DNA from: Azospirillum brasilense
GTDB lineage: Bacteria; Pseudomonadota; Alphaproteobacteria; Azospirillales; Azospirillaceae
Length of the DNA stretch: 64,000 bases
Direction of reading: 5' to 3'
Assembly: GCF_007827795.1 (NCBI RefSeq)
Contig: NZ_VITI01000001.1
Coordinates: forward strand, 868,001 to 932,000
The translations under genes and the position numbers were made by a program. The notes under the pieces were generated by a model. The model was given only the letters and a program-made list of their open reading frames with translations, was not told where the DNA came from and searched no databases. Positions within the stretch are counted from its first letter, which is position 1, and the number at the start of each line of letters is the position of its first letter. Below are positions 1-64,000 of the stretch, in pieces.

Positions 1-109
1 CGTGGGCGGCGTAGTTGCGGCCGACGCAGTAGATGCGGCGGACCGGGAACGGATCGCCGCCGGCGACCGGAACGGTGGGCTGGGGCCACAGGGGAATGGC
101 GTAGGCCAT
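1..109 (-). CDS. Fumarylacetoacetate hydrolase family protein (N-terminal part only)
   Basis: The first 36 codons of a minus-strand gene that runs off the left edge. The peptide begins [15 protein letters not shown] and reaches [14 protein letters not shown], where the [10 protein letters not shown] stretch is the conserved entry to the fumarylacetoacetate hydrolase fold (metal-dependent hydrolases and isomerases of aromatic and keto-acid catabolism). The ATG at 107-109 is preceded by a purine-rich GAAAGAAAGG on the coding strand. It is divergent from a MarR regulator, which suggests local control of a catabolic gene. The metal ligands lie outside the window, so the exact reaction cannot be assigned. 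Confidence 0.8.
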
Positions 110-171
110 GGCGCGCCTTTCTTTCGGAGGGGGTGCGGTTCGGGCAACCACCCTACCGGAAAGAGCACCAG

Positions 172-199
172 AAAAAAGCCCCAGCCGTCGGGCCGGGGC
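172..199 (-). terminator. Intrinsic terminator-like hairpin in the leader of the FAH-family gene
   Basis: Read on the minus strand, a 9-bp stem (GCCCCGGCC / GGCTGGGGC, one G-U pair, tetraloop CGAC) is followed directly by six T. It lies about 60 bases before the start codon of the FAH-family gene, not after a gene. It therefore looks like an attenuator in that gene's leader, or the end of a small untranslated RNA. A second perfect 9-bp hairpin (211-219 with 231-239) stands just upstream in the same transcript. Confidence 0.6.
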
Positions 200-462
200 C
201 TTGGCGCGAAGACGCCCGGCCTGGGGGGGACCGGGCGTCGGAAGCTCCGTTGTTGGAGCCCGTCCGCGGCAGGGGAATGAACCGTCGACGGGCAACCGCG
301 CCGGCATGCCTGTTTCCGGGGGGGCCGGTGTCAGGAGCGCGATCACTTCATAGGGCTAGAGGTGGAGCCGCTTCCGGGCGGAACCAATGCGTAACGGGAA
401 TAGGTGCTATGCATATGAGGCGGATTGTGTGGTTCTTGCTGACAAAATCGGCACCTGCCTGC

Positions 463-490
463 ATTTTACACGACCAATAGACTAGTCAAT
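463..490. promoter_or_regulatory. Candidate divergent control site: minus-strand promoter overlapped by a MarR-type palindrome
   Basis: A 14-bp near-palindrome at 477-490 has a perfect core GACTAGTC (480-487) and one mismatched outer pair. It overlaps a candidate minus-strand promoter, TTGACT (489-484) and TAAAAT (468-463) with a 15-base spacer. The position between a MarR gene and the divergent FAH-family gene fits a MarR operator that shuts the minus transcript and perhaps its own. Binding is inferred. Confidence 0.45.
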
Positions 491-507
491 AAACGACGGC
501 TTTCACG

Positions 508-1002
508 TTGACCGACATCGATCGCCCCACCCCCTCGGACCGGCGCACCCGCCAGCGTCCGAGCAAGACCGGAAAGATGGCCCTCGGCCCTCTGCCGGAG
601 CTCGTCGGCTACAATCTGCGCAAGGCGCAGGTGGCCGTGTTCCAGAGCTTCCAGAACGCCGTGGCGCCCCACGACATGACGCCGGGGCAATTCGGCGTCC
701 TGATCATGATCAAGGAGAACGAGGGCTTGTCGCAGTCCGACCTGGGCTCGGCGGTGGGCATCGACCGTTCGACCATGGTCGCGGTCATCGACCGGCTCGA
801 GTCGCGCGGTCTGGTCATCCGGGCGCCCTCGCCCAACGACCGCCGCTCCTACGCGCTCCGCCTGTCCCCGGAAGGGGAGAAGTTGTTGGACGAGCTGATT
901 CCGCGCATCCAGGCCCATGACAAGGCCATGGTGAAGGATCTCTCGGCCGAGGAGCAGGCGCAGCTCATCGACTTCCTCCGCCGCATCTCGCGGGCCGGCT
1001 GA
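508..1002 (+). CDS. MarR family transcriptional regulator
   Basis: A 164-residue winged-helix regulator. The segment MTPGQFGVLIMIKENEGLSQ, then DLGSAVGIDRSTMVAVIDRL (recognition region) and RRSYALRLSPEGEKLL (wing) are typical MarR features at roughly residues 56-135. These proteins bind palindromes as dimers and usually release DNA when an aromatic acid or another small ligand binds. The start is TTG at 508. It is divergent from an FAH-family enzyme and has a palindrome just upstream, so control of that catabolic gene is the simplest role. The ligand is unknown. Confidence 0.85.
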   Translation: MTDIDRPTPSDRRTRQRPSKTGKMALGPLPELVGYNLRKAQVAVFQSFQNAVAPHDMTPGQFGVLIMIKENEGLSQSDLGSAVGIDRSTMVAVIDRLESRGLVIRAPSPNDRRSYALRLSPEGEKLLDELIPRIQAHDKAMVKDLSAEEQAQLIDFLRRISRAG

Positions 1003-1090
1003 AGCCGTTGGGGTAAGGGCGGCGTGCCCAATTCCTGGGCACGCGGCACTCGCCAATTGTTGACGTAATCTATTGTCCTGAAACCATCTT

Positions 1091-1852
1091 TCAGGAAAGG
1101 CGCCGCCGCGCCCGGTCGGCGGCGGCGCTTCCGAAGGCGCGCAGGATCGCCGCCGACAGCGGGTTCTCCCAGAACCGCCATTCCGGGTGCCACTGCACGG
1201 CCAAGGCGAAGGCCGGCGCCCCCGCCACTCGCACCGCCTCGACCAGCCCGTCCTCGGCCATCGCCTCCACGATCAGTCCATCGGCCAGCCGGTCGATCCC
1301 CTGCCCGTGCAGGGAGTTCACCGTGACCGCCGCAGCACCGCCGGCCAGCCCTTCCAGCACGCCGCCGGGGGTCAGCCTCACGCTGTGCGACGGCCCGTAC
1401 TGCACGGCCAGCGGCGCCTCCTTGTCCTCGCGGTGGTTGGCGTAGCCCGGCACCTCGTGCACCCGCTGGTGCAGCGTGCCGCCCAGCGCCACGTTCAACT
1501 CCTGAAAGCCGCGGCAGATGCCCAGCAACGGAACGCCCATCTCCAGCGCGGCACGGATCAGCGGCAGGGTGGTGTCGTCGCGCTCGGGGTCGTGCAAAGT
1601 GCCCGGCTCGCTGGGCGACCCGCCGTAGCGGTGCGGTTCGACGTTCGACGGGCTTCCGGTGACCAGCAGCCCGTCGAGTTGCCCGGCCACGTCGTCCATG
1701 TCCAGCGCGGTCCCCAGCGCCGGGATCAGCAGCGGCATGCCGCCGGCCCCGTCCGACACCGCGCGGACATACTTGTCGCCGACGACGTGGAAGGGATGCT
1801 CGCCCATCATGCGGGTGCAGGCGGGAACGCCGATCAGCGGTTTGCGGTTCAT
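1091..1852 (-). CDS. Class I glutamine amidotransferase-like hydrolase (peptidase C26, gamma-glutamyl-GABA hydrolase family)
   Basis: A 253-residue protein with the C26 triad: nucleophile Cys113 in LLGICRGFQELN, and His222 and Glu224 in VQWHPEW. Relatives such as PuuD release GABA from gamma-glutamyl-GABA in putrescine breakdown, or act on other gamma-glutamyl amides. It is divergent from speD-speE, so the two sides of this locus touch polyamine breakdown and synthesis; this supports, but does not prove, a PuuD-like role. The ATG at 1850-1852 is chosen because the protein then starts MNRKPLIGVPA, as family members do. It converges with the MarR gene on its left. Confidence 0.85.
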   Translation of the reverse strand: MNRKPLIGVPACTRMMGEHPFHVVGDKYVRAVSDGAGGMPLLIPALGTALDMDDVAGQLDGLLVTGSPSNVEPHRYGGSPSEPGTLHDPERDDTTLPLIRAALEMGVPLLGICRGFQELNVALGGTLHQRVHEVPGYANHREDKEAPLAVQYGPSHSVRLTPGGVLEGLAGGAAAVTVNSLHGQGIDRLADGLIVEAMAEDGLVEAVRVAGAPAFALAVQWHPEWRFWENPLSAAILRAFGSAAADRARRRLS

Positions 1853-1985
1853 GGCAATGAACTCCAGAAGGACCCTCCGAACCGCTCCGGACGGCGGCGG
1901 ACACGCGATTATGCGCCCGTACCGCGCCAGAGCGCCAGAGCGCCGCGACAAAGCACAAAGGGCAGGGCTGGACAGAATTCTGTTG

Positions 1986-1999
1986 ATTCGCATGCGAAT
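1986..1999. promoter_or_regulatory. Perfect 14-bp palindrome between the amidotransferase gene and speD
   Basis: ATTCGCATGCGAAT is a perfect palindrome 63 bases before the speD start and 133 bases before the divergent amidotransferase start. No known regulator was recognised for it. Its place between two polyamine-related genes makes it a candidate shared operator. Confidence 0.4.
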
Positions 2000-2062
2000 T
2001 TGTCCCATATGCCCCCCTTCTCCGCGACAGCTGCGCGGAACATCTGCTGATGGGGGAGAACG

Positions 2063-2572
2063 ATGGCGAAGACCGCTTCTCTCTTCCAATTGGGGATGGA
2101 CTTGGGAAGCGATCCAAGGAAAGCCCAAACGGAAGGTCAAATCTCCAGCCGGACCAACGTCACTTCTGGTCCCTGGAAGGAATACCAAGACGATCGCAAG
2201 GACCATTTCATCGTCCGCGATGGCAAGGTCTGCGCCGGCACGCACCTGATCGTCGATCTGTGGGGCGCCGAACGTCTGGACGAGCTGGACCATGTCCGCT
2301 CCACGCTGATCGAATCCGTCGAGGTGGCGGGGGCGACGCTCCTGCACATCCACCTGCACCATTTCACGCCGAACGGCGGCATCTCCGGCGTGGCGGTGCT
2401 CGCCGAGTCGCACATCAGCATCCACACCTGGCCGGAGCGCGGCTACGCCGCCCTGGACATCTTCATGTGCGGCGACGCCCAGCCGATGAAGGCCATCCCC
2501 GTGTTGGAACGCGCCTTCAAGCCCACGGGCGTGAAGTGCGACGAACTGCTGCGCGGCGAAACCGGGTCATGA
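2063..2572 (+). CDS. speD: S-adenosylmethionine decarboxylase proenzyme
   Basis: A 169-residue prokaryotic AdoMet decarboxylase that supplies decarboxylated AdoMet as aminopropyl donor for spermidine. Self-cleavage is expected between Glu115 and Ser116 in VAVLAESHISIHTWPE, making Ser116 the pyruvoyl group; His121 and Cys136 match the processing and catalytic residues of the short class-1B enzymes. About 35-40 extra N-terminal residues precede the core. A GGGGGAG ribosome-binding site precedes the ATG. The stop overlaps the speE start (ATGA), so the two are translationally coupled. Confidence 0.95.
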   Translation: MAKTASLFQLGMDLGSDPRKAQTEGQISSRTNVTSGPWKEYQDDRKDHFIVRDGKVCAGTHLIVDLWGAERLDELDHVRSTLIESVEVAGATLLHIHLHHFTPNGGISGVAVLAESHISIHTWPERGYAALDIFMCGDAQPMKAIPVLERAFKPTGVKCDELLRGETGS

Positions 2573-3429
2573 GCGACTCCGGCTCCGGCTGGTACGACGA
2601 GACGTTGCATACGGACGTGGCCCAGCGCCTGCGCATGGGCCGCGTCCTGCACCGCGACCGCACCGGCCTCCAGGATCTGGTGATCTTCGAGAACCCGGTC
2701 CTGGGCCGCGTGATGGCGCTCGACGGTGTCGTCCAGACCACCGAAGGCGACGAGTTCGTCTATCACGAGATGCTGACCCATGTGCCGATCCTGGCGCATG
2801 GGCGCGTCCGCCGCGTCCTGATCGTCGGCGGCGGCGACGGCGGCATGCTGCGCCGCTGCCTGGAGCACAGGGCGGTGGAGCGGGTGACGATGGTGGAGAT
2901 CGACCGTTCCGTGGTCGATCTGTCCATCGCCCATCTGCCGTCGATCAGCGCCGGCGCCTTCGACGATCCGCGCACGGATCTGGTGATCGCCGACGGCTGC
3001 GCCTTCGTCAAGGAGACCACGAAGCGGTTCGACGTCATCATCGTCGATTCCACCGACCCCCACGGGCCGGGCGCCGTCCTCTTCACCGAGGAGTTCTACG
3101 CCGACTGCAAGGCGCGGCTGACCCCCGGCGGCGTGCTGGTCACCCAGAACGGCGTGCCGTTCCTCCAGCCGGGCGAGCTGAAGGACAGCCACCGGCGGCT
3201 GGGCCGGCTGTTCGGAGATGCCGGCTTCTTCGTGGCGCCGGTGCCCAGCTATTACGGGGGCTTCATGGCCTTCGGCTGGGCCACCGACGACGCTGCGCTG
3301 CGCCGCCAGACGGCGGAGGCGATCCGTCCGCGCTTCGCCGCGGCGGGGCTGGTCACCCGCTACTACACGCCCGACATCCACGTCGCCAGCTTCGCCCTGC
3401 CAGCCTTCATGCTCGACGCGCTGAAGTAA
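2569..3429 (+). CDS. speE: Spermidine synthase (polyamine aminopropyltransferase)
   Basis: A 286-residue enzyme that moves the aminopropyl group from decarboxylated AdoMet to putrescine. It shows EFVYHEML (about 62-69), the nucleotide-binding loop VLIVGGGDGGMLRR (83-96), and the catalytic stretch IIVDSTDPHGPG followed by LFTEEFY. The C-terminal VPSYYGGFMAFGWA is also a family signature. The ATG lies inside the speD stop, so this is a two-gene spermidine operon. Length is normal for bacterial SpeE. Confidence 0.96.
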   Translation: MSDSGSGWYDETLHTDVAQRLRMGRVLHRDRTGLQDLVIFENPVLGRVMALDGVVQTTEGDEFVYHEMLTHVPILAHGRVRRVLIVGGGDGGMLRRCLEHRAVERVTMVEIDRSVVDLSIAHLPSISAGAFDDPRTDLVIADGCAFVKETTKRFDVIIVDSTDPHGPGAVLFTEEFYADCKARLTPGGVLVTQNGVPFLQPGELKDSHRRLGRLFGDAGFFVAPVPSYYGGFMAFGWATDDAALRRQTAEAIRPRFAAAGLVTRYYTPDIHVASFALPAFMLDALK

Positions 3430-3444
3430 GCCTGTCCCTGGGGC

Positions 3445-4950
3445 TCACGGCGGCTGGAACCCCGGCGGCTTGGCCGCCGCCGGGCAGGCGTTGGCGGGCA
3501 GGGTTTCCGAATCCACGAACTGGGTGGCGGCGGCGACGGCGCAGTCGTCCGACGCGGTGACCAGATGGCCGGCGCTGCGGAAGACCAGATGCCGGCTTTT
3601 CGGCAGGGTCGTCGCGGCGCGCTCCGCCCATTCCGGCGGGGTCAGCGGGTCATAGGCGCCGGACAGCAGAAGCACCGGCACCGGGCTGGCCACCGGCAGC
3701 CGCTCCGACGCCTCCTGCGCGGCGGCGGGCCATTGGGCGCAGACCCGCCGGCCGGGATCGTCGGCGGTGACGGCGCCATAGGGGGCGAAGCGGCGGGCGG
3801 CGTCGGCCAGCCGCAGCGGGTCGGCGGGGTTCACCGTCTCCCGGCATTCGATGGAGAAGGCCATGCCTTCCGCCGAGTCGGGGTCGCCCAGCCAGGGGGC
3901 GGGCACCCAGTCGGTCAGGCGGTCGTACCGCCCACGCCACGCCCGTTCGATCAGGGCGGGCAGGCGGGGCACGCTCTCGCCCTCGGCCATCGCTTCCAGC
4001 AGGGCCGACAGGGCGGCGCCGCTGTCCAGCCGCGCCCAGCGCGGAATCTCCGGATCGCCCACCGGCACGTCCACCGGGGCCTTGCCCAGCCGCTCGACCA
4101 GCTCCAGGAGATGGCGCTCCAGGTCCGGATAGGCGGCGCGGCACACGCGGTTGGCCGCGCAATCGTCGAACAGCCGCTTGAACGCCCGGTGCGCCAGCCA
4201 GGGCGCCTCCTCCGTCGCGTTGACGTCGGGCGGGTAGATGGAATCGAGCACCGCCGCGCGCACCCGCCCGCCGTGGCGCCGCAGGATCTCCAGCGCCACC
4301 CGCGTGCCGTAGGACACGGCGAACAGATTGACCCGCTGCGCGCCCAGCGCCGCGGCGACGTCCATGGCGTCGTCGGCGGCGATGGGGGTGGTGAACATGG
4401 CGCCATCCAGCCCGGCGGCGGTGAAGCGGTCGCGGCAGGCGGCGATGGCCGTGCGCTCCAGCGCGGCGCGGCGGTCCCGCGACACCGGGCGGAGGCGGGG
4501 CGAGGCGCCCAGCACGTCCAGCTCCGGGCAATCGGTGTCCGGCTCGGCCCGCCCGACGCCGCGCGGGTCGAACAGCACGACGTGGCGCGACCGGCGGAAA
4601 CCGGCGGTCAGCGACCACCACACCTCCATCCGCTCCTCCACCGCCTCGCCGCTGCCGAAGGGGGAGGCGCCGGGGCCGCCCTCCAGGAACAGGACCGGGT
4701 CGGGGGACGGCTGCTTGGCGGTGGACAGCAGGACGACGACCGGCAGGCGGAAGGCCCGCGTCGCCGGCCGGTCGCGCCGGTCGGGCACGCCGACGGTCCC
4801 GCACAGCGCCGCCTCGCCCTCCGGCACGGAGAACCAGCAGGGGCCGGGCACGAAGCGGGGGTCGGCCTGCGCCGGCAGGGGAGCCAGCGCCACCGCCAAC
4901 AGGGCGGCGGCCAGGGTCCCCAACCACCGATGATGGGCGCGTCTCGTCAC
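3445..4950 (-). CDS. Secreted alpha/beta hydrolase of the tripeptidyl-aminopeptidase (TAP-like) group
   Basis: A 501-residue hydrolase with a signal peptide ending near PAQA-DP (residue 29). It has the oxyanion loop LEGGPGAS (89-96), nucleophile Ser213 in AVSYGTR, and near the C-terminus the acid in LSGAYDPLTPPEW and the base in RSAGHLV. The C-terminal part after about 400 is the TAP-like domain found in Streptomyces tripeptidyl aminopeptidases and proline-iminopeptidase relatives. The likely place of action is the periplasm or outside the cell. It converges on speE with a 15-base gap. Substrate unknown; peptides are the usual guess. Confidence 0.85.
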   Translation of the reverse strand: MTRRAHHRWLGTLAAALLAVALAPLPAQADPRFVPGPCWFSVPEGEAALCGTVGVPDRRDRPATRAFRLPVVVLLSTAKQPSPDPVLFLEGGPGASPFGSGEAVEERMEVWWSLTAGFRRSRHVVLFDPRGVGRAEPDTDCPELDVLGASPRLRPVSRDRRAALERTAIAACRDRFTAAGLDGAMFTTPIAADDAMDVAAALGAQRVNLFAVSYGTRVALEILRRHGGRVRAAVLDSIYPPDVNATEEAPWLAHRAFKRLFDDCAANRVCRAAYPDLERHLLELVERLGKAPVDVPVGDPEIPRWARLDSGAALSALLEAMAEGESVPRLPALIERAWRGRYDRLTDWVPAPWLGDPDSAEGMAFSIECRETVNPADPLRLADAARRFAPYGAVTADDPGRRVCAQWPAAAQEASERLPVASPVPVLLLSGAYDPLTPPEWAERAATTLPKSRHLVFRSAGHLVTASDDCAVAAATQFVDSETLPANACPAAAKPPGFQPP

Positions 4951-5107
4951 GCGGATCGATCGTCCTCAGCAGCGAAAGGGCGGGCGGGGATCGGCCGGGC
5001 GATGGCCTTTCCACCGGTCCCACCACTTTTGATGCTTTCTCTTTGACCCAGCGGGGCGGGCTTGTCCAGGACAAGACAGGTCCCGTCCGTCCAAGCCCCC
5101 GGCGCGC

Positions 5108-6313
5108 TCAGCCCCGGGACGAGCCCATCCGGACGGCGCCCCGCTCCGCCGGCTTGGCGCGGCTCCGCTCGCGCCACAGGGCGGGGATGGCGAGGCTGGC
5201 CACGCTGGCGAGCAGCAGGACCGCCTTGGTCGGCTGGTTGAAGGGGCCGCCGAACAGGTCAATCAGCAGGATCGCGTAGGCGACCAGGACGTGGAACAGG
5301 TAGACCTGCAGCGAGTGCCGCCCCAGCAGCCGGAGGAAGGGCAGGTTGAACAGCGCGGTGAGCAGCCGGGCGGTGCCGGCGGCGACCGGGTGGGACGACC
5401 GCGGCCCGGCGATGAGCAGCCAGGACACGACGTAGGCCAGCGCCGCGAAGTTCGCGAGGTAGACGAGGCTGAACTCGGTGCGGTCGACGTAGCGCAGGAA
5501 ACGCTCGCCGACGATCGGGCTGACCAGCTCATGGACGAAGGACAGATGCCAGGCCGCGCAGACCACCACGGTCACCAGCGCCGGAACCAGCCAGGGCGGC
5601 CGCTCGACCGGAAACCAGCGGTCGGCGTCGAAGCGGCCCCGCTGCATCGCGCTGCCGATCAGCAGACCGGCGACGTAGAGCACCTGCCAGGCGAGCGGGT
5701 TGAACGGCCCGCGCACCGCCAGCCCGTCGCTGAGCCGCCCCAGCCCGCCGTCGAGCGCGGTCAGCACCGGCACATGCAGGCCCATCTGCACGGCGGCCCA
5801 CAGCGCGGCGCTGCCCAGCGCGACCTTGCGGGCGTGGCCGTCGAGGATCAGGCGGAGCAGCAGCGGGGTCGCCGCGAGGTAGAGGATGTACTGGATCAGC
5901 AGATCCGTGAAGGTCGGCGAATGCAGGAGGAGCGCGCTGGCCAGCAGGGTGCCGGGCTCCAGCCAGGCCAGATGCCCGAGGAAGCCGCCCAGCGGCTCCC
6001 GCGCGCCGGGGACCAGCACCACCATGGCGGTGACCAGCGCGATCACCAGCATGGTCGAGACGTACAGCTCGCGGGCACGGGCGAACAGGCGCCGCCGCGC
6101 CGCCTCGGGCGAACGCTGGGTCCAGACGCGGGTGTAGTACATCCCGGCGACGATGCCCGACAGCAGCACGAAGCCCTGGGCGTCCTGCACATAGCCGAGT
6201 TCGGCGTGGTTGACCTTGGCGAGCAGCACGCCGCCGGCCAGCACCACATGGTTGACCATCATGAAGACGAGGAAATAGCCCCGCAACCCGTCGAGCGTCG
6301 CGGAACGGCTCAT
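5108..6313 (-). CDS. OpgC-type integral membrane acyltransferase-like protein
   Basis: A 401-residue membrane protein opening with MSRSATLDGLRGYFLVFMMVNH, the start typical of OpgC and acyltransferase-3 relatives, and carrying about ten hydrophobic segments. In enterobacteria OpgC adds succinyl groups to periplasmic glucans; in Azospirillum-type bacteria the acceptor is not known. The late segment LLGRHSLQVYLFHVLVAYAIL matches the conserved final part of the fold. The 150-base gap below it holds no gene. Confidence 0.8.
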   Translation of the reverse strand: MSRSATLDGLRGYFLVFMMVNHVVLAGGVLLAKVNHAELGYVQDAQGFVLLSGIVAGMYYTRVWTQRSPEAARRRLFARARELYVSTMLVIALVTAMVVLVPGAREPLGGFLGHLAWLEPGTLLASALLLHSPTFTDLLIQYILYLAATPLLLRLILDGHARKVALGSAALWAAVQMGLHVPVLTALDGGLGRLSDGLAVRGPFNPLAWQVLYVAGLLIGSAMQRGRFDADRWFPVERPPWLVPALVTVVVCAAWHLSFVHELVSPIVGERFLRYVDRTEFSLVYLANFAALAYVVSWLLIAGPRSSHPVAAGTARLLTALFNLPFLRLLGRHSLQVYLFHVLVAYAILLIDLFGGPFNQPTKAVLLLASVASLAIPALWRERSRAKPAERGAVRMGSSRG

Positions 6314-6541
6314 CGGGCCACGCTCCGCGGCGGCGGCCGGGAGGCGGAGGAATCGACCGTTCTCATCGGTGCGTGCCGCATCTGTGGCGTCTCCGTTGCT
6401 GACGTCGGTGTTGGTGTTGGCGCTCCTCGGGTCGCCCCATATTCGTCGTTAACGGATCGTTAATCCTTGGCCGGTGCCGTCCGGAGAGCTTTTCGAACAA
6501 AGGCTTCCCCGAACCGGTTCCGCTTTCGGGCGTTCAGGCTC

Positions 6542-7294
6542 TCAGGCGTTCAGGCCGCCGTCCACCGTCAGGGTGGCCCCGGAGATCTGCCGGGCCGCCG
6601 GACTGGCCAGGAAGGCCACCGCCGCCGCCACGTCCTCCGGCTTGCCGTAGCGGCCGAGCGGCGTCTGCGAGCGCAGGATTTCGGCATGATCGCCGTTCGC
6701 CGGATTCATGTCGGTGTCGGTCGCACCCGGCTGGACGAGATTCACCGTGATGTCGCGCGGGCCGAGTTCGCGGGCGAGGCCGTGCGTCAGGGCGATCTGC
6801 GCCGACTTGGTCATCGAATAGACGGTGACGCCCGGAGCGGTGATGCGGTCGGCGAGGCACGACCCGATGAAGACGATGCGTCCCCCGTTCGTGAGATGCG
6901 GGATGGCCGCCTGCGCGACGAGCACCGCCGCGCGCACGTTGACGTTCAGAAGCGCGTCGATGTCGGCGAGGCTCATCTCCGCGACCATGCCCTGGCGGGC
7001 GATGCCGGCGTTGTTGACCAGGATGTCGAGGCCGCCGAGCGCCTCCACCGTCCGGCCGACCAGGGCCGCCATGGCCGCCGGGTCGGCGCTGTCGGCCTGA
7101 ACGGCGACCGCGCGCCGGCCCTTCGCCTCGATCGCCCGGACGACGTCGGCGGCGCGCCCGGCCGACCGCTCGTAGGAGATCGCCACATCCGCGCCCTTGT
7201 CCGCGAGCGCCAGCGCGATGGCGGCGCCGATGCCGCGCGAGCCGCCCGTCACCAGGGCGCGTTTTCCAACCAGCTCACCAATTGCCTCACCCAT
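6542..7294 (-). CDS. SDR family NAD(P)-dependent oxidoreductase
   Basis: A 250-residue classical short-chain dehydrogenase: TGGSRGIG (16-23) for the cofactor, NNAG (94-97), Ser145, Tyr159 and Lys163 as catalytic triad, and the C-terminal SGATLTVDGG. The start MGEAIGELVGK is preferred over an upstream ATG because AAAGGAAC lies 4-5 bases before it and the upstream ATG would sit in the operator. It is divergent from a TetR gene with a 12-bp inverted repeat between them. SDR/TetR pairs of this kind often respond to electrophiles or antibiotics; the substrate is unknown. Confidence 0.9.
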   Translation of the reverse strand: MGEAIGELVGKRALVTGGSRGIGAAIALALADKGADVAISYERSAGRAADVVRAIEAKGRRAVAVQADSADPAAMAALVGRTVEALGGLDILVNNAGIARQGMVAEMSLADIDALLNVNVRAAVLVAQAAIPHLTNGGRIVFIGSCLADRITAPGVTVYSMTKSAQIALTHGLARELGPRDITVNLVQPGATDTDMNPANGDHAEILRSQTPLGRYGKPEDVAAAVAFLASPAARQISGATLTVDGGLNA

Positions 7295-7316
7295 GACCGT
7301 TCCTTTTTGTGTCGTT

Positions 7317-7370
7317 CGATACAAAAATAGCTAGAGGCTCCCAGCGCACCGGTCAATGATTTTTGTATCG
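7317..7370. promoter_or_regulatory. Inverted repeat pair, likely TetR operators for the SDR gene
   Basis: CGATACAAAAAT (7317-7328) and its exact reverse complement (7359-7370) face each other 30 bases apart, in the leader of the SDR gene and upstream of the divergent TetR gene. The flanks are related too (TCGTTCGATAC against TTGATCGATAC), so each arm looks like one complete site for the same protein. Control by the neighbouring TetR protein is inferred. Confidence 0.55.
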
Positions 7371-7454
7371 ATCAACTCAAAAATAAGACGCCAGCCGTCA
7401 TCCGCCCGCCGAGGCCCATTGCCCCCACGCGGCGGCGGGATTAAATAGTGATTG

Positions 7455-8129
7455 ATGCAGAAATCACCACCGACGCCGCCCGCCGACCACAGGACCGACG
7501 CGCCGCCCCCCGCCCGTGGGCGCGGACGGCCCCGCGCGTTCGACCGCGAGGCCGCTCTGACCCAGGCGACCCGCCTGTTCTGGAGCAAGGGTTACGAGGC
7601 GACGTCCATCGCCGACCTGACGGAGGCCATGGGGATCGGCTCCCCAAGCCTCTACGCCGCCTTCAGCTCGAAGGAGGCGCTCTACCTCGAAGCGGTGGAT
7701 CATTACCGCAAAAGCTACGAGGGGCTCGTCTGGGGACGGTTCCTCACCGCCGGCACGGCCCGCGAGGCGGTCATGGCGCTGCTGATGGACTCGGCCTCGG
7801 CGCTCACCGGCTGTCGCGGCGACATCCCGCGCGGCTGCATGGTGACGCTCGCCGCGGTCGGCAGCGAGGGGCACGCCGAACTGGGCGCCGCGTTGCGGTC
7901 GGCGCGGGCGTCGGCGGTCGGCCTGTTGACGGAGCGCCTGAAGCGGGCCGTGGCCGAGGGCGAAATTCCGGCCTCGGTCGATCTCCACGCGCTCGCCCGT
8001 TTCGTGCAGACGGTGCAGGCCGGCATGTCGATCCTCGCCCGCGACGGTGCGGAGCGCGCCGAACTGGAAGCCGTGGCCGAGGTCGCGATCCTGGGCTGGG
8101 ACGCCCGCGTCGGCCGCCCGTCCCTCTGA
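7455..8129 (+). CDS. TetR family transcriptional regulator
   Basis: A 224-residue repressor. The helix-turn-helix lies in RLFWSKGYEATSIADLTEAM followed by GIGSPSLYAAFSSKEALYLEA (about residues 41-82); the rest is the variable ligand domain with the C-terminal shape of the YbiH/AcrR-like C group (SADHAL-like TVQAGMSILARDGA). The start is uncertain: TTG at 7452 and ATG at 7455 are adjacent and no strong ribosome-binding site is seen. The proline- and arginine-rich leader GRGRPRAFDRE is typical of the group. It probably controls the divergent SDR gene and itself through the inverted repeat between them. Confidence 0.88.
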   Translation: MQKSPPTPPADHRTDAPPPARGRGRPRAFDREAALTQATRLFWSKGYEATSIADLTEAMGIGSPSLYAAFSSKEALYLEAVDHYRKSYEGLVWGRFLTAGTAREAVMALLMDSASALTGCRGDIPRGCMVTLAAVGSEGHAELGAALRSARASAVGLLTERLKRAVAEGEIPASVDLHALARFVQTVQAGMSILARDGAERAELEAVAEVAILGWDARVGRPSL

Positions 8130-8385
8130 CTCTCTCCGAAAGCGATTTGCCGCTCCGCTTTGGGGGAATTGGTCGGCGCGCTTGAGCGCACAAACTTGTC
8201 GCACGGAAAGCCGCCGCCGTGGCGATGAGTCCTGTTTGCGAGAACTGAACAGATGATTCTCGCTATTCCTCCTCATAATGCAGCGCAGCAATTTCGCATC
8301 ATGCGTTAGCAGCGCTGTTTTCAACATTTTCTGACTCTCTTTGCCGTTTCGTGTGCCGTCGCACGGTGCTATCGTTTGCCATCAA

Positions 8386-8405
8386 TTGTCCAATTGTTGG
8401 ACCAA
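8386..8405. promoter_or_regulatory. GntR/FadR-type operator palindrome
   Basis: TTGTCCAA-TTG-TTGGACcAA is an imperfect palindrome with 7-8 bp arms, placed 18 bases before the GntR start codon. FadR-subfamily GntR proteins commonly use TTGGT/TTGTC-type palindromes of this size. It is the only such site seen before the whole sugar-acid operon, so one site may control all seven genes. Confidence 0.6.
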
Positions 8406-8422
8406 ACTCACGCAGTGCGATC

Positions 8423-9115
8423 ATGAACGGCGTCTCAACGGTCAAGGCCATCTTCGAGGAACTCCGCAAGGAGATCCCGGAGCGCTATCAGCCCGGCGAT
8501 CTGCTGCCGAACGAGCGGCTGCTGGCGGAGCGGTTCGGCGTCAGCCGCAACACGATCCGGGAAGTCATCATTTTCCTCGAAGCCTACGGGCTGGTGGACA
8601 AGACCCAGCGCGGACCGCGTGTCTGCAAGCCTGACATCGAGGCGATGTTCCGCATCCTCGATCAATGCTTCGACCGCAGCGTCAAGACTTGCCGGGAAGT
8701 GTTGCAGTTCCGCCGGATCATTGAAATCGGCGTCCTGCCGGAAGTCGTCCAGCAGATCAGCGACGCGGAGATCGACGCGCTGGACCGTCTGGCCGAGGAC
8801 ATGGAGCACCAGTTGACGGTGCGCGAAGCGGCGGAGGTGGATTTCCGCTTCCATGCCGCCATCGTCGCCGCGTCCCGCAACTCCATGTTGCAGAAGATGT
8901 ATCAGGCGATGTCCCAGCCGATGATCTATTACATGGAGATCGGCAAGAGCAACGCGGTGATCGGGCCGACCACGGTCGATTATCATCGCCAGATCATCGC
9001 AGCGCTGCGTGAGCGCTCCGTCGAGAAGGCCGTCGAGGCCAGCAACGCACACTTCCATTTCAGCGAGAGCGTGTTCAACCAGGAAGCGCAGCCCTCGGCT
9101 GCGCCCGCGTCCTGA
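8423..9115 (+). CDS. GntR family (FadR subfamily) regulator of the sugar-acid operon
   Basis: A 230-residue regulator with an N-terminal winged helix (LLPNERLLAERFGVSRNTIR at about 30-49) and an all-helical FCD ligand domain. Metal- and ligand-binding histidines are visible in DFRFHAAIVAASRN and DYHRQIIAAL. ATG 8423 (MNGVSTVKAIFEEL) gives the usual FadR length; an upstream GTG/ATG-type extension would cross the operator. It is the first gene of a co-directional set whose enzymes break down a hexonate, and LgoR/UxuR-like GntR proteins control such operons. The inducer is probably a sugar acid. Confidence 0.9.
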   Translation: MNGVSTVKAIFEELRKEIPERYQPGDLLPNERLLAERFGVSRNTIREVIIFLEAYGLVDKTQRGPRVCKPDIEAMFRILDQCFDRSVKTCREVLQFRRIIEIGVLPEVVQQISDAEIDALDRLAEDMEHQLTVREAAEVDFRFHAAIVAASRNSMLQKMYQAMSQPMIYYMEIGKSNAVIGPTTVDYHRQIIAALRERSVEKAVEASNAHFHFSESVFNQEAQPSAAPAS

Positions 9116-9150
9116 ACACGTCCGTTTCCTGAAGAAAAAGGACCACACCG

Positions 9151-10167
9151 GTGAAAGCACTGATGATCGAAGGCGTGGACGTCTGCGCGATCCACGAGGT
9201 GGCGGAGCCGACTCCCGGCCCCGGCGAGGTGCTGCTGGCGATCCGCCATGTCGCCCTGTGCGGCAGCGATCTCAGCACCTTCAAGGGACTGAATCCGCTG
9301 GTCTCGCTGCCGCGCATCCCCGGCCACGAGATCGGCGGCGAGATCGCCGCGGTGGGTGAGGGCGTTCCGGCCGACTACACCGTGGGGCGGCGCGCCATCG
9401 TCATTCCCTACACCGCCTGCGGCACCTGCCCGTCCTGCCGCAAGGGCCGGGTCAACGCCTGCCGCAGCAACCGCACGCTGGGCGTGCAGCAGAACGGCGG
9501 CTTGGCGGAGCGCATCGTCCTGCCCTACGGCAAGCTGATCCTGAACGATACGCTGGCGCCGCGCCATCTGGCGCTGGTCGAGCCGCTGTCGGTCGGCTTC
9601 CACGCCGCGGCGCGCGGCCGCGTCGAGGCGGCCGACACCGTGCTGGTGCTGGGCTGCGGCATGATCGGCATGGGCGCCATCGCCGGCTCCGTCCATCGCG
9701 GCGCCACGGTGATCGCCGTGGACATCGGCGAGGCGAAGACCGGTCTGGCCCGCCGCTACGGCGCCGCCCACGTCATCGACGCCGGCAAGGAGGACGTGGC
9801 CGCCCGCGTCATGGAGCTGACCAACGGCGACGGCGCCGACGTGGTGATCGAGGCGGTCGGCCTGCCGGCCACCTTCACCCAGGCCATCGACCTCGTGTCC
9901 TTCGCCGGCCGCGTCGTATACATCGGCTACGCCAAGGAGCCGGTGTCCTACAAGACGCAGTTCTTCAACCTGAAGGAGCTGGACATCATGGGGTCGCGCA
10001 ACGCGACCTCCGAGGATTTCCAGGCCGTCATCCGCTATCTCGAAACGCTCGGCCACGCCCCCGACGACCTGATCTCCAAGGTCTTCCCGTTCGAGGAGGC
10101 CGACAAGGCCCTGCCTTACTGGGCCAAGGAGCGCGACACCACGGTCAAGGTGATGATCGAGCGCTGA
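9151..10167 (+). CDS. Zinc-dependent medium-chain dehydrogenase, probable L-galactonate 5-dehydrogenase (LgoD-like)
   Basis: A 338-residue MDR enzyme with a catalytic zinc site (Cys37 in ALCGSD, His59-Glu60 in PGHEIGGE), a structural zinc lobe with four cysteines (90, 93, 96, 104) and a Rossmann motif VLGCGMIGMGAI. The family includes sorbitol, L-threonine, L-gulonate and L-galactonate dehydrogenases. Because tagaturonate reductase and altronate dehydratase genes follow, oxidation of L-galactonate to D-tagaturonate is the reading that makes a complete route, as for E. coli LgoD. L-gulonate or another substrate cannot be excluded. Start is GTG with AAAAAGGA upstream. Confidence 0.8.
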   Translation: MKALMIEGVDVCAIHEVAEPTPGPGEVLLAIRHVALCGSDLSTFKGLNPLVSLPRIPGHEIGGEIAAVGEGVPADYTVGRRAIVIPYTACGTCPSCRKGRVNACRSNRTLGVQQNGGLAERIVLPYGKLILNDTLAPRHLALVEPLSVGFHAAARGRVEAADTVLVLGCGMIGMGAIAGSVHRGATVIAVDIGEAKTGLARRYGAAHVIDAGKEDVAARVMELTNGDGADVVIEAVGLPATFTQAIDLVSFAGRVVYIGYAKEPVSYKTQFFNLKELDIMGSRNATSEDFQAVIRYLETLGHAPDDLISKVFPFEEADKALPYWAKERDTTVKVMIER

Positions 10168-10227
10168 CCCTTCCGGCGGCGCCCGCAAGGCGCCGTCACC
10201 CTCAGAACTGCCGCGGCGGGGCGTGCC

Positions 10228-10263
10228 GGTCCCGCCGCCGGGCCCCGCCCCGTCGGCGGGACC
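10228..10263 (+). other. Stem-loop between the dehydrogenase gene and dctP
   Basis: GGTCCCGCCG (10228-10237) and CGGCGGGACC (10254-10263) form a perfect 10-bp stem with a 16-base loop and no T-run. It lies in the 151-base gap before dctP and could slow decay or cause partial termination, separating dctP dosage from the dehydrogenase. Confidence 0.45.
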
Positions 10264-10318
10264 CGTCCATGAGCCACGTCCACAGACGGGCTCCCCGGCA
10301 TCCACTATGGAGGAAATA

Positions 10319-11293
10319 ATGAAGCGCTTTCTGGCGTCCGCCCTTGCCGCGTGCGTGCTGTCCATCGGTGCCGCGTCCGGCGCCATGGCCAAGACCGAGA
10401 TCATGGTCGCCTACGAGAACAATCCGGGCGAGCCGCTCGACCGGGTGATGCATTACTGGGCCGACCTTTTGAAGGAGAAGAGCAAGGGCGACGTCACCCT
10501 GAAGCTGTTCCCCAGCTCCCAGCTGGGCGCCAAGAAGGACGTGATGGAACAGGCGATGATGGGCATGAACGTCATCACCCTGTCCGACGTCGGCTTTCTG
10601 CAGGATTACGACCCGGACCTCGGCGTTCTGTTCGGCCCGTACCTGACCGACGACCCCCAGAAGCTCTTCAAGATCTATGAGAGCGACTGGTTCAAGAAGA
10701 AGGACGAGGGGCTGCGCAAGAAGGGCGTGCACATCGTCATGTCCAACTACCTGTACGGCGTGCGCCACATCCTCGCCAAGAAGCCGATCAACACGCCCGC
10801 CGACCTCAAGGGCATGAAGATCCGCGTCCCCAACAACGTGATGCAGATCAAGACGATCGAGGCGATGGGCGCCACCGCGACGCCGATGCCGCTGGGCGAG
10901 GTCTACCCGGCCCTGACCACCGGCCTGATCGACGGCGTGGAGAACCCGATCTCCGTGCTGTACGGCGCCAAGCTGCATGAGCAGGCCAAGTATCTCAGCC
11001 TCGTCGGCTACCTGACCAACACGTCGGTGTGGGTCGGCGGCGAAGCCTTCTTCAGCAAGCTGCCGGCGGACGTCGTGAAGATGGTCCACGAGACCGGCTA
11101 CGAGGCCGGCCTCTACAGCCAGAAGCTGGCCGCCGAGCAGGACGCCGAGTTCATCGAGAAGATGAAGGCGTCCGGCGTCACCGTGATCCAGCCCGACCCG
11201 GCGCCGTTCCGCGACGCCACGAAGGTCGTCTACACCCAGTTCCCGAAGTGGTCGGCCGGCCTGTACGAACAGATCCAGAAGGATCTCAAGTAA
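10319..11293 (+). CDS. TRAP transporter periplasmic solute-binding protein (DctP family)
   Basis: A 324-residue binding protein with a signal peptide (MKRFLASALAACVLSIGAASG, cleavage after AMA near residue 25). It has the TRAP-SBP pattern, including GMKIRVPNN with the conserved arginine that grips the ligand carboxylate and the VYPALTTGLIDGVENP segment. A strong ATGGAGGAAATA precedes the ATG at 10319. It delivers a carboxylate sugar, here most likely a hexonate or hexuronate, to the DctQM pair encoded next. Hairpins on both sides suggest that its mRNA is kept at a higher level than the membrane subunits. Confidence 0.9.
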   Translation: MKRFLASALAACVLSIGAASGAMAKTEIMVAYENNPGEPLDRVMHYWADLLKEKSKGDVTLKLFPSSQLGAKKDVMEQAMMGMNVITLSDVGFLQDYDPDLGVLFGPYLTDDPQKLFKIYESDWFKKKDEGLRKKGVHIVMSNYLYGVRHILAKKPINTPADLKGMKIRVPNNVMQIKTIEAMGATATPMPLGEVYPALTTGLIDGVENPISVLYGAKLHEQAKYLSLVGYLTNTSVWVGGEAFFSKLPADVVKMVHETGYEAGLYSQKLAAEQDAEFIEKMKASGVTVIQPDPAPFRDATKVVYTQFPKWSAGLYEQIQKDLK

Positions 11294-11304
11294 AAATAAG
11301 ATCA

Positions 11305-11334
11305 ATCCGGGCGGGGCTGCCGTCCCGCCCGGAT
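11305..11334 (+). other. Perfect 11-bp stem-loop between dctP and dctQ
   Basis: ATCCGGGCGGG (11305-11315) pairs fully with CCCGCCCGGAT (11324-11334) around an 8-base loop. There is no T-run, so it is more likely an mRNA stabiliser for the dctP message than a full terminator. It ends a few bases before the GGAGG of dctQ. Confidence 0.6.
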
Positions 11335-11352
11335 CGTTAGGAGGAGTATGCC

Positions 11353-11823
11353 ATGGAGTTGATCCGGCGTCTGCCATCGGTCGTCGCGGGAGGCGCGCTG
11401 GCCGCTCTGGTGGTGATGACCATCGCGGCGGTGTTCGCGCGCTACATCTTCGACGCCCCGCTGCATTGGGGCGAGGAAATGTCCGGGCTTCTGATGATCT
11501 GGATCATCATGATCGGCGCCATCGTCGCCGAGCGTGACGGCCAGCATCTCGATATCCCGCTGTTCGTGGACCTTCTGCCCACCCGCATCCGGGCGGCGGT
11601 CGATCTGGCCGTTTCGGCCCTGTCGATCGTGGTTCTGACCTACGCCGGCTGGCTCGGCTATCTGCTTGCCCAGAGCGCCCAGTACAAGCTGACGGAAATC
11701 CTTCAGATTTCGTGGTTCTGGATCGACATCGCCGTTCCGGTGGGTGCCGCCGGCATCGTCGCCTATCTCCTGCGCCGCTGCTTTATCGACATCATGGTGA
11801 TCGCGAAGGGGAAGGCGCCATGA
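11353..11823 (+). CDS. TRAP transporter small membrane subunit (DctQ family)
   Basis: A 156-residue protein with four predicted membrane segments (about 8-28, 42-60, 82-102, 125-145) and the DctQ signature region FDAPLHWGEEMSGLLMIW followed by ERDGQHLDIPLFVDLLP. It bridges the binding protein and the large permease subunit in the inner membrane. An AGGAGGA site precedes the ATG. The stop overlaps the dctM start (ATGA), so translation is coupled. Confidence 0.9.
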   Translation: MELIRRLPSVVAGGALAALVVMTIAAVFARYIFDAPLHWGEEMSGLLMIWIIMIGAIVAERDGQHLDIPLFVDLLPTRIRAAVDLAVSALSIVVLTYAGWLGYLLAQSAQYKLTEILQISWFWIDIAVPVGAAGIVAYLLRRCFIDIMVIAKGKAP

Positions 11824-13094
11824 GCTGGCCCGTCATCATTCTCATCATGCTTTGCCTGTTCGCGTTGAACATGCGGCTTTACATTGCTATTTTTGCATCC
11901 GTTCTTGTCTATTTCGTGTTTTTCAGCCCGGTTCCGGATCAGATCGCGGTGCAGCGGCTGATCGGCGCCTCGCAGAATCTGTCCCTCCTGGCGATTCCCT
12001 TCTTCATCCTGCTCGGCACGCTGATGGACCACACCGGCGTGGCGAAGCGCCTGCTGCGCGTGGCCGACCTGCTGGTCGGCAAGTTCACCGGCGGCATGGC
12101 GCTGACCAACATCATGCTGAGCACGCTGCTGGGCGGCGTCAGCGCCTCCAACCTCGCCGACAGCGCCATGCTGACCCGCATGCTGGTGCCGGAGATGGAG
12201 CGCAAGGGCTACAACCGCGCCTTCGCCGCCGCCGTCACCGCGTCGGGCGCGCTGGTGACGCCGATCATCCCGCCGGGCATCGCGCTGATCATCTACGGCC
12301 TCGTCGCCGACGTCTCCATCGGCGCCATGTTCATGGCCGGCATCCTGCCCGGCATCGTGATGGCGGCCATGCTGATGGTCGCCGCCTACATCGTGTCCAA
12401 GCGCAACGGCTATCCGCCGTCCCGCGACAGCTGGCCGACCACGTCGGAAACCACCAGCGCGCTGGTCGGGGCCTGGCCGGTGCTGGTCCTGCTGGTCGCC
12501 ATCATCGGCGGCATCCGCGCCAACATCTTCACCCCGACCGAGGCGGGCGCGGTGGCCGTGCTGATCGTCCTGGTGATCGGCTTCGTGATCTACCGCGAGA
12601 TGCGCGTCGCCCATGTGGTGGACGCCCTGGTCGGCACCTTCAAGGCGACCTCGTCGGTGATGCTGGTCATCATGGCCTGCTCGGCGCTGGCCTGGATTCT
12701 GTCGCTGGAGCAGGCGGCGCAGCAGCTGGCGACCTACATCACGGCGCTGACCGACAACAAGTACGTCTTCCTGCTCATCCTCAACCTGCTCCTGCTGTTC
12801 CTGGGCATGCTGATCGAGGGCAACGCGATCCTGATCGTCATGGTCCCGTTGCTGATGCCGACGGTGCACCAGCTCGGCATCGACCCGATCCATTTCGGCA
12901 TCGTGGTGATCGTGAACCTCGCGGTCGGCTGTCTGACGCCGCCGGTGGGCACGGTGATGCTGCTGGTCTGCAACCTCGCCAAGGTCAAGATCTCGGACTT
13001 CATGAGGCAGTCCACCCTGCTCTTCGTGGCGCTGTTCGTGGCGCTCATGATCGTCACCTTCGTGCCGGAACTCTCGCTGGTCCTGGCCCGCTGA
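11820..13094 (+). CDS. TRAP transporter large permease subunit (DctM family)
   Basis: A 424-residue, strongly hydrophobic protein that forms the sodium-coupled transport channel. Signatures include QNLSLLAIPFFILLGTLMDH, GGVSASNLADSAML, TASGALVTPIIPPGIALIIY and the C-terminal NLAVGCLTPPVGTVMLLVCN. Length and topology are normal for DctM. It completes the dctPQM uptake system. As TRAP systems carry organic acids such as sialate, galactarate or hexuronates, the neighbouring altronate enzymes point to a hexonate substrate. Confidence 0.92.
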   Translation: MSWPVIILIMLCLFALNMRLYIAIFASVLVYFVFFSPVPDQIAVQRLIGASQNLSLLAIPFFILLGTLMDHTGVAKRLLRVADLLVGKFTGGMALTNIMLSTLLGGVSASNLADSAMLTRMLVPEMERKGYNRAFAAAVTASGALVTPIIPPGIALIIYGLVADVSIGAMFMAGILPGIVMAAMLMVAAYIVSKRNGYPPSRDSWPTTSETTSALVGAWPVLVLLVAIIGGIRANIFTPTEAGAVAVLIVLVIGFVIYREMRVAHVVDALVGTFKATSSVMLVIMACSALAWILSLEQAAQQLATYITALTDNKYVFLLILNLLLLFLGMLIEGNAILIVMVPLLMPTVHQLGIDPIHFGIVVIVNLAVGCLTPPVGTVMLLVCNLAKVKISDFMRQSTLLFVALFVALMIVTFVPELSLVLAR

Positions 13095-13148
13095 TCCTCC
13101 TCGCCGCCACACTCCCGCTTTTCTCGCTTCTCCCCGAAGGGGCCTGAC

Positions 13149-14636
13149 ATGTCGAAGTACCTGAAGATCCATTCCAGCGACACCGTCGCCGTCGCCCTGG
13201 AGCCGCTGGCCCAGGGCACCGCGATCGACGGTCTGGGCGTCGTCCTGCTCGACGAGGTGCCGCAGGGCCACAAGTTCGCCGTGACGCCGCATCAGCCGGG
13301 CGACCGGGTCATCAAGTACGGCAGCGTGATCGGCCTCGCCAAGGAGGCGATCCCGGTGGGGCGGCACATCCACACCCACAACATCGGAACGGCGCTGGGC
13401 GGCGTGCAGGACTACGCCTACGCCGGCCCGGCGGCCGACGCCGCGCCGGCCAAGCGGGAGGCGCCGACCATCCAGGCCTTCGTCCGCGCCAACGGCGAGA
13501 TCGGCGTGCGCAACGACCTGTGGATCATCCCGCTGGTCGGCTGCGTCAACGGCCTTGCCAAGAACGCGGCCAAGCGCTTCGAGAAGATGGGCCTGCTGCC
13601 CGAGGGCTCCCGCGTCATGGTGCTGGAGCATCCCTACGGCTGCTCGCAGCTCGGCGGCGACCTCGACAACACCCGCAACATTCTGCGCGACTTCGCCATC
13701 CACCCCAACGCCGGCGGCGTGCTGGTCATGGGGCTGGGCTGCGAAAACAACACCCGCGCCCTGTTCACCCAAGGCTTCGAGCATCCCGACCCGCGCCGCC
13801 TGCGCTATCTGACCACCCAGGATGTGTCGGACGAACTCGAGGCGTCGCTGGAGGCGATGACCGAGCTGGCCGCGGTGATGCGCGAGGACAAGCGCGAGCC
13901 GGTCGGCGCCGACCGCCTGCGCATCGGCCTGAAGTGCGGCGGTTCGGACGGCTTCTCCGGAATCACCGCCAACCCGCTGCTGGGCGCCTTCTCCGACTGG
14001 CTGTGCGGGATCGGCGGCGCCACCGTGCTGACCGAGGTGCCGGAAATGTTCGGCGCCGAGCATCTGCTGATGGAGCGCGCCGAAAGCCGCGAGGTGTTCG
14101 AGGGCGTCGTCACCCTGATCAACGACTTCAAGCAATACTTCATCGACCACAACCAGCCGATCTACGAGAACCCCTCGCCCGGCAACAAGGCGGGCGGCAT
14201 CAGCACGCTGGAGGAGAAGTCGCTGGGCTGCACCCAGAAGGCCGGCCTGTCCCCGGTGCGCGACGTCATCCGCTACGCCGAGCGCATCCGCAAGCCGGGC
14301 CTGACCCTTCTGGAGGCACCGGGCAACGACGGCGTGGCGGTGACCGCCCTGGCCGCCGCCGGCTGCCACATCGTGCTGTTCACCACCGGCCGCGGCACGC
14401 CGCTGGGCGGCGTCGTGCCGACCATGAAGATCGCCACCAACACCGCGATGGCCGAGAAGAAGCGGCACTGGATCGACTTCAACGCCGGCCCCATCGCCGA
14501 GGCCACCGCCACGGTGGACAGCCTGCTGCCATCCTTCATCGACAGCATCCTCGCCGTCGCCAACGGCAAAGAGGCGCGCAACGAGGAGAACGACGTCCAC
14601 GACCTCGTGATCTTCAAGTCCGGCGTCACGCTCTGA
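13149..14636 (+). CDS. uxaA: Altronate dehydratase
   Basis: A 495-residue UxaA: an N-terminal SAF-like domain (MSKYLKIHSSDTVAVAL to about residue 95) joined to the large catalytic domain that starts near TIQAFVRANGEIGVRNDLWI. Cysteines and histidines in LVGCVNGLA, EHPYGCSQLGGD, GLGCENNTR and KSLGCTQKAG are the likely iron ligands of this family. It removes water from D-altronate to give 2-keto-3-deoxy-D-gluconate. It lies between the TRAP genes and uxaB, in the order expected for a hexonate/hexuronate operon. Confidence 0.92.
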   Translation: MSKYLKIHSSDTVAVALEPLAQGTAIDGLGVVLLDEVPQGHKFAVTPHQPGDRVIKYGSVIGLAKEAIPVGRHIHTHNIGTALGGVQDYAYAGPAADAAPAKREAPTIQAFVRANGEIGVRNDLWIIPLVGCVNGLAKNAAKRFEKMGLLPEGSRVMVLEHPYGCSQLGGDLDNTRNILRDFAIHPNAGGVLVMGLGCENNTRALFTQGFEHPDPRRLRYLTTQDVSDELEASLEAMTELAAVMREDKREPVGADRLRIGLKCGGSDGFSGITANPLLGAFSDWLCGIGGATVLTEVPEMFGAEHLLMERAESREVFEGVVTLINDFKQYFIDHNQPIYENPSPGNKAGGISTLEEKSLGCTQKAGLSPVRDVIRYAERIRKPGLTLLEAPGNDGVAVTALAAAGCHIVLFTTGRGTPLGGVVPTMKIATNTAMAEKKRHWIDFNAGPIAEATATVDSLLPSFIDSILAVANGKEARNEENDVHDLVIFKSGVTL

Positions 14637-14670
14637 CCCGTCACCACCCCCTCAGACAAGGACGCCGAGC

Positions 14671-16140
14671 ATGCAGCGCCTGAACGCATCCTTTCTCAAC
14701 GGCCGGCCGCGCCCGACAACGACGCGGATCGTGCAATTCGGCGAAGGCAATTTCCTGCGCGCCTTCTTCGACTGGAAGGTCGACCGCCTGAACGAGGCCA
14801 CGGGGAGCGACTGGGGCGTGACCGTTGTCCGCCCGATCGCCGGCGGCGTCCCGCAGACGCTGAACGAGCAGGAGGGCGTCTACACCGTCCTGTCGCGCGG
14901 CGTCGACGATTCCGGCGCGAAGGTCTCGCAGGCTCGGCTGATCGGCTGCGTGCGCAACGAGATCGCCGCGCACGGCGAATGGGCGTCGGTGCTGGAGCTG
15001 GCGCGCGATCCGAACGTCACGGTCGTCGTCTCCAACACCACCGACGCCGGGATCGCCTATGTCCCGTCGGTGGCCTACGCCGACGAGCCGCCGGTGTCCT
15101 TCCCCGGCAAGATGACCCGCTTCCTGCACGAGCGTTGGAAGGCGTTCGACGGCGCGCCGTACGCCGGCCTGCAAATGCTCGCCTGCGAGCTGATCGACCA
15201 CAACGGCGAGGAGCTGAAGCGCATCGTCCTGCTGCACGCCCGCGATTGGGCGCTGGAGCCGGCCTTCATCGACTGGATCGAGACGGCGAACGCCTTCTAC
15301 AACACGCTGGTCGACCGCATCGTCCCCGGCTTCCCGCGCGCCGAGGCCGACGACCTGCGCCGCGAGCTGGGCTACGACGACCGCTTCATGGCGGCGGCGG
15401 AGCTGTTCCACCTGTTCGTGATCGAGCGCAAGGAGGGGATGCCCGCGCTGCGCCTGCCGCTCGGCGAGCATGACGAGGGCACCGTCGTCACCGCCGACGT
15501 CACCCCCTACAAGGCGCGCAAGGTTGCCATCCTCAACGGCGCCCACACCGGCCTGTGCGCGCTGGCCCTGCTGGCGGGGGTGGAGACGGTGGGCGAGGCC
15601 GTGACCGATCCCGCCGGGGCGCGCTTCCTCGACCGGCTGCTCAACGAGGAGGTGATTCCCTTCCTCACCCTGCCGAAGCCGGAGCTGGAGGATTTCGCGG
15701 CCGCCGTGCTGCGCCGCTTCCGCAACCCCTACATCCGTCACCTGTGGCACGACATCAGCCTCAACGGACTCGTCAAGTACCAGACCCGCAACCTGGACCG
15801 TCTGCTGGCCTACCGGGAGCGGTTCGGCACGCCGGCGCCGCTGATGAGCCTGTCGCTGGCCGCCTGGCTGGCCTTCTATCTCGGCCGCTTCCCCGGCGCG
15901 GACACGCTGCCGCCGCGCGACTCCGCCGAGATCGTCGAGCGCGTCCGTGCGATCGGTGCCCTGGACGACGGCACCCCGGCGGGGCTCGAGGCGATGGTCG
16001 CCGCCTATCTGGGCGAAACCGCCTTCTGGGGCCGCAGCATCGACGACCGCTCGCTGCGCGCCCAGGTGATCGAGGACATCCGCTTCCTGACGGATGAGCC
16101 CTTCACCTTCGCCCGCCTCGCGGCGCGCCTGGAGGGCTAA
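14671..16140 (+). CDS. uxaB: Tagaturonate reductase (altronate oxidoreductase), mannitol dehydrogenase family
   Basis: A 489-residue long-chain dehydrogenase. The N-terminal cofactor region is IVQFGEGNFLRAFFDWKVD, and the middle holds the catalytic stretch KVAILNGAHTGLCALALLAG with the conserved Asn-Gly-x-His, as in UxaB and mannitol dehydrogenases. UxaB interconverts D-tagaturonate and D-altronate with NADH. Fructuronate reductase (UxuB) is a related possibility, but the adjacent altronate dehydratase favours UxaB. No uronate isomerase (uxaC) gene is seen nearby, which is why entry at L-galactonate is proposed. Confidence 0.9.
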   Translation: MQRLNASFLNGRPRPTTTRIVQFGEGNFLRAFFDWKVDRLNEATGSDWGVTVVRPIAGGVPQTLNEQEGVYTVLSRGVDDSGAKVSQARLIGCVRNEIAAHGEWASVLELARDPNVTVVVSNTTDAGIAYVPSVAYADEPPVSFPGKMTRFLHERWKAFDGAPYAGLQMLACELIDHNGEELKRIVLLHARDWALEPAFIDWIETANAFYNTLVDRIVPGFPRAEADDLRRELGYDDRFMAAAELFHLFVIERKEGMPALRLPLGEHDEGTVVTADVTPYKARKVAILNGAHTGLCALALLAGVETVGEAVTDPAGARFLDRLLNEEVIPFLTLPKPELEDFAAAVLRRFRNPYIRHLWHDISLNGLVKYQTRNLDRLLAYRERFGTPAPLMSLSLAAWLAFYLGRFPGADTLPPRDSAEIVERVRAIGALDDGTPAGLEAMVAAYLGETAFWGRSIDDRSLRAQVIEDIRFLTDEPFTFARLAARLEG

Positions 16141-16245
16141 CGACGCAAGGCCCCGACCGGCGGTTGCGGAAGGGGCCCCAAATCGGACTTGACGGAAAAC
16201 ATCCGATAACGGATTAATTGCTTCTCTGCAACAAGGAGAGGAGCC

Positions 16246-16446
16246 ATGCAGACCTTATGGAACGCCCTGCTGCGGCAGTGGCTGGACGCCGAAGGCGACG
16301 ACGCCGGGGTGGAGACGCTGAGCGCCCATCTGCGGCGCGATATCGGGCTGGACGGAACCGAAGCGGGCTACAGTCCGTCCCAACACATCCGGGAGCGGAA
16401 CCTTTCGGATGCCCGGTCATTTTTGACGTTGCAAGCGTATCGCTGA
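16246..16446 (+). CDS. Small DUF1127-like protein
   Basis: A 66-residue protein with a clear AAGGAGAGGAG before its ATG. The centre, TLSAHLRRDIGLDGTEAG, resembles the conserved LSDxxLRDIGL core of DUF1127 proteins, which are short arginine-rich proteins induced by stress and involved in RNA or phosphate/carbon metabolism in other alphaproteobacteria. The tail ERNLSDARSFLTLQAYR is not familiar. It stands alone between uxaB and the small ORFs that follow. Confidence 0.6.
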   Translation: MQTLWNALLRQWLDAEGDDAGVETLSAHLRRDIGLDGTEAGYSPSQHIRERNLSDARSFLTLQAYR

Positions 16447-16823
16447 CAGGCGATACCCGATCCTGCGGTTTCCCTTCGGGGCCGCGCCTTCCTTCAACCC
16501 ACGGAGACCACGATGAAAGCCATCGTACCCACCACCCCGAATCGCCGACAGGGCGATTGGTCCGCCCATACCACCCAGCGAGCTATCGGCTCCCGTCTTC
16601 AACCCAGCGCATTGGAACGCGAATTCCGGATATCGAGAGGAAGCCATGTGTGTCTTTTTGGGGTTTTGCGGTCGTTCGGTCTTCGTTGAGCACGCCCACT
16701 GGGCCTCTCCGGATCGTTTTTTCGACGCCCGGCGGGATAACGGGGAATTCGTGATATGGCTTGGACGCCTGAACATCATCTACACACCGGCCCGATGGGG
16801 TCCTCGCTCGGGGAGGGTCGCTG
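16447..16823. other. 377-bp region without a confident gene
   Basis: Between the DUF1127-like gene and the MarR gene the base composition is less GC-rich than the neighbours and codon use is poor in every frame. Only the short candidate frames noted at 16513 and 16646 are present. The stretch GGGGTTTTGCGGTCGTTCGG and others show no hairpin with a T-run. It may hold the promoter of the MarR gene. Confidence 0.4.
16513..16689 (+). CDS. Possible small protein of 58 residues
   Basis: A short frame starting MKAIVPTTPNRRQGDW with ACGGAGACCACG before the ATG. It is basic and has no recognisable domain. A different frame (16646-16846, 66 codons, MCVFLGFCGRSVF) also has a fair ribosome-binding site (AGAGGAAGCC), so at most one of the two is likely real. 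Support rests only on start signals. Confidence 0.25.
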   Translation: MKAIVPTTPNRRQGDWSAHTTQRAIGSRLQPSALEREFRISRGSHVCLFGVLRSFGLR

Positions 16824-17210
16824 ATGCCGGCCCACGTTCGCCCTGACGAGGTGACAACCGTCGTCCATGTGCTCGAGGCGTTTCGCAAGCTCGATCCCGA
16901 CCTGCCGATCCAGTACGCGCTGTCCTTCATGACGATCGCGCGGAACGAAGGGATTTCCATCGGCGAGCTTGCGGAACGTCTGGGCATCGCCCAATCCTCC
17001 GCGTCGCGCAACGTCGCGGCGCTCAGCCGCTGGCACAGCTTCGGGAAGGCCGGACTCGATCTCGTCCAGGCCCAGGAAGACCCGCGCGAACGCCGCCGCA
17101 AGATCGTCACGCTCACCGATACCGGCCGCGCCTTCCTCGAGGAACTGCGCGCCATCGTGAAGCCGACGGTCCACACCCCGTCCGAACCGCGCCGCGCCCG
17201 TTCGGCCTGA
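16824..17210 (+). CDS. MarR family winged-helix protein
   Basis: A 128-residue protein with the MarR core [20 protein letters not shown], recognition helix [15 protein letters not shown] and wing [19 protein letters not shown]. It lacks much of the C-terminal dimer helix seen in longer relatives. GGGGAGGG precedes the ATG. The start is close to a repeat-poor, gene-poor stretch, and no divergent target is seen. Its target is unknown; phage and plasmid-type members with this Asp-Leu-Pro-Ile-Gln start are common in Azospirillum-like genomes, which is recollection rather than a search result. Confidence 0.8.
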
Positions 17211-17307
17211 CCTTACCTGTCCGTCCGTTGTGTTCGGTCCGCAGCGCTTGACCGGGGTGGCCCATCCTGCCACACCAGCCCCGGACCCACCGACGGACCC
17301 GCGCGCC

Positions 17308-17787
17308 ATGACCTCCTCCGCCTGCCCCTGCTGTTCGGGCCTTTCCTTCGAGACCTGCTGCGGCCCGATCCTGGCCGGCGCGCCCGCCGCGACGGCCGAG
17401 GCGCTGATGCGGTCGCGCTACACCGCCTTCGTGCGCCACGACCTCGACCATGTGGAGCGCACCCATGCGCCGGAGATCCGCGAGGACTTCAACCGCGCCG
17501 AGGCGGAGCGGGTGGCCGAGGAGTGCGACTGGCAGCGGCTCGACGTGCTGCGCGCGACGGAGGAAGGCGACGAGGGCACCGTCGAGTTCCTTATCCACTT
17601 CCGCCGCGACGGCCAGGACATGCGCCATCACGAGCGGGCGTCCTTCCGCCGTGTGGATGGCCAGTGGCTCTACAGCGCGGGCGAGGTGAACCCGAAGGGC
17701 GAGCCGCGCCGGGTCGTCAAGGTGGGCCGCAACGAGCCCTGCCCCTGCGGATCGGGGAAGAAGTTCAAGGCCTGCTGCGGCCGGTAG
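17308..17787 (+). CDS. YchJ family SEC-C metal-binding protein (UPF0225)
   Basis: A 159-residue protein with a cysteine cluster at both ends: [15 protein letters not shown] near the start and [17 protein letters not shown] at the end, the SEC-C zinc motif. Between them is the NTF2-like YchJ domain with [10 protein letters not shown]. The ATG at 17308 begins the protein directly before the first cluster, as in relatives; earlier frames add only unrelated residues. Function is not established. It is followed 22 bases later by another cysteine-cluster protein. Confidence 0.88.
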
Positions 17788-17809
17788 AGGCCGGACGGGG
17801 ACCCGGACC

Positions 17810-18571
17810 ATGGAACCGCGCTTCGCCTGCACCGCCTGCGGAAAATGCTGCCACGGGCTGCTGCCGCTGACGCTCACGGACGCGGTGGCCCACGCCGTCC
17901 GCTTTCCGCTGGCGCTGGTCTGGACGGTGGTGCGGTCGAACGCGAAATCCTACGACCTCGCCACCCGGCTGGGCACGACCGTGCGCCTGCCCAACCGCAA
18001 GACGGTGGCGGTGCTGATCCAGCCCACCGCCTACCTGCCGAACCATTTTCCCTGCCCGGCGCTCCAGCCGGACAACCTCTGCGGCATCCACGCCGACAAG
18101 CCGTCGCGCTGCCGGACCATGCCCTTCTACCCCTACCGCGAGGAAAAGGATCAGGCCGACCTGCTCGTCCCGCGCAAGGGCTGGGAGTGCGACGTCTCGG
18201 CGGAGGCGCCGGTCGTCTACCGCAACCACGCCATCCTCGACCGCAAGGACTTCGACCGCGAGCGCGCCGAACTGCTGGAGCAGGCGCCGGTCATGCGCAC
18301 CTACGCCGACTATGTGCTGAAATACATGCCCTGGATCGTCAACGATCTGGCGAAGATGGCGACGGCCCCGGCGGGGGGGAAGCTGGTCACCAGCCTGTCC
18401 TCCTTCCTGACGGCGACCCGGCGGACCGACGCGCGGGAGCTGGCGGCGGCCCAGGCGCCGCTGATGCGAGCGATGGCCGAGCGCACCCGGACCGATCCGG
18501 CGCTGGCGGATTTCCACAGGAACTACGCGGGCTGGGCGAAGGAGATGGAGCGGCTGGCGCAGCGGGGGTGA
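17810..18571 (+). CDS. YkgJ family cysteine cluster protein
   Basis: A 253-residue protein with cysteines in FACTACGKCCHG at the N-terminus and later in FPCPALQPDNLCGIHADKPSRCR, the YkgJ (zinc/iron-chelating) pattern. Such proteins probably bind an Fe-S cluster or zinc, but no reaction is known. The region after about residue 150 (NHAILDRKDFDRERAELLEQ onward) is helical and not conserved in short YkgJ proteins. It is the second gene of a likely two-gene unit with ychJ and converges on pcp. Confidence 0.82.
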   Translation: MEPRFACTACGKCCHGLLPLTLTDAVAHAVRFPLALVWTVVRSNAKSYDLATRLGTTVRLPNRKTVAVLIQPTAYLPNHFPCPALQPDNLCGIHADKPSRCRTMPFYPYREEKDQADLLVPRKGWECDVSAEAPVVYRNHAILDRKDFDRERAELLEQAPVMRTYADYVLKYMPWIVNDLAKMATAPAGGKLVTSLSSFLTATRRTDARELAAAQAPLMRAMAERTRTDPALADFHRNYAGWAKEMERLAQRG

Positions 18572-18596
18572 CCGCTCCGTCGGCAGACAACAGGGT

Positions 18597-18683
18597 CTTC
18601 ACGGATTTCACAGACTTGGACACGGATTTCGCGGAATTTTTCTATCCGGTTCATCCGTGCCCAAATCCGCGAAATCCGTGAAG
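18597..18683. repeat. Compound inverted repeat with competing arms
   Basis: CTTCACGGATTTC (18597-18609) and CACGGATTTCGCGGA (18621-18635) are both perfectly complementary to overlapping parts of 18666-18683 (TCCGCGAAATCCGTGAAG). The direct repeats CACGGATTTC are 20 bases apart. The block sits in the gap between the convergent ykgJ-like and pcp genes. It looks like a dispersed intergenic repeat that can fold in two alternative ways, and may serve as a two-way terminator. Confidence 0.65.
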
Positions 18684-18700
18684 AATCCGCACTTCTTCAA

Positions 18701-19318
18701 TCAGGCGGCGATCCCCAGCCCCTGGCGCAGCAGCCCGACCAGCGCCCGCACCGCCCGTTCCTGCTGGTCCAGCGTCAGGCCGGAGCGGCCCGGCTGGTCG
18801 GCGACCTGCTCCGGCAGCGGCGGCAGGTGGACGAAGCCCATGGGTACGTCGAGGTCCGCCGTCTCGATCACGTGGCGGGCACGGTAGAACAGGTGGTTGC
18901 AGACGAAGCCGCCGGCATGGTCGCTGAAGGTCACCGGCAGGCCGGCGATGGCCAGCTCGCGGACCAGCGTGGGGACGGGCAGGGTGGAGCCGTAGGCGGT
19001 CGGCCCGTCCGGCTCGATGGCGTCGTCGGTGCGCACCACGCCCGCGTTGTCGGCCTGCTCGCTCTCGTCGCGGTTCCAGGCCAGCCGCTCGATCTTGATG
19101 TACTCGGAACCGGCGGCCAGCCCGAAGCACAGGGCGGCGGCGGGCCGGTGCTCCTCCAGCAGGGCGGCGAAGGCCGCGCCGCAGGCGTCGTATTCGACGG
19201 GCAGGACCGCGGTGACGACCCCCGGCTCGCCGGCCAGCCGCTCCATGAGGAGCGCCGTCGGGTTGACGGCGTGATCCCCGAAGGGCTGGAACCCGGTGAG
19301 CAGGATGGGAGCCGTCAC
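18701..19318 (-). CDS. pcp: Pyroglutamyl-peptidase I
   Basis: A 205-residue peptidase C15 that removes N-terminal pyroglutamate from peptides in the cytoplasm. The triad is visible: Glu77 in SEYIKIER, Cys140 in GGFVCNHLFY, His164 in MGFVHLP. The opening LLTGFQPFGDHAVNPT is the family signature. It is the last gene of a minus-strand run murJ-trpS-pcp with a 25-base gap from trpS. Confidence 0.93.
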   Translation of the reverse strand: MTAPILLTGFQPFGDHAVNPTALLMERLAGEPGVVTAVLPVEYDACGAAFAALLEEHRPAAALCFGLAAGSEYIKIERLAWNRDESEQADNAGVVRTDDAIEPDGPTAYGSTLPVPTLVRELAIAGLPVTFSDHAGGFVCNHLFYRARHVIETADLDVPMGFVHLPPLPEQVADQPGRSGLTLDQQERAVRALVGLLRQGLGIAA

Positions 19319-19343
19319 GGCGGACGCCTTTCGGTCGGGGTGG

Positions 19344-20342
19344 TCAGGGACGCAGAAGGCCGATGATGTCCTTCACGCCGTTCAGGTTCGTCTCGGCGAT
19401 GGCCGCCGCGCGCTCGCCGCCCCGGCGCAGCAGGCGGTCGATCTCCGCCTTGTCGTCGAGAAGCTCCTTCATGCGGGTGGTCATCGGGGCCAGCTTGGCG
19501 ACCGACAGATCGACCAGCGCCGCCTTGAAGCCGGAGAACTGGGCGCCCGCGAACTGCTGCACCGTCTGCTCGCGCGTCTGGCCGGACAGGGCGGCGTAGA
19601 TGGTCACGAGGTTCTCGGCCTCCGGACGCTTCTCCAGGTCGGCGACGGTGTCCGGCAGCGGCTCCGGATCGGTCTTGGCCTTGCGGATCTTCGTCGCGAT
19701 GGTGTCGGCGTCGTCGGTCATGTTGATGCGCGAATATTCGGATTCGTCCGACTTGCTCATCTTCTTGGTGCCGTCGCGCAAGCTCATCACGCGCGTCGCC
19801 TCGCCGAGGATCTGCGGCTCGGGCAGCGGGAAATACTCGGTGTCGTAGCGGCGGTTGAAGGCGCCGGCGATGTCGCGGGCCAGCTCCAGATGCTGCTTCT
19901 GGTCCTCGCCCACCGGGACGTGGGTGGCCTTGTAGAGCAGGATGTCCGCAGCCATCAGCACCGGGTAGGAGTAGAGGCCGAGGTTCGCCATGTCCTTCTG
20001 CTTGCCGGCCTTCTCCTTGAACTGCGTCATGCGGTTCAGCCAGCCGAGCGGCGTGTGGCAGGAGAGAATCCAGGCCAGCTCCGAATGGGCCGGGACGAAG
20101 GACTGGTTGAAAAGGATGTTCTTCTCCGGGTCGATGCCGGCGGCGATGTAGGCCGCGGTGACCTCGCGGATGTTGTTGCGCAGGACCTCCGCGTCCTGGT
20201 CGATGGTCAGCGCGTGCAGGTCGACGACGCAGAAGATGCACTCGTAGCTGTTCTGCAGCTCGACCCAGTTGCGCAGCGCCCCCAGATAGTTGCCGAGGTG
20301 AAGCTGCCGGGTCGGCTGCATGCCGGAGAAGATGCGGTTCAC
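19344..20342 (-). CDS. trpS: Tryptophanyl-tRNA synthetase
   Basis: A 332-residue class I synthetase. The HIGH-type motif reads HLGN (15-18) after SGMQPTRQ, and the KMSKS loop is intact in [15 protein letters not shown]. It charges tRNA-Trp. Length is normal for the bacterial enzyme. It lies 61 bases after murJ in the same direction, an order seen in many alphaproteobacteria. Confidence 0.97.
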
Positions 20343-20403
20343 GGGAGGACTCTCGCTCGAAACTTCTGGAAGGCGGCTGTTATCGCCCCGGAACCGGGCG
20401 GGG

Positions 20404-21978
20404 TCAAGACGCGGGCGGCTCCAATTCCGGGGTGTCCTTGCGCAGGAAGCCCTTCAGGTCGGCGAGATCGGTGGCGCCGGTCAGTTGCGCCAGCGTCCCG
20501 AACACCGCCACGCCGCCGCCGACCAGCAGGGCCAGCGCCCCGAAGCGGATCAGGGTGGACGCGGCCTCCAGCCCCGGCGCCAGCAGCGCCGCGCCGGCCA
20601 GCAGCGCCGCCCCCATGCCCAGCGCCGCCGCGGCGATGCGCGGCGCGCGGCCCAGGAAGCGCCCGTCCAGCTGCAGGAATCCCCGGCGGTGCAGCGCATG
20701 GGCCAGCAAGGCGAGGTTCAACCAAGCGGTCAGCCCGGTCGCCAGCGCGATCCCGACATGCCCCAGCACCGGCATCAGCGCGATCCCCAGCGCCAGATTG
20801 GCGAGGGTCACCACCACGGCGACGCGCACCGGGGTCGCCGTGTCCTGGCGGGCGAAGAAGGCGGCGTTCAGCGCCTTGACGATCACATGGGCGGGGATGC
20901 CGATGGCGTAGGCGGCCAGCGCCCAGGCGGTCGCCTGCGCCTCCGCCGGGCCGAAGGCGCCGCGTTCGAACAGCACCGACACGATGGGCGCCCCGGCGAC
21001 ACCCAGGGCCACCGCCGCCGGCAGGCCGAGCAGCAGGCTGAACTCCAGGGCGCGGCTGAGGTAATGGCGGACCATCCGCTCGTCCCCCGCCGCGGCGTGG
21101 CGGGCGAGCACGGGCAGCAGCGCGGTGCCGATGGCGATGCCGATGACGCCCAGCGGCATCTGGTTCAGCCGATCGGCGTAATAGAGGAAGGACACCGCGC
21201 CCGACGGCAGCAGCGAGGCCAGAACGACGTTCAGGAACAGGTTGATCTGCATGACCCCGGCGCCGATGGCTCCCGGCCCGACCAGCCGGAACAGGCGGCG
21301 CATCCCTTCGGTCATCCGCGGCCGGCTCAGGCGCAGCGTCACCCCCGCCGCCCGGCAGGCCCAGCCCATCCAGACCAGCTGCACGACGCCCGACAGCGTC
21401 ACCGCCGCGGCCATCGCCCGCCCCGGCTCCAGCCCCAGCCGCGGCGCGGTCAGCAGCGCGGCGATCAGCGTCAGGTTGAAGGCGATGGGGGCGGCGGCGA
21501 AGGGGCCGAAGCGGTCCAGCGCGTTCAGCACGCCGCCCAGCAGCGCCACCAGCGAAATCAGCGTCAGATAGGGAAAGGTCAGCCGCGCCATGTCGACGGC
21601 CAGCGCGAACTTCGCCGGCTCGTCCACGAAACCCGGCGCCAGGGCGTGCATCAGCGCGGGCATCGCCAGGATGGCCAGGGCGGTGAAGGGCAGCAGCACG
21701 CACAGCAGGATGGCCAGCGCCTGCTCGGCGAAGGCCACCGCGGCGGCGCGGCCGTTGCGCTGAAGCTCCGCCGCGAACAGCGGGACGAAGGCGACGCTGA
21801 AGGCCCCCTCCGCGAACAGGCGGCGGAAGAAGTTCGGCAGCTTCAGCGCGACGAAGAAGGCGTCGGCCACCGGTCCGGCGCCGAGCACCGCCGCGGTCAG
21901 AATGTCGCGGGCGAAGCCGGCCAGCCGGCTCAGCAGGGTCAGGCCGCCGACGGTGGCGATGGCGCGGGCGAAACTCAT
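20404..21978 (-). CDS. murJ: Lipid II flippase
   Basis: A 524-residue membrane protein of the MurJ/MviN family with about fourteen hydrophobic segments. The start [25 protein letters not shown] and the segment [34 protein letters not shown] are strongly conserved MurJ features. It moves the peptidoglycan precursor lipid II across the inner membrane. The ATG at 21976-21978 gives the usual start; a longer frame adds only residues not seen in the family. It is divergent from a hybrid histidine kinase. Confidence 0.95.
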
Positions 21979-22040
21979 CCGCCAAAGGCCCGGTTGGCCG
22001 CCCAACTCCGCGCCGACCGGTGCAGAAAACCCGCAAAAGT

Positions 22041-22067
22041 TTGATTATCCTCTACTTTTTGTATCAT
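22041..22067 (+). promoter_or_regulatory. Candidate promoter of the hybrid kinase gene
   Basis: TTGATT (22041-22046) and TATCAT (22062-22067) with a 15-base spacer lie in a locally AT-rich stretch of the 134-base gap between the murJ and kinase starts. The transcript would begin near 22075, before the ribosome-binding GGAGGAG at 22091. Confidence 0.35.
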
Positions 22068-22112
22068 TGGTCGCTGGCTTGTCCATTGAAGGAGGAGTGC
22101 GGCTGGCGCATA

Positions 22113-24683
22113 ATGCCCGTTAGGCAGTGTTTGAGGTCGGCAGTGCGACGATGGATCGCTTTTCCGCGGGGGATGGAGGCCCGTCTCGTTCTTCCCGCCG
22201 TCGCGGTCGCCGTCGCCATCGCGGCGCTGTGGTGGACGCTGCTGAGCCGCATCGACCGCGAGGAACGCTTCCTCGACCAGACGACCCGCCAGCACACCGC
22301 GGCGATGGCGCAGCTGGTCGAGGAACAGGCCATCGCCACCTTCCGCCGGCTGGACGATCTTCTGATCGACGTCGCCTCCCATGTCGAAAAGGACATTCCG
22401 CTCCTGATTCCCACCCGGCGGTCGTTCGAGGAAGGCTTGGCCGCCTCCATCCGGATTTACGACGCGAACAGCTGGCTGTCCATGGGCTTGGGACGGACCA
22501 CCACCCGCAATCCGGTGCTGGAGTGGGAGGAGTTCGCCCGGCACAAGTCCGGCGCCCATCGGAAGGGGAACCAGAAGGGCTTCGTCATCGGCCTGCCCTT
22601 CGTCAGTCCGGGCACGTCGGACGTGTTCATCCCGGTGTCGCGCCGGCTGGAGGGTGCGGACGGGACGTTCCGCGGCGTCGCCGTGATCGACGTCCCGGCG
22701 GAGATCTTCTCCCGCTTCTATGGCCGGTTGGACCTGCCGCGCGACAGCTCGGTCGCCATCGCCCGCGCGGACGGCCCCCTGTTGGCCCGTCAGGCCCTTC
22801 AGGATCAGGTGTTCGGGCGCAGCTTCCGCGGCTCCGGCCTCTGGCCGGAGGCCGGCAGCGGAACCGTCCGGCACCATCGCGTCGTCAGCCCGGTGGACGG
22901 GGTGGAGCGCATCTACGCCTTCCGCGCCTCCGCCGACTACCCGCTCATGACGGTGGTCGGCGAGTCGGTGGAGACGGTGTTCGGCGCGTGGCGGCAGAAC
23001 CGTTTCTATTCCATCATCTGGGCCGCCGCCACCACCGCGGTGATCCTGCTGTTCACCACCGCCTTCCTGGTGGAGCTTCAGCGCCGCCGCCACGGCGACC
23101 GGGCGCTGCGCATCCGCAACCGCGCCATGGAATGGAGCGGCGACGGCATCCTGATCGCCGACGCCACCCGGCCCGGCTCGCCGGTGGTCTACACCAACCC
23201 GGCCTTCGCCCGGCTGATGGGGATCGGTCCGGGCGCCGCCGACGGGCGCGCCGTGCGGGAGGTGCTGGCCGGACTGATGGGGGATGAGACGGGCCTGTTC
23301 CCGCTGTGCGACGGCGCCGAGGACGCCGGGGACATGCGGGCGGAATTCCTGCGTCCAGGCGCGGGTCTGGAAGGCGATGCGCCGGAGGTCTGGCTGGAGC
23401 TGCGCGCTTCGCCGGTGCGCGGCGCCGGCGGGAGGCTGGTCAGCGTGATCGCCACCGTCCGCGACATCACCGAGCACAAGACCGCCCAGGCCGCGCTGGC
23501 CGAGGCGCGTCGGGAGGCCGACCGCGCCAACATCGGCAAGTCGAAGTTCCTGGCGGCGGCCAGCCACGACCTGCGCCAGCCCGTGCAGTCGCTGATGCTG
23601 CTGATGGAGGCGCTGTCCACCCGCGCCACCGACCCCGCCATGCGCAAGATCCTGACCACCATGGACCGCGCGCTGGGCGCCCTGAAGATGCTGCTCGACG
23701 GGCTGCTGGACGTGTCGCGGCTGGAGGCCGGGGCGGTGGAGCCGAAGCGCACGGCCTTCCCGGTGACGGAGCTTCTGGACCGCATCGCCGCCAACAGCCG
23801 TCCGGTGGCGGTGCGCAAGGGGCTGCTGCTGCACATCATGCCCTGCGGCGCCCATGTGGACAGCGACCCGATGCTGCTCGGCCGCATCCTTCAGAACCTC
23901 GTGGAGAACGCGCTGCGCTACACCAACCGCGGGCGCATCCTGGTCGGCTGCCGGCGGCGCGGCGCGGTGCTGCGGATCGAGGTGTGGGACACCGGCATCG
24001 GCATCCCGACCGACCGGCAGGAGGACATTTTCCAGGAGTTCGTGCAGGTCGGGAACGCCAGCCGCGACCGCGACCAGGGGTTGGGCCTCGGGCTCGCCGT
24101 GGTGCGCCGGCTCGCCGGCATGCTGAACCACCCGGTCAGCCTGCGCTCCGAACCGGGGCGCGGATCGGTCTTCCGGGTGGAGGTGCCGCTCGCCGATCCT
24201 CCCGCTCCGGCCGAGACGCTGCCGGAAGACTTCCCCGTGACCGCCCGCATGCGGGCCGGTGCCCGCGTGCTGGTGGTCGAGGACGACCCCATCGTCCGCG
24301 AGGGGCTGTGCGCGATGATCCAGCAATGGGGACATGAGGTGCATCCCGCCGGCAGCTTCGGCGAGGCGGTGGAGGTGCTGCGCCGCCACCCCGATCCGGA
24401 CGTGATCGTCGCCGATTACCGGCTGGGCGAGGGGCACACCGGCACCGAGACCATCCGCGAGGTGCGGCGCCGGTCGAAACGCCCGATCCCCGGCATCCTG
24501 GTGACCGGCGACACCACCCCCGAGCGTCTGGCCGAGGCCGAGGCCGGCAAGTTCAGCATCCTGCACAAGCCCGTCCTGGCCGACGATCTGCGCCGGGCCA
24601 TCGCCCTGGCTCTGGCTCCGACGGCCCTGGCTCCGGACACCCAGGCGCCCCCTGACGTCGCGCAACGCGAACTGGTCGACTGA
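22113..24683 (+). CDS. Hybrid sensor histidine kinase/response regulator with periplasmic sensor and PAS domain
   Basis: An 856-residue protein. Order: membrane segment (26-45), periplasmic Cache-like sensor (about 50-298), second membrane segment (300-320), PAS (about 335-455), HisKA with His485 in AASHDLRQP, HATPase with NLVENALRYTN, DTGIGIP and QGLGLGLAVV, and a C-terminal receiver with Asp768 in VIVADYRLG. The receiver has the extra-loop style seen after SHDLRQP kinases. ATG 22113 is preferred over an upstream GTG frame that would run into the murJ promoter; GGAGGAG lies 13-20 bases before it. No partner regulator is adjacent; the signal is unknown. Confidence 0.88.
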   Translation: MPVRQCLRSAVRRWIAFPRGMEARLVLPAVAVAVAIAALWWTLLSRIDREERFLDQTTRQHTAAMAQLVEEQAIATFRRLDDLLIDVASHVEKDIPLLIPTRRSFEEGLAASIRIYDANSWLSMGLGRTTTRNPVLEWEEFARHKSGAHRKGNQKGFVIGLPFVSPGTSDVFIPVSRRLEGADGTFRGVAVIDVPAEIFSRFYGRLDLPRDSSVAIARADGPLLARQALQDQVFGRSFRGSGLWPEAGSGTVRHHRVVSPVDGVERIYAFRASADYPLMTVVGESVETVFGAWRQNRFYSIIWAAATTAVILLFTTAFLVELQRRRHGDRALRIRNRAMEWSGDGILIADATRPGSPVVYTNPAFARLMGIGPGAADGRAVREVLAGLMGDETGLFPLCDGAEDAGDMRAEFLRPGAGLEGDAPEVWLELRASPVRGAGGRLVSVIATVRDITEHKTAQAALAEARREADRANIGKSKFLAAASHDLRQPVQSLMLLMEALSTRATDPAMRKILTTMDRALGALKMLLDGLLDVSRLEAGAVEPKRTAFPVTELLDRIAANSRPVAVRKGLLLHIMPCGAHVDSDPMLLGRILQNLVENALRYTNRGRILVGCRRRGAVLRIEVWDTGIGIPTDRQEDIFQEFVQVGNASRDRDQGLGLGLAVVRRLAGMLNHPVSLRSEPGRGSVFRVEVPLADPPAPAETLPEDFPVTARMRAGARVLVVEDDPIVREGLCAMIQQWGHEVHPAGSFGEAVEVLRRHPDPDVIVADYRLGEGHTGTETIREVRRRSKRPIPGILVTGDTTPERLAEAEAGKFSILHKPVLADDLRRAIALALAPTALAPDTQAPPDVAQRELVD

Positions 24684-24865
24684 GCCGGTCCACCGCCATC
24701 CCGATGGCCGTGTCATGCGCCGGGCGTGCGGCAGCCTGTGCCTGTTTGCCCATTGCGCCGAACCCGTCCCTTTGCTTGTTTGCCTGTTTCGGAGGCGGCG
24801 TCCGCGGTCTCCGACCCGAAAGCGTTCGATAAAAAGAACCCGTTCCCGGAGAGAGGAATCCACCC

Positions 24866-25978
24866 ATGATCCGTGCGAAGCTGGCTGTGACCGCCGCCGC
24901 CGTCGCCTTGGGGGCCGGCCTGTGGGCCGGGGCCGCCCAGGCCGACATCACCATCGCGCTGGCCGGTCCGATGACCGGCGCCGCCGCCGCCTATGGCGAG
25001 CAGACCCGCGCCGGCGTCGAGGCCGCCGTGGCCGACATCAACGCCAAGGGCGGGCTGCTGGGCCAGAAGCTGGTCCTGACCATCGCCGACGACGCCTGCG
25101 ACGCCAAGCAGGCGGTGGCCGCCGCCAACAAGCTGGTCGGCCAGAACGTCGCCGCGGTGATCGGCCATGTCTGCTCCGGCGCCTCGATCGCCGCCTCCAA
25201 CGTTTATGGCGAGGAGGGGATCGTGATGATCTCCCCCACCGCGACCAGCCCGCAGCTCACCGACCGCGGCCTGAAGAACGTCTTCCGCGTCTGCGGCCGC
25301 GACGACCAGCAGGGCGAAGTGGCGGCCAAGCTGATCGCCGACCGCTACAAGGGCAAGAAGGTCGCCATCGTCCACGACAAGCAGGCCTACGGCCAGGGCC
25401 TCGCCGACGACGTGAAGCGCCGCCTGAACGCCGCCGGCATCACCGAGGCCGCTTTCACCAGCATCACCGCCGGCGAGAAGGACTATTCCGCCCTCGTCAC
25501 CCGGCTGAAGTCGGACGGGGTGGACGTGCTCTACTACGGCGGCTACGACCAGGAGCTGGGCCTGATCGCCCGCCAGGCGGCGGACCAGCAGTTCCGCCCG
25601 CAGATCATCGGCGCCGACGGCATCCAGCCGCAGTCCTACTGGAACATCGCGGGTGACACGGCGGAAGGCACGCTGTTCACCTTCTCCCCCGACCCGCAGC
25701 GCAACCCCGCCGCCAAGCCGGTGGTGGAGGCCCTGCAGGCCAAGAACATCCGCACCGACGGCTTCACCCTGTTCGCCTACGCGGCGGTGCAGACCTACGC
25801 CGAGGCCGTGCAGAAGGCCAACAGCGCCAAGTCCGACGCCGTGGCGAAGGCGCTGCGCGCCGGCCCGTCCTTCGACACGGTGGTCGGGTCGCTGTCCTTC
25901 GACGACAAGGGCGACCTGAAGCAGCCGGGCTACGTGTTCTGGGCCTGGAAAAACGGCGAGAAGGTCCAGGTGGACTGA
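24866..25978 (+). CDS. Branched-chain amino acid-type ABC transporter substrate-binding protein
   Basis: A 370-residue periplasmic binding protein of the LivJ/LivK (peripla_BP_6) family. The signal peptide ends near AAQA-DI (residue 27). The mature start ITIALAGPMTGAAAAYGEQ and the VIGHVCSGASIAAS ligand loop are typical, and the C-terminal YVFWAWKNGEKVQVD closes the fold. It captures leucine-type amino acids or amides. No permease or ATPase genes lie next to it, so the membrane part is elsewhere. A good AGAGAGGAAT precedes the ATG and a strong terminator follows. Confidence 0.9.
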   Translation: MIRAKLAVTAAAVALGAGLWAGAAQADITIALAGPMTGAAAAYGEQTRAGVEAAVADINAKGGLLGQKLVLTIADDACDAKQAVAAANKLVGQNVAAVIGHVCSGASIAASNVYGEEGIVMISPTATSPQLTDRGLKNVFRVCGRDDQQGEVAAKLIADRYKGKKVAIVHDKQAYGQGLADDVKRRLNAAGITEAAFTSITAGEKDYSALVTRLKSDGVDVLYYGGYDQELGLIARQAADQQFRPQIIGADGIQPQSYWNIAGDTAEGTLFTFSPDPQRNPAAKPVVEALQAKNIRTDGFTLFAYAAVQTYAEAVQKANSAKSDAVAKALRAGPSFDTVVGSLSFDDKGDLKQPGYVFWAWKNGEKVQVD

Positions 25979-26007
25979 GTCGATCCGGCCGATTCGGCGG
26001 AAGGGAA

Positions 26008-26035
26008 GGCGGGGCCGCGGTGCCCCGCCTTTTTT
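26008..26035 (+). terminator. Intrinsic terminator after the amino acid binding protein gene
   Basis: GGCGGGGC (26008-26015), loop CGCGGT, GCCCCGCC (26022-26029), then six T. A perfect 8-bp stem; it separates the binding-protein transcript from the replication region that begins 20 bases later. Confidence 0.9.
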
Positions 26036-26056
26036 CTGTCCGGCGGATTCCCGGAT

Positions 26057-26073
26057 GGTCGGCGATTGCCAAA
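26057..26073 (+). repeat. Iteron copy 1 (distal)
   Basis: GGTCGGCGATTGCCAAA, identical over its core to the copies upstream of repA, about 600 bases beyond the repA stop. A GATTC (GANTC) site at 26046-26050 lies just before it. With iterons 2 and 3 it marks the far edge of the replication region. Confidence 0.85.
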
Positions 26074-26164
26074 GGCCGGATGAGAACCTTTTCCCCGTCC
26101 CGGTGTTTGCGCTGGGGTAACCACACACCGCCAACCAACACCGCCAATGGGCAGGGAGGCCGCG

Positions 26165-26566
26165 ATGCATCGTCACGCCGGACGCCGTTCGCGCAATCGC
26201 AGGACCGCCGGAATCATCCTGTGCGCCGGCTTTCTCGGCCTCGGCGCCTGCGCCTCGCTGGCGCCGCCGCGCAGCGCGGAGCCCGCGCCCGGAGCGGTGG
26301 AGGCGCTGAACGGCATGGTGAAGGGAGCCTGCAACCGTCCCGTCGCCTCCGTCCTGGCCGGGGAGGGGATTCCGGTCGGGCAGTTCCGGGCCGCGATCTA
26401 CAGCGAGCAGCGCACCGGGCCGAGCGCGCGGGTGTCGCAGTACGAGATGTGGCTCTATCCGCGCGACAAGGCCGGCGTCCTCATCATCAAGATGGACGAG
26501 ACCTGCCGCCCCATGCAGGTCTACACGCGGGATGGCGGCAATGTGCAGGCCTTCAAGGCGGGATAG
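26165..26566 (+). CDS. Small lipoprotein of unknown function
   Basis: A 133-residue protein with a lipoprotein signal: basic start MHRHAGRRSRNRR, hydrophobic IILCAGFLGLG and lipobox ending at Cys29 (LGLGAC). The rest (EALNGMVKGACNRPVASVLAG, FRAAIYSEQRTG, YEMWLYPRDKAGVLIIKMDE) resembles no family I know. GGGAGGC precedes the ATG at 26165; the ATG at 26147 has no such site. It lies between iteron 1 and iterons 2-3 and points toward the converging repA gene, so its transcription may run into the replication region. A weak hairpin with T5 (26566-26590) follows. Confidence 0.7.
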   Translation: MHRHAGRRSRNRRTAGIILCAGFLGLGACASLAPPRSAEPAPGAVEALNGMVKGACNRPVASVLAGEGIPVGQFRAAIYSEQRTGPSARVSQYEMWLYPRDKAGVLIIKMDETCRPMQVYTRDGGNVQAFKAG

Positions 26567-26612
26567 GCGAAGCTCCGCTTGCCCGTTTTTGGGACGCTGA
26601 AGCTTCGGCCTC

Positions 26613-26663
26613 TGGCAATCGCCGACTCCGATTCCGGAGCCGGGCGGGTTGGCAATCGCCGAC
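26613..26663 (-). repeat. Iteron copies 2 and 3, just after the repA stop
   Basis: TGGCAATCGCCGAC at 26613-26626 and TTGGCAATCGCCGAC at 26649-26663 are reverse-orientation copies of the repA iteron, starting 16 bases beyond the repA stop. Copy 2 runs into GACTC, and GATTC follows at 26630, so two GANTC sites sit between the copies. Confidence 0.85.
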
Positions 26664-26678
26664 TTGCCCGCCGCCGAC

Positions 26679-27611
26679 TTACCCGCGCGCGGCGGGGAGG
26701 ACTTTGCGCTCTGGAATCGGCGGGGGCGACGGGTAGAGCAGCACCCCGGTGTCGGAGAACTCCACCCGAGCGGCCTCGTAGACGGCCAGCGCCAGATCCA
26801 GCGCCACCCGGAACTCCGGCTTGAAGTGCTTCAGCTCCTTGTAGCCGCCGCCGAACTGCGTGAAGAGCGCCTTCCAGGTCACCGGAATCGGGTCGCGCAG
26901 CACGTGCAGCCGGTAGGCCAGCCAGACATAGACATCGATCGCCATCGAACAGCCGCCGATGTGGCGGATCGCCGGCTCCCAGATCGGGACGGGGGAGCGC
27001 TTCAGCGCGGCGAAGAAGGTTTCCGAAAGCTGCACCGTCTCGCGCCACAGCGTGCCCTGGCCGTCGTCGTCGCGCAGGCGGATGCCGCCGTTGACGATGT
27101 TCTCCTTGGCGAAGCCCTCCGCCCCGTCCTTGTCCCAGAAGAAGGTCAGGCGGCACAGGTTGATGCGGGTCGCCTGCTCCTGCACCGCCTTGTAGGTGCT
27201 GCCGCCCGCCGACACGCCCATGCGGTCGAGCCAATCGTTCATCGAGCGGCCAAGCTCGATCTCGCGGCTGTTGTCCTGGATGGCGCGGGTCTGGAGATAG
27301 AGCAGGATCAGCCGCGCCTTGGCGCCGTAGGGGACGCCGACCGGCATCAGGCTGCCGTCGCGCTTGCGCTCCTTGCCCGGCTCGACCAGCAGGGTGACGC
27401 GGCCCTGGTCGCGGCGCCATTCGGCGTCCGGCGCCAGCTTCCGGTGGGGCAGGCTGGTCAGGCAGAATCCGGAATAGGTGATGCCCAGCGCGTTGGACTC
27501 ATCTTCCAGCACCGCCGCCGCGACATCGACAACGCTGGCGCGCTTCGGGTCCACGAGGTTCCGCGCCTCGCGCCGGCCATGCGTCATGATGAGTTGGTGC
27601 ACGTCGCCCAT
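26679..27611 (-). CDS. repA: Plasmid-type replication initiator RepA (RepA_C family)
   Basis: A 310-residue protein resembling RepA initiators of alphaproteobacterial plasmids such as the pTAR type. Family-like segments are GITYSGFCLTSLPHRKL (43-59), VPYGAKARLILLYLQTRAI (93-111), IELGRSMNDWLDRMG (118-132), RINLCRLTFFW (149-159), and the winged-helix-like MAIDVYVWLAYRLHVL (223-238). Such proteins bind iterons, melt the origin and repress their own genes. ATG 27609-27611 has GGGGGGA upstream; an ATG at 27650 is possible. Eight iterons lie upstream and three downstream. No parA or parB is adjacent. It is surrounded by chromosomal housekeeping genes, which is unusual for this initiator. Confidence 0.85.
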   Translation of the reverse strand: MGDVHQLIMTHGRREARNLVDPKRASVVDVAAAVLEDESNALGITYSGFCLTSLPHRKLAPDAEWRRDQGRVTLLVEPGKERKRDGSLMPVGVPYGAKARLILLYLQTRAIQDNSREIELGRSMNDWLDRMGVSAGGSTYKAVQEQATRINLCRLTFFWDKDGAEGFAKENIVNGGIRLRDDDGQGTLWRETVQLSETFFAALKRSPVPIWEPAIRHIGGCSMAIDVYVWLAYRLHVLRDPIPVTWKALFTQFGGGYKELKHFKPEFRVALDLALAVYEAARVEFSDTGVLLYPSPPPIPERKVLPAARG

Positions 27612-27658
27612 AGGTCCCCCCGTCCATTCTGCCTGCAGTCGACCATGCACCGCCGGGA

Positions 27659-27972
27659 GAGTCCATTTGGCGATCGCCGACGAGGCTAATTGAGACCTAA
27701 TTGCTGGAGTCTATTTGCTAGGTCGGCGATTGCCTGGGGACGACTCGGGGGTGCGTCGGCGATTGCCAGAAGACTCGTCGGCGTTCGCCAAGGGATCTTG
27801 TGGGAATCATCGGTGACTCGTGACGACTCGGGCATTGGTCGGCGATTGCCAAGGCGGGGCGGGGCAGGCGAGTCGCGACTCGGGATTTCATAAGGTGGTC
27901 TTGTCGATGTCTGGCCGGATGGTCGGCGATTGCCAAAGCGTCGCCGCGGACCGGCTTGGCAATCGCCGACTC
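27659..27972. promoter_or_regulatory. Cluster of ten GANTC (CcrM-type) methylation sites
   Basis: GANTC occurs at 27659, 27707, 27742, 27772, 27804, 27815, 27825, 27870, 27877 and 27968. At about two-thirds G+C roughly one is expected in 314 bases. Several touch iterons: the site at 27968 overlaps iteron 10 and the one at 27772 abuts iteron 7. CcrM methylates GANTC once per cell cycle in many alphaproteobacteria, so the cluster could report whether the origin has just replicated. Confidence 0.75.
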
Positions 27973-28044
27973 CAGGGTCTTTCTAAAGCCCTTTCTCCTC
28001 CAGGGAGAGGGGGCATTGCCGCATGGTCGGCGATTGCCAAAGCG
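27667..28044. repeat. Iteron array upstream of repA (eight copies)
   Basis: Core GTCGGCGATTGCCAA. Plus-orientation copies: 27721-27734, 27755-27768, 27777-27791 (variant GTCGGCGTTCGCCAA), 27837-27854, 27921-27938, 28025-28044. Reverse copies: 27667-27681 (variant with palindromic GGCGATCGCC) and 27956-27970. The two best long copies (27921 and 28025) share ATGGTCGGCGATTGCCAAAGCG apart from flanks. Spacing is irregular (22 to 84 bases). The core is nearly palindromic (GGC-GATT-GCC), unlike many asymmetric iterons. This is what is expected of a RepA-bound origin and copy-control region. Confidence 0.88.
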
Positions 28045-28161
28045 GCACCTCTCATGACGGGCACCCCTGCCTTGCGGGACCATGCGGGCACGAAACGGCA
28101 GCGCGGCTGTTTTACGCTTGGCCTCCGCGGTGATGGGGGCGTGCTTTGGGAGATCCGCGAG

Positions 28162-28740
28162 ATGAGCGACGAGGGTTTCACGGACCGCGTGATCGACGGC
28201 GTGAACGGGCTGGACGGAACCGCCCACCGCAAGGCCGTCGCCCTGGGCGTGGGGGCGCCGGCCCTGCGCGACGGGCTCCAGATGCCCAGTTCCCGTATGG
28301 TGCTGATGCCGGCGCTGGCGGCGCTGTGGGCCGCCGGGCTGGGTATGGAGAAGCCGGGCTGGTCGCGCCTCGCCCGGCAGGGGCTGATGGCCATCGCGTT
28401 GGGGACGGTGGCCGGCAAGGGGATCAAGCGCGTCGTCTGCCGCGCCCGCCCGAACCAGGGCCGCGACCCCAGCCGCTGGGGCAAGGCCGACGGCAAGCAC
28501 GCCTCCTTCCCCTCCGGCCACGCCATCAACGTGTCGGCGCTGACCATGGCGGTCGGGCTGAACCGCGGCCTCTCCCCGGCGACCATGGTCAGCCTGGGCT
28601 TCGCCGCGGCGGTGGGCTGGTCGAGCCTCGCCACCGAGCGGCACTGGGCGTCCGACTACGCCGCCGGCATGGCGACCGGCGTTCTGGCCGGTCTGGCCGC
28701 CAAGGCGCTCGACGGCTGGGCGGAGGACCGGCTGTCCTGA
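28162..28740 (+). CDS. PAP2 family phosphatase
   Basis: A 192-residue membrane protein with the three PAP2 motifs: KGIKRVVCRARP, SFPSGHA, and a closing ERHWASDYAAG with the conserved His and Asp. It removes phosphate from lipid phosphates such as undecaprenyl pyrophosphate or phosphatidate, probably on the periplasmic face. GGGAGATC precedes the ATG at 28162. The upstream 120 bases end the iteron region, so its promoter may be touched by RepA. It converges on glnD with a 22-base gap. Confidence 0.87.
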   Translation: MSDEGFTDRVIDGVNGLDGTAHRKAVALGVGAPALRDGLQMPSSRMVLMPALAALWAAGLGMEKPGWSRLARQGLMAIALGTVAGKGIKRVVCRARPNQGRDPSRWGKADGKHASFPSGHAINVSALTMAVGLNRGLSPATMVSLGFAAAVGWSSLATERHWASDYAAGMATGVLAGLAAKALDGWAEDRLS

Positions 28741-28762
28741 GGTCCGGCTTTCACCACCGTCC

Positions 28763-31564
28763 TCAGCCCGCCGGATCGGCGAGCGCGTGCAGCAGCCGTT
28801 CGCGGATCTGGGCCAGCTTGCTCTCGTGGGTGACCTTCAGGCCGAAGACGTCCTTCACATAGAAGACGTCGATGGCCTTCTCGCCGTAGGTTGAGATCTT
28901 CGCCGACGAGATTTGCAGGGTCAGGTTGGTCAGCGCGCGGGTCAGGTCGTAGAGCAGGCCGGGGCGGTCGCGCCCGTTGACCTCGATCACCGTGTGGGTG
29001 GTGGAGGCGTTGTTGTCGATCAGCACGCGCGGCGGCACGTGGAAGACGCGGGTGCGGCTGGCGTGCGGGGCCTTGCGCTTGGTCAGGTCGTGCAGCGGCT
29101 TCAACTGGCCGGACAGCACCTTCTCGATCATCACCGACAGCTTGGCGAGCTTGTCGCCGCTCTCGAAGGCGCCGCCGCCCGCCGCGTCCTGCACGGTGAA
29201 GACGTCCAGCGCCATACCGTTGGTCATGGTGAAGATGCGGGCGTCCACGATGTCCGCCCCCGCCGCCGCCAGTGCCCCGGCGAGGCGGGAGAACAGGCCG
29301 TGGTGGTCGGTGGCGAAGATCGTCACCTCGGTGATCGCCCGGCCGCGGTCGATGCGCGTGTTGACGGTCAGCGGGCGTTCGTCGCGCAGCGCCTCGCGGA
29401 CCAGCCGCGCCTGCCGGCCCAGCGTCTCCGCGTCGAAGGCCAGCCAGTAGGCGGGGTAGCCGAGCGCGATGTGCCGCTCGAAATCGGCGTCGTCGAAGTC
29501 GGACAGCTCGGCCCGCAGCGCCGCCTGGGCGGCCTGGATGCGGCGCCCGCGCCCTTCGACCGACAGGCCGCCGGACATCACCTCCTCCGAGCGGTTGTAG
29601 AGTTCGCGCAGCAGCGTGGCCTTCCAGTTGTTCCAACGCTGCGGCCCGACCGCCCGGATGTCCGCCACGGTGAGAACCAGCAGCAGCCGCAGCCGCTCCG
29701 GCGACTGGACGAGCGAGACGAAGTCGCGCACCGTCTTGTCGTCCTCCAGGTCACGCTTGAAGGCGGTGTAGGACATGGCGAGGTGCCAGCGCACCAGCCA
29801 GGCGACCGTCTCCGTTTCCTCCGCCGTCAGGCCGAGCCGCGGGCACAGCTTCTCCGCCACCCGCGCGCCGAGGATGGAATGGTCGCCGCCGCGGCCCTTG
29901 GCGATGTCGTGCAGCAGCACGGCGACGTAGAGCGCGCGCCGCGACACCACCTTGTGGATCACCTCCGACGACAGCGGCAGCTCGTCGGTCAGCTCGCCCA
30001 TCTCGATCTTGTGCAGGATGCCCAGCGCGAACAGCGTGTGCTCGTCCACCGTGTAGACGTGGTACATGTCGTACTGCATCTGCGCGACCACCCGGCCGAA
30101 GTCGGGGATGAAGCGGGCCAGCACCCCGGCCTCGTTCATGCGGCGCAGCGTGATCTCCGGGTCCTTGCGGCCGGTCAGGATCTCCAGGAACAGCCGGTTG
30201 GCCTCCAAGTCGGCGCGCAGCTTCGGCCCCACCACCGACAGCGAGCGCGTGATGGCGCGCAGCGCGTTGGGGTGGATGTCGATATCGTTCTGCTGGGCGG
30301 TGTGGAACAGCCGGATCATGTCCAGCGGCTCGTCCTTGAACTGGCGGTCGCTGCGGACGTTCAGCCGCTCGCCGTCCACCACGAAGCCGTCCACGTCCTT
30401 GCGGCGGGCCAGCGCGGCCAGCCGCAGGATGTTGAACTTGGGCGGGCGCTTCGATTCCGCCTCCAGCGCCGCGCAGAAGATGCGGGTCAGGTCGCCGACA
30501 TCCTTGGCGACCAGGAAGTAATGCTTCATGAAGCGCTCCACGCCCTTGGTCCCGGCGTGGTCGGTGTAGCCCATGCGGTTGCCGATCGACGTCTGGACGT
30601 CGAAGGTCATCCGGTCCTCCATGCGACCGGTCAGGTAGTGCAGGTGGCAGCGCGCGGTCCACAGGAAGTTCTGCGCCTTGGCGAAGCGCTGCGCCTCCTC
30701 CGGCAGCAGCACCTTCTTGCCGACCAGATCGTCCACGTCCTCGACCCGGTACAGGTACTTGGCGATCCAGAACAGCGTCTGCAGGTCGCGCAGGCCCCCC
30801 TTGCCGTCCTTCAGGTTGGGTTCCAGCACATAGCGGCTGTCGCCCAGCTTCAGGTGGCGGTTGTCGCGCTCGGCCAGCTTGGCCTCGACGAACTCCGGCC
30901 CGGTGCCGGCCACCACCTCGCGGTCGAAGCGGCGGCGCAGCTCGGTGAACAGCTTGCGCGGACCCCAGAGGTAGCGCGACTCCAGGATGGCGGTGCGGAT
31001 GGTCACGTCGGCCTTGGATTGGCGGATGCAGTCGTCGACGCTGCGCACCGCGTGGCCGACCTTCAGCCCGAGGTCCCACAGGATGTAGAGCATGTACTCG
31101 ACCACCTGCTCCACCCGCGGGGTGCGCTTGTAGGGCAGCAGGAACAGCAGGTCGATGTCGGAGAAGGGGGCCAGCTCACCCCGGCCATAGCCGCCGGTGG
31201 CGACGATGTCGAACACCTCGCCGGAGGTCGGGTTGGGGGTCGGGAAGATGTGGGTGACCGTGAGGTCGGCCAACGAGCGCACCACCCCGTCGGCGAGGTA
31301 GCAGTTCTGCCGCACGCAATCCTCGCCCGATCCCTTGGCCTCGAAGCGGGCGCGCACCTCCGCCCGCCCGTCGTTCAGCGCGCCGCGCAGTCGGGCGATC
31401 AGGGCGGGGCGCAGCTTGTCGCCGGTTCCATGCTCCGCCACCAGCGTCTCCAGGTCCTCCGCCAGCTTGCGCCGGGACAGGATCGCGCGCTTGTTGGGGA
31501 TGTTGGCTGTGCCGGCGTCCTTGGCGTCGGACGCGTCGGCGGAGGCGGCGCGGGTGGAGAGCAT
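28763..31564 (-). CDS. glnD: [Protein-PII] uridylyltransferase/uridylyl-removing enzyme
   Basis: A 933-residue nitrogen sensor that adds UMP to PII proteins under nitrogen limitation and removes it when glutamine is high. Domains: nucleotidyltransferase with GGYGRGELAPFSDIDLLFLLP (about 126-146), GlnD-specific helical part, HD hydrolase domain with VAVLLHDIAKGRGGDHS, and two C-terminal ACT domains (FATDHHGLFSRLAGALA and GRDRPGLLYDLTRAL). ATG 31564 is chosen; a TTG two codons earlier is possible. In Azospirillum this protein links ammonium to nitrogenase control. Confidence 0.96.
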   Translation of the reverse strand: MLSTRAASADASDAKDAGTANIPNKRAILSRRKLAEDLETLVAEHGTGDKLRPALIARLRGALNDGRAEVRARFEAKGSGEDCVRQNCYLADGVVRSLADLTVTHIFPTPNPTSGEVFDIVATGGYGRGELAPFSDIDLLFLLPYKRTPRVEQVVEYMLYILWDLGLKVGHAVRSVDDCIRQSKADVTIRTAILESRYLWGPRKLFTELRRRFDREVVAGTGPEFVEAKLAERDNRHLKLGDSRYVLEPNLKDGKGGLRDLQTLFWIAKYLYRVEDVDDLVGKKVLLPEEAQRFAKAQNFLWTARCHLHYLTGRMEDRMTFDVQTSIGNRMGYTDHAGTKGVERFMKHYFLVAKDVGDLTRIFCAALEAESKRPPKFNILRLAALARRKDVDGFVVDGERLNVRSDRQFKDEPLDMIRLFHTAQQNDIDIHPNALRAITRSLSVVGPKLRADLEANRLFLEILTGRKDPEITLRRMNEAGVLARFIPDFGRVVAQMQYDMYHVYTVDEHTLFALGILHKIEMGELTDELPLSSEVIHKVVSRRALYVAVLLHDIAKGRGGDHSILGARVAEKLCPRLGLTAEETETVAWLVRWHLAMSYTAFKRDLEDDKTVRDFVSLVQSPERLRLLLVLTVADIRAVGPQRWNNWKATLLRELYNRSEEVMSGGLSVEGRGRRIQAAQAALRAELSDFDDADFERHIALGYPAYWLAFDAETLGRQARLVREALRDERPLTVNTRIDRGRAITEVTIFATDHHGLFSRLAGALAAAGADIVDARIFTMTNGMALDVFTVQDAAGGGAFESGDKLAKLSVMIEKVLSGQLKPLHDLTKRKAPHASRTRVFHVPPRVLIDNNASTTHTVIEVNGRDRPGLLYDLTRALTNLTLQISSAKISTYGEKAIDVFYVKDVFGLKVTHESKLAQIRERLLHALADPAG

Positions 31565-31761
31565 CGGCAAAACGTGAGCCTTCCCAGGGATGCGAGGGGT
31601 GCGACGAACCGTGCGGCGTCCCGACTATAACGGGAAAGAGGATAATTCGCACGCGGCACACCAAAAGAGGCTGCCGTCTGTTTCCTGCATGATCCCATTC
31701 GGAGTGCCGCTGTGATGGCCGTCACTGACGCGCTCCAATCCAAAGAGGTAAGGAGCTGCCA

Positions 31762-32109
31762 GTGAGACACGCGCGAGGGAGGCCATTGATGATCCCGAAC
31801 CCCGGAACGGCACGGCGGGAGCTGGCGAACCTCGGGAACGCCCTGACCCTGGCGGAGCGCGGCCTGCCGCGCCATACCCCGGCCGAGCTGATGGCCTGGC
31901 TGGTGCATGCCCTGGCGCTGTGCCCCGGCTCCATCGGCGATGCGCTTCTGTTCGAGATTTGCGGAACCGCCACCGACGCCAGGGCCTCCGACGCCGTCAA
32001 GATCGCCCAGATCCGCAAGGGCTGGGCCTCGGTGGTGCGGGCGCAGTTCCGCCGGCGCGGCCTGACCGTGGTCGGCGGCGGAGGCGAGAGGCGCGCCCGC
32101 GCCGCCTGA
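31762..32109 (+). CDS. Hypothetical protein
   Basis: A 115-residue protein with no family I recognise. GTG 31762 follows AAGGAG at a 7-base distance, a clear start signal; an ATG at 31789 is the alternative. The middle (LTLAERGLPRHTPAELMAWLVHALALCPGSIGDALLFEIC) is helical and the C-terminus is Arg- and Gly-rich. It lies alone between glnD (divergent) and a convergent stress-like gene. Confidence 0.6.
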   Translation: MRHARGRPLMIPNPGTARRELANLGNALTLAERGLPRHTPAELMAWLVHALALCPGSIGDALLFEICGTATDARASDAVKIAQIRKGWASVVRAQFRRRGLTVVGGGGERRARAA

Positions 32110-32130
32110 CGAACGGCGTTTCTTTCCCGC

Positions 32131-32667
32131 CTACTCTTCGCGCACCGACAGGTGGATGTTGGCGCCGCCGTTGCCTTCCAGAATCTCCGCCGCCTCCACC
32201 TCGTCCTCGACGTCGGCGGTGCGCACCCACAGGATGACGCCGCCGGCCTCCAGCGCGCGGCCGAACTCGTCCGTGTCGGGGTGGCTGGTCAGTTCGTCCA
32301 GGTAATCCTTGATGGCGACGCCGCCCAGGCCGGCGGCGACGATGGCCGCCAGCGGCGCGGCGATCGGGCCACCGACGATGGCGAGAAGCCCGGCGGTGGT
32401 CAGGGGGAAAGCGTATTTCAGCTCACCCACCAGACCGGTCAGGGCCTCGTCCGTCGGGGCCTGCGGGCGCTGGTCGGCGGCCTCCAGCGAGGTGTGGCTG
32501 GCCAGAACCGACAGGTCGTCGCGGTCGAAGCCGGCGTCCAGAAGGGCGGCCACGGCCTTGTCGAACGACTCGCGGGTCTTGAACAGGGCGACGACCTCGC
32601 GCACCTCCCGGACGGTGTCCTGGCCGTTCGTGGTCGGGCCATCTGTGTTCTCGGGCGCTTGCGTCAC
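32131..32667 (-). CDS. General-stress-like protein with YflT-type N-terminus and glycine-rich membrane-like segment
   Basis: A 178-residue protein. Residues about 20-60 (VREVVALFKTRESFDKAVAALLDAGFDRDDLSVLAS) look like the heat-induced YflT domain, followed by TTAGLLAIVGGPIAAPLAAIVAAGLGGVAI, a small-residue hydrophobic hairpin of the glycine-zipper kind. The end carries ILWVRTADVEDEVEAAEILEGNGG. GTG at 32665-32667 is chosen because AAGGAGA sits just before it; a longer frame to 32790 has no such site. It is divergent from mutS. A role in stress at the membrane is a guess. Confidence 0.75.
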   Translation of the reverse strand: MTQAPENTDGPTTNGQDTVREVREVVALFKTRESFDKAVAALLDAGFDRDDLSVLASHTSLEAADQRPQAPTDEALTGLVGELKYAFPLTTAGLLAIVGGPIAAPLAAIVAAGLGGVAIKDYLDELTSHPDTDEFGRALEAGGVILWVRTADVEDEVEAAEILEGNGGANIHLSVREE

Positions 32668-32804
32668 GGCGGTCTCCTTCGGCTTCGGCTTGCTCGTTCT
32701 ACGGGCATCGAACAGTCTAACGAAGCGGTCATCGCGGCACCAGCGCGGGCGTGCTAGGGTGCCGGCCAGACCTTGCCCGCCACAACGCAACCGGTTGAAG
32801 ACCT

Positions 32805-35507
32805 GTGTCCGACGCGTCCGCCGCCACTTCGCCCACCGCCGTCATTCCTCCCGACGCCACTCCGATGATGGCGCAGTATCTGGAGATCAAGCAGGCCCAT
32901 CCCGACTGCCTGCTGTTCTACCGGATGGGCGATTTCTACGAGATGTTCTTCGAGGACGCGGTGAACGCCGCCCGGACGCTGGACATCGCGCTGACCAAGC
33001 GCGGCCAGCATCTGGGCGAGGACATCCCGATGTGCGGCGTTCCGGTCCACAGCCATGAATCCTACCTGCAGCGCCTGATCCGCCAGGGCTTCCGCGTCGC
33101 CATCTGCGAACAGATGGAGGACCCGGCGGAGGCCAAGAAGCGCGGTTCCAAGTCGGTGGTGAAGCGCGGCGTCATCCGCATCGTCACCCCCGGCACGCTG
33201 ACCGAGGACAGCCTGCTCGACTCCCGCGCCTCCAACTGGCTGGCCGCGGTGGCCGAAGCGGCGGGCGGCCTCGGGCTGGCCTGGCTGGAGCTGTCCACCG
33301 GTGAGCTGGTCGTGCAGCCGGTGGAGCGCGCCGGGCTGGGCGCCGCGCTCGGCCGCCTCGACCCGCAGGAGGTTCTGGTTTCCGAGAAGCTGTGCCAGAG
33401 CCCCGACCTCTACGAGCTGTGGGGCGAATGGAAGTCCCGCCTGACCGTGCAGCCGACCCCGCGCTTCGACAGCGAGAACGGGCGGCAGCGGCTGCTCGCC
33501 CTCTACGGCGTCGGCACGCTGGACGCCTACGGCCAGTTCTCGCGCGCCGAGGTGGCGGCGGCCGGCGCGCTGGTCGCCTATGTGGAGCTGACGCAGAAGG
33601 GCCGCGTGCCGCGCCTGTCGCCGCCGCGCCGGCTCGGCCCCGGCGCCGTCATGGAAATCGACGCGGCGACCCGCCGCAACCTGGAGCTGACCCGCACCCT
33701 GACGGGGGAGCGGCGCGGCAGCCTGCTCGCCACCATCGACCGCACGGTGACCGGGGCGGGGGCGCGTCTGCTCGCCGCCCAGCTCTCGGCGCCACTGACC
33801 AACCCCGCCGCCATCGCCAAGCGGCTGGACATGGTTGCGTTCGCGCTGAACGAGGAGCGGCTGCGCGCCGACCTGCGCGAGGCGCTGCGCCGCTGCCCGG
33901 ACCTGGAGCGCGCCCTGTCCCGCCTGACGCTGGGGCGCGGCGGCCCGCGCGACCTCGCGGCCGTGCGCGACGGACTGGCCCAGGCCTCGGCCATCCGTCT
34001 GCTGCTCAACGGCCATCCCGGCGGACCGCTGCCCGACGGGCTGGGCGCCGTGGCCAAGGGGCTGGGCGAGCACAGCGAGCTGGTCAACCAGCTGACGCAG
34101 GCGCTGGCGCCGGAGCTGCCGCTGCTCGCCCGCGACGGCGGCTTCATCGCGCGCGACTATTCCTACGCGCTGGACGAGCTGGTGACGCTGCGCGACGAGA
34201 GCCGGCGGCTGATCGCCGGGCTTCAGGTCAAATACGCCGGCATCGCCGGGGTGCCGGCGCTGAAGATCAAGCACAACAACGTGCTCGGCTATCACATCGA
34301 GGTGACGGCGACCCACGCGGACAAGCTGATGTCCGAGAAGGGGCGCGAGGTCTTCATGCACCGCCAGACCATGGCGAACGCCGTGCGCTTCGGCACGGTG
34401 GAGCTGTCGGACCTGGAGCGCCGCATCTCCGAAGCCGCCGACAAGGCGCTGGCCGTGGAGCTGGAGCTGTTCAACGACCTCGTGGAGGAGGTGACCAGCC
34501 GCGCCGAGGCCATCGCCCAGGCCGCCCACGCGCTGGCCGCGCTGGATGTCGCCGCCGCGCTGGCCGAGCTGGCGGCGGAGCGGCGCTACAACCGGCCGGT
34601 GGTGGACGGCAGCCTCGCCTTCTCCATCAAGGGCGGGCGCCACCCTGTGGTGGAGGCGGTGCTGGATGCCGGCAACGCCGGCCCCTTCGTCGCCAACGAC
34701 TGCGACCTCGCTTCGGACAACCGGCTGTGGCTGCTGACCGGCCCGAACATGGCCGGCAAATCGACCTTCCTGCGCCAGAACGCGCTGATCGCCGTGCTCG
34801 CCCAGATGGGCAGCTTCGTCCCGGCGGAGAGCGCGCACATCGGGGTGGTGGACCGGCTCTACAGCCGCGTGGGTGCCGCCGACGATCTGGCGCGGGGCCG
34901 CTCCACCTTCATGGTGGAGATGGTGGAGACGGCGGCCATTCTGAACCAGTCCGGCGACCGCGCGCTGGTCATCCTGGACGAGATCGGGCGCGGCACCGCG
35001 ACCTTCGACGGCCTGTCGATCGCCTGGGCCTGCGTGGAGCATCTGCACGACGTCAACCGCTGCCGCGCGCTGTTCGCCACCCACTATCACGAGCTGACCA
35101 TGCTGGCCGGCAAGCTGCCGGGCCTGTCCTGCCACACCATGCGCATCAAGGAATGGCAGGGCGACGTGGTCTTCCTGCACGAGGTGACGGCGGGGGCGGC
35201 CGACCGCAGCTACGGCATCCATGTGGCGAAGCTGGCCGGGCTGCCCGGCGCCGTGGTGGGCCGCGCCGAGGAGGTGCTGACCATCCTGGAATCGGGCGAC
35301 CAGAACGCCGCCATCCACCGTCTTGCCGAAGATCTGCCGCTGTTCAGCGCCGCCCTGAAGCGCCAGCCGCCGGCCCCGGCGGCATCCCCCGCCATCCCGC
35401 CGGAGCCGTCACGGGTGGAGGAGGCGCTGAAATCCATCGACCCGGACAGCCTGACGCCGCGGCAGGCGCTGGATGAGTTGTACCGTCTGAGGGGGTTGCT
35501 TCTATGA
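32805..35507 (+). CDS. mutS: DNA mismatch repair protein MutS
   Basis: A 900-residue MutS. The mismatch-binding Phe-x-Glu occurs as [18 protein letters not shown] near residue 45; the ATPase shows [13 protein letters not shown] (Walker A), [15 protein letters not shown] (Walker B) and [10 protein letters not shown]. It recognises mispairs and recruits MutL. The start is GTG at 32805. The C-terminal [28 protein letters not shown] is the usual tetramerisation tail. A REP-like element follows the stop. Confidence 0.97.
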
Positions 35508-35520
35508 ACGGAAATGATTC

Positions 35521-35668
35521 GCCCTCTCCCGCCCCGGGAGAGGGAAGGGGCCCGCGCGAAGCGTGGGAAGGGTGAGAGGGTGCTGCCAAGGATTGGTGCG
35601 CTGATCCTCGTGCGACCCTTCCCCGCCCGTTGCGCGGGCACCCTCTCCCGGGGCGGGAGAGGGTTGGG
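35521..35668. repeat. REP/BIME-like mosaic element after mutS
   Basis: A 23-bp unit at 35522-35544 (CCCTCTCCCG-CCC-CGGGAGAGGG, itself a near-perfect hairpin) returns as its exact reverse complement at 35641-35663. Between them are shorter matching pieces (CCCGCGC with GCGCGGG; GAAGGGT with ACCCTTC). This is the layout of two REP units in opposite orientation. Confidence 0.8.
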
Positions 35669-35705
35669 ACGCCAAATGCGATGGCGTTGATCCCACCGGT
35701 CAGGA

Positions 35706-35903
35706 TCACGCCCGCTCCACCACGTCCTCGTCCATCGGGGCGCCGCGGTCGCGGATGGGGGTGACATGACGTTGGGCGACGGGGCGTTGCGCGTGGCGCA
35801 GCTTCTCCTCCACCGCCTCGTTCACGAACTGGTCGAGCGAGCGGCCCTCCCGCTCGGCGGCCTTCGACGCTTCGGATTCCAGCGACTTGTGCAGATGAAC
35901 CAT
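35706..35903 (-). CDS. Ribbon-helix-helix protein, Arc/HicB-antitoxin-like
   Basis: A 65-residue protein starting MVHLHKSLESEASKAAEREGRSLDQFVNEAVEEKL, the beta strand plus two helices of the ribbon-helix-helix fold as found in HicB and CopG-type antitoxins. GGGGAGG precedes the ATG at 35901-35903. The tail (RPVAQRHVTPIRDRG) is unstructured. No toxin gene lies beside it: one neighbour is a REP element, the other a STAS protein. It may be an orphan antitoxin or a small regulator. Confidence 0.72.
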   Translation of the reverse strand: MVHLHKSLESEASKAAEREGRSLDQFVNEAVEEKLRHAQRPVAQRHVTPIRDRGAPMDEDVVERA

Positions 35904-35978
35904 TCGGTGCCTCCCCAACGCGGAACGGACTCTGTCCGGTGCTTCAGATGGGAAGCCCGCGCCCGCGCTGCGAGCGGC

Positions 35979-36491
35979 CTACCCGGAAGCGCCGCCCCGA
36001 CCGAGTGAATCCGGCGGTACGATCGCGGGCGGCAGGACCGGTTTGGCGTGAAGCGCGCGGACGGCGACGGCCATCGGGTCCTCGCCCGGCGCGCAGGGAT
36101 GGGTGGCGGCCAGCAGGGCCTCCGGCACGCTGGCGGCGAGATAGTCGGCCACCGTCTCGTGCACCGGGATGATCATGGCGATGCGGGTCAGGTCCACCAC
36201 CTTGCGCACCTGCCCGGAAGCGCAGAGCAGGGACAGGGCCTTGCCCGCCGACAGGGCCTCCCCATTCATCACCAGCAGCAGGCCGACGCCCGTGCTGTCG
36301 ATGAACTCCAGCCCGGTCAGGTCGAGAAGATGACGACGCTCCGTCCCGTTCTTCACGTCGGCGATGGCTTGCCGCACCGGGGCGGCGTCCTGGCTGGTAA
36401 AGCGCCCGGTGAGCACCAGACGGACGAAGTGCCGCTCCTGCTCCTTGCGATACTGCACGGCCCGCACCCCTTGCTGACGTCCGGTGGCCAT
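35979..36491 (-). CDS. STAS domain protein, anti-sigma factor antagonist-like
   Basis: A 170-residue protein with one STAS domain from about residue 12: HFVRLVLTGRFTSQDAAPVRQAI, then LLDLTGLEFIDSTGVGLLLV with the phosphorylatable Ser66. Anti-sigma antagonists of this kind switch partners when a kinase phosphorylates this serine. The C-terminal 60 residues are variable. ATG 36489-36491 gives a short leader before the domain; longer starts are possible, and one would reach into the metZ riboswitch region. The partner kinase is not adjacent. Confidence 0.78.
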   Translation of the reverse strand: MATGRQQGVRAVQYRKEQERHFVRLVLTGRFTSQDAAPVRQAIADVKNGTERRHLLDLTGLEFIDSTGVGLLLVMNGEALSAGKALSLLCASGQVRKVVDLTRIAMIIPVHETVADYLAASVPEALLAATHPCAPGEDPMAVAVRALHAKPVLPPAIVPPDSLGRGGASG

Positions 36492-36623
36492 GATCCGGTG
36501 CCGGGCCTTCGCTGGGCAAGCGGGCGGCGGCATCGGGTCCTGCGCGATGTTGACGCAGGGCGGCCTCTTTTTGTCACGGCTCCCTTGTCCCTTGACGGCG
36601 CGCCGCGGCGGTCCTAAAAGCGT

Positions 36624-36684
36624 GGGCACGTGGTGATTTGGTCGACCGGCTTGCGGGCCACGTAAAACAATCCGCTAAAAAGGT
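36624..36684 (+). ncRNA. SAM-II riboswitch (metA RNA motif)
   Basis: The sequence carries the SAM-II consensus: stem P1 ACGTGG (36628-36633) with CCACGT (36658-36663), the conserved GTGATTTGG and CGACCGGCTTGCGG between, and the downstream pseudoknot strand CGCTAAAAAGG (about 36673-36683). It binds S-adenosylmethionine and lowers expression of methionine synthesis genes. It lies about 90 bases before metZ, the commonest place for this riboswitch in alphaproteobacteria. Confidence 0.93.
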
Positions 36685-36699
36685 CCGAGCCGCGTCCGC

Positions 36700-36729
36700 G
36701 CCTCGACCCGATCGGTCGGGGCGTTTTTT
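36700..36729 (+). terminator. Intrinsic terminator between the SAM-II riboswitch and metZ
   Basis: GCCTCGACC (36700-36708) pairs with GGTCGGGGC (36714-36722), one G-U pair, 5-base loop, then G and six T (36724-36729). It lies directly after the aptamer and before the metZ ribosome-binding site, so ligand binding may act by transcription termination rather than only by masking translation start. Confidence 0.8.
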
Positions 36730-36775
36730 GTTGTGCCGGTCTGCCCCGCCGGCGGACAGAGGAGACAAAGCGGCC

Positions 36776-37984
36776 ATGGCGCGCACCGATCATCGCAATC
36801 CGAACGTCGCGGGGCTTCGCCCGCGCTCCCGTCTGGTCCATGGCGGCGTCCGCCGTTCGTCCTTCGACGAGACCTGCGAGGCGCTCTACCAGACCTCCGG
36901 CTTCGTCTACGGCTCGGCGGAGGAGGCGGAGAGCGCCTTCGTCAATGACGGCTCCCGCCACGTCTATTCGCGCTTCCGCAACCCGACCACGGCGATGTTC
37001 GAGGACCGGCTGTGCGAGTATGAGGGGGCGGCCTGGGCCTACGCCACCACCAGCGGCATGGCCGCGGTGCACGGCGCCCTGTGGTCGAACCTGCGCACCG
37101 GCGACCGCATCGTGGCGCCGCGCTCGCTGTTCATCTCCTGCTACTGGGTGATCAAGGAGCTGTCGGCCCGCTTCGGGGTCGAGGCGGTCTTCGTCGACGG
37201 CACCGACCTGTCCCAGTGGGAAGAGGCGTTGGCCAAGCCGACCAAGGTCGTCTTCCTGGAGACGCCCAGCAATCCGGGTCTGGAGGTCGTCGACCTGCGC
37301 GCGGTCAGCGATCTCGCCCACAAGGCCGGGGCCAAGGTGGTGGTCGACAACGCCTTCGCCACGCCGGTGCTGCAGCGCCCGTTCGAGATGGGGGCCGACG
37401 TCGTCGTCTATTCGGCGACCAAGCACATCGACGGCCAGGGCCGCTGTCTGGGCGGCATCATCCTGACCAGCGACAAGCAGTACGGGTCGGACGTGATCCA
37501 CCCCTATCTGCGCCACACCGGCCCGACCATTTCGCCCTTCAACGCCTGGCTGCTGCTGAAGGGGCTGGAGACGCTGGAACTGCGTGTGTCGGCGCAGAGC
37601 GCGTCGGCCCTGACGGTGGCGGAGTTCCTGGAAGGCCACGCGAAGGTGGAGCGGGTGCTCTATCCGGGCCTGCCCAGCCACCCGCAGCACGACCTCTGCC
37701 GCAGCCAGATGACCGGTGGCGGCACCATGCTGTCGATCTTCCTGAAGGGCGGCAAGGACGAGGCCTTCCGCGCCCTGAACGATCTGCGGATGGTGATGAT
37801 CTCCAACAATCTGGGCGATTCGAAAAGCCTGATCACCCACCCCGACACCACCACCCATTCCAAGCTGACGGTGGAGGAGAAGGCGGCGGCGAACATCCGT
37901 CCGAACCTGCTCCGCCTGTCCGTCGGGTTGGAGGATGCCCAGGACATCGTCGAAGATCTCGACCGCGCGCTCGCTTCCCTGTAA
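36776..37984 (+). CDS. metZ: O-succinylhomoserine sulfhydrylase
   Basis: A 402-residue PLP enzyme of the Cys/Met metabolism family that makes homocysteine from O-succinylhomoserine and sulfide. The PLP lysine is in VVVYSATKHIDGQGRCLGG, with phosphate contacts in SGMAAVHGAL and YSRFRNPT; these details favour MetZ over MetB/MetC. AGAGGAGA precedes the ATG. It is under a SAM-II riboswitch with a terminator, so it is repressed when S-adenosylmethionine is plentiful. Confidence 0.93.
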   Translation: MARTDHRNPNVAGLRPRSRLVHGGVRRSSFDETCEALYQTSGFVYGSAEEAESAFVNDGSRHVYSRFRNPTTAMFEDRLCEYEGAAWAYATTSGMAAVHGALWSNLRTGDRIVAPRSLFISCYWVIKELSARFGVEAVFVDGTDLSQWEEALAKPTKVVFLETPSNPGLEVVDLRAVSDLAHKAGAKVVVDNAFATPVLQRPFEMGADVVVYSATKHIDGQGRCLGGIILTSDKQYGSDVIHPYLRHTGPTISPFNAWLLLKGLETLELRVSAQSASALTVAEFLEGHAKVERVLYPGLPSHPQHDLCRSQMTGGGTMLSIFLKGGKDEAFRALNDLRMVMISNNLGDSKSLITHPDTTTHSKLTVEEKAAANIRPNLLRLSVGLEDAQDIVEDLDRALASL

Positions 37985-38095
37985 AGACTGGACGCGGAAC
38001 CAAATGCTGCAGTGCAGCGTTGGCGTCCGGGTTACGGTTTTTTCGGCCCGGCCGGGGCTTTTGCTCCGGACGGGTCCTTTGGTGAGGTGGAGCGA

Positions 38096-38611
38096 ATGTC
38101 GAGAGGCAAGGCCGGCAACGGCGAACCGACGCAACGCTTTCTGACGGTGGCGGGCGATCTGACCCGGACCGGCGTCAAGACCGGCGAGATGGGGGTGGCG
38201 GCGGCCCAGACGATCGGCTACCGAACCGCCATGATGGCGGCGGCCATGAACAATCCCATCGACCTCGCCAACCCGGAGTTCGTCCGCATGGGCTCCGAGA
38301 AGGTGGAGGCGATGGTGGAGGCCACCCATGCCGTCGCCAAGGGCATCGGCGAGATGCAGCAGGCCTGGATGACCCTCATGCAGGGCCAGCTTCAGGTCGC
38401 CATGGTGATGGTGAGCGGCCTCGGCCAGTGCCGCAGCCCCGCCGATCTGGTGGAGTTGCAGCACCGCACCGTCACCGAGTCGGTGGAGGCCGGCATCCAC
38501 GCCGCGCTTTACATGGTCGAGTCGGTCACGGCCCTGACCCAGGCCGGCATGACCCCCGCCTACCGCACCGTCCGCGCCAACGCCCGCCGTCTGGCGAAGC
38601 AGCACGGATAA
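38096..38611 (+). CDS. Phasin family protein
   Basis: A 171-residue protein, mostly amphipathic helix, with the phasin_2 pattern (FVRMGSEKVEAMVEATHAVAKGIGEMQQAWMTLM, then SPADLVELQHRTVTESVEAGI). Phasins coat polyhydroxybutyrate granules, which Azospirillum makes in quantity. GGTGAGGTGGAG lies before the ATG. No other PHB gene is in the window. Confidence 0.85.
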   Translation: MSRGKAGNGEPTQRFLTVAGDLTRTGVKTGEMGVAAAQTIGYRTAMMAAAMNNPIDLANPEFVRMGSEKVEAMVEATHAVAKGIGEMQQAWMTLMQGQLQVAMVMVSGLGQCRSPADLVELQHRTVTESVEAGIHAALYMVESVTALTQAGMTPAYRTVRANARRLAKQHG

Positions 38612-38622
38612 GTTCGCGGTTC

Positions 38623-38698
38623 ACCACAAAGACATGAAGACACAAAGGCCGTCACAACGTTCTTCGTGAAATCCTTCGTGTCTTTGTGCCTTCGTGGT
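38623..38698. repeat. Long imperfect inverted repeat of the CACAAAGACACGAAG type
   Basis: A 26-base arm at 38623-38648 (starting ACCACAAAGACATGAAG) is matched on the opposite strand by 38673-38698 (whose complement reads ACCACGAAGGCACAAAG...), 22 of 26 positions by eye. Similar CACAAAGxCACGAAG elements are known as dispersed repeats in very different bacteria. It separates the convergent phasin and lpoA genes. Confidence 0.7.
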
Positions 38699-38730
38699 TA
38701 AAAAATCCTCTTCACATCAGCACTGTACGA

Positions 38731-39936
38731 TCACTGCCCCAGCACTTCAAAGCTGGACGGGGCAGGGTCGAGCACGCGGGGACCGCCGGGGGTGACCTCC
38801 AGAACGGCCAGTCCGCGCTCCACGACGCCGTCCGCGCGCAGGCGGAAGATGCCGTCCATGCCTTCGAAGCCGTTGGGGTTGTTCAGCGCCGCGCGGTCGA
38901 AGCGGCCCGACGGGTCGGGCATCTTGGCCAGCACCGCGGCGATGGCCGTGGCGTCGTAGGACAGGGTGGCGATGCGCGGCGGCTTGCGGCCGTAGGTCCT
39001 CTCGAAGCGCGACTCGAAGTCGGCGCGGCTCTGCGGCGCCGGGGCGGCGAACCAGGCGCCGGCCAGGGCGGGTTCCTGGCCCAGGCCGGGCTCGTCCCAC
39101 AGGCCGGTGCCGAGCAGCTTGACCTGCTGGGTGTTCAGCCCGTTGGCGGACAGCGCCGACGCCAGCCCCTGGGCGCGCGGCCCGCCTTCGGCCAGCATGA
39201 CCGCCTGCGGCTGCACGCCGGCCTGGGTCACCTGCCGCGCCGGCTGGGCGAGGTCGGTCACCGCCGGGTCGTAGCGCTCGACCTGCGCCACCTGCCCGCC
39301 GAACTGGCGCGAGGCGGCCTGCACCGCGTTGACCACGGCGTCGCCATAGGCGGTGCGCGGAGCCAGCGCGACGTAGCGCGTGGCGCCCCGCGAGCGGGCG
39401 AAGCCGACCACGCGGGTCACCTGATCGGCGGGCACGAAGCCCAGCACATAGGTGCCGTTGCCGGCCTGGGTCCAGTCGTTGGTGAAGGCCAGAACGTCCA
39501 CGCCCGCGGCCTGGGCGACCGGCTTCACCGCCGCCACATCGGCGGCGAACAGCGGGCCGAGGATCAGGCTCGCCCCCTCGGCTATGGCCTGCCGCGCCGC
39601 GTCGGCGGCGCCGGACGGCGTGCCCTTGGTGTCGCGGGGCAGCAGCTCGAACCGGTCGCCGGCCAGATCGAACAGCGCCATCTGCGCCGATTCCAGCATG
39701 GCTTGCCCGATGGCGGCGCTCGACCCGGACAGCGGCAGCAGAATCGCCACCTTCAAAGTCTGCGGGGCGGCCGGAACGGCGGCGACCGGCGCTTGCGGCG
39801 CTTGAGTCGTCGGCGCCGGGGCCTTTACAGTCGAGCAGGCCGAAAGCGTGCCAACGACCAACAGGGCGGCGGCAGCCTGCTGCCCCCAAGCGCGCGAGAA
39901 AGGTGTCGTCAAGCGTGCCACCAACGATCTCCACAT
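38731..39936 (-). CDS. LpoA-like lipoprotein, penicillin-binding protein activator
   Basis: A 401-residue lipoprotein: lipobox LSAC with Cys34, a Pro/Ala/Gln linker (about 38-60), then a periplasmic binding protein fold (VAILLPLSGSSAAIGQAML, LILGPLFAADVAAVKP, VLGFVPADQV). In alphaproteobacteria this gene stands opposite rsmI and encodes the homologue of the LpoA C-terminal domain; it may activate penicillin-binding proteins. The ATG at 39934-39936 lies inside the divergent rsmI frame, so the two starts overlap by 34 bases. Confidence 0.85.
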   Translation of the reverse strand: MWRSLVARLTTPFSRAWGQQAAAALLVVGTLSACSTVKAPAPTTQAPQAPVAAVPAAPQTLKVAILLPLSGSSAAIGQAMLESAQMALFDLAGDRFELLPRDTKGTPSGAADAARQAIAEGASLILGPLFAADVAAVKPVAQAAGVDVLAFTNDWTQAGNGTYVLGFVPADQVTRVVGFARSRGATRYVALAPRTAYGDAVVNAVQAASRQFGGQVAQVERYDPAVTDLAQPARQVTQAGVQPQAVMLAEGGPRAQGLASALSANGLNTQQVKLLGTGLWDEPGLGQEPALAGAWFAAPAPQSRADFESRFERTYGRKPPRIATLSYDATAIAAVLAKMPDPSGRFDRAALNNPNGFEGMDGIFRLRADGVVERGLAVLEVTPGGPRVLDPAPSSFEVLGQ

Positions 39937-40856
39937 CCGGTCCGGCGCCCGAACCCGTTTCCGGGCCCGGCGTCTCTGGTGACGCTGAAGGTAGCGAGCC
40001 GAGGGCCGCAAGTAAACTCGGCGCCGGCCTTTATGTGGTCGCCACCCCCATCGGCAACGCCGCCGACATCACGCTGCGCGCGCTCGACACGCTGCGCCGC
40101 GCCGACGCCATCGCCTGCGAGGACACGCGGGTGACGGCGAAGCTGATGGGCATCCATGGCATCCACACGCCCTTCGTCTCCTATCATGAACACAACGCGG
40201 CGAAGATGCGTCCGGTCCTGATCGGCCGCATGAAAGCGGGGGAATCCATCGCGCTGGTCACCGACGCCGGCACGCCGCTGGTCTCCGACCCCGGCTACAA
40301 GCTGGTGCGGGAGTGCGTGGCGGAGGGGGTGGCGGTCACCACGCTGCCCGGCGCCTCCGCCCCGCTGGCGGCGCTGGTGCTGTCCGGCCTGCCGACCGAC
40401 CGCTTCCTGTTCGCCGGCTTCCTGCCGAACAAGAGCAGCGCCCGGCGCGCCGCCGCCGGGGAGCTGAAGAACGTTCCCGCCACGCTGGTCTTCTTCGAGT
40501 CGCCGCAGCGCCTGCCCGAGTCGCTGGCCGACCTCGCCGACATCCTCGGCGCGCGGGAGGCCGCGGTGGCGCGGGAGCTGACCAAGCTCTTCGAGGAGGT
40601 GCGGCGCGGCACCCTGCCGGAATTGGCCGCCCATTACGCCGAGGCCGGCCCGCCGAAGGGCGAGGTCGTCCTGGTCATCGGCCCGCCCGGCGAGGAGCCC
40701 ACCCCGACCGAGGCCGACGTGGACGCCCTGCTGCGCGAGGCGCTGACCCGCCTGTCGGTCCGCGACGCCGCCGCCGACGTGGCCGCCCGCACCGGCCAGA
40801 ACAAGCGCGCCGTCTACGCCCGCGCGCTGGAGCTGTCGCGGGAAGGGAAACCATGA
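39903..40856 (+). CDS. rsmI: 16S rRNA (cytidine1402-2'-O)-methyltransferase
   Basis: A 317-residue SAM-dependent methyltransferase of the tetrapyrrole-methylase fold. Signatures are LYVVATPIGNAADITLRAL, the ACEDTR motif, and SLVTDAGTPLVSDPGY-like ALVTDAGTPLVSDPGYKLV. It methylates C1402 of 16S rRNA together with RsmH. GTG 39903 gives a longer N-terminus than usual (about 35 extra residues); an inner start near the LGAGLYVV segment is possible. The stop overlaps the yraN start. Confidence 0.93.
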   Translation: MSSSVPPTISTSGPAPEPVSGPGVSGDAEGSEPRAASKLGAGLYVVATPIGNAADITLRALDTLRRADAIACEDTRVTAKLMGIHGIHTPFVSYHEHNAAKMRPVLIGRMKAGESIALVTDAGTPLVSDPGYKLVRECVAEGVAVTTLPGASAPLAALVLSGLPTDRFLFAGFLPNKSSARRAAAGELKNVPATLVFFESPQRLPESLADLADILGAREAAVARELTKLFEEVRRGTLPELAAHYAEAGPPKGEVVLVIGPPGEEPTPTEADVDALLREALTRLSVRDAAADVAARTGQNKRAVYARALELSREGKP

Positions 40857-41221
40857 GCGCGCCGGACGCCCTGCGCCGCCGGGCGGAGACGTACGGCCGC
40901 TACGCCGAGCAGCTCTGCCGGCTGGCGTTGCGGCTGAAGGGTTACCGCATCCTGGAAAGCCGCCTGCGCACCCCGATGGGAGAGATCGACATCGTGGCCC
41001 GGCGGGGAGACACTCTGGCCATCGTCGAGGTCAAGGCCCGCGGCGACTGGGACACCGCGAACGAGGCGGTCAACGCCCGCCAGCGGGGCCGCCTCGCCCG
41101 CGCCGCCCATGCCTATCTGGGGGCCAACCCGCAGTATGCGGGCTATGTCTTGCGCTTCGACGTCATGCTCGTTACCCCTTGGTCCTGGCCGCGCCATGTG
41201 CCGGATGCGTGGCGGGCCTGA
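40853..41221 (+). CDS. YraN family endonuclease-like protein (UPF0102)
   Basis: A 122-residue protein with the restriction-endonuclease-like core GEIDIVARRGDTLAIVEVKAR, where Glu, Asp and Glu-x-Lys make the PD-(D/E)XK pattern. The biological role is unsettled. The ATG overlaps the rsmI stop (ATGA), the conserved rsmI-yraN order. Confidence 0.9.
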   Translation: MSAPDALRRRAETYGRYAEQLCRLALRLKGYRILESRLRTPMGEIDIVARRGDTLAIVEVKARGDWDTANEAVNARQRGRLARAAHAYLGANPQYAGYVLRFDVMLVTPWSWPRHVPDAWRA

Positions 41222-41254
41222 CGCGAAGGCTGCTGTAGAGGAAGGACGCCGCCC

Positions 41255-42088
41255 GTGACCAGCCGCGCCGAGGCCCGTGAGATCCTGCGCCGCGTGGGGC
41301 AGCAGCCGGACGAGCAGATCGATCTGGCCGAAGCCGCCCTGGCGCTGGGCGCGCTGGAGGTGCCGGGCGCCGCGCTGGCCGACTACCGCCGTCACCTCGC
41401 CGATATCGCCCATGATCTGGCGGAGCGCGTCTCGCCCACCCTCGACGGGTTGGAGGCCCGCATCTCCTGGCTGCACGAGGTCATCGTGGAGCGGCACGGC
41501 TACGCCGGCGACCACGAGACCTACGACGACCTGCAGAACGCCAACCTGCTGCGCGTCATCGACCGCCGCCGCGGCCTGCCGGTGGCGCTGGGCATCCTGT
41601 TCCTGCACGCCGCCCGCTCGCAGGGCTGGACGATGCTGGGGCTGAACTTCCCCGGCCATTTCCTGGTGCGGCTGGAGGCCGACGGCGCCCGCGCCATCCT
41701 CGACCCCTTCAACGAGGGGCAGGTGCGCACCGCCGTGGACCTGCGCGATCTGCTGAAGGCCACCGCCGGCAGCGCGGCGGAGCTGGAACCCGGCCATTAC
41801 CAGACGGTGTCCAACCGCGAGATCCTGTTGCGGCTCCAGAACAACATCAAGCTGCGCCACCTTTCCGCCCGCGACGTACCGCGCGCGCTGGAGGTGCTGG
41901 AGGCGATGCGGCTTTTCGCGCCGGGCGAGGCGTCGCTGTGGCGGGAGACCGGCCTGCTGGAGGCCCACAACGGCAACCTCGCCGCCGCCATCGCCGCGCT
42001 GGAAAAATTCCTGGAGCTGACCGCCAGCGAACGGCACCGCCATCAGGTCGCCGCGCTGATCCAGCAGCTCAAGAACCAACTGAACTGA
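41255..42088 (+). CDS. SirB1 family transglutaminase-like protein
   Basis: A 277-residue protein with the SirB1 N-terminal transglutaminase-like domain ([36 protein letters not shown]) and a C-terminal tetratricopeptide-like part (about 200-277). The family is often next to peptidyl-tRNA or glutathione genes and has no proven activity; the usual catalytic cysteine is not evident in the fragment I read. The start is GTG 41255. It continues the rsmI-yraN run and precedes gshB. Confidence 0.85.
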
Positions 42089-42122
42089 TCCTTACTCAAA
42101 GCCCGTTTCGGAGACCCGCAGG

Positions 42123-43079
42123 ATGAGCCTCGCCGTCGCCTTCCAGATGGACCCCATCGAGTCCATCAACATCGACACCGACTCGAGCTTCATGATGGCG
42201 CTTGAGGCGCAGAAGCGCGGGCACACGCTCTACCATTACCACCCGCGCGACCTCAGCCTGACCGGCAACGTCCTGACCGCCCGCGTGCGCGAGATGACCG
42301 TGGTCCGCCAGAAGGGCGCCCACTACACGCTGGGCGAGCCGCGGATCGTCGACCTGTCGACCATGGACGTGGTGCTGATGCGCCAGGACCCGCCCTTCGA
42401 CATGGCCTACATCACCGCCACCCACATGCTGGAGCACATCCAGCCCAAGGTGCTGGTGCTGAACGACCCGGCGGAGGTGCGCAACGCGCCGGAGAAGCTG
42501 TTCGTCACCCATTTCCCCGACCTGATGCCGCCGACGCTGATCACCAGCGACAAGCAGGCCGTGCTGGACTTCCGGGCGCAGCACAAGGACATCATCGTCA
42601 AGCCGCTGTTCGGGAACGGCGGGGCCGGCGTCTTCCACCTGAAGCCGGACGACGAGAATCTCGGCTCGCTGCTGGAGCTGTTCACCCAGCTCTACCGCGA
42701 GCCGGTGATCGTGCAGAAGTACCTGCCGGAGATCCGCCAGGGCGACAAGCGCATCATCCTGATCGACGGCGAGCCCGCCGGCGCCGTCAGCCGCATGCCC
42801 CAGGAGGGCGAGGCCCGCGCCAACTTCCACGCCGGCGGCAGCGCCAAGAAGACGGAGCTGACCCCGCGCGAGCAGGAGATCTGCAAGGCCATCGGCCCGG
42901 TGCTGCGCGAGAAGGGGCTGGTCTTCGTCGGGATCGACGTGATCGGCGACTACATGACCGAGATCAACGTGACCTCGCCCACCGGCATCCAGGAGATCAA
43001 CCGGCTCGACGGGTCGGCGCTGGAGGCCACCCTGTGGGACGCCATCGAGCGCCGCCACCGGGAGAACAAGGGGGCCTGA
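42123..43079 (+). CDS. gshB: Glutathione synthetase
   Basis: A 318-residue ATP-grasp enzyme that joins glycine to gamma-glutamylcysteine. The start [30 protein letters not shown], the [20 protein letters not shown] signature and the metal-binding [20 protein letters not shown] are all typical. It is the last gene of the rsmI-yraN-sirB1-gshB run. Confidence 0.96.
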
Positions 43080-43113
43080 GGGCCGGAACCCCCAGAAACC
43101 CCCCGCCGGCCGG

Positions 43114-44007
43114 TCAGTCCGTGAAATAGCCGGGCTGATCGAGGTCGGCGACGAGGCCGGTCTCACGCGGCTCCCATCCCAGCAGGGCGCGGGTGTGGGC
43201 GCTGGAGGTCGGGCAATCGATGCCGGCGAAGAAGGCGAACCACCCGAAATGGGCGGCCGCCTCGTCCGGCCTTTTCGACACCGTGGGCAGGCCCAGCCGC
43301 GCGCCGATGGCTTCGGCGACACGGCGCAGCGGCACGCCCTCCTCGGCGATGGCGTGGAACGGGCCGCCCTGGGCGCCGGCCTCCAGGGCCAGCCGGTACA
43401 GCCGCGCCGCATCCCGGCGGTGCACCGCCGCCCAACGGTTCCCACCGTCGCCGACATAGGCCGAGACTCCGGTCCGGCGGGCGATGTCGTGCAGGATGCG
43501 CGCGAAGCCATGGTCGCCCACGCCGTGGGTCGAGGGCGGCAGGCGCACCACGCCGACCCGGACGCCGCGGGCGGCCAGTTCCCCGGCGGCGAGTTCGGTG
43601 CGGCGGGGCAGGGCGTCGGACGGCGGCCGGTGCGGATCGCTCTCGACCGCCACCGGCCCGCGCGCGGCCACGACCGCGCCCGCCGTCACCAGCAGGGGGC
43701 GGTCGCTGCCCTCCAGCGCATCGCCCATGGCGAGGATCGCCCGATGGTCCTCCCGGCAGTTGTCGGCGAAGCGCGAAAAGTCATGGTTGAAGGCGGTGTG
43801 GATCACGCCGTCGGCCGCGGACACACCGGCACGCAGGCTCTCCAGGTCGTCGAGGGAGCCGCGTTGGACCTCCGCGCCGACCGCGGCAAGGGACGCCGCC
43901 GCTGCATCGGAGCGGGCGAGGCCGACAACCCGGTGTCCGTTGGTGAGCAGGTCCTGGACGATGGCCGAACCGACGAAGCCGGTGGCGCCGGTGACGAAGA
44001 CACGCAT
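43114..44007 (-). CDS. NAD-dependent epimerase/dehydratase family protein (atypical SDR)
   Basis: A 297-residue protein with the extended-SDR cofactor loop [11 protein letters not shown] (8-18). The classic Tyr-x-x-x-Lys is not obvious, so this is one of the atypical NmrA/epimerase-like SDRs. It has a Rossmann N-terminus and ends with [20 protein letters not shown]. The start [10 protein letters not shown] is chosen over an upstream ATG. It is divergent from an XRE regulator with an operator-like repeat between, the usual layout for a regulated reductase. Substrate unknown. Confidence 0.85.
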
Positions 44008-44067
44008 GGGAAAACCTCTCCGGTTGTGGTCGCAGGCCACTGTCCGCCGGGGGCTTATCCTGGTAAA

Positions 44068-44098
44068 GTTGTGACATTATCGGGGTATAATGACCAAC
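44068..44098. promoter_or_regulatory. Operator-like inverted repeat overlapping a perfect TATAAT
   Basis: GTTGTGACATTAT (44068-44080) and ATAATGACCAAC (44087-44098) are near-perfect mirror halves (GTTG..CATTAT), six bases apart. TATAAT (44086-44091), the best -10 box in the window, lies inside the right half. A protein bound here would block that promoter. The neighbouring XRE regulator is the likely ligand of the site. Confidence 0.55.
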
Positions 44099-44116
44099 AG
44101 GACGGGCCGGCGCGCC

Positions 44117-44956
44117 ATGGCGGAGAACGGAACTGGGCACTATGGTCACGGCGAGAGCCGGCTGGGCGCCTATCTGAAGGACCGCCGGGCAAAGCTCGAT
44201 CCGGCGGCCTTCGGCTTTTCCGCGGAGCGTCGGCGCACCCGCGGCCTGCGCCGCGAGGAGGTCGCCCAGCGCGCGAACATCAGCACCACCTGGTACACGT
44301 GGCTGGAGCAGGGGCGCGGCGGAGCGCCCTCCGCCGACGTGCTGGAGCGCATCGCCCGCGTCCTGATGCTCACCGACGCCGAGCGCGAGCATCTCTTCCT
44401 CCTCGGCCTCAACCGCTTGCCGACGCTGCGCTATCAGGCGGGGGAGGCGGTCACGCCGCGCCTGCAGCGGGTGCTGGACGCGCTGAACCCCAGCCCCGCC
44501 CTGATCAAGACGGCGACCTGGGACGTCGTCGCCTGGAACCGCGCTGCCGCCGCGGTGCTGACCGACTATGGCACCCTGCCGGCGGCCCAGCGCAACATCC
44601 TGCGGCTCATCTTCTGCGACCCGCGCGTGCGCGCCGCCCAGTTCGATTGGGAGGGCGTAGCGCGGTTCGTCGTCTGCGCCTTCCGCGCCGATGCGGCGCG
44701 CGCCGGTGCCGACGAACCGGTGCGGGCGCTGGTCGAGGATCTGTCGCGCCAGAGTCCGGAATTCGCCGCCCTGTGGACCGCGAACGACGTGAGCCATTTC
44801 GGGGAGGGCGTCAAACGCCTCCGCCATCCCACGTTGGGCACGCTGGAGCTGGAATATTCGGCCTTCGCCGTGGACGGGCGGCCGGACCTGACGATGCTCG
44901 TCTACAACCCGGCAACCCCGGAAGACGCCGAGCGGGTGCGGGCGCTGCTGGCCTGA
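44117..44956 (+). CDS. XRE family regulator of the MmyB-like group
   Basis: A 279-residue regulator: N-terminal helix-turn-helix (TRGLRREEVAQRANISTTWYTWLEQ, about 37-61) and a C-terminal PAS-like domain of the MmyB kind (LRALNPSPALIKTATWDVVAWN-like segment, then NILRLIFCDPRVRAAQFDWE). These proteins commonly sit opposite an SDR and repress it until a small molecule binds. The ATG at 44117 is chosen because an ATG at 44090 lies inside the -10 box and would be outside the transcript; the earlier start cannot be excluded. Confidence 0.85.
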   Translation: MAENGTGHYGHGESRLGAYLKDRRAKLDPAAFGFSAERRRTRGLRREEVAQRANISTTWYTWLEQGRGGAPSADVLERIARVLMLTDAEREHLFLLGLNRLPTLRYQAGEAVTPRLQRVLDALNPSPALIKTATWDVVAWNRAAAAVLTDYGTLPAAQRNILRLIFCDPRVRAAQFDWEGVARFVVCAFRADAARAGADEPVRALVEDLSRQSPEFAALWTANDVSHFGEGVKRLRHPTLGTLELEYSAFAVDGRPDLTMLVYNPATPEDAERVRALLA

Positions 44957-44960
44957 CCCG

Positions 44961-45467
44961 TCACGCCCCAGCGCTGACGGGGCGCCGTACGAGGTCCAGG
45001 TACCGGTAATCCAGCCCGTTCTCGGTCAGCAGCGGGCCGCGCTCCGTCTCCACCCACTCCGGCCCCAGCGGCGGCATGACGGTGTCGCCCTCCACCTCTC
45101 GCTCGACGCGGGTCAGGTGGACGATGTCGGCGAGCGGCAGGGTTTCGCGGAACAGCTCGGCGCCGCCGATCACGCCGACCTCCGGGACGCCGCGATAGCG
45201 GCACCAGTCCAGCGCCGCGTCGAGGCCGCCGAACCAGCGCGCGCCGTCGCGCTCGCCCGGCGGAACGCTGCGGCTGACGACGAGGTTGTCGCGGCCGGGC
45301 AGGGGCTTGCGGGGGAGCGACTCCCAGGTGCGCCGGCCCATCAGGACCGGCTTGCCCATCGTCAGCTCCCGGAAGCGCTTGAGGTCGCCGGGCAGGGACC
45401 AGGGCAGGGTGCCGTTGCGGCCGATCACGCCGTTGCGCGCCGCGGCCACCACCAGACTGATGCGCAT
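44961..45467 (-). CDS. folA: Dihydrofolate reductase
   Basis: A 168-residue enzyme reducing dihydrofolate with NADPH. The pattern MRISLVVAAARNGVIGRNGTLPWSLPGDLKRFRELT is diagnostic, with the active-site acid in LPGDLKRF, and later PVLMGRRTWESL and VGVIGGAELF. Length is normal. It lies 34 bases below a chemoreceptor gene on the same strand; the two are unlikely to be functionally linked. Confidence 0.95.
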   Translation of the reverse strand: MRISLVVAAARNGVIGRNGTLPWSLPGDLKRFRELTMGKPVLMGRRTWESLPRKPLPGRDNLVVSRSVPPGERDGARWFGGLDAALDWCRYRGVPEVGVIGGAELFRETLPLADIVHLTRVEREVEGDTVMPPLGPEWVETERGPLLTENGLDYRYLDLVRRPVSAGA

Positions 45468-45501
45468 CCCAACCCCTTTTCCCCGTCCCGTTCACCCCAC
45501 C

Positions 45502-47193
45502 TTACGCCGCGCGAAGCTGCTGGAGGAAGCCCCCGACCTCGCGGTGCAGCGTGTCGAGCTGGTGGCCGAGCTGGCGCGACATCTCCAGCACGTCGCGGGC
45601 GGTGGCGCCGCTCCGGGTCGCCGCGCCGGTGACGCCGGTGATGTTGGCCGACACCTCCTGCGTGCCGCCCGCCGCCTCCTGGACGTTGCGGCTGATCTCG
45701 CGGGTCGCCGCCCCCTGCTCCTCGACCGCCGAGGCGATGGAGGTGGCGATCTCGTTCACCCGCAGGATCACCTGGGTCACGCCCTGGATCTCGCCGACCG
45801 CGTCGCCGGTCACCGTCTGGATGTTGGCGACCTGGGCGGCGATCTCCTCGGTCGCCTTGGCGGTCTGGTTGGCCAGCGCCTTGACCTCGCTCGCCACCAC
45901 GGCGAAGCCCTTGCCGGCCTCGCCCGCGCGGGCCGCCTCGATGGTGGCGTTCAGCGCCAGCAGGTTGGTCTGGCTGGCGATGTCGTTGATGAGCTGCACC
46001 ACCGCGCCGATCTTCTGCACGGCATCGGCCAGTCCGCCGACCTTGCCGTTGGCCCGCCCGCTGAGGGTCACCGCCTCGCCGGCGATGCGCGACGACTCGG
46101 CGACCTGCCGGCTGATCTCCTGGATCGAGCCGGCCAGCTCCTCCGACGCGGCGGCCACGGTCTGCACGTTGGCGGAGGTCTGCTCCGTCGCCGCGGCGAC
46201 GGAGGTCGCCAGCTCGTCGGTCTGGGCGGCGGCGCGGTTCATCTCGGCCGCGCGCTCCTCCATCGTCGCCGCCGCGTCGGACACGGTGCGGACGACGGCG
46301 CCGATGCTCTGCTCGAAGCTGGCGGCCAGCGCCAGCATGGCGCGGCGCTTCTCTTCCCCGGCGCGCTGGGCCGACGCGGCCTGCTCTGCCTCCAGCCGCT
46401 GCTTGTCGCGGGCGTTGTTCTGGAAGACCAGCACGGCCTTGGCCATGGCGCCGATCTCGTCGCCGCGCTCCGCCTCCGGAAAGCGGGTGGACAGGTCGCC
46501 GTCGGCCAGCGAGCGCATCTTGGCGCCCAGCCCGCGCAGCACCCGGCTGATGTCGGTGCCGACCCAGGCGATCAGGCCGATGGCCGGCACCGCCAGCGCC
46601 AGGATGACGAAGGCCAGCGTCCGGAGCTGGTCCAGGAAGGCGGCCCGGATGTCGTCGATGAAGATGCCGCTGCCGATGAAGATGTTCCACGGCTCGAAGC
46701 CGCGGACATAGCCCAGCTTCACCGCCAGATCGCTGCCGCCGACCGTGCGCGGCCAGTCGTATTCCAGCAGGCCGTCGCCGGTGGCGCGGACCATGCGGAT
46801 GAACTCCACGATCATGTGGACGCCGTTGGCCGACTTCAGCGGCTTGACGTCGGCGCCGATCAGCTTCGCGTTGACGTGGGCGAAGCCGTGGCCGTCCATG
46901 GTGTGGGCGAAGAGATACTCCTTGCCGCCGGCGTAGCGGATGCCGGCCACCGCGGCCTTGAAGCGGGCCTGAGCCTCCTCGCGGGTGATCTTGCCGGCGG
47001 CGGCATCCGCCTCCAGTGTGGCGGCCAGGGTGACCCCGGTCTCCACGATGCTGTGCAGCGTTTCCAGCCGGTCGGCGTGCATACGGCTGTAATTGAGATA
47101 AAGGCCGGCACCGGCGATGGCGAAGGATGCGACCGAAGCCGCGACGACGAGCGCCCACAGCTTGGCCCGAATGGAAAGCCTCGTGAGGATCAT
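45502..47193 (-). CDS. Methyl-accepting chemotaxis protein with Cache sensor
   Basis: A 563-residue receptor: membrane segment (about 14-34), periplasmic single-Cache domain (40-185; [20 protein letters not shown] is its core), second membrane segment (190-210), HAMP, and a long coiled-coil signalling domain with the hairpin tip [20 protein letters not shown] region and [24 protein letters not shown]. No C-terminal CheR-binding pentapeptide is seen. ATG 47191-47193 has AGGCGGAC upstream. The ligand is probably a small carboxylate, as for other such Cache domains, but this is a guess. Confidence 0.92.
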
Positions 47194-47381
47194 GGGATGT
47201 CCGCCTGAAACTGTCTGCCCTGTCCCGCGCCTCGGCAAGCGGCGGTTGTTTGCCCTTGTCTTTGCCGGGACTCCAAGAATGATCGACAGTCACAGGAAAA
47301 TCATAAACGGACATATAAAAATGCGGCGCTCGCCGGGGACTGGGCGCCTTTGTCACACCACGTTTGCGGGTATTGGCCCGG

Positions 47382-48548
47382 TCAGGCCAGAAGAGCCCCC
47401 AGCACGGCGTTCAACCGCTGCCGCCCCTCGTGGGTGGCCCGCAACGTGTCCTTGCCGACCTCCAGGAAGCCGCCGGCCACCAGACGTTCCAGCGCCGCGG
47501 GATCGACCAGCCCGTCGAGGTCGCGGCCGGTCTCCTCGACCAGCCGGGCGCGGGCCACCCCCTCGCGCAGGCGCAGCCCCATCATCAGCAGCTCCGACCC
47601 ACGGGACTCGCGGGCGACCGGCTCGGGCGCGGCGGCGCCATGGCCGTCGCGCTCCACCCGCTCCAGCCAGATTTCCGGGGCGCGGTGGGCGCGGGTGGCG
47701 AATTTCTCGCCGTCCAGCGTCAGCCGGCCGTGGGCGCCGGGACCGACGCCGACGTAATCGCCATAGCGCCAGTAGGTCAGGTTGTGGCGGCTCTCCTCGC
47801 CGGGGCGGGCGTGGTTGGAGATCTCGTAGGCGGGCAGTCCGGCGCGGTCGAGCAGGCTCTGCGTCGCCTCGTAGAGGTCGCCGGCCAGATCCTCGTCGGG
47901 CAGCACCAGATCGCCCCGCGCGTGCAGGGGGAAGAAGGCCGTGCCCTCCTCGATGGTCAGCTGGTAGACCGACAGATGGCCGACCGCATGGTCCAGCGCG
48001 CGGGTCAGCTCCGCCTCCCACGCCGCGACGGACTGGCCGGGGCGGGCGTAGATCAGGTCGAAGCTGAAGCGGGGGAAGGTCCGGGCGGCCAGCGCGATGG
48101 CCCCGGTCGCCTCCGCCGCGCTGTGCTGGCGGCCGAGGAACTTCAGCGCGGTGTCGTCCAGCGCCTGGATGCCCATCGACAGGCGGTTGACCCCGGCGGC
48201 GCGGAAGGCGCGGAACTTGTCGGCCTCGACGGACGTCGGGTTGGCCTCCAGCGACACCTCCAGGTCGTCGCCCACCGTCCAGCGGGCGGCGATGCGCTCC
48301 AGCACGGCGCCGACCGTCGCCGGCTCCATCAGCGACGGCGTGCCGCCCCCGAAGAAGACCGAGGTGACCCGGCGGCCGGGCGTTGCGTCCGCGTAATGAT
48401 CCAGCTCCCGCACCAGCGCGGCGCGCCAGCGGTCATGCTCGACCCGGTCGCGGACGTGGCTGTTGAAGTCGCAGTACGGGCACTTCGCCTTGCAGAAGGG
48501 CCAGTGGATGTAGATCCCGAAGCCAGGATCAGGAATCACTTGAAGCAT
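47382..48548 (-). CDS. hemW: Heme chaperone HemW (radical SAM)
   Basis: A 388-residue radical SAM protein related to coproporphyrinogen dehydrogenase but with HemW features: 4Fe-4S cysteines 19, 23 and 26 in FCKAKCPYC, the following [13 protein letters not shown] and the HNLTYW motif. HemW binds heme and delivers it to respiratory enzymes. It overlaps rdgB by 13 bases, in the conserved order rph-rdgB-hemW. Confidence 0.94.
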
Positions 48549-49138
48549 CGCTCCACAAGCTGGCGGAAGGCGTCGGCCCGGTGGCTCATCTCGTGCTTCC
48601 TGGCCGGGTCCATCTCGCCGAAGGTGATGTCGTGGCCGTCCGGCCTGAACATCGGATCGTAACCGAAACCATGCGCGCCGCGCGGCGGCCAGACCAGCGT
48701 GCCGGGGCAGCGGCCCTCAACCGTCTCGACATGGCCGTCCGGCCAGGCGAGCGACAGGGCGCAGACGAACCAGGCGCGGCGGTCGGTCTGGCCCTTCAGC
48801 CCGTCCTCGACCTTGCCCATGGCCATCTGGAAATCCTTTTCCGGCCCGGCCCAGCGGGCGGAGTAGATGCCGGGGTCGCCGTTCAGCGCCGGCACCACCA
48901 TCCCGCTGTCGTCGGCCAGCGCGACGTGGCCGGCCTTGGCGGCGGCCAGGGCCTTCAGCTCGGCGTTCGCGACGAAGGTGGTCCCCGTCTCCTCCGGCTC
49001 CGGCAGGCCAAGCTCGCCCGCGGACACGAAGGAGGCGGCGTAGGGGCCGAGCAGCGCCGCGATCTCGCGGACCTTGCCCTTGTTGTGGCTGGCGATTACC
49101 AGCGTGCCGCCCGTGAAGCGGCGGGGAGGCGTGGTCAT
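48536..49138 (-). CDS. rdgB: XTP/dITP diphosphatase (RdgB/HAM1)
   Basis: A 200-residue house-cleaning enzyme hydrolysing non-canonical purine triphosphates. Signatures: [14 protein letters not shown] (14-27) and [27 protein letters not shown] 49136-49138 has GAAGGAAC before it. It is the middle gene of the rph-rdgB-hemW set, separated from rph by a REP-like element. Confidence 0.95.
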
Positions 49139-49163
49139 GGGGGTTCCTTCGATGTGGACTGTT

Positions 49164-49265
49164 GCCCCCACCCTCCCGCTTCGCGGGTCCCTCCCTCCCC
49201 CGCTGTCGCAGGGGAGGGCCGATTTCCCCTCCCCTGCGACAGCGGGGGAGGGGCAGGGTGGGGGC
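49164..49265. repeat. REP-like element with perfect 23-bp inverted repeat between rdgB and rph
   Basis: 49196-49218 (starting TCCCCCGCTGTCGCAGG) and 49227-49249 are exact reverse complements, 23 bp with an 8-base loop. Outer arms GCCCCCACCCT (49164-49174) and AGGGTGGGGGC (49255-49265) pair again. A small extra hairpin (CCCGCTTCGCGGG) lies inside. It stands within an operon and could lower rdgB-hemW expression relative to rph. Confidence 0.85.
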
Positions 49266-49280
49266 AAGCGCAACCGCGCT

Positions 49281-50000
49281 TTACTTCACCGCGATCGCCG
49301 CCTTCTGCAAGGCCACCAGCTCGTCGATGCCCTTGCGGGCCAGCGCCAGCAGCTCCATGAACTGCGGCTCGCTGAAGGGGCGCTCCTCGGCGGTGCCCTG
49401 GACCTCGACGATGCCGCCCTGGCCGGTCAGAACGAAGTTGGCGTCGGCCTGGGCCGTCGAATCCTCGGCGTAGTCGAGGTCGAGGACGCTGGTGTTCTTG
49501 TAGATGCCGCAGGAGACGGCGGCCACATGGTCGGTCAGCGGCATGGTCTTCAGGGCGCCGATCTGCATCAGGTGCTGGAAGGCCAGATGCAGGGCGACGA
49601 AGCTGCCGGTGATGGCGGCGGTACGGGTGCCGCCGTCGGCCTGGATGACGTCGCAGTCGATCTTGATCTGCTTCTCGCCCATGGCGGCGCGGTCGGTGAC
49701 GGCGCGCAGCGCGCGGCCGATCAGGCGCTGGATCTCCTGGGTGCGCCCCGACTGCTTGCCCTTGGCGGCCTCGCGGTCGGTGCGGCTGTGGGTGGAGCGC
49801 GGCAGCATGCCGTATTCGGCTGTGACCCAGCCGAGGCCGGTGTTCTTCAGGAAGCGCGGAACGCCCTCGTCCACGCTGGCGGTGCACAGGACGTGCGTGT
49901 CGCCGAATCGCACCAGGCAGGACCCCTCGGCGTGCTTGCTGAAATGGGGCTCAAGGGAAATGGTGCGCAACTGGTCGTGGGCGCGGCCGGAGGGACGCAT
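49281..50000 (-). CDS. rph: Ribonuclease PH
   Basis: A 239-residue phosphorolytic exoribonuclease that trims tRNA 3' ends. The start [18 protein letters not shown] and later [16 protein letters not shown] and [16 protein letters not shown] are the family signatures. ATG 49998-50000 is the conserved start; upstream codons belong to no family member. It is divergent from hrcA, a very common alphaproteobacterial arrangement. Confidence 0.96.
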
Positions 50001-50084
50001 CGGGCATGATCCGCAAATCTGTTGAAATCGGCGGCAAGCTAGCGCCCGCCGCCCCCGTCGTCCAGCGCGCAACCGGGGCGCACG

Positions 50085-50112
50085 TTGATTCGGCGGGGAC
50101 ACCTGCCTAAAT
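50085..50112 (+). promoter_or_regulatory. Candidate housekeeping-type promoter of hrcA
   Basis: TTGATT (50085-50090) and CTAAAT (50107-50112) with a 16-base spacer, about 50 bases before the hrcA start. No CIRCE element (TTAGCACTC-N9-GAGTGCTAA) was seen in this gap, so hrcA here may not repress itself directly. Confidence 0.4.
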
Positions 50113-50163
50113 TCGGGACGCCGCCTCCGCGCCTCAACAGCATCGTCCGGTTCCCGCCCTGCC

Positions 50164-51204
50164 ATGATCACCGAGCTGAATCAACGGTCCCGCGAGATCT
50201 TCCGGCTGATCGTCGACGCCTATGTGGCGACCGGCGAGCCGGTGGGCTCGCGCACGATCTCGCGGAGGCTCGGCATGGCCCTGTCGCCCGCGACCATCCG
50301 CAACGTCATGGCCGATCTGGAGGAACAGGGGTTGCTCTACGCCCCCCACACCTCCGCCGGCCGCATTCCGACCGAGGCGGGGCTGCGCCTGTTCGTCAAC
50401 GGCCTGCTGGAGATCGGCAGCCTGAGCGAGGACGAGCGCGGCTCCATCGAGGCCAAATGCGCCTCCTCCGGGCGGTCGCTGCAGGACGTGCTGGGCGAGG
50501 CCTCCACCCTGCTGTCCGGCCTGTCGCACTGCGCCGGGCTGGTGGTGGCGCCGAAGACCGACCGGCCGCTGAAGCACATCGAGTTCGTCTCGCTGGCCCC
50601 CGGCCGGGCGCTGGTCGTGCTGGTCAACGAGGACGGGCTGGTCGAGAACCGCGTCATCGAGGTGCCGGTGGGCGTGCCCGCCGCGACGCTCCAGATGGTC
50701 TCCAATTTCCTCAGCGCCAAGCTGGTCGGCCGCACGCTGGACGAGGCGCGGCAGGCCGTGCTGCGCGAGATCGAGGACCAGAAGACCGAGCTGGACGAAT
50801 TGTCGCAGCGCGTGGTTTCCGCCGGGCTCGCCACCTGGGCGGGCAGCAGCGGGCAGAACAGCGGCCAGCTGATCGTGCGCGGCCAGGCGAAGCTGCTGGA
50901 GGACGTCACCGCCCTGTCGGACCTGGAGCGCGTGCGCGCCCTGTTCGAGGCGTTGGAGACCAAGGAGACCATGTTGCGCCTGCTCGACGCCACCGGGAAG
51001 GGCGACGGGGTGCAGATCTTCATCGGGGCGGAAAATGTGCTGTTCGGCCATTCCGGCTGTTCGCTGATCATCTCGCCGTTCCAGAACAGCCGCGAGCAGG
51101 TGATCGGCGCCATCGGCGTGATCGGCCCGACCCGCATCAATTATGCCCGGATCATCCCGCTTGTGGATTATACAGCCAAGGTCATCAGCCGCCTTGTCGG
51201 GTGA
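50164..51204 (+). CDS. hrcA: Heat-inducible transcription repressor HrcA
   Basis: A 346-residue repressor: N-terminal winged helix ([31 protein letters not shown]), the [14 protein letters not shown] signature, and the GAF-like ligand/dimer domain ending in [21 protein letters not shown]. It binds CIRCE operators and depends on GroEL for activity. It is followed by grpE 80 bases later in the same direction. Its operators are expected upstream of groESL elsewhere; none was seen in this window. Confidence 0.95.
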
Positions 51205-51284
51205 CGACGGATTGGCAATGCTTCGACCATCCCCCACCAGACCCCTTCCATCAGACGACGACCCAAGACGATAACGAGAGAGCC

Positions 51285-51893
51285 ATGAGCGAAGAGCAGA
51301 ACAAGCCCGCCGAAGCCGAGATGGAGCAGACCGAAGCCGTCCAGGACAAGGCCGCCCAAGACAAGGCCGCGGACGCCGGTGCCGGGGATCGCGTTGCCCA
51401 GCTTGAGGCCGAGGTCGCCAGCCTGAAGGACCAGCTCCTGCGCCAGATGGCCGAGGTGGAGAACACCCGCCGCCGCGCCCAGCGCGACCGCGAGGACGCC
51501 AGCAAGTTCGCCGTATCCAGCTTCGCCAAGGAGCTGGTGACCGTGGCCGACAACCTGCGCCGCGCGCTGGAGGCCGTTCCCGCCGAGGGCCGAGAGAACG
51601 ACGAGGTGCTGAAGAGCCTCTCCGTCGGCGTGGAGGCGACGGAGCGCCAGCTCATCTCCGCCTTCGAGCGTGCGGGCATCAAGAAGATCGACCCGACCGG
51701 CGAGCTGTTCGACCCGAACTTCCATCAGGTGATGTTCGAGATCGAGAACACCGGCAAGCCCGCCGGGACCGTCGTGCAGGTGCTCCAGCCCGGCTACACC
51801 ATCCACGGCCGCCTGCTGCGCGAGGCCATGGTCGGCGTCGCCAAGGCCGGTCCTCACGAGATGGGCGGCCAGCACGTCGATACGAAAGCCTGA
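51285..51893 (+). CDS. grpE: Nucleotide exchange factor GrpE
   Basis: A 202-residue cochaperone that frees ADP from DnaK. The acidic low-complexity start (EQNKPAEAEMEQTEAVQD) leads into the long dimer helix (VAQLEAEVASLKDQLLRQMAEVENTRRRAQRD) and the C-terminal beta domain with FDPNFHQVMFEIEN and VLQPGYTIHGRLLREAMVGV, the family hallmark. ATG 51285 with AACGAGAGAG before it. It shares a likely transcript with hrcA. Confidence 0.95.
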   Translation: MSEEQNKPAEAEMEQTEAVQDKAAQDKAADAGAGDRVAQLEAEVASLKDQLLRQMAEVENTRRRAQRDREDASKFAVSSFAKELVTVADNLRRALEAVPAEGRENDEVLKSLSVGVEATERQLISAFERAGIKKIDPTGELFDPNFHQVMFEIENTGKPAGTVVQVLQPGYTIHGRLLREAMVGVAKAGPHEMGGQHVDTKA

Positions 51894-52130
51894 CCGTCCT
51901 CCGGACGGATGGCCTGACCGTCCGTTCCGCAGGTCAGGCGGCACGTCTTGCGGCGCGGGGGCATCGGCCTGCCGCGCCGCTCCTTTTCGTACGGTTGCCG
52001 TCCTTCGGTTGATCCTAAGATACCGAAGAACTTGCGCCGGACGGATCATTCCCCTATTCGCATCGGGGATTATCGCGGCGCACAATGAACCGCCTGTTGC
52101 AGGCCGCCGCTCATTCAGGGAACCGGACCC

Positions 52131-52496
52131 GTGGCCAAGACCATCCTGACCGTCGACGACTCCAAGACCATCCGCGACATGGTCGCCTTCACGCTGCGCA
52201 ACGCCGGTTATGGCGTCACCGAGGCGGCGGACGGCAGCGCCGGTCTGGAGCAGGTCAGCCGGCAGAAGTTCGACTGCATCATCACCGACCTGAACATGCC
52301 GGGCATGGACGGTCTGGCCCTGACCCGCGCCATCCGGAGCAGCGCGCTCAACCGCGCGACCCCGGTCCTGCTGCTGACCACCGAGGCCGATCCCGCCAAG
52401 AAGACCGCCGGCCGCGAGGCCGGGGCCACCGGCTGGCTGGTCAAGCCCTTCAACCCGGACAAGCTGGTCGAGACCGTGAAGAAGGTCTGCCCGTAA
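52131..52496 (+). CDS. CheY-like single-domain response regulator
   Basis: A 121-residue receiver domain only: acidic pocket Asp9-Asp10, phosphorylation site Asp53 (CIITDLNMPGMDG), the Thr in LLLTTEAD and the Lys in WLVKPF. It matches chemotaxis CheY proteins rather than DNA-binding regulators. The start is GTG at 52131. No chemotaxis kinase is next to it, though a chemoreceptor gene lies 5 kb away. The 237-base gap before it contains only a weak 8-bp hairpin. Confidence 0.92.
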   Translation: MAKTILTVDDSKTIRDMVAFTLRNAGYGVTEAADGSAGLEQVSRQKFDCIITDLNMPGMDGLALTRAIRSSALNRATPVLLLTTEADPAKKTAGREAGATGWLVKPFNPDKLVETVKKVCP

Positions 52497-52529
52497 CCGG
52501 GAAGGCGCCGAGACGGCGGGCCGGGGGCC

Positions 52530-53441
52530 TTATCCCGCCCGCTCCCGCGTGAACAGGAACTCCCCCTCCGGATCGTGGGCGGCGAAGCGCCGTTGCGCCG
52601 TGGCGCGGTTGGCGACGGCGTAGCAATAGACGCAGCCGTGCGGGCAGGTGTCGTAATCGCCGATGTCGCGGCTTTCCGCGCACAGGCAGCCGGGGCGGTT
52701 TCCCTTTTCCTTGGCCGCGATGGGCCGCCCGGCGACGTCTGACAGCCGTTGCGCGTCCACGCAGCGGGCCGGCGCCGTGCCGGGGACGCCGGTCAGCTCC
52801 GGCTGGGTGCACAGCGTCAGCGCCATGCCGTGCTCCGCGGCGATTCCGGCCAGATCGGCCAGCAGGGCGCGCTTCTCCTCGGGGTCCGGGTCGCACCAGG
52901 GCACGCCGGCGGCATCCAGGTTGCGCGCCGTCTTGCGGTAGGGCTGGAGAAAGGACACCACCGCCTCGTCGGTCAGGCCGCGCATCCGGCCGGCCAGCCG
53001 GGCGAAGGTCTCACGGTGCCAGGACGGCGGCGTGGCCCCTGCCTTCATGATGGGCGCCTTCACGATGGGCGCCGTCACGATGGGGTCGTAGCGCCAGACG
53101 GCGGCGCGCGGCCCCCAGCGGTCGCGCAGCCGGGCCATGTGCTCCACCGCGCGCTCCGCGTCGGGGACGGAGCGTTCCAGCGCGGCGGGCAGGCCGGTGA
53201 CGCTGTACTGGACGACGAAGGGAAAGCCGCGCCCCGACACCTCCTCCAGCGCCGGAAGGAAGGGACCGAGATTCTTGGTCCAGAAGACGAAGCCGTCGAC
53301 CTCCGCGCGGGTCAGGCCGATGCGGTAGGTCTGGCCGCCGTAGGGGTTGACCATGCGGCAGTGCCCGGCCTCCAGCCGGTTCAGGAACCAGCGCCCGTAG
53401 AAGGCGGGGATGTCCGTCTTGTAGCTGGCGGAAACGATCAT
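52530..53441 (-). CDS. DUF1848 family protein, probable iron-sulfur enzyme
   Basis: A 303-residue protein of the DUF1848 family, recognisable from MIVSASYKTDIPAFYGRWFLNRL and MVNPYGGQTYRIGL at the start and CVYCYAVANRATA near the end. Cysteines in CLCAESRDIGDYDTCPHGCVYCY could hold an Fe-S cluster, as in radical SAM relatives. No reaction is known. Residues near 120-135 contain a five-residue tandem repeat (PIVTA, PIVKA, PIMKA) from a 15-bp DNA repeat at about 53043-53083. It converges on the CheY-like gene. Confidence 0.82.
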   Translation of the reverse strand: MIVSASYKTDIPAFYGRWFLNRLEAGHCRMVNPYGGQTYRIGLTRAEVDGFVFWTKNLGPFLPALEEVSGRGFPFVVQYSVTGLPAALERSVPDAERAVEHMARLRDRWGPRAAVWRYDPIVTAPIVKAPIMKAGATPPSWHRETFARLAGRMRGLTDEAVVSFLQPYRKTARNLDAAGVPWCDPDPEEKRALLADLAGIAAEHGMALTLCTQPELTGVPGTAPARCVDAQRLSDVAGRPIAAKEKGNRPGCLCAESRDIGDYDTCPHGCVYCYAVANRATAQRRFAAHDPEGEFLFTRERAG

Positions 53442-53534
53442 CGCCGGACCATGGTGGCTGTGTGGTCCGCGATCAAGGCTGGATTCGCCGACGCTTCGGC
53501 CTAAAGTGCCGGCACAGGATCAGGGGAGGATGCC

Positions 53535-54038
53535 GTGACGGGCGGACAGGACGGCCATAGCGTGGGCCACAGCGTGGAATGGGAAGGGCTGGTGCGGTTC
53601 CGGCTGCCGGACGGCTGGCGCGCGGAGGTGGAGGAGCATGAGGGCCACGCCGTGGCCGCCTTCCACCCCCCGGCTCCGGCGGGGGGCGTGCTGCGGCTGG
53701 TCACCGACCGGGTGGCGCCGAAGGACGGGCCGGATGGCGCCGTGGCGGTGCTGCGCGAGATGGCGTTGCGCTTCGTGCGCCCCGACGACCCGCGGGCCAG
53801 CGACCGGATCGTCGAGCCCTGGGGCGACGACGGCGTGCTGGCCCAGGCGGTGATGATGACGGAGGAGGACGGCGGCACCGACGCCCATTACCTGTGGCTG
53901 GTCGGGGCGGAGCGGGACGGCAAGGCGGCGGCGGCCATGTTCAGCTACCGCCTGCCCATGGTCATGGATGGGGATGAGTCCTGCGCCGACACGCTGGCCC
54001 TGCTCGACGGGGCGATCCGCGCGGCGGACATCCTGTAG
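53535..54038 (+). CDS. Hypothetical protein
   Basis: A 167-residue protein with no motif I recognise. The start is GTG 53535 with AGGGGAGGA before it. It reads as a compact alpha/beta domain (WEGLVRFRLPDGWRAEVEEHEGHAVAAFHP, then LRLVTDRVAPKDGPDGAVAVLREM); the general look is of small DUF1795/PsbP-like single-domain proteins, but no signal peptide is present. A clean terminator follows. It is divergent from the DUF1848 gene. Confidence 0.7.
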   Translation: MTGGQDGHSVGHSVEWEGLVRFRLPDGWRAEVEEHEGHAVAAFHPPAPAGGVLRLVTDRVAPKDGPDGAVAVLREMALRFVRPDDPRASDRIVEPWGDDGVLAQAVMMTEEDGGTDAHYLWLVGAERDGKAAAAMFSYRLPMVMDGDESCADTLALLDGAIRAADIL

Positions 54039-54066
54039 GCCGCTTCCGGAAACCCCGGACGCAAGA

Positions 54067-54093
54067 AAGCCGCCCTGTCGGGGGCGGCTTTTT
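54067..54093 (+). terminator. Intrinsic terminator
   Basis: AAGCCGCCC (54067-54075) pairs with GGGCGGCTT (54082-54090), then a T-run. A 9-bp stem closing the transcript of the gene ending at 54038. Confidence 0.88.
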
Positions 54094-54168
54094 CTTTTCC
54101 GGCCGGATTGTTCGAGCCCGATGTCCCCGACGTTCCCGCGCCGGTTCGGGCGATCAGCGTTCAGGCGA

Positions 54169-54372
54169 TCAGCAGTGGCCGGCGCCGCCGGACATCAGGG
54201 CCTTCAACTGCGCCGCTTTCGGATCGAAGGCCATGGCCGCTTCCTCCGCCGCCATGGCGGCCAGGCTGATGAAGCGCGCCAGATCGTCCAGATCGCACTT
54301 CGTCGCGTCGTCCATAAGGCTGTCGAGGCAGGACTTGATGGCCAGAGCCATGTCGCGCCGTTCGTCCATCAT
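54169..54372 (-). CDS. Small helical hypothetical protein
   Basis: A 67-residue protein starting MMDERRDMALAIKSCLDSLMDDATKCDLDDLARFISLAAMAAEEAAMAF, predicted all helix, with no family I recognise. ATG 54370-54372 has GGGGGATC before it. A longer frame reaches 54432 without a good start site. It is isolated between a terminator and the dnaK leader. Confidence 0.6.
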   Translation of the reverse strand: MMDERRDMALAIKSCLDSLMDDATKCDLDDLARFISLAAMAAEEAAMAFDPKAAQLKALMSGGAGHC

Positions 54373-54922
54373 CTTGATCCCCCATGGAATACTGCACACG
54401 GTCCCGCGTCGGAAAGCCATGGCTGCGAACAACAGCGGCCCCCTTTGCCTTGGACGGATATATCATATTTCCTTCGGATCTCCACTATTAGAATCTTGGG
54501 ACAACAAAGAAACGGAGCAACCGGCAATTGATTGCGTGCGGTAGTGCACACCATTACTTGTTAATGAAAAGTTAACATGGCTGGGATGCAGGGTTTTGCT
54601 TGTGTTAAAGCCCTGTAACAGACCGCTTTCCGGCGTCTTGGCGGGATGATGGGGCGCCGTTGCACGCCTTATGCTTCTGAATACCCCGGTATTCACTTGC
54701 GACGCGAAGCCGCAGGCGTGCCGATATGCCCCGGCGTGCGCGTCACCTTTTGGCCTTTTGACGGTTGGCGGAATGACCAGGACGTTGCAGCCCGAAACGC
54801 ACCTGCCTATATCTCCGGCGACAGACGTGAATCCACCCAACCGTTCCACTGACCCCAAGGGGATCGCGGCGGTGCCGGACCAAACGGGCCGCCACGCATC
54901 TGCCGAACAACAGAGGCTGAAC
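54373..54922. other. 550-bp leader region of dnaK
   Basis: No gene is seen. The left part (54440-54640) is AT-rich for this genome. A heat-shock-like promoter is placed at 54696-54728. Several short frames start here but have no support. The dnaK leader would be about 190 bases long if that promoter is used. Confidence 0.5.
54696..54728 (+). promoter_or_regulatory. Candidate RpoH (sigma-32) promoter of dnaK
   Basis: CTTGCGA (54696-54702) and CCGATAT (54721-54727), 18 bases apart, fit the alphaproteobacterial heat-shock pattern CTTG...CnATnT. The site is about 190 bases before the dnaK start, a plausible heat-inducible promoter. Confidence 0.4.
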
Positions 54923-56842
<1,920 letters not shown>

Positions 56843-56851
56843 GCGTTCGGA

Positions 56852-56891
56852 ACCGGAGGCAACCGTCGGGCAGCCGCCCGTTGCCTCCGGT
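56852..56891 (+). other. Stem-loop between dnaK and dnaJ
   Basis: ACCGGAGGCAAC (56852-56863) pairs with GTTGCCTCCGGT (56880-56891), 12 bp, with GGGC/GCCC pairing inside the loop. No T-run follows. Such a hairpin probably reduces dnaJ expression relative to dnaK. Confidence 0.7.
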
Positions 56892-57004
56892 GTCACAGCC
56901 GGGAGAACCCGGCGCCATGCAGTATCGTCCGGCCCGTCATCCGTCCTGCGGTGGCGGGCCGGAGATATGATTGGTCTATTAGTATGTGAAGGCGGTCGGG
57001 GCCC

Positions 57005-58150
57005 ATGGCGAAACAGGACTATTACGAGCTGCTCGGGGTGGCGAAGGGCGCCAGCGCGGACGAGATCAAAAAAGCGTACCGCAAGATGGCGATGCAGTAT
57101 CACCCGGACCGCAACCAGGGTGACAAGGACGCCGAGCACAAGTTCAAGGAAATCAGCGAAGCCTACGACGTCCTGAAGGACGAGCAGAAGCGCGCGGCCT
57201 ACGACCGCTTCGGCCACGGCGCCTTCGAGAACGGGCGCGGCGGGGCCGGCGGCGGCTTCGGTGGCTTCGATTTCGGCGGCGGCGGCGGCGGCTTCGCCGA
57301 CATCTTCGACGAGATGTTCGGGGAGTTCATGGGCGGGCGCCGCGGCGGCGGCGGCGCGTCGGGCCGCGGCCAGGACCTGCGCTACAATCTGGAGATCGGG
57401 CTGGAGGAGGCCTTCAAGGGCACCACGGCCAACGTCCGCGTTCCCTCCACCGTCGCCTGCGATTCCTGCAGCGGCTCCGGTGCGGCGGCGGGGACCCAGC
57501 CGGTCACCTGTCCGACCTGCCAGGGCCACGGCAAGGTGCGCGCCCAGCAGGGCTTCTTTACCATCGAGCGCACCTGCCCGGCCTGCCACGGCCAGGGCCG
57601 CGTCATCAAGGACCCCTGCAAGAGCTGCGGCGGCGCCGGGCGCCTGCGCAAGGAGAAGACCCTCCAGGTCAACATCCCCGCGGGCGTCGAGGACGGCACG
57701 CGCATCCGTCTGGCCGGCGAGGGCGAGGCGGGGTTGCGCGGCGCGCCGCCGGGCGACCTCTACATCTTCCTGGCCATCGCGCCGCACCCGATCTTCCAGC
57801 GCGACGGCGCCAACATCCACTGCCGGGTGCCGATCCCCATGACCACCGCGGCGCTGGGCGGCACGGTGGAGGTGCCGACGATCGAGGGTAGCCGCACTAA
57901 GGTGACGGTCCCGCCCGGCACCCAGTCCGGCCACCAGTTCCGCATCAAGGGCAAGGGCATGTCGGTGCTGCGCAGCCAGCAGCGCGGCGACATGTACATC
58001 CAGGCCGTCGTCGAGACTCCGGTCAACCTGACCAAGAAGCAGCAGGAGCTTCTGCGCGAGTTCGACAACGCCGGCAAGGAAGGCTCCCACCCGCAGTCCG
58101 AAGGCTTCTTCGCCAAGGTGAAGGAGCTTTGGGAAGACCTGAAGGACTGA
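57005..58150 (+). CDS. dnaJ: Molecular chaperone DnaJ (Hsp40)
   Basis: A 381-residue type I DnaJ: J domain with the HPD motif ([10 protein letters not shown]), Gly/Phe-rich segment ([16 protein letters not shown]), four zinc-finger repeats ([32 protein letters not shown]) and the C-terminal substrate domain. It delivers clients to DnaK and triggers ATP hydrolysis. It lies 162 bases after dnaK with a hairpin between. Confidence 0.98.
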
Positions 58151-58176
58151 CCGCCTCCGTTCCGACCGCAGGAAAA

Positions 58177-58202
58177 GGCCCGGCCCATCGCCGGGCCTTT
58201 TT
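58177..58202 (+). terminator. Intrinsic terminator after dnaJ
   Basis: GGCCCGGC (58177-58184), loop CCATC, GCCGGGCC (58190-58197), then five T. It ends the dnaK-dnaJ unit. Confidence 0.9.
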
Positions 58203-58379
58203 CATGCGCGCCGCGTGCTTTTGCCCCAGTGGTATGACCAATCCGGCGTTGACAGTGGCGGGTGGCGGGAAGACTGTCGCCGAAAATCGTGTACACATGC
58301 GTTGATGCCACAGGCCGCGCCGCATACGCACGTATCCCTGGAAATCACAGCAATTGCCGTTGCCGATGGGGGGCATCGC

Positions 58380-59564
58380 GTGTATCAACAAGCGCTTAAT
58401 CTCCTCAGACGGTTCGCGGAGAGGGCATTCCAGGCGGTGAGCGGCGATCTCTCCTTCGAGCAGTTGCGCGACCTGATGCATCCGGGCGGACACACCCCGA
58501 TCATCCAGCGTCGCCGGGCCGTGCTGATCCATTCCCGCGTCCGCATGGTCGCGGCCGTGTTCGCGGTGCTGACGCCGCTGTGGATCGTCATCGACGTCTT
58601 CATCTTCCCCTGGCCGTTGTGGGGCTATCTGGCCGGCCTGCGGCTGGTCTCCAGCTTCGCCTTCGGCGCGCTGGCGCTCGGCTACCGGGTCTGCGACGAC
58701 ATGGGCAGCGCGTGGCGGGGGCTGGCCCTGCTGCTGGCGGTGCCGACGATCTTCTTCCTCGCCTCGCACCCCATGCTGAACGAGGACATGATCGCGGGAA
58801 GCGCGCTGGCGGTGGCCGCCGGCTACGCCTTCCTGCCCTTCGTGATGGTGGCGGGGCTCAGCGTCTTCCCGCTGACCGCGCTGGAGGGGCTGGCCTTCGC
58901 CACGCCGATGCTGGCGGCGCATATGCTGGCCGGCGTCTACGGCTCGCTGGTCTTCCCCTTCCCCTCCTATCTGGGCGCCCTGTGGCTGCTGGTGCTCATC
59001 ATGGTGGTGGCGACGCTGGCGGCGATGAGCCAACTGCACTTCATGATGGCCCTGGTCGATCAGGCGTCGCACGACGGGCTGACCGGCGCCTTCTCCCGCC
59101 GCATCGGGGAGGAGCTTCTGCGGCTGCAATTCGCGCACGCCCAGCGCTCGGACCATCCGCTGTCGGTGATCTTCTTCGACCTGGACAATTTCAAGTCGAT
59201 CAACGACCGGTTCGGTCACGACCAGGGCGACAAGCAGCTCGGGCGGTCGGCGGAGGCCATCCGCGCCATGCTGCGCCAGTCCGACGTGCTGGTCCGCTGG
59301 GGCGGCGAGGAGTTCGTGGTCATCATGCCCAACACCGGCCGTCAGGGCGCCCTGACCGCGGTGGAGCGGCTGCACGAGCGGGGCTTGGGCAAGCGCCCGG
59401 ACGGAACCCCGCAGACCGCCAGCATCGGCGTCGCCGAATACCTCCACGACCGCCCGATGGACTGGGAACGGCTGGTCGATCTGGCCGACCAGCGGATGTA
59501 TGCGGCCAAGCAGTCCGGAAAGAACCGGATCGTCGCCGACGACCGGGTTCCCGAACCGGCCTGA
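58380..59564 (+). CDS. Membrane-bound GGDEF domain protein, probable diguanylate cyclase
   Basis: A 394-residue protein with six hydrophobic segments (about 50-220) and a C-terminal GGDEF domain in which the active loop reads RWGGEEFVV, an active variant; FFDLDNFKSINDRFGHDQGD and ASIGVAEY are also present. It would make c-di-GMP. No allosteric RxxD site is evident before the loop. The start is uncertain: GTG 58380 has GGGGGG six bases before it; ATG 58305 would add 25 residues. No phosphodiesterase domain is seen. Confidence 0.85.
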   Translation: MYQQALNLLRRFAERAFQAVSGDLSFEQLRDLMHPGGHTPIIQRRRAVLIHSRVRMVAAVFAVLTPLWIVIDVFIFPWPLWGYLAGLRLVSSFAFGALALGYRVCDDMGSAWRGLALLLAVPTIFFLASHPMLNEDMIAGSALAVAAGYAFLPFVMVAGLSVFPLTALEGLAFATPMLAAHMLAGVYGSLVFPFPSYLGALWLLVLIMVVATLAAMSQLHFMMALVDQASHDGLTGAFSRRIGEELLRLQFAHAQRSDHPLSVIFFDLDNFKSINDRFGHDQGDKQLGRSAEAIRAMLRQSDVLVRWGGEEFVVIMPNTGRQGALTAVERLHERGLGKRPDGTPQTASIGVAEYLHDRPMDWERLVDLADQRMYAAKQSGKNRIVADDRVPEPA

Positions 59565-59576
59565 CCGCTTCCGCCC

Positions 59577-62102
59577 TCAGTCGTTGCGCAGCAGCGGGGC
59601 GGAGGGCTGGCCGAGCGCCCGCCACGTCCCGAGGAAGCCGAAGGCCAGCGTGATCGCGGTGCTGAGCAGCGCCGTGGTCAGTACGGCCGACGGCAGGAAG
59701 GTCCAGTCCCAGCGCATCAGGAAGGTCATCACCGCCCAGGCCGTGATGGTGCCGATGATCCCGGCGATGGCCGCGGTCAGGATGCCGAGCAGCCCGTATT
59801 CCAGCAGGAACGCCTTCAGCACGTCGGCCCGCGTGGCGCCCAGCACCTTCAGCACCACCGCGTCGTAGACCCGGCGGCGGTGCCCGGCGGCGACCGCGCC
59901 GGCCAGCACCAGCGTGCCGGCGGCCAGCGTGATGCCCGCGGTGACCCGCACCGCCGTGCCGATGTGGCCCAGCATGGTGCCCACCGTGTCCAGCGCGTCC
60001 TTCACCCGCACCAGCGTGACGTTGGGGAAGCGCTGCAGGACGGAGCGCTGCACCTCCGGCTCCGCCGCCGGGGTGCTGCGGACGGTGGCTATCCAGGTCT
60101 GCGGCGCCCGCTCCAGCGTGCCCGGCGCGAAGACCAGGGCGAAGTTGATGGCCAGCGTCGAGAAGTCGGCGGCGCGCACGTTGCCCACCGTCGCCTCGAT
60201 GGTGCGGCCCAGGACGTTGATCCCCATGGTCGCGCCGGGACCGATGCCGAAGGCGCTCGCCACGTTCTGGTGGATGGAGATCAGCGGCGCCCCCTTGTAG
60301 TCCTCCGGCCACCAGGAGCCGGCGACGATCTCCGAATGCTCGGGCAGCTTGGCGGAATAGGTGATGCCGCGGTCGCCGGACAGCACCCAGGACTGCTCGG
60401 GGTTGACCAGCGCCTTCTCCGCCGGCTGGCCGTTCACCGTCTCGATCCGCCCGCGCAAGCTGGGCACCGCTTCGAACCCGCTGGTGCCGGGCAGGGCGGT
60501 GAGCGTCTGCTTCAGCGGCTCGAACTGGTCGGGCTGGATGTCCACGAAGAAGAAGCTGGGCGCGTCCTTGGGGATCGTCTCGTTGACCCGGCGGGAGAAG
60601 TTGCCCTCGATCAGCGCGATGGCGACCAGCACCGTCAGGCCGAGGCCGAGCGACAGCACCACCGCCCCGGTCGGGTTGCCGGGCCGGTGCAGGTTGGCGA
60701 GCGCCAGCCGCAGGCCCGGACGGCGCGGGCGCCCCGCCGCCGCGGCCCCACGCACCACCAGCCAGGCGGCCACGCGGAAGGCGATGAAGGTGGCGATGGA
60801 GCCGCCGACGAACCAGGCGGCGAACATCTTGTTGTGGGCGGTGGCGACGGCCAGCCCGGCCAGAGCCGCGACGGTCAGCGCCATCGCCGCCAGATAGACC
60901 GCGCGCGGGCGGCCCCCGGCGGGGGCGACCACGTCGCGGAACTGCGCCGCCGCCGGCACCTCCCGCGCGCGGCCCAGCGGCCACAGCGAGAAGGTCAGCG
61001 CGGTCAGCAGCCCGTAGAGCGCGGCCAGGGCCAGGGCGCTCGGGTAGACGCCGATCCGGGTGGGAACCGGCAACACCTGGTCGAGCAGCGACCCCAGCCC
61101 CAGCGGCGCCACCGCGCCGAGAAGGAGCCCCAGCAGGATGCCCAGTCCCGACAGCGCCAGGATCTGCAGCAGATAGACCTGGAAGACCAGATCGCCCGGC
61201 GCGCCCAGGCATTTCAGCGTGGCAATGGTGCGGGCGCGCGAGTCGAGATGGCTGCGCACCGCGTTGCCCACCCCGACTCCGCCGACCAGCAGGGCGGTCA
61301 GCCCAACCAGCGTCAGGAACAGCGTCATGCGGTCGATGAAGCGCTCGATCTGCGGGGAGGCGTTGGTGAAGTCGCGGACCCGCCAACCGGCGTCGGGGAA
61401 GCGCGTCGTCAGCACCGTCTGCCACGCCGCCACGTCGGTGCCCGGCGGCAGGGCCAGCTTGGCGGTCCAATAGACGATGCTGCCGGGCTGGAGCAGGCCG
61501 GTGCCCTCCAGCGACGGCAAGGCGATCATCACCCGCGGCCCCAGCGAGAAGGCGCCGTTGGACGCCCGGTCCGGCTCCCGCGTCAGGACACCGCGCACGG
61601 CGAACTCGCCCTCGCCCAGCCGCAGCGTGTCGCCGGTCTTCAGCCCCAGCCGGTCGAGCAGCCCGTCCTCGACCAGCGCGCCCCAGCGCCCGTCGCGGTT
61701 GGCCAGCGCCGTGTGCAGGTCGCCCTCCGGCGCCAGGGCCACGGAGCCGTAGAGCGGGTAGACGCCGTCCACCGCCTTCAGCTCGACCAGCGTGGACCGC
61801 GCGTCGTCGGCGGAGCGGGCCATGGCGCGCATGTCCACCGACTGCGACAGGCGCCCGGCCTGTTCCAGCCAGGCGCGCTGCTCGTCGGTCGGCGGTGCGT
61901 AGATCTGCCGCAGCGCGACGTCGCCGCCCAGGATGGCCCGCCCGTCCGCCTGCAGGCCCGACAGAACGCCGCCGGACACGGAATTGACCGCAGCGATGGC
62001 CGCGACGCCGAGCGTCAGACAGGCCAGGAAGATGCGGAACCCCTTCAGCCCCCCGCGCAGCTCGCGGCGGGCCAGACGGAAGGCGAGGGCGAGGTTGGTC
62101 AT
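59577..62102 (-). CDS. FtsX-like ABC transporter permease (YbbP family)
   Basis: An 841-residue permease with ten membrane segments arranged in two FtsX units. The start [34 protein letters not shown] and later [35 protein letters not shown] are typical of YbbP-type proteins. Long periplasmic loops lie between segments 1-2 and near residues 520-720. It pairs with the YbbA-type ATPase encoded just upstream. The cargo is unknown; lipids or esters are proposed for relatives. ATG 62100-62102. Confidence 0.88.
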
Positions 62103-62151
62103 GGGTGCGTCCGGCGGGGTGTGATGATGTGTGGGCGGCGGTGGGGAAAAG

Positions 62152-62176
62152 CCCTCCCCTGCGAAGCGGGGGAGGG
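62152..62176. repeat. REP-like hairpin between the YbbA and YbbP genes
   Basis: CCCTCCCCTGC (62152-62162) pairs with GCGGGGGAGGG (62166-62176), 11 bp with one wobble and a GAA loop. It resembles the element at 49164-49265, so it is another copy of this genome's REP family. Confidence 0.65.
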
Positions 62177-62214
62177 TTGGGTGGGGGCTCGGCTCAGCCA
62201 CGCCCCCGGAAATC

Positions 62215-62949
<735 letters not shown>

Positions 62950-63007
62950 TGGCATGCGTCTCTGGAACGGGCGGGGGAATGGGCGGGAAAACCTCACGCC
63001 ATATGGC

Positions 63008-63703
63008 ATGGTGCGCCGCCATTTCAACACGGCCCTCCTTCGGTCGGGGCTGGCCGCTCTCGCCGTCGTTGCGGGAATTGGCGCGGGAATCGGCATGACC
63101 GCTCCCGCGTTCGCCCAGGGTGGTTCGGGGAAAGGGCCTTACACCCTGCTGGCGCTCGGCGACAGCCTGACCGCCGGCTATGGCCTTCCCGAAGCGCAGT
63201 CCTTCACTCCGCAGTTGCAGGCGGCGCTGCGGGCGAAGGGCTACGAGGTGACCGTCGTCAACGCCGGCGTGTCGGGCGACACCACGGCGGGTGGGCTGTC
63301 GCGGTTGGACTGGGCGCTGGCCGACAAGCCGGACGCCGTGCTGGTGGAGCTGGGGGCGAACGACATGCTGCGCGGGCTCGACCCCGGCGCGGCGCGCGCC
63401 AACCTCGACGCCATCCTGAAGCGGCTGACCAGCGAGAAGTTGCCCGTGCTGCTGGCCGGGATGTACGCCTCGCCCAGCCTGGGCCGCGCGTACGGGGACC
63501 GCTTCAACGCCATCTACCCGGATCTGGCGAAGACGTACGACGTACAGCTCTATTCCTTCTTCCTGGACGGCGTGGCGGCGGACGCCGCGCTGAACCAGCC
63601 CGACGGCATCCATCCCAACGCGGCCGGCGTGAAGGTGATCGTGGAGCGCATCGCGCCCCACGTCGCCCGCCTTCTGGACGGCATCGCCAAGAGCGGAGAC
63701 TGA
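63008..63703 (+). CDS. Periplasmic GDSL arylesterase/lysophospholipase (TesA-like)
   Basis: A 231-residue SGNH hydrolase with a signal peptide (cleavage after AFA, residue 36). Blocks: LALGDSLTAGYGL with Ser53, NAGVSGDTTAGG, ELGANDMLRG and DGIHPNAAG with the acid and base. ATG 63008 is chosen because it starts the signal peptide; upstream ATGs lie in the divergent ybbA start. Like E. coli TesA it probably cleaves thioesters and lysophospholipids in the periplasm, and stands opposite ybbA-ybbP. Confidence 0.9.
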   Translation: MVRRHFNTALLRSGLAALAVVAGIGAGIGMTAPAFAQGGSGKGPYTLLALGDSLTAGYGLPEAQSFTPQLQAALRAKGYEVTVVNAGVSGDTTAGGLSRLDWALADKPDAVLVELGANDMLRGLDPGAARANLDAILKRLTSEKLPVLLAGMYASPSLGRAYGDRFNAIYPDLAKTYDVQLYSFFLDGVAADAALNQPDGIHPNAAGVKVIVERIAPHVARLLDGIAKSGD

Positions 63704-63708
63704 CACCC

Positions 63709-64000
63709 ATGGCGACCCTGGCCGGCGACACCGCCACCACCGAGACTTTCTTCAAGGCCGCATCGGCCTCCGGCACCGAATGGGGCGCCGTCGTCAAGTC
63801 CTGCCTGGACGAGCTGGGGGCGGTGGAGGGCTGCAACCTCGGCTTCCTCTACATCACCGACGCGCTGGCGGAGCACGCGACGAGCATGGTCACGCTGCTG
63901 CGCGGCGTCACCGGCATCCGCGACTGGGTGGGTACGGTCGGCATCGGCGTCTGCGCCAACGACGAGGAAATCTTCGACAAGCCGGGCATCGCCGTGATGG
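63709..64000 (+). CDS. FIST domain signal transduction protein (N-terminal part)
   Basis: Ninety-seven codons of a gene that runs off the right edge, starting five bases after the esterase stop. The peptide FLYITDALAEHATSMVTLLRGVTGIRDWVGTVGIGVCANDEEIFDKPGIAVM matches the FIST N-terminal domain, proposed to sense small molecules such as amino acids. It likely shares a transcript with the esterase. What follows the domain cannot be seen. Confidence 0.75.
   Translation, partial: MATLAGDTATTETFFKAASASGTEWGAVVKSCLDELGAVEGCNLGFLYITDALAEHATSMVTLLRGVTGIRDWVGTVGIGVCANDEEIFDKPGIAVM

What the first reader, a model, noticed from the sequence alone, without database searches (positions are those of the whole stretch)
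26046..28161. Plasmid-type RepA/iteron replication origin embedded among core chromosomal genes
Seen: a gene whose product reads as a RepA_C initiator (26679-27611) and eleven copies of GTCGGCGATTGCCAA-like iterons, eight upstream (27667-28044) and three downstream (26057, 26613, 26649). Known: such initiators with iterons normally drive plasmids and secondary replicons. Here the flanks are trpS, murJ, glnD and mutS, with hrcA-grpE and dnaK 22-27 kb away, so this looks like a main chromosome. Either the chromosome carries a captured second origin, or replication of this chromosome (fully or partly) starts at a RepA origin. No parA/parB is adjacent.
Basis: partly seen in the sequence, partly recalled or inferred. 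Interest (0 to 1): 0.95.

Follow-up and report, generated by a model that had tools for sequence, protein, structure and literature searches.

The report
Plasmid-type second origin in Azospirillum chromosome
The main chromosome of this Azospirillum carries, about 80 kb from its predicted ordinary DnaA-type start site, a complete and strongly conserved plasmid-type origin (RepA gene, iterons and a cluster of CcrM-type methylation motifs) that likely serves as a second, auxiliary start point for copying the chromosome, although strand signals place the long-term main start site elsewhere.

Summary
Window 26679-27611(-) encodes a RepA_C initiator (82 bits; cut-off 26) with 11 iterons (0.21 expected). 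The host is an Azospirillum of the brasilense group; the contig also carries dnaA, parAB-like genes, parS and a DnaA-box cluster. 'The chromosome starts at RepA' does not: a polarised octamer changes strand 46-53 kb away here and 124-125 kb away in A. canadense. New here: (i) the iteron region and the predicted oriC are the two densest GANTC (CcrM-site) clusters in 400 kb of this genome and in 1.95 Mb of A. canadense; (ii) iterons and an AT-rich element are 93% conserved where spacers are 57%, and RepA is 98% identical to A. canadense where livK is 72% and murJ 87%; (iii) three RepA lineages with three different iterons sit on dnaA-bearing contigs in three clades of the family and group with different plasmid initiators, so three captures are the simplest reading; (iv) the predicted fold best matches RctB, the Vibrio chromosome 2 initiator. 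Most likely a domesticated, CcrM-coupled auxiliary origin. Firing is untested; silent-origin or titration/incompatibility roles remain open.

The parts
26679..27611 (-). repA, RepA_C-family initiator (310 aa plus stop)
   Evidence: PF04796 81.9 bits; predicted fold matches RctB domains 2-3 and RepE; dN/dS 0.034-0.059 against five brasilense/canadense-group orthologues
27659..28040 (.). Core origin upstream of repA: eight iterons, ten GANTC sites, AT-rich element
27682..27721 (-). AT-rich unwinding-type element with GCAAATAGACTCC / GCAATTAGGTCTC / AATTAGCC repeats (read on the repA strand), lowest GC (42.5% in 40 bp) of 27551-28199
   Evidence: 93% identical across eight relatives. Unwinding role inferred
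27667..27681 (-). iteron (1 mismatch)
27722..27736 (+). iteron (2 mismatches)
27755..27769 (+). iteron (1 mismatch)
27777..27791 (+). iteron (2 mismatches)
27838..27852 (+). iteron (exact)
27922..27936 (+). iteron (exact)
27956..27970 (-). iteron (exact), inverted relative to its neighbours
28026..28040 (+). iteron (exact)
26649..26663 (-). downstream iteron (exact)
26612..26626 (-). downstream iteron (1 mismatch)
26058..26072 (+). distal downstream iteron (exact)
27659..27972 (.). cluster of ten GANTC (CcrM-type) sites: 27659, 27707, 27742, 27772, 27804, 27815, 27825, 27870, 27877, 27968
   Evidence: densest 400-bp stretch of the window, second densest of 400 kb after the predicted oriC

Best explanation
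The locus is a plasmid-type RepA/iteron origin that sits in the main Azospirillum chromosome and has been kept under strong purifying selection, most likely as a working auxiliary origin that would fire under CcrM (GANTC) cell-cycle control in addition to the predicted DnaA-type oriC about 80 kb away. Proposed steps: RepA would bind the iterons upstream of its gene and so also repress its own promoter; RepA would open the AT-rich element at 27682-27721 and load the helicase; newly copied, hemimethylated GANTC sites would delay re-firing, as Dam sites do at Vibrio ori2; RepA bound at the downstream iterons and at a few distant sites would titrate or handcuff the initiator. Shown: the anatomy, its conservation, its place on the dnaA-bearing contig, and that the strand-polarity change does not lie here. 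Inferred: RepA binding, firing, methylation control, and that the auxiliary role is what selection keeps.
Against: No polarity change at repA: dlnL 9.9 here, 18.5 in A. canadense, so any firing is not the dominant long-term pattern. No DnaA box with 0-1 mismatch in 26000-28200. The one literature listing I looked at for read-depth or transposon data gave none for Azospirillum. Upstream GANTC clusters (5 or more per 400 bp) occur at 32 of 34 RepA loci examined, on other contigs too, so they may be inherited rather than adapted. 8 of 45 genus genomes show neither chromosomal type among the listed places. In 8 brasilense-type, 9 lipoferum-type and 1 second-genus genomes repA and dnaA are on different contigs, mostly drafts, so their chromosomal place is inferred.
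Confidence: 0.58

Rival explanations
1. The module is an intact origin that is silent in the chromosome (out-competed or passively replicated by forks from oriC, about 80 kb away) and is kept for another job of RepA: titration, incompatibility against incoming plasmids with the same iterons, or regulation.
For: No polarity change at repA. Extra exact iteron sites lie in convergent intergenic gaps away from any rep gene: an inverted pair with starts 69-70 bp apart (own C4; seen in 6 of 12 relatives) and singles. A silent but functional ori2 is known in V. cholerae NSCV2 (PMC6284228, passages read).
Against: The AT-rich element and GANTC sites, which a pure repressor or titrator would not need, are nearly as conserved as the iterons. 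The inverted pair is missing as an exact match in 6 of 12 relatives, A. canadense among them.
Confidence: 0.27
2. RepA drives the main, long-standing origin of this chromosome and the DnaA region is secondary.
For: Extreme conservation of RepA and its origin; the polarity change is not exactly at the DnaA-box cluster (dlnL 6.1 here, 19.0 in A. canadense).
Against: Change point 843.2-849.5 kb against repA origin 895.9 kb here; 82.7-83.5 kb against 3078.6 kb (124-125 kb apart on the assumed circle) in A. canadense. The change point keeps its distance to oriC (28-34 and 31-32 kb) but not to repA (46-53 and 124-125 kb). parAB-like genes and parS are beside the DnaA-type region.
Confidence: 0.06
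3. A recently integrated plasmid or decaying relic without function.
For: The family is a plasmid initiator family.
Against: dN/dS 0.034-0.059 within the brasilense/canadense group, conserved iterons and AT-rich element, orthologues of 89-100% in 20 of 45 genus genomes, and no plasmid cargo beside it (flanks are core genes).
Confidence: 0.05
4. Assembly artefact: plasmid origin wrongly joined into the chromosome.
For: The window's own assembly is a 56-contig draft.
Against: Same neighbours in seven separately assembled relatives, L035-L041, and repA plus dnaA on one contig in 12 brasilense-type genomes, this one included.
Confidence: 0.01

Closest known systems
RctB/ori2 of Vibrio cholerae chromosome 2
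   Different: RctB drives a separate secondary chromosome and is 658 aa; this RepA is 310 aa, its profile finds no PDB sequence at E up to 1, and it lies on the main chromosome with a predicted DnaA-type origin.
Two-origin fused chromosomes: V. cholerae NSCV1/NSCV2 and Agrobacterium dicentric chromosomes
   Same: One chromosome with a DnaA-type origin and a plasmid-type origin; in Agrobacterium CcrM promotes firing of the second origin and both stay active (PMC11514494 passages; PMC12153318 abstract; PMC6284228 passages).
   Different: Those are fusions of two whole replicons found in single strains or stocks, with essential second partition genes in Agrobacterium. Here only the origin module is present, flanked by core genes, without its own par genes, and it is spread over many species and at least two genera.
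RepA_C plasmids of Azospirillum and other Rhodospirillales (e.g. AZO_p6 of A. lipoferum 4B)
   Same: Same protein family (best listed identity 57.7%), and often no parA next to repA.
   Different: Those are separate replicons; no PLSDB record reaches 60% identity to the window RepA.
repABC origins of Alphaproteobacteria
   Same: Plasmid-type origins rich in GANTC (PMC6090056, passages).
   Different: The window module has no partition genes of its own and a different initiator family with iterons.

Membership tests
RepA_C initiators (PF04796) | Match above the curated Pfam cut-off | tested here: met
   81.9 bits against 26
RepA_C initiators (PF04796) | Rep-type two-winged-helix fold | tested here: met
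Iteron-controlled plasmid-type origin | Multiple directly repeated iterons next to the initiator gene | tested here: met
   8 upstream, 3 downstream; 0.21 expected in the window. Two of the eight upstream copies are inverted
Iteron-controlled plasmid-type origin | AT-rich unwinding element beside the iterons | tested here: met
   27682-27721, repeats and 93% conservation; unwinding itself not tested
Iteron-controlled plasmid-type origin | DnaA box in the origin (common, not universal) | tested here: not met
   none with 0-1 mismatch in 26000-28200; one with 2 mismatches at 26117
Iteron-controlled plasmid-type origin | Drives autonomous replication in cis | not testable with these tools
   needs a vector assay
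Two-origin (dicentric-type) chromosome | DnaA-type and plasmid-type origins intact on one replicon | tested here: met
   own C1: DnaA-box/GANTC cluster 814.9-815.2 kb and repA origin 895.7-896.0 kb; A. canadense 3.12-Mb contig: 114.7-115.0 kb and 3078.4-3079.8 kb. oriC is a prediction
Two-origin (dicentric-type) chromosome | Both origins fire (read-depth peaks) | not testable with these tools
   no read-depth data
Two-origin (dicentric-type) chromosome | Second partition system with the second origin | tested here: not met
   the genes from the histidine kinase (22020) to glnD (31570) are kinase, LivK-type, a 139-aa ORF without Pfam match, repA, PAP2 and glnD; the parA/parB-like genes seen are beside oriC
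Chromid / secondary chromosome | Plasmid-type replication system on a replicon other than the one with dnaA and DnaA-type oriC | tested here: not met
   same contig as dnaA in this genome and in 25 others of three RepA lineages
Main replication origin of the chromosome | Strand-polarity change at the locus | tested here: not met
   change point 46-53 kb away here, 124-125 kb away in A. canadense

The most novel reading that the evidence does not exclude
Main chromosomes of Azospirillaceae are natural two-origin chromosomes: beside a DnaA-type oriC they use a CcrM-timed RepA origin each cell cycle, and this second origin has been recruited from plasmids at least three separate times, each with its own private iteron code. 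That would make a second, plasmid-derived origin a stable, selected part of bacterial main chromosomes rather than an accident of fusion.
Probability: 0.38. Interest if true: 0.92.

Novelty: new variant of a known kind. Interest (0 to 1): 0.78.

Why it matters
Bacterial main chromosomes are taught to have one origin; the natural two-origin cases I read about are fusions in particular strains. A plasmid-type origin fixed in the main chromosome of many species, kept under strong selection and apparently recruited repeatedly, would give a natural system in which to ask why a cell keeps two initiators, how two origins on one molecule are timed (here probably through CcrM), and how plasmid origins become chromosomal. 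The question is directly testable by read depth in harmless, cultivable A. brasilense.

Tried and rejected
Plain cumulative GC skew in A. canadense was too weak near the origin: a flat minimum spans repA to dnaA, and fourfold-site skew changes sign several times there. I replaced it by a polarised octamer chosen on the arms only.

A local polarity signature of a second active origin between repA and oriC was looked for and not seen; counts are small.

RepA as regulator of a particular gene: the extra iterons lie in convergent intergenic gaps, not promoters, so I did not pursue it.

DnaA-box clusters (three or more within 600 bp) are not unique to the predicted oriC: in A. canadense two more lie at 1.731 and 1.769 Mb, near the terminus. 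I prefer 114.9 kb because parS, the GANTC peak and the nearby polarity change go with it.

Sequence match of RepA to solved structures: none. PHROGs and NCBIfam: none.

My first PAP2 query (28164) was out of frame, so its rows are void; the right frame, 28162-28737, is PAP2.

One search, meant for the order, searched the same 82 family genomes, so nothing is said beyond the family. Match lists are capped at the weak end.

Tree: 48 locus rows and the window were offered; 5 locus rows fell out because the coordinates I gave did not read open (L050 carries an in-frame stop), 44 stayed. The label 'plas' for L047, L048, L002 and L197 is mine, from contig size.

Literature: nine searches, several with far more hits than rows listed; no listed row describes a RepA origin on the Azospirillum chromosome. 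The Azospirillum genome paper PMC3245306 has none of the terms replication, RepA, dnaA, oriC or GC skew in its main text; PMC13342612 names Azospirillum twice, both on the DNA share of its extra replicons (passages). Subscription papers and preprints are not held, so absence from print is not claimed.

Full report
What is there. The window is G000:C1:868001-932000 of a 6.24-Mb, 56-contig genome. Close named relatives are Azospirillum brasilense, A. tabaci and A. isscasi (99-100% RepA, same neighbours). On the minus strand, 26679-27611 encodes a 310-residue RepA_C protein. Eleven iterons lie within 26058-28040, against 0.21 expected in the whole window. The 380 bp upstream of repA also hold ten GANTC sites and an AT-rich stretch with short repeats. 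Some iteron start spacings are 22, 33 and 55 bp, multiples of a helical turn; others (34, 61, 70, 84) are not.

It is on the main chromosome. The same contig holds the only DnaA_C hit of the genome, 177 kb away, genes reading by eye as parA and parB at 827-829 kb, an exact parS at 824,637 and a one-mismatch parS at 826,620, and a cluster of four DnaA-box-like sites (one mismatch each) at 814.9-815.2 kb that I take as the predicted oriC. In A. canadense one 3.12-Mb contig carries repA (3078.8 kb), dnaA (217 kb), a cluster of five one-mismatch DnaA boxes (114.7-115.0 kb) and two exact parS (103.3, 105.3 kb); two further DnaA-box clusters lie near its terminus. In the 12 brasilense-type genomes that have both genes on one contig, the gap is 169-187 kb for nine, 177 kb for this genome, about 258 kb in A. 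canadense and about 26 kb in G057; the values for A. canadense, G028 and G057 run across contig ends, assuming circles. In the eight of 12 scanned relatives with at most 10 contigs, 76 of 77 exact iteron 14-mers lie on the dnaA contig; the exception is one copy on G057:C9.

Where replication starts, judged by sequence. Plain GC skew is too weak near the origin. In A. canadense the octamer GGGCAGGG (it fits the E. coli KOPS consensus GGGNAGGG, recalled) is the most polarised: 67/3 on one arm and 2/69 on the other. It was chosen on the arms; the origin region was not used. It changes strand at 82.7-83.5 kb in A. canadense and at 843.2-849.5 kb here (two-log-unit range 826.7-850.2 kb; beyond the change the own contig is only 66% polarised, 32 sites). 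A change at repA is worse by 18.5 and 9.9 log units, a change at the predicted oriC by 19.0 and 6.1. In one lipoferum-clade genome the listed forward copies become dense from 997 kb, with repA at 791 kb and dnaA at 1108 kb (only the first 100 forward and no reverse copies were listed). So repA is not the main origin by this test. The change sits 28-34 kb (here) and 31-32 kb (A. canadense) from the predicted oriC, towards repA; the segment is colinear between them, and I cannot explain this offset.

Why it looks alive. Against eight relatives the iterons are 93% identical, the AT-rich element 93%, GANTC sites outside iterons 85%, the remaining spacer 57%. RepA is 98% identical to A. canadense where trpS is 94, murJ 87, livK 72 and the histidine kinase 62 over the aligned part, with dN/dS 0.034-0.059 in five brasilense/canadense-group comparisons and 0.130 and 0.145 for A. 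soli and A. halopraeferens. glnD has equally low or lower values in some of these pairs (0.021-0.179), so RepA is among the most constrained genes here, not alone. Neighbours change: glnD is beside repA here but at 252 kb, beyond oriC, in A. canadense, and in A. halopraeferens no window neighbour was found within 10 kb. The module is kept while its surroundings are rearranged.

The methylation link. Counting GANTC in 400-bp stretches, the two densest places in 400 kb of this genome are the predicted oriC (11) and the RepA iteron region (10); the next has 6. In the 1.95 of 3.12 Mb of A. canadense that I held the same two lead (11 and 10; next 7). Upstream GANTC clusters of 5 or more also occur at 32 of 34 RepA loci examined (exceptions L050 and L057), so they may be inherited with the family; that they stay conserved in the chromosome is the relevant point. 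That CcrM methylates GANTC and that repABC origins are GANTC-rich is stated in PMC6090056 (passages read).

Recurrence. Among 82 family genomes 68 have a RepA match. I count a brasilense type (89-100% identity) in 20 of 45 Azospirillum genomes, a lipoferum type in 17 of 45 (typed by score and, in 16, a 323-residue open frame; five were fetched and are near-identical in the tree), and a third type in 7 of 7 genomes of another genus, g10 (two fetched, 100% identical). They share a contig with dnaA in 12, 8 and 6 genomes; the other 18 are on different contigs, mostly drafts. The fetched lipoferum and g10 loci have other neighbours than the window's, other iterons (CCGTGGGGAAAAGCGGC-like; GGACTTTACCGGC; read by eye) and the same layout of iterons, GANTC and AT-rich element. 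In the tree the brasilense type is one clade (98/90); the g10 type joins an Indioceanicola plasmid (100/100); the lipoferum type encloses plasmid p7 of A. argentinense (in a clade of 100/98) and joins an Acidiphilium plasmid (96/97). The deep branches are weak (76/83), and a single old capture with later escapes is not excluded, but three captures is the simplest reading.

Precedents. In V. cholerae NSCV1 both origins of a fused chromosome fire, in NSCV2 ori2 is silent (PMC6284228, passages). In Agrobacterium dicentric chromosomes both origins stay active (PMC12153318, abstract), and CcrM promotes firing of the plasmid-type one (PMC11514494, passages). The present case differs: no second partition system, only the origin module, and presence across many species. 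R. centenum, a single-chromosome purple bacterium without plasmids, was reported with no clear skew and an origin guessed near dnaA (PMC2890560, passages).

Verdict. Observation confirmed; interpretation partly right. A conserved plasmid-type origin is part of the main chromosome, next to a predicted DnaA-type oriC that lies closer to the long-term polarity change. I hold an auxiliary, CcrM-coupled origin most likely (0.58), an intact but silent origin kept for titration or incompatibility next (0.27).

Noticed in passing
own C1:815.0 kb versus 843-849 kb; A. canadense contig 114.9 kb versus 82.7-83.5 kb: The octamer-polarity change lies about 30 kb from the predicted DnaA-type oriC, on the parS/repA side, in both species. 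An unknown origin, an old inversion or a parS-linked effect could cause it.
   Followed up: partly
G000:C4:61064-61145 and C5:99723 (L013-L015): Extra exact RepA iterons far from repA: an inverted pair, starts 69 bp apart, between a histidine-kinase gene and a convergent gene, and a single site in another convergent gap. The pair recurs in 6 of 12 relatives; in five of them I estimate it at 0.48-0.60 Mb from the origin. Possible titration sites.
   Followed up: partly
A. canadense contig (L073-L172): GGGCAGGG is strand-polarised 136 to 5 over the arms, with a second change at about 1.70 Mb that marks the terminus; a KOPS-like FtsK guide is likely.
   Followed up: partly
L041 (NZ_QOKW01000003.1, 'Roseomonas genomospecies 6' ATCC 49961): Window neighbours are 84-99% identical (PAP2 left out) and in the same order, so this record looks like an Azospirillum under a wrong or old name.
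   Followed up: no
window 25978-28763 (both sides of repA); A. canadense 252 kb: Rearrangement breakpoints repeatedly fall near the repA locus: glnD side changed in A. canadense and A. rugosum, livK side in A. soli, both in A. halopraeferens.
   Followed up: partly
G089:C1:1154738-1154932: A second, weaker DnaA_C match (76 bits) in a single-contig genome of the family, besides normal dnaA.
   Followed up: no
G046:C1 (7,541,676 bp): One contig of this Azospirillum assembly is 7.5 Mb and holds several RepA copies; either fused replicons or an assembly join.
   Followed up: no
L230 (G077:C1, upstream of RepA): The g10-genus chromosomal RepA origin holds a perfect TTATCCACA DnaA box, unlike the window's origin.
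   Followed up: no
G050:C32 (L047, L193) and G050:C44 (L232): One genome carries both a brasilense-like RepA (78%, on a 15-kb contig, GTCGGTGATTG iterons) and the lipoferum-type RepA on a 492-kb contig.
   Followed up: no
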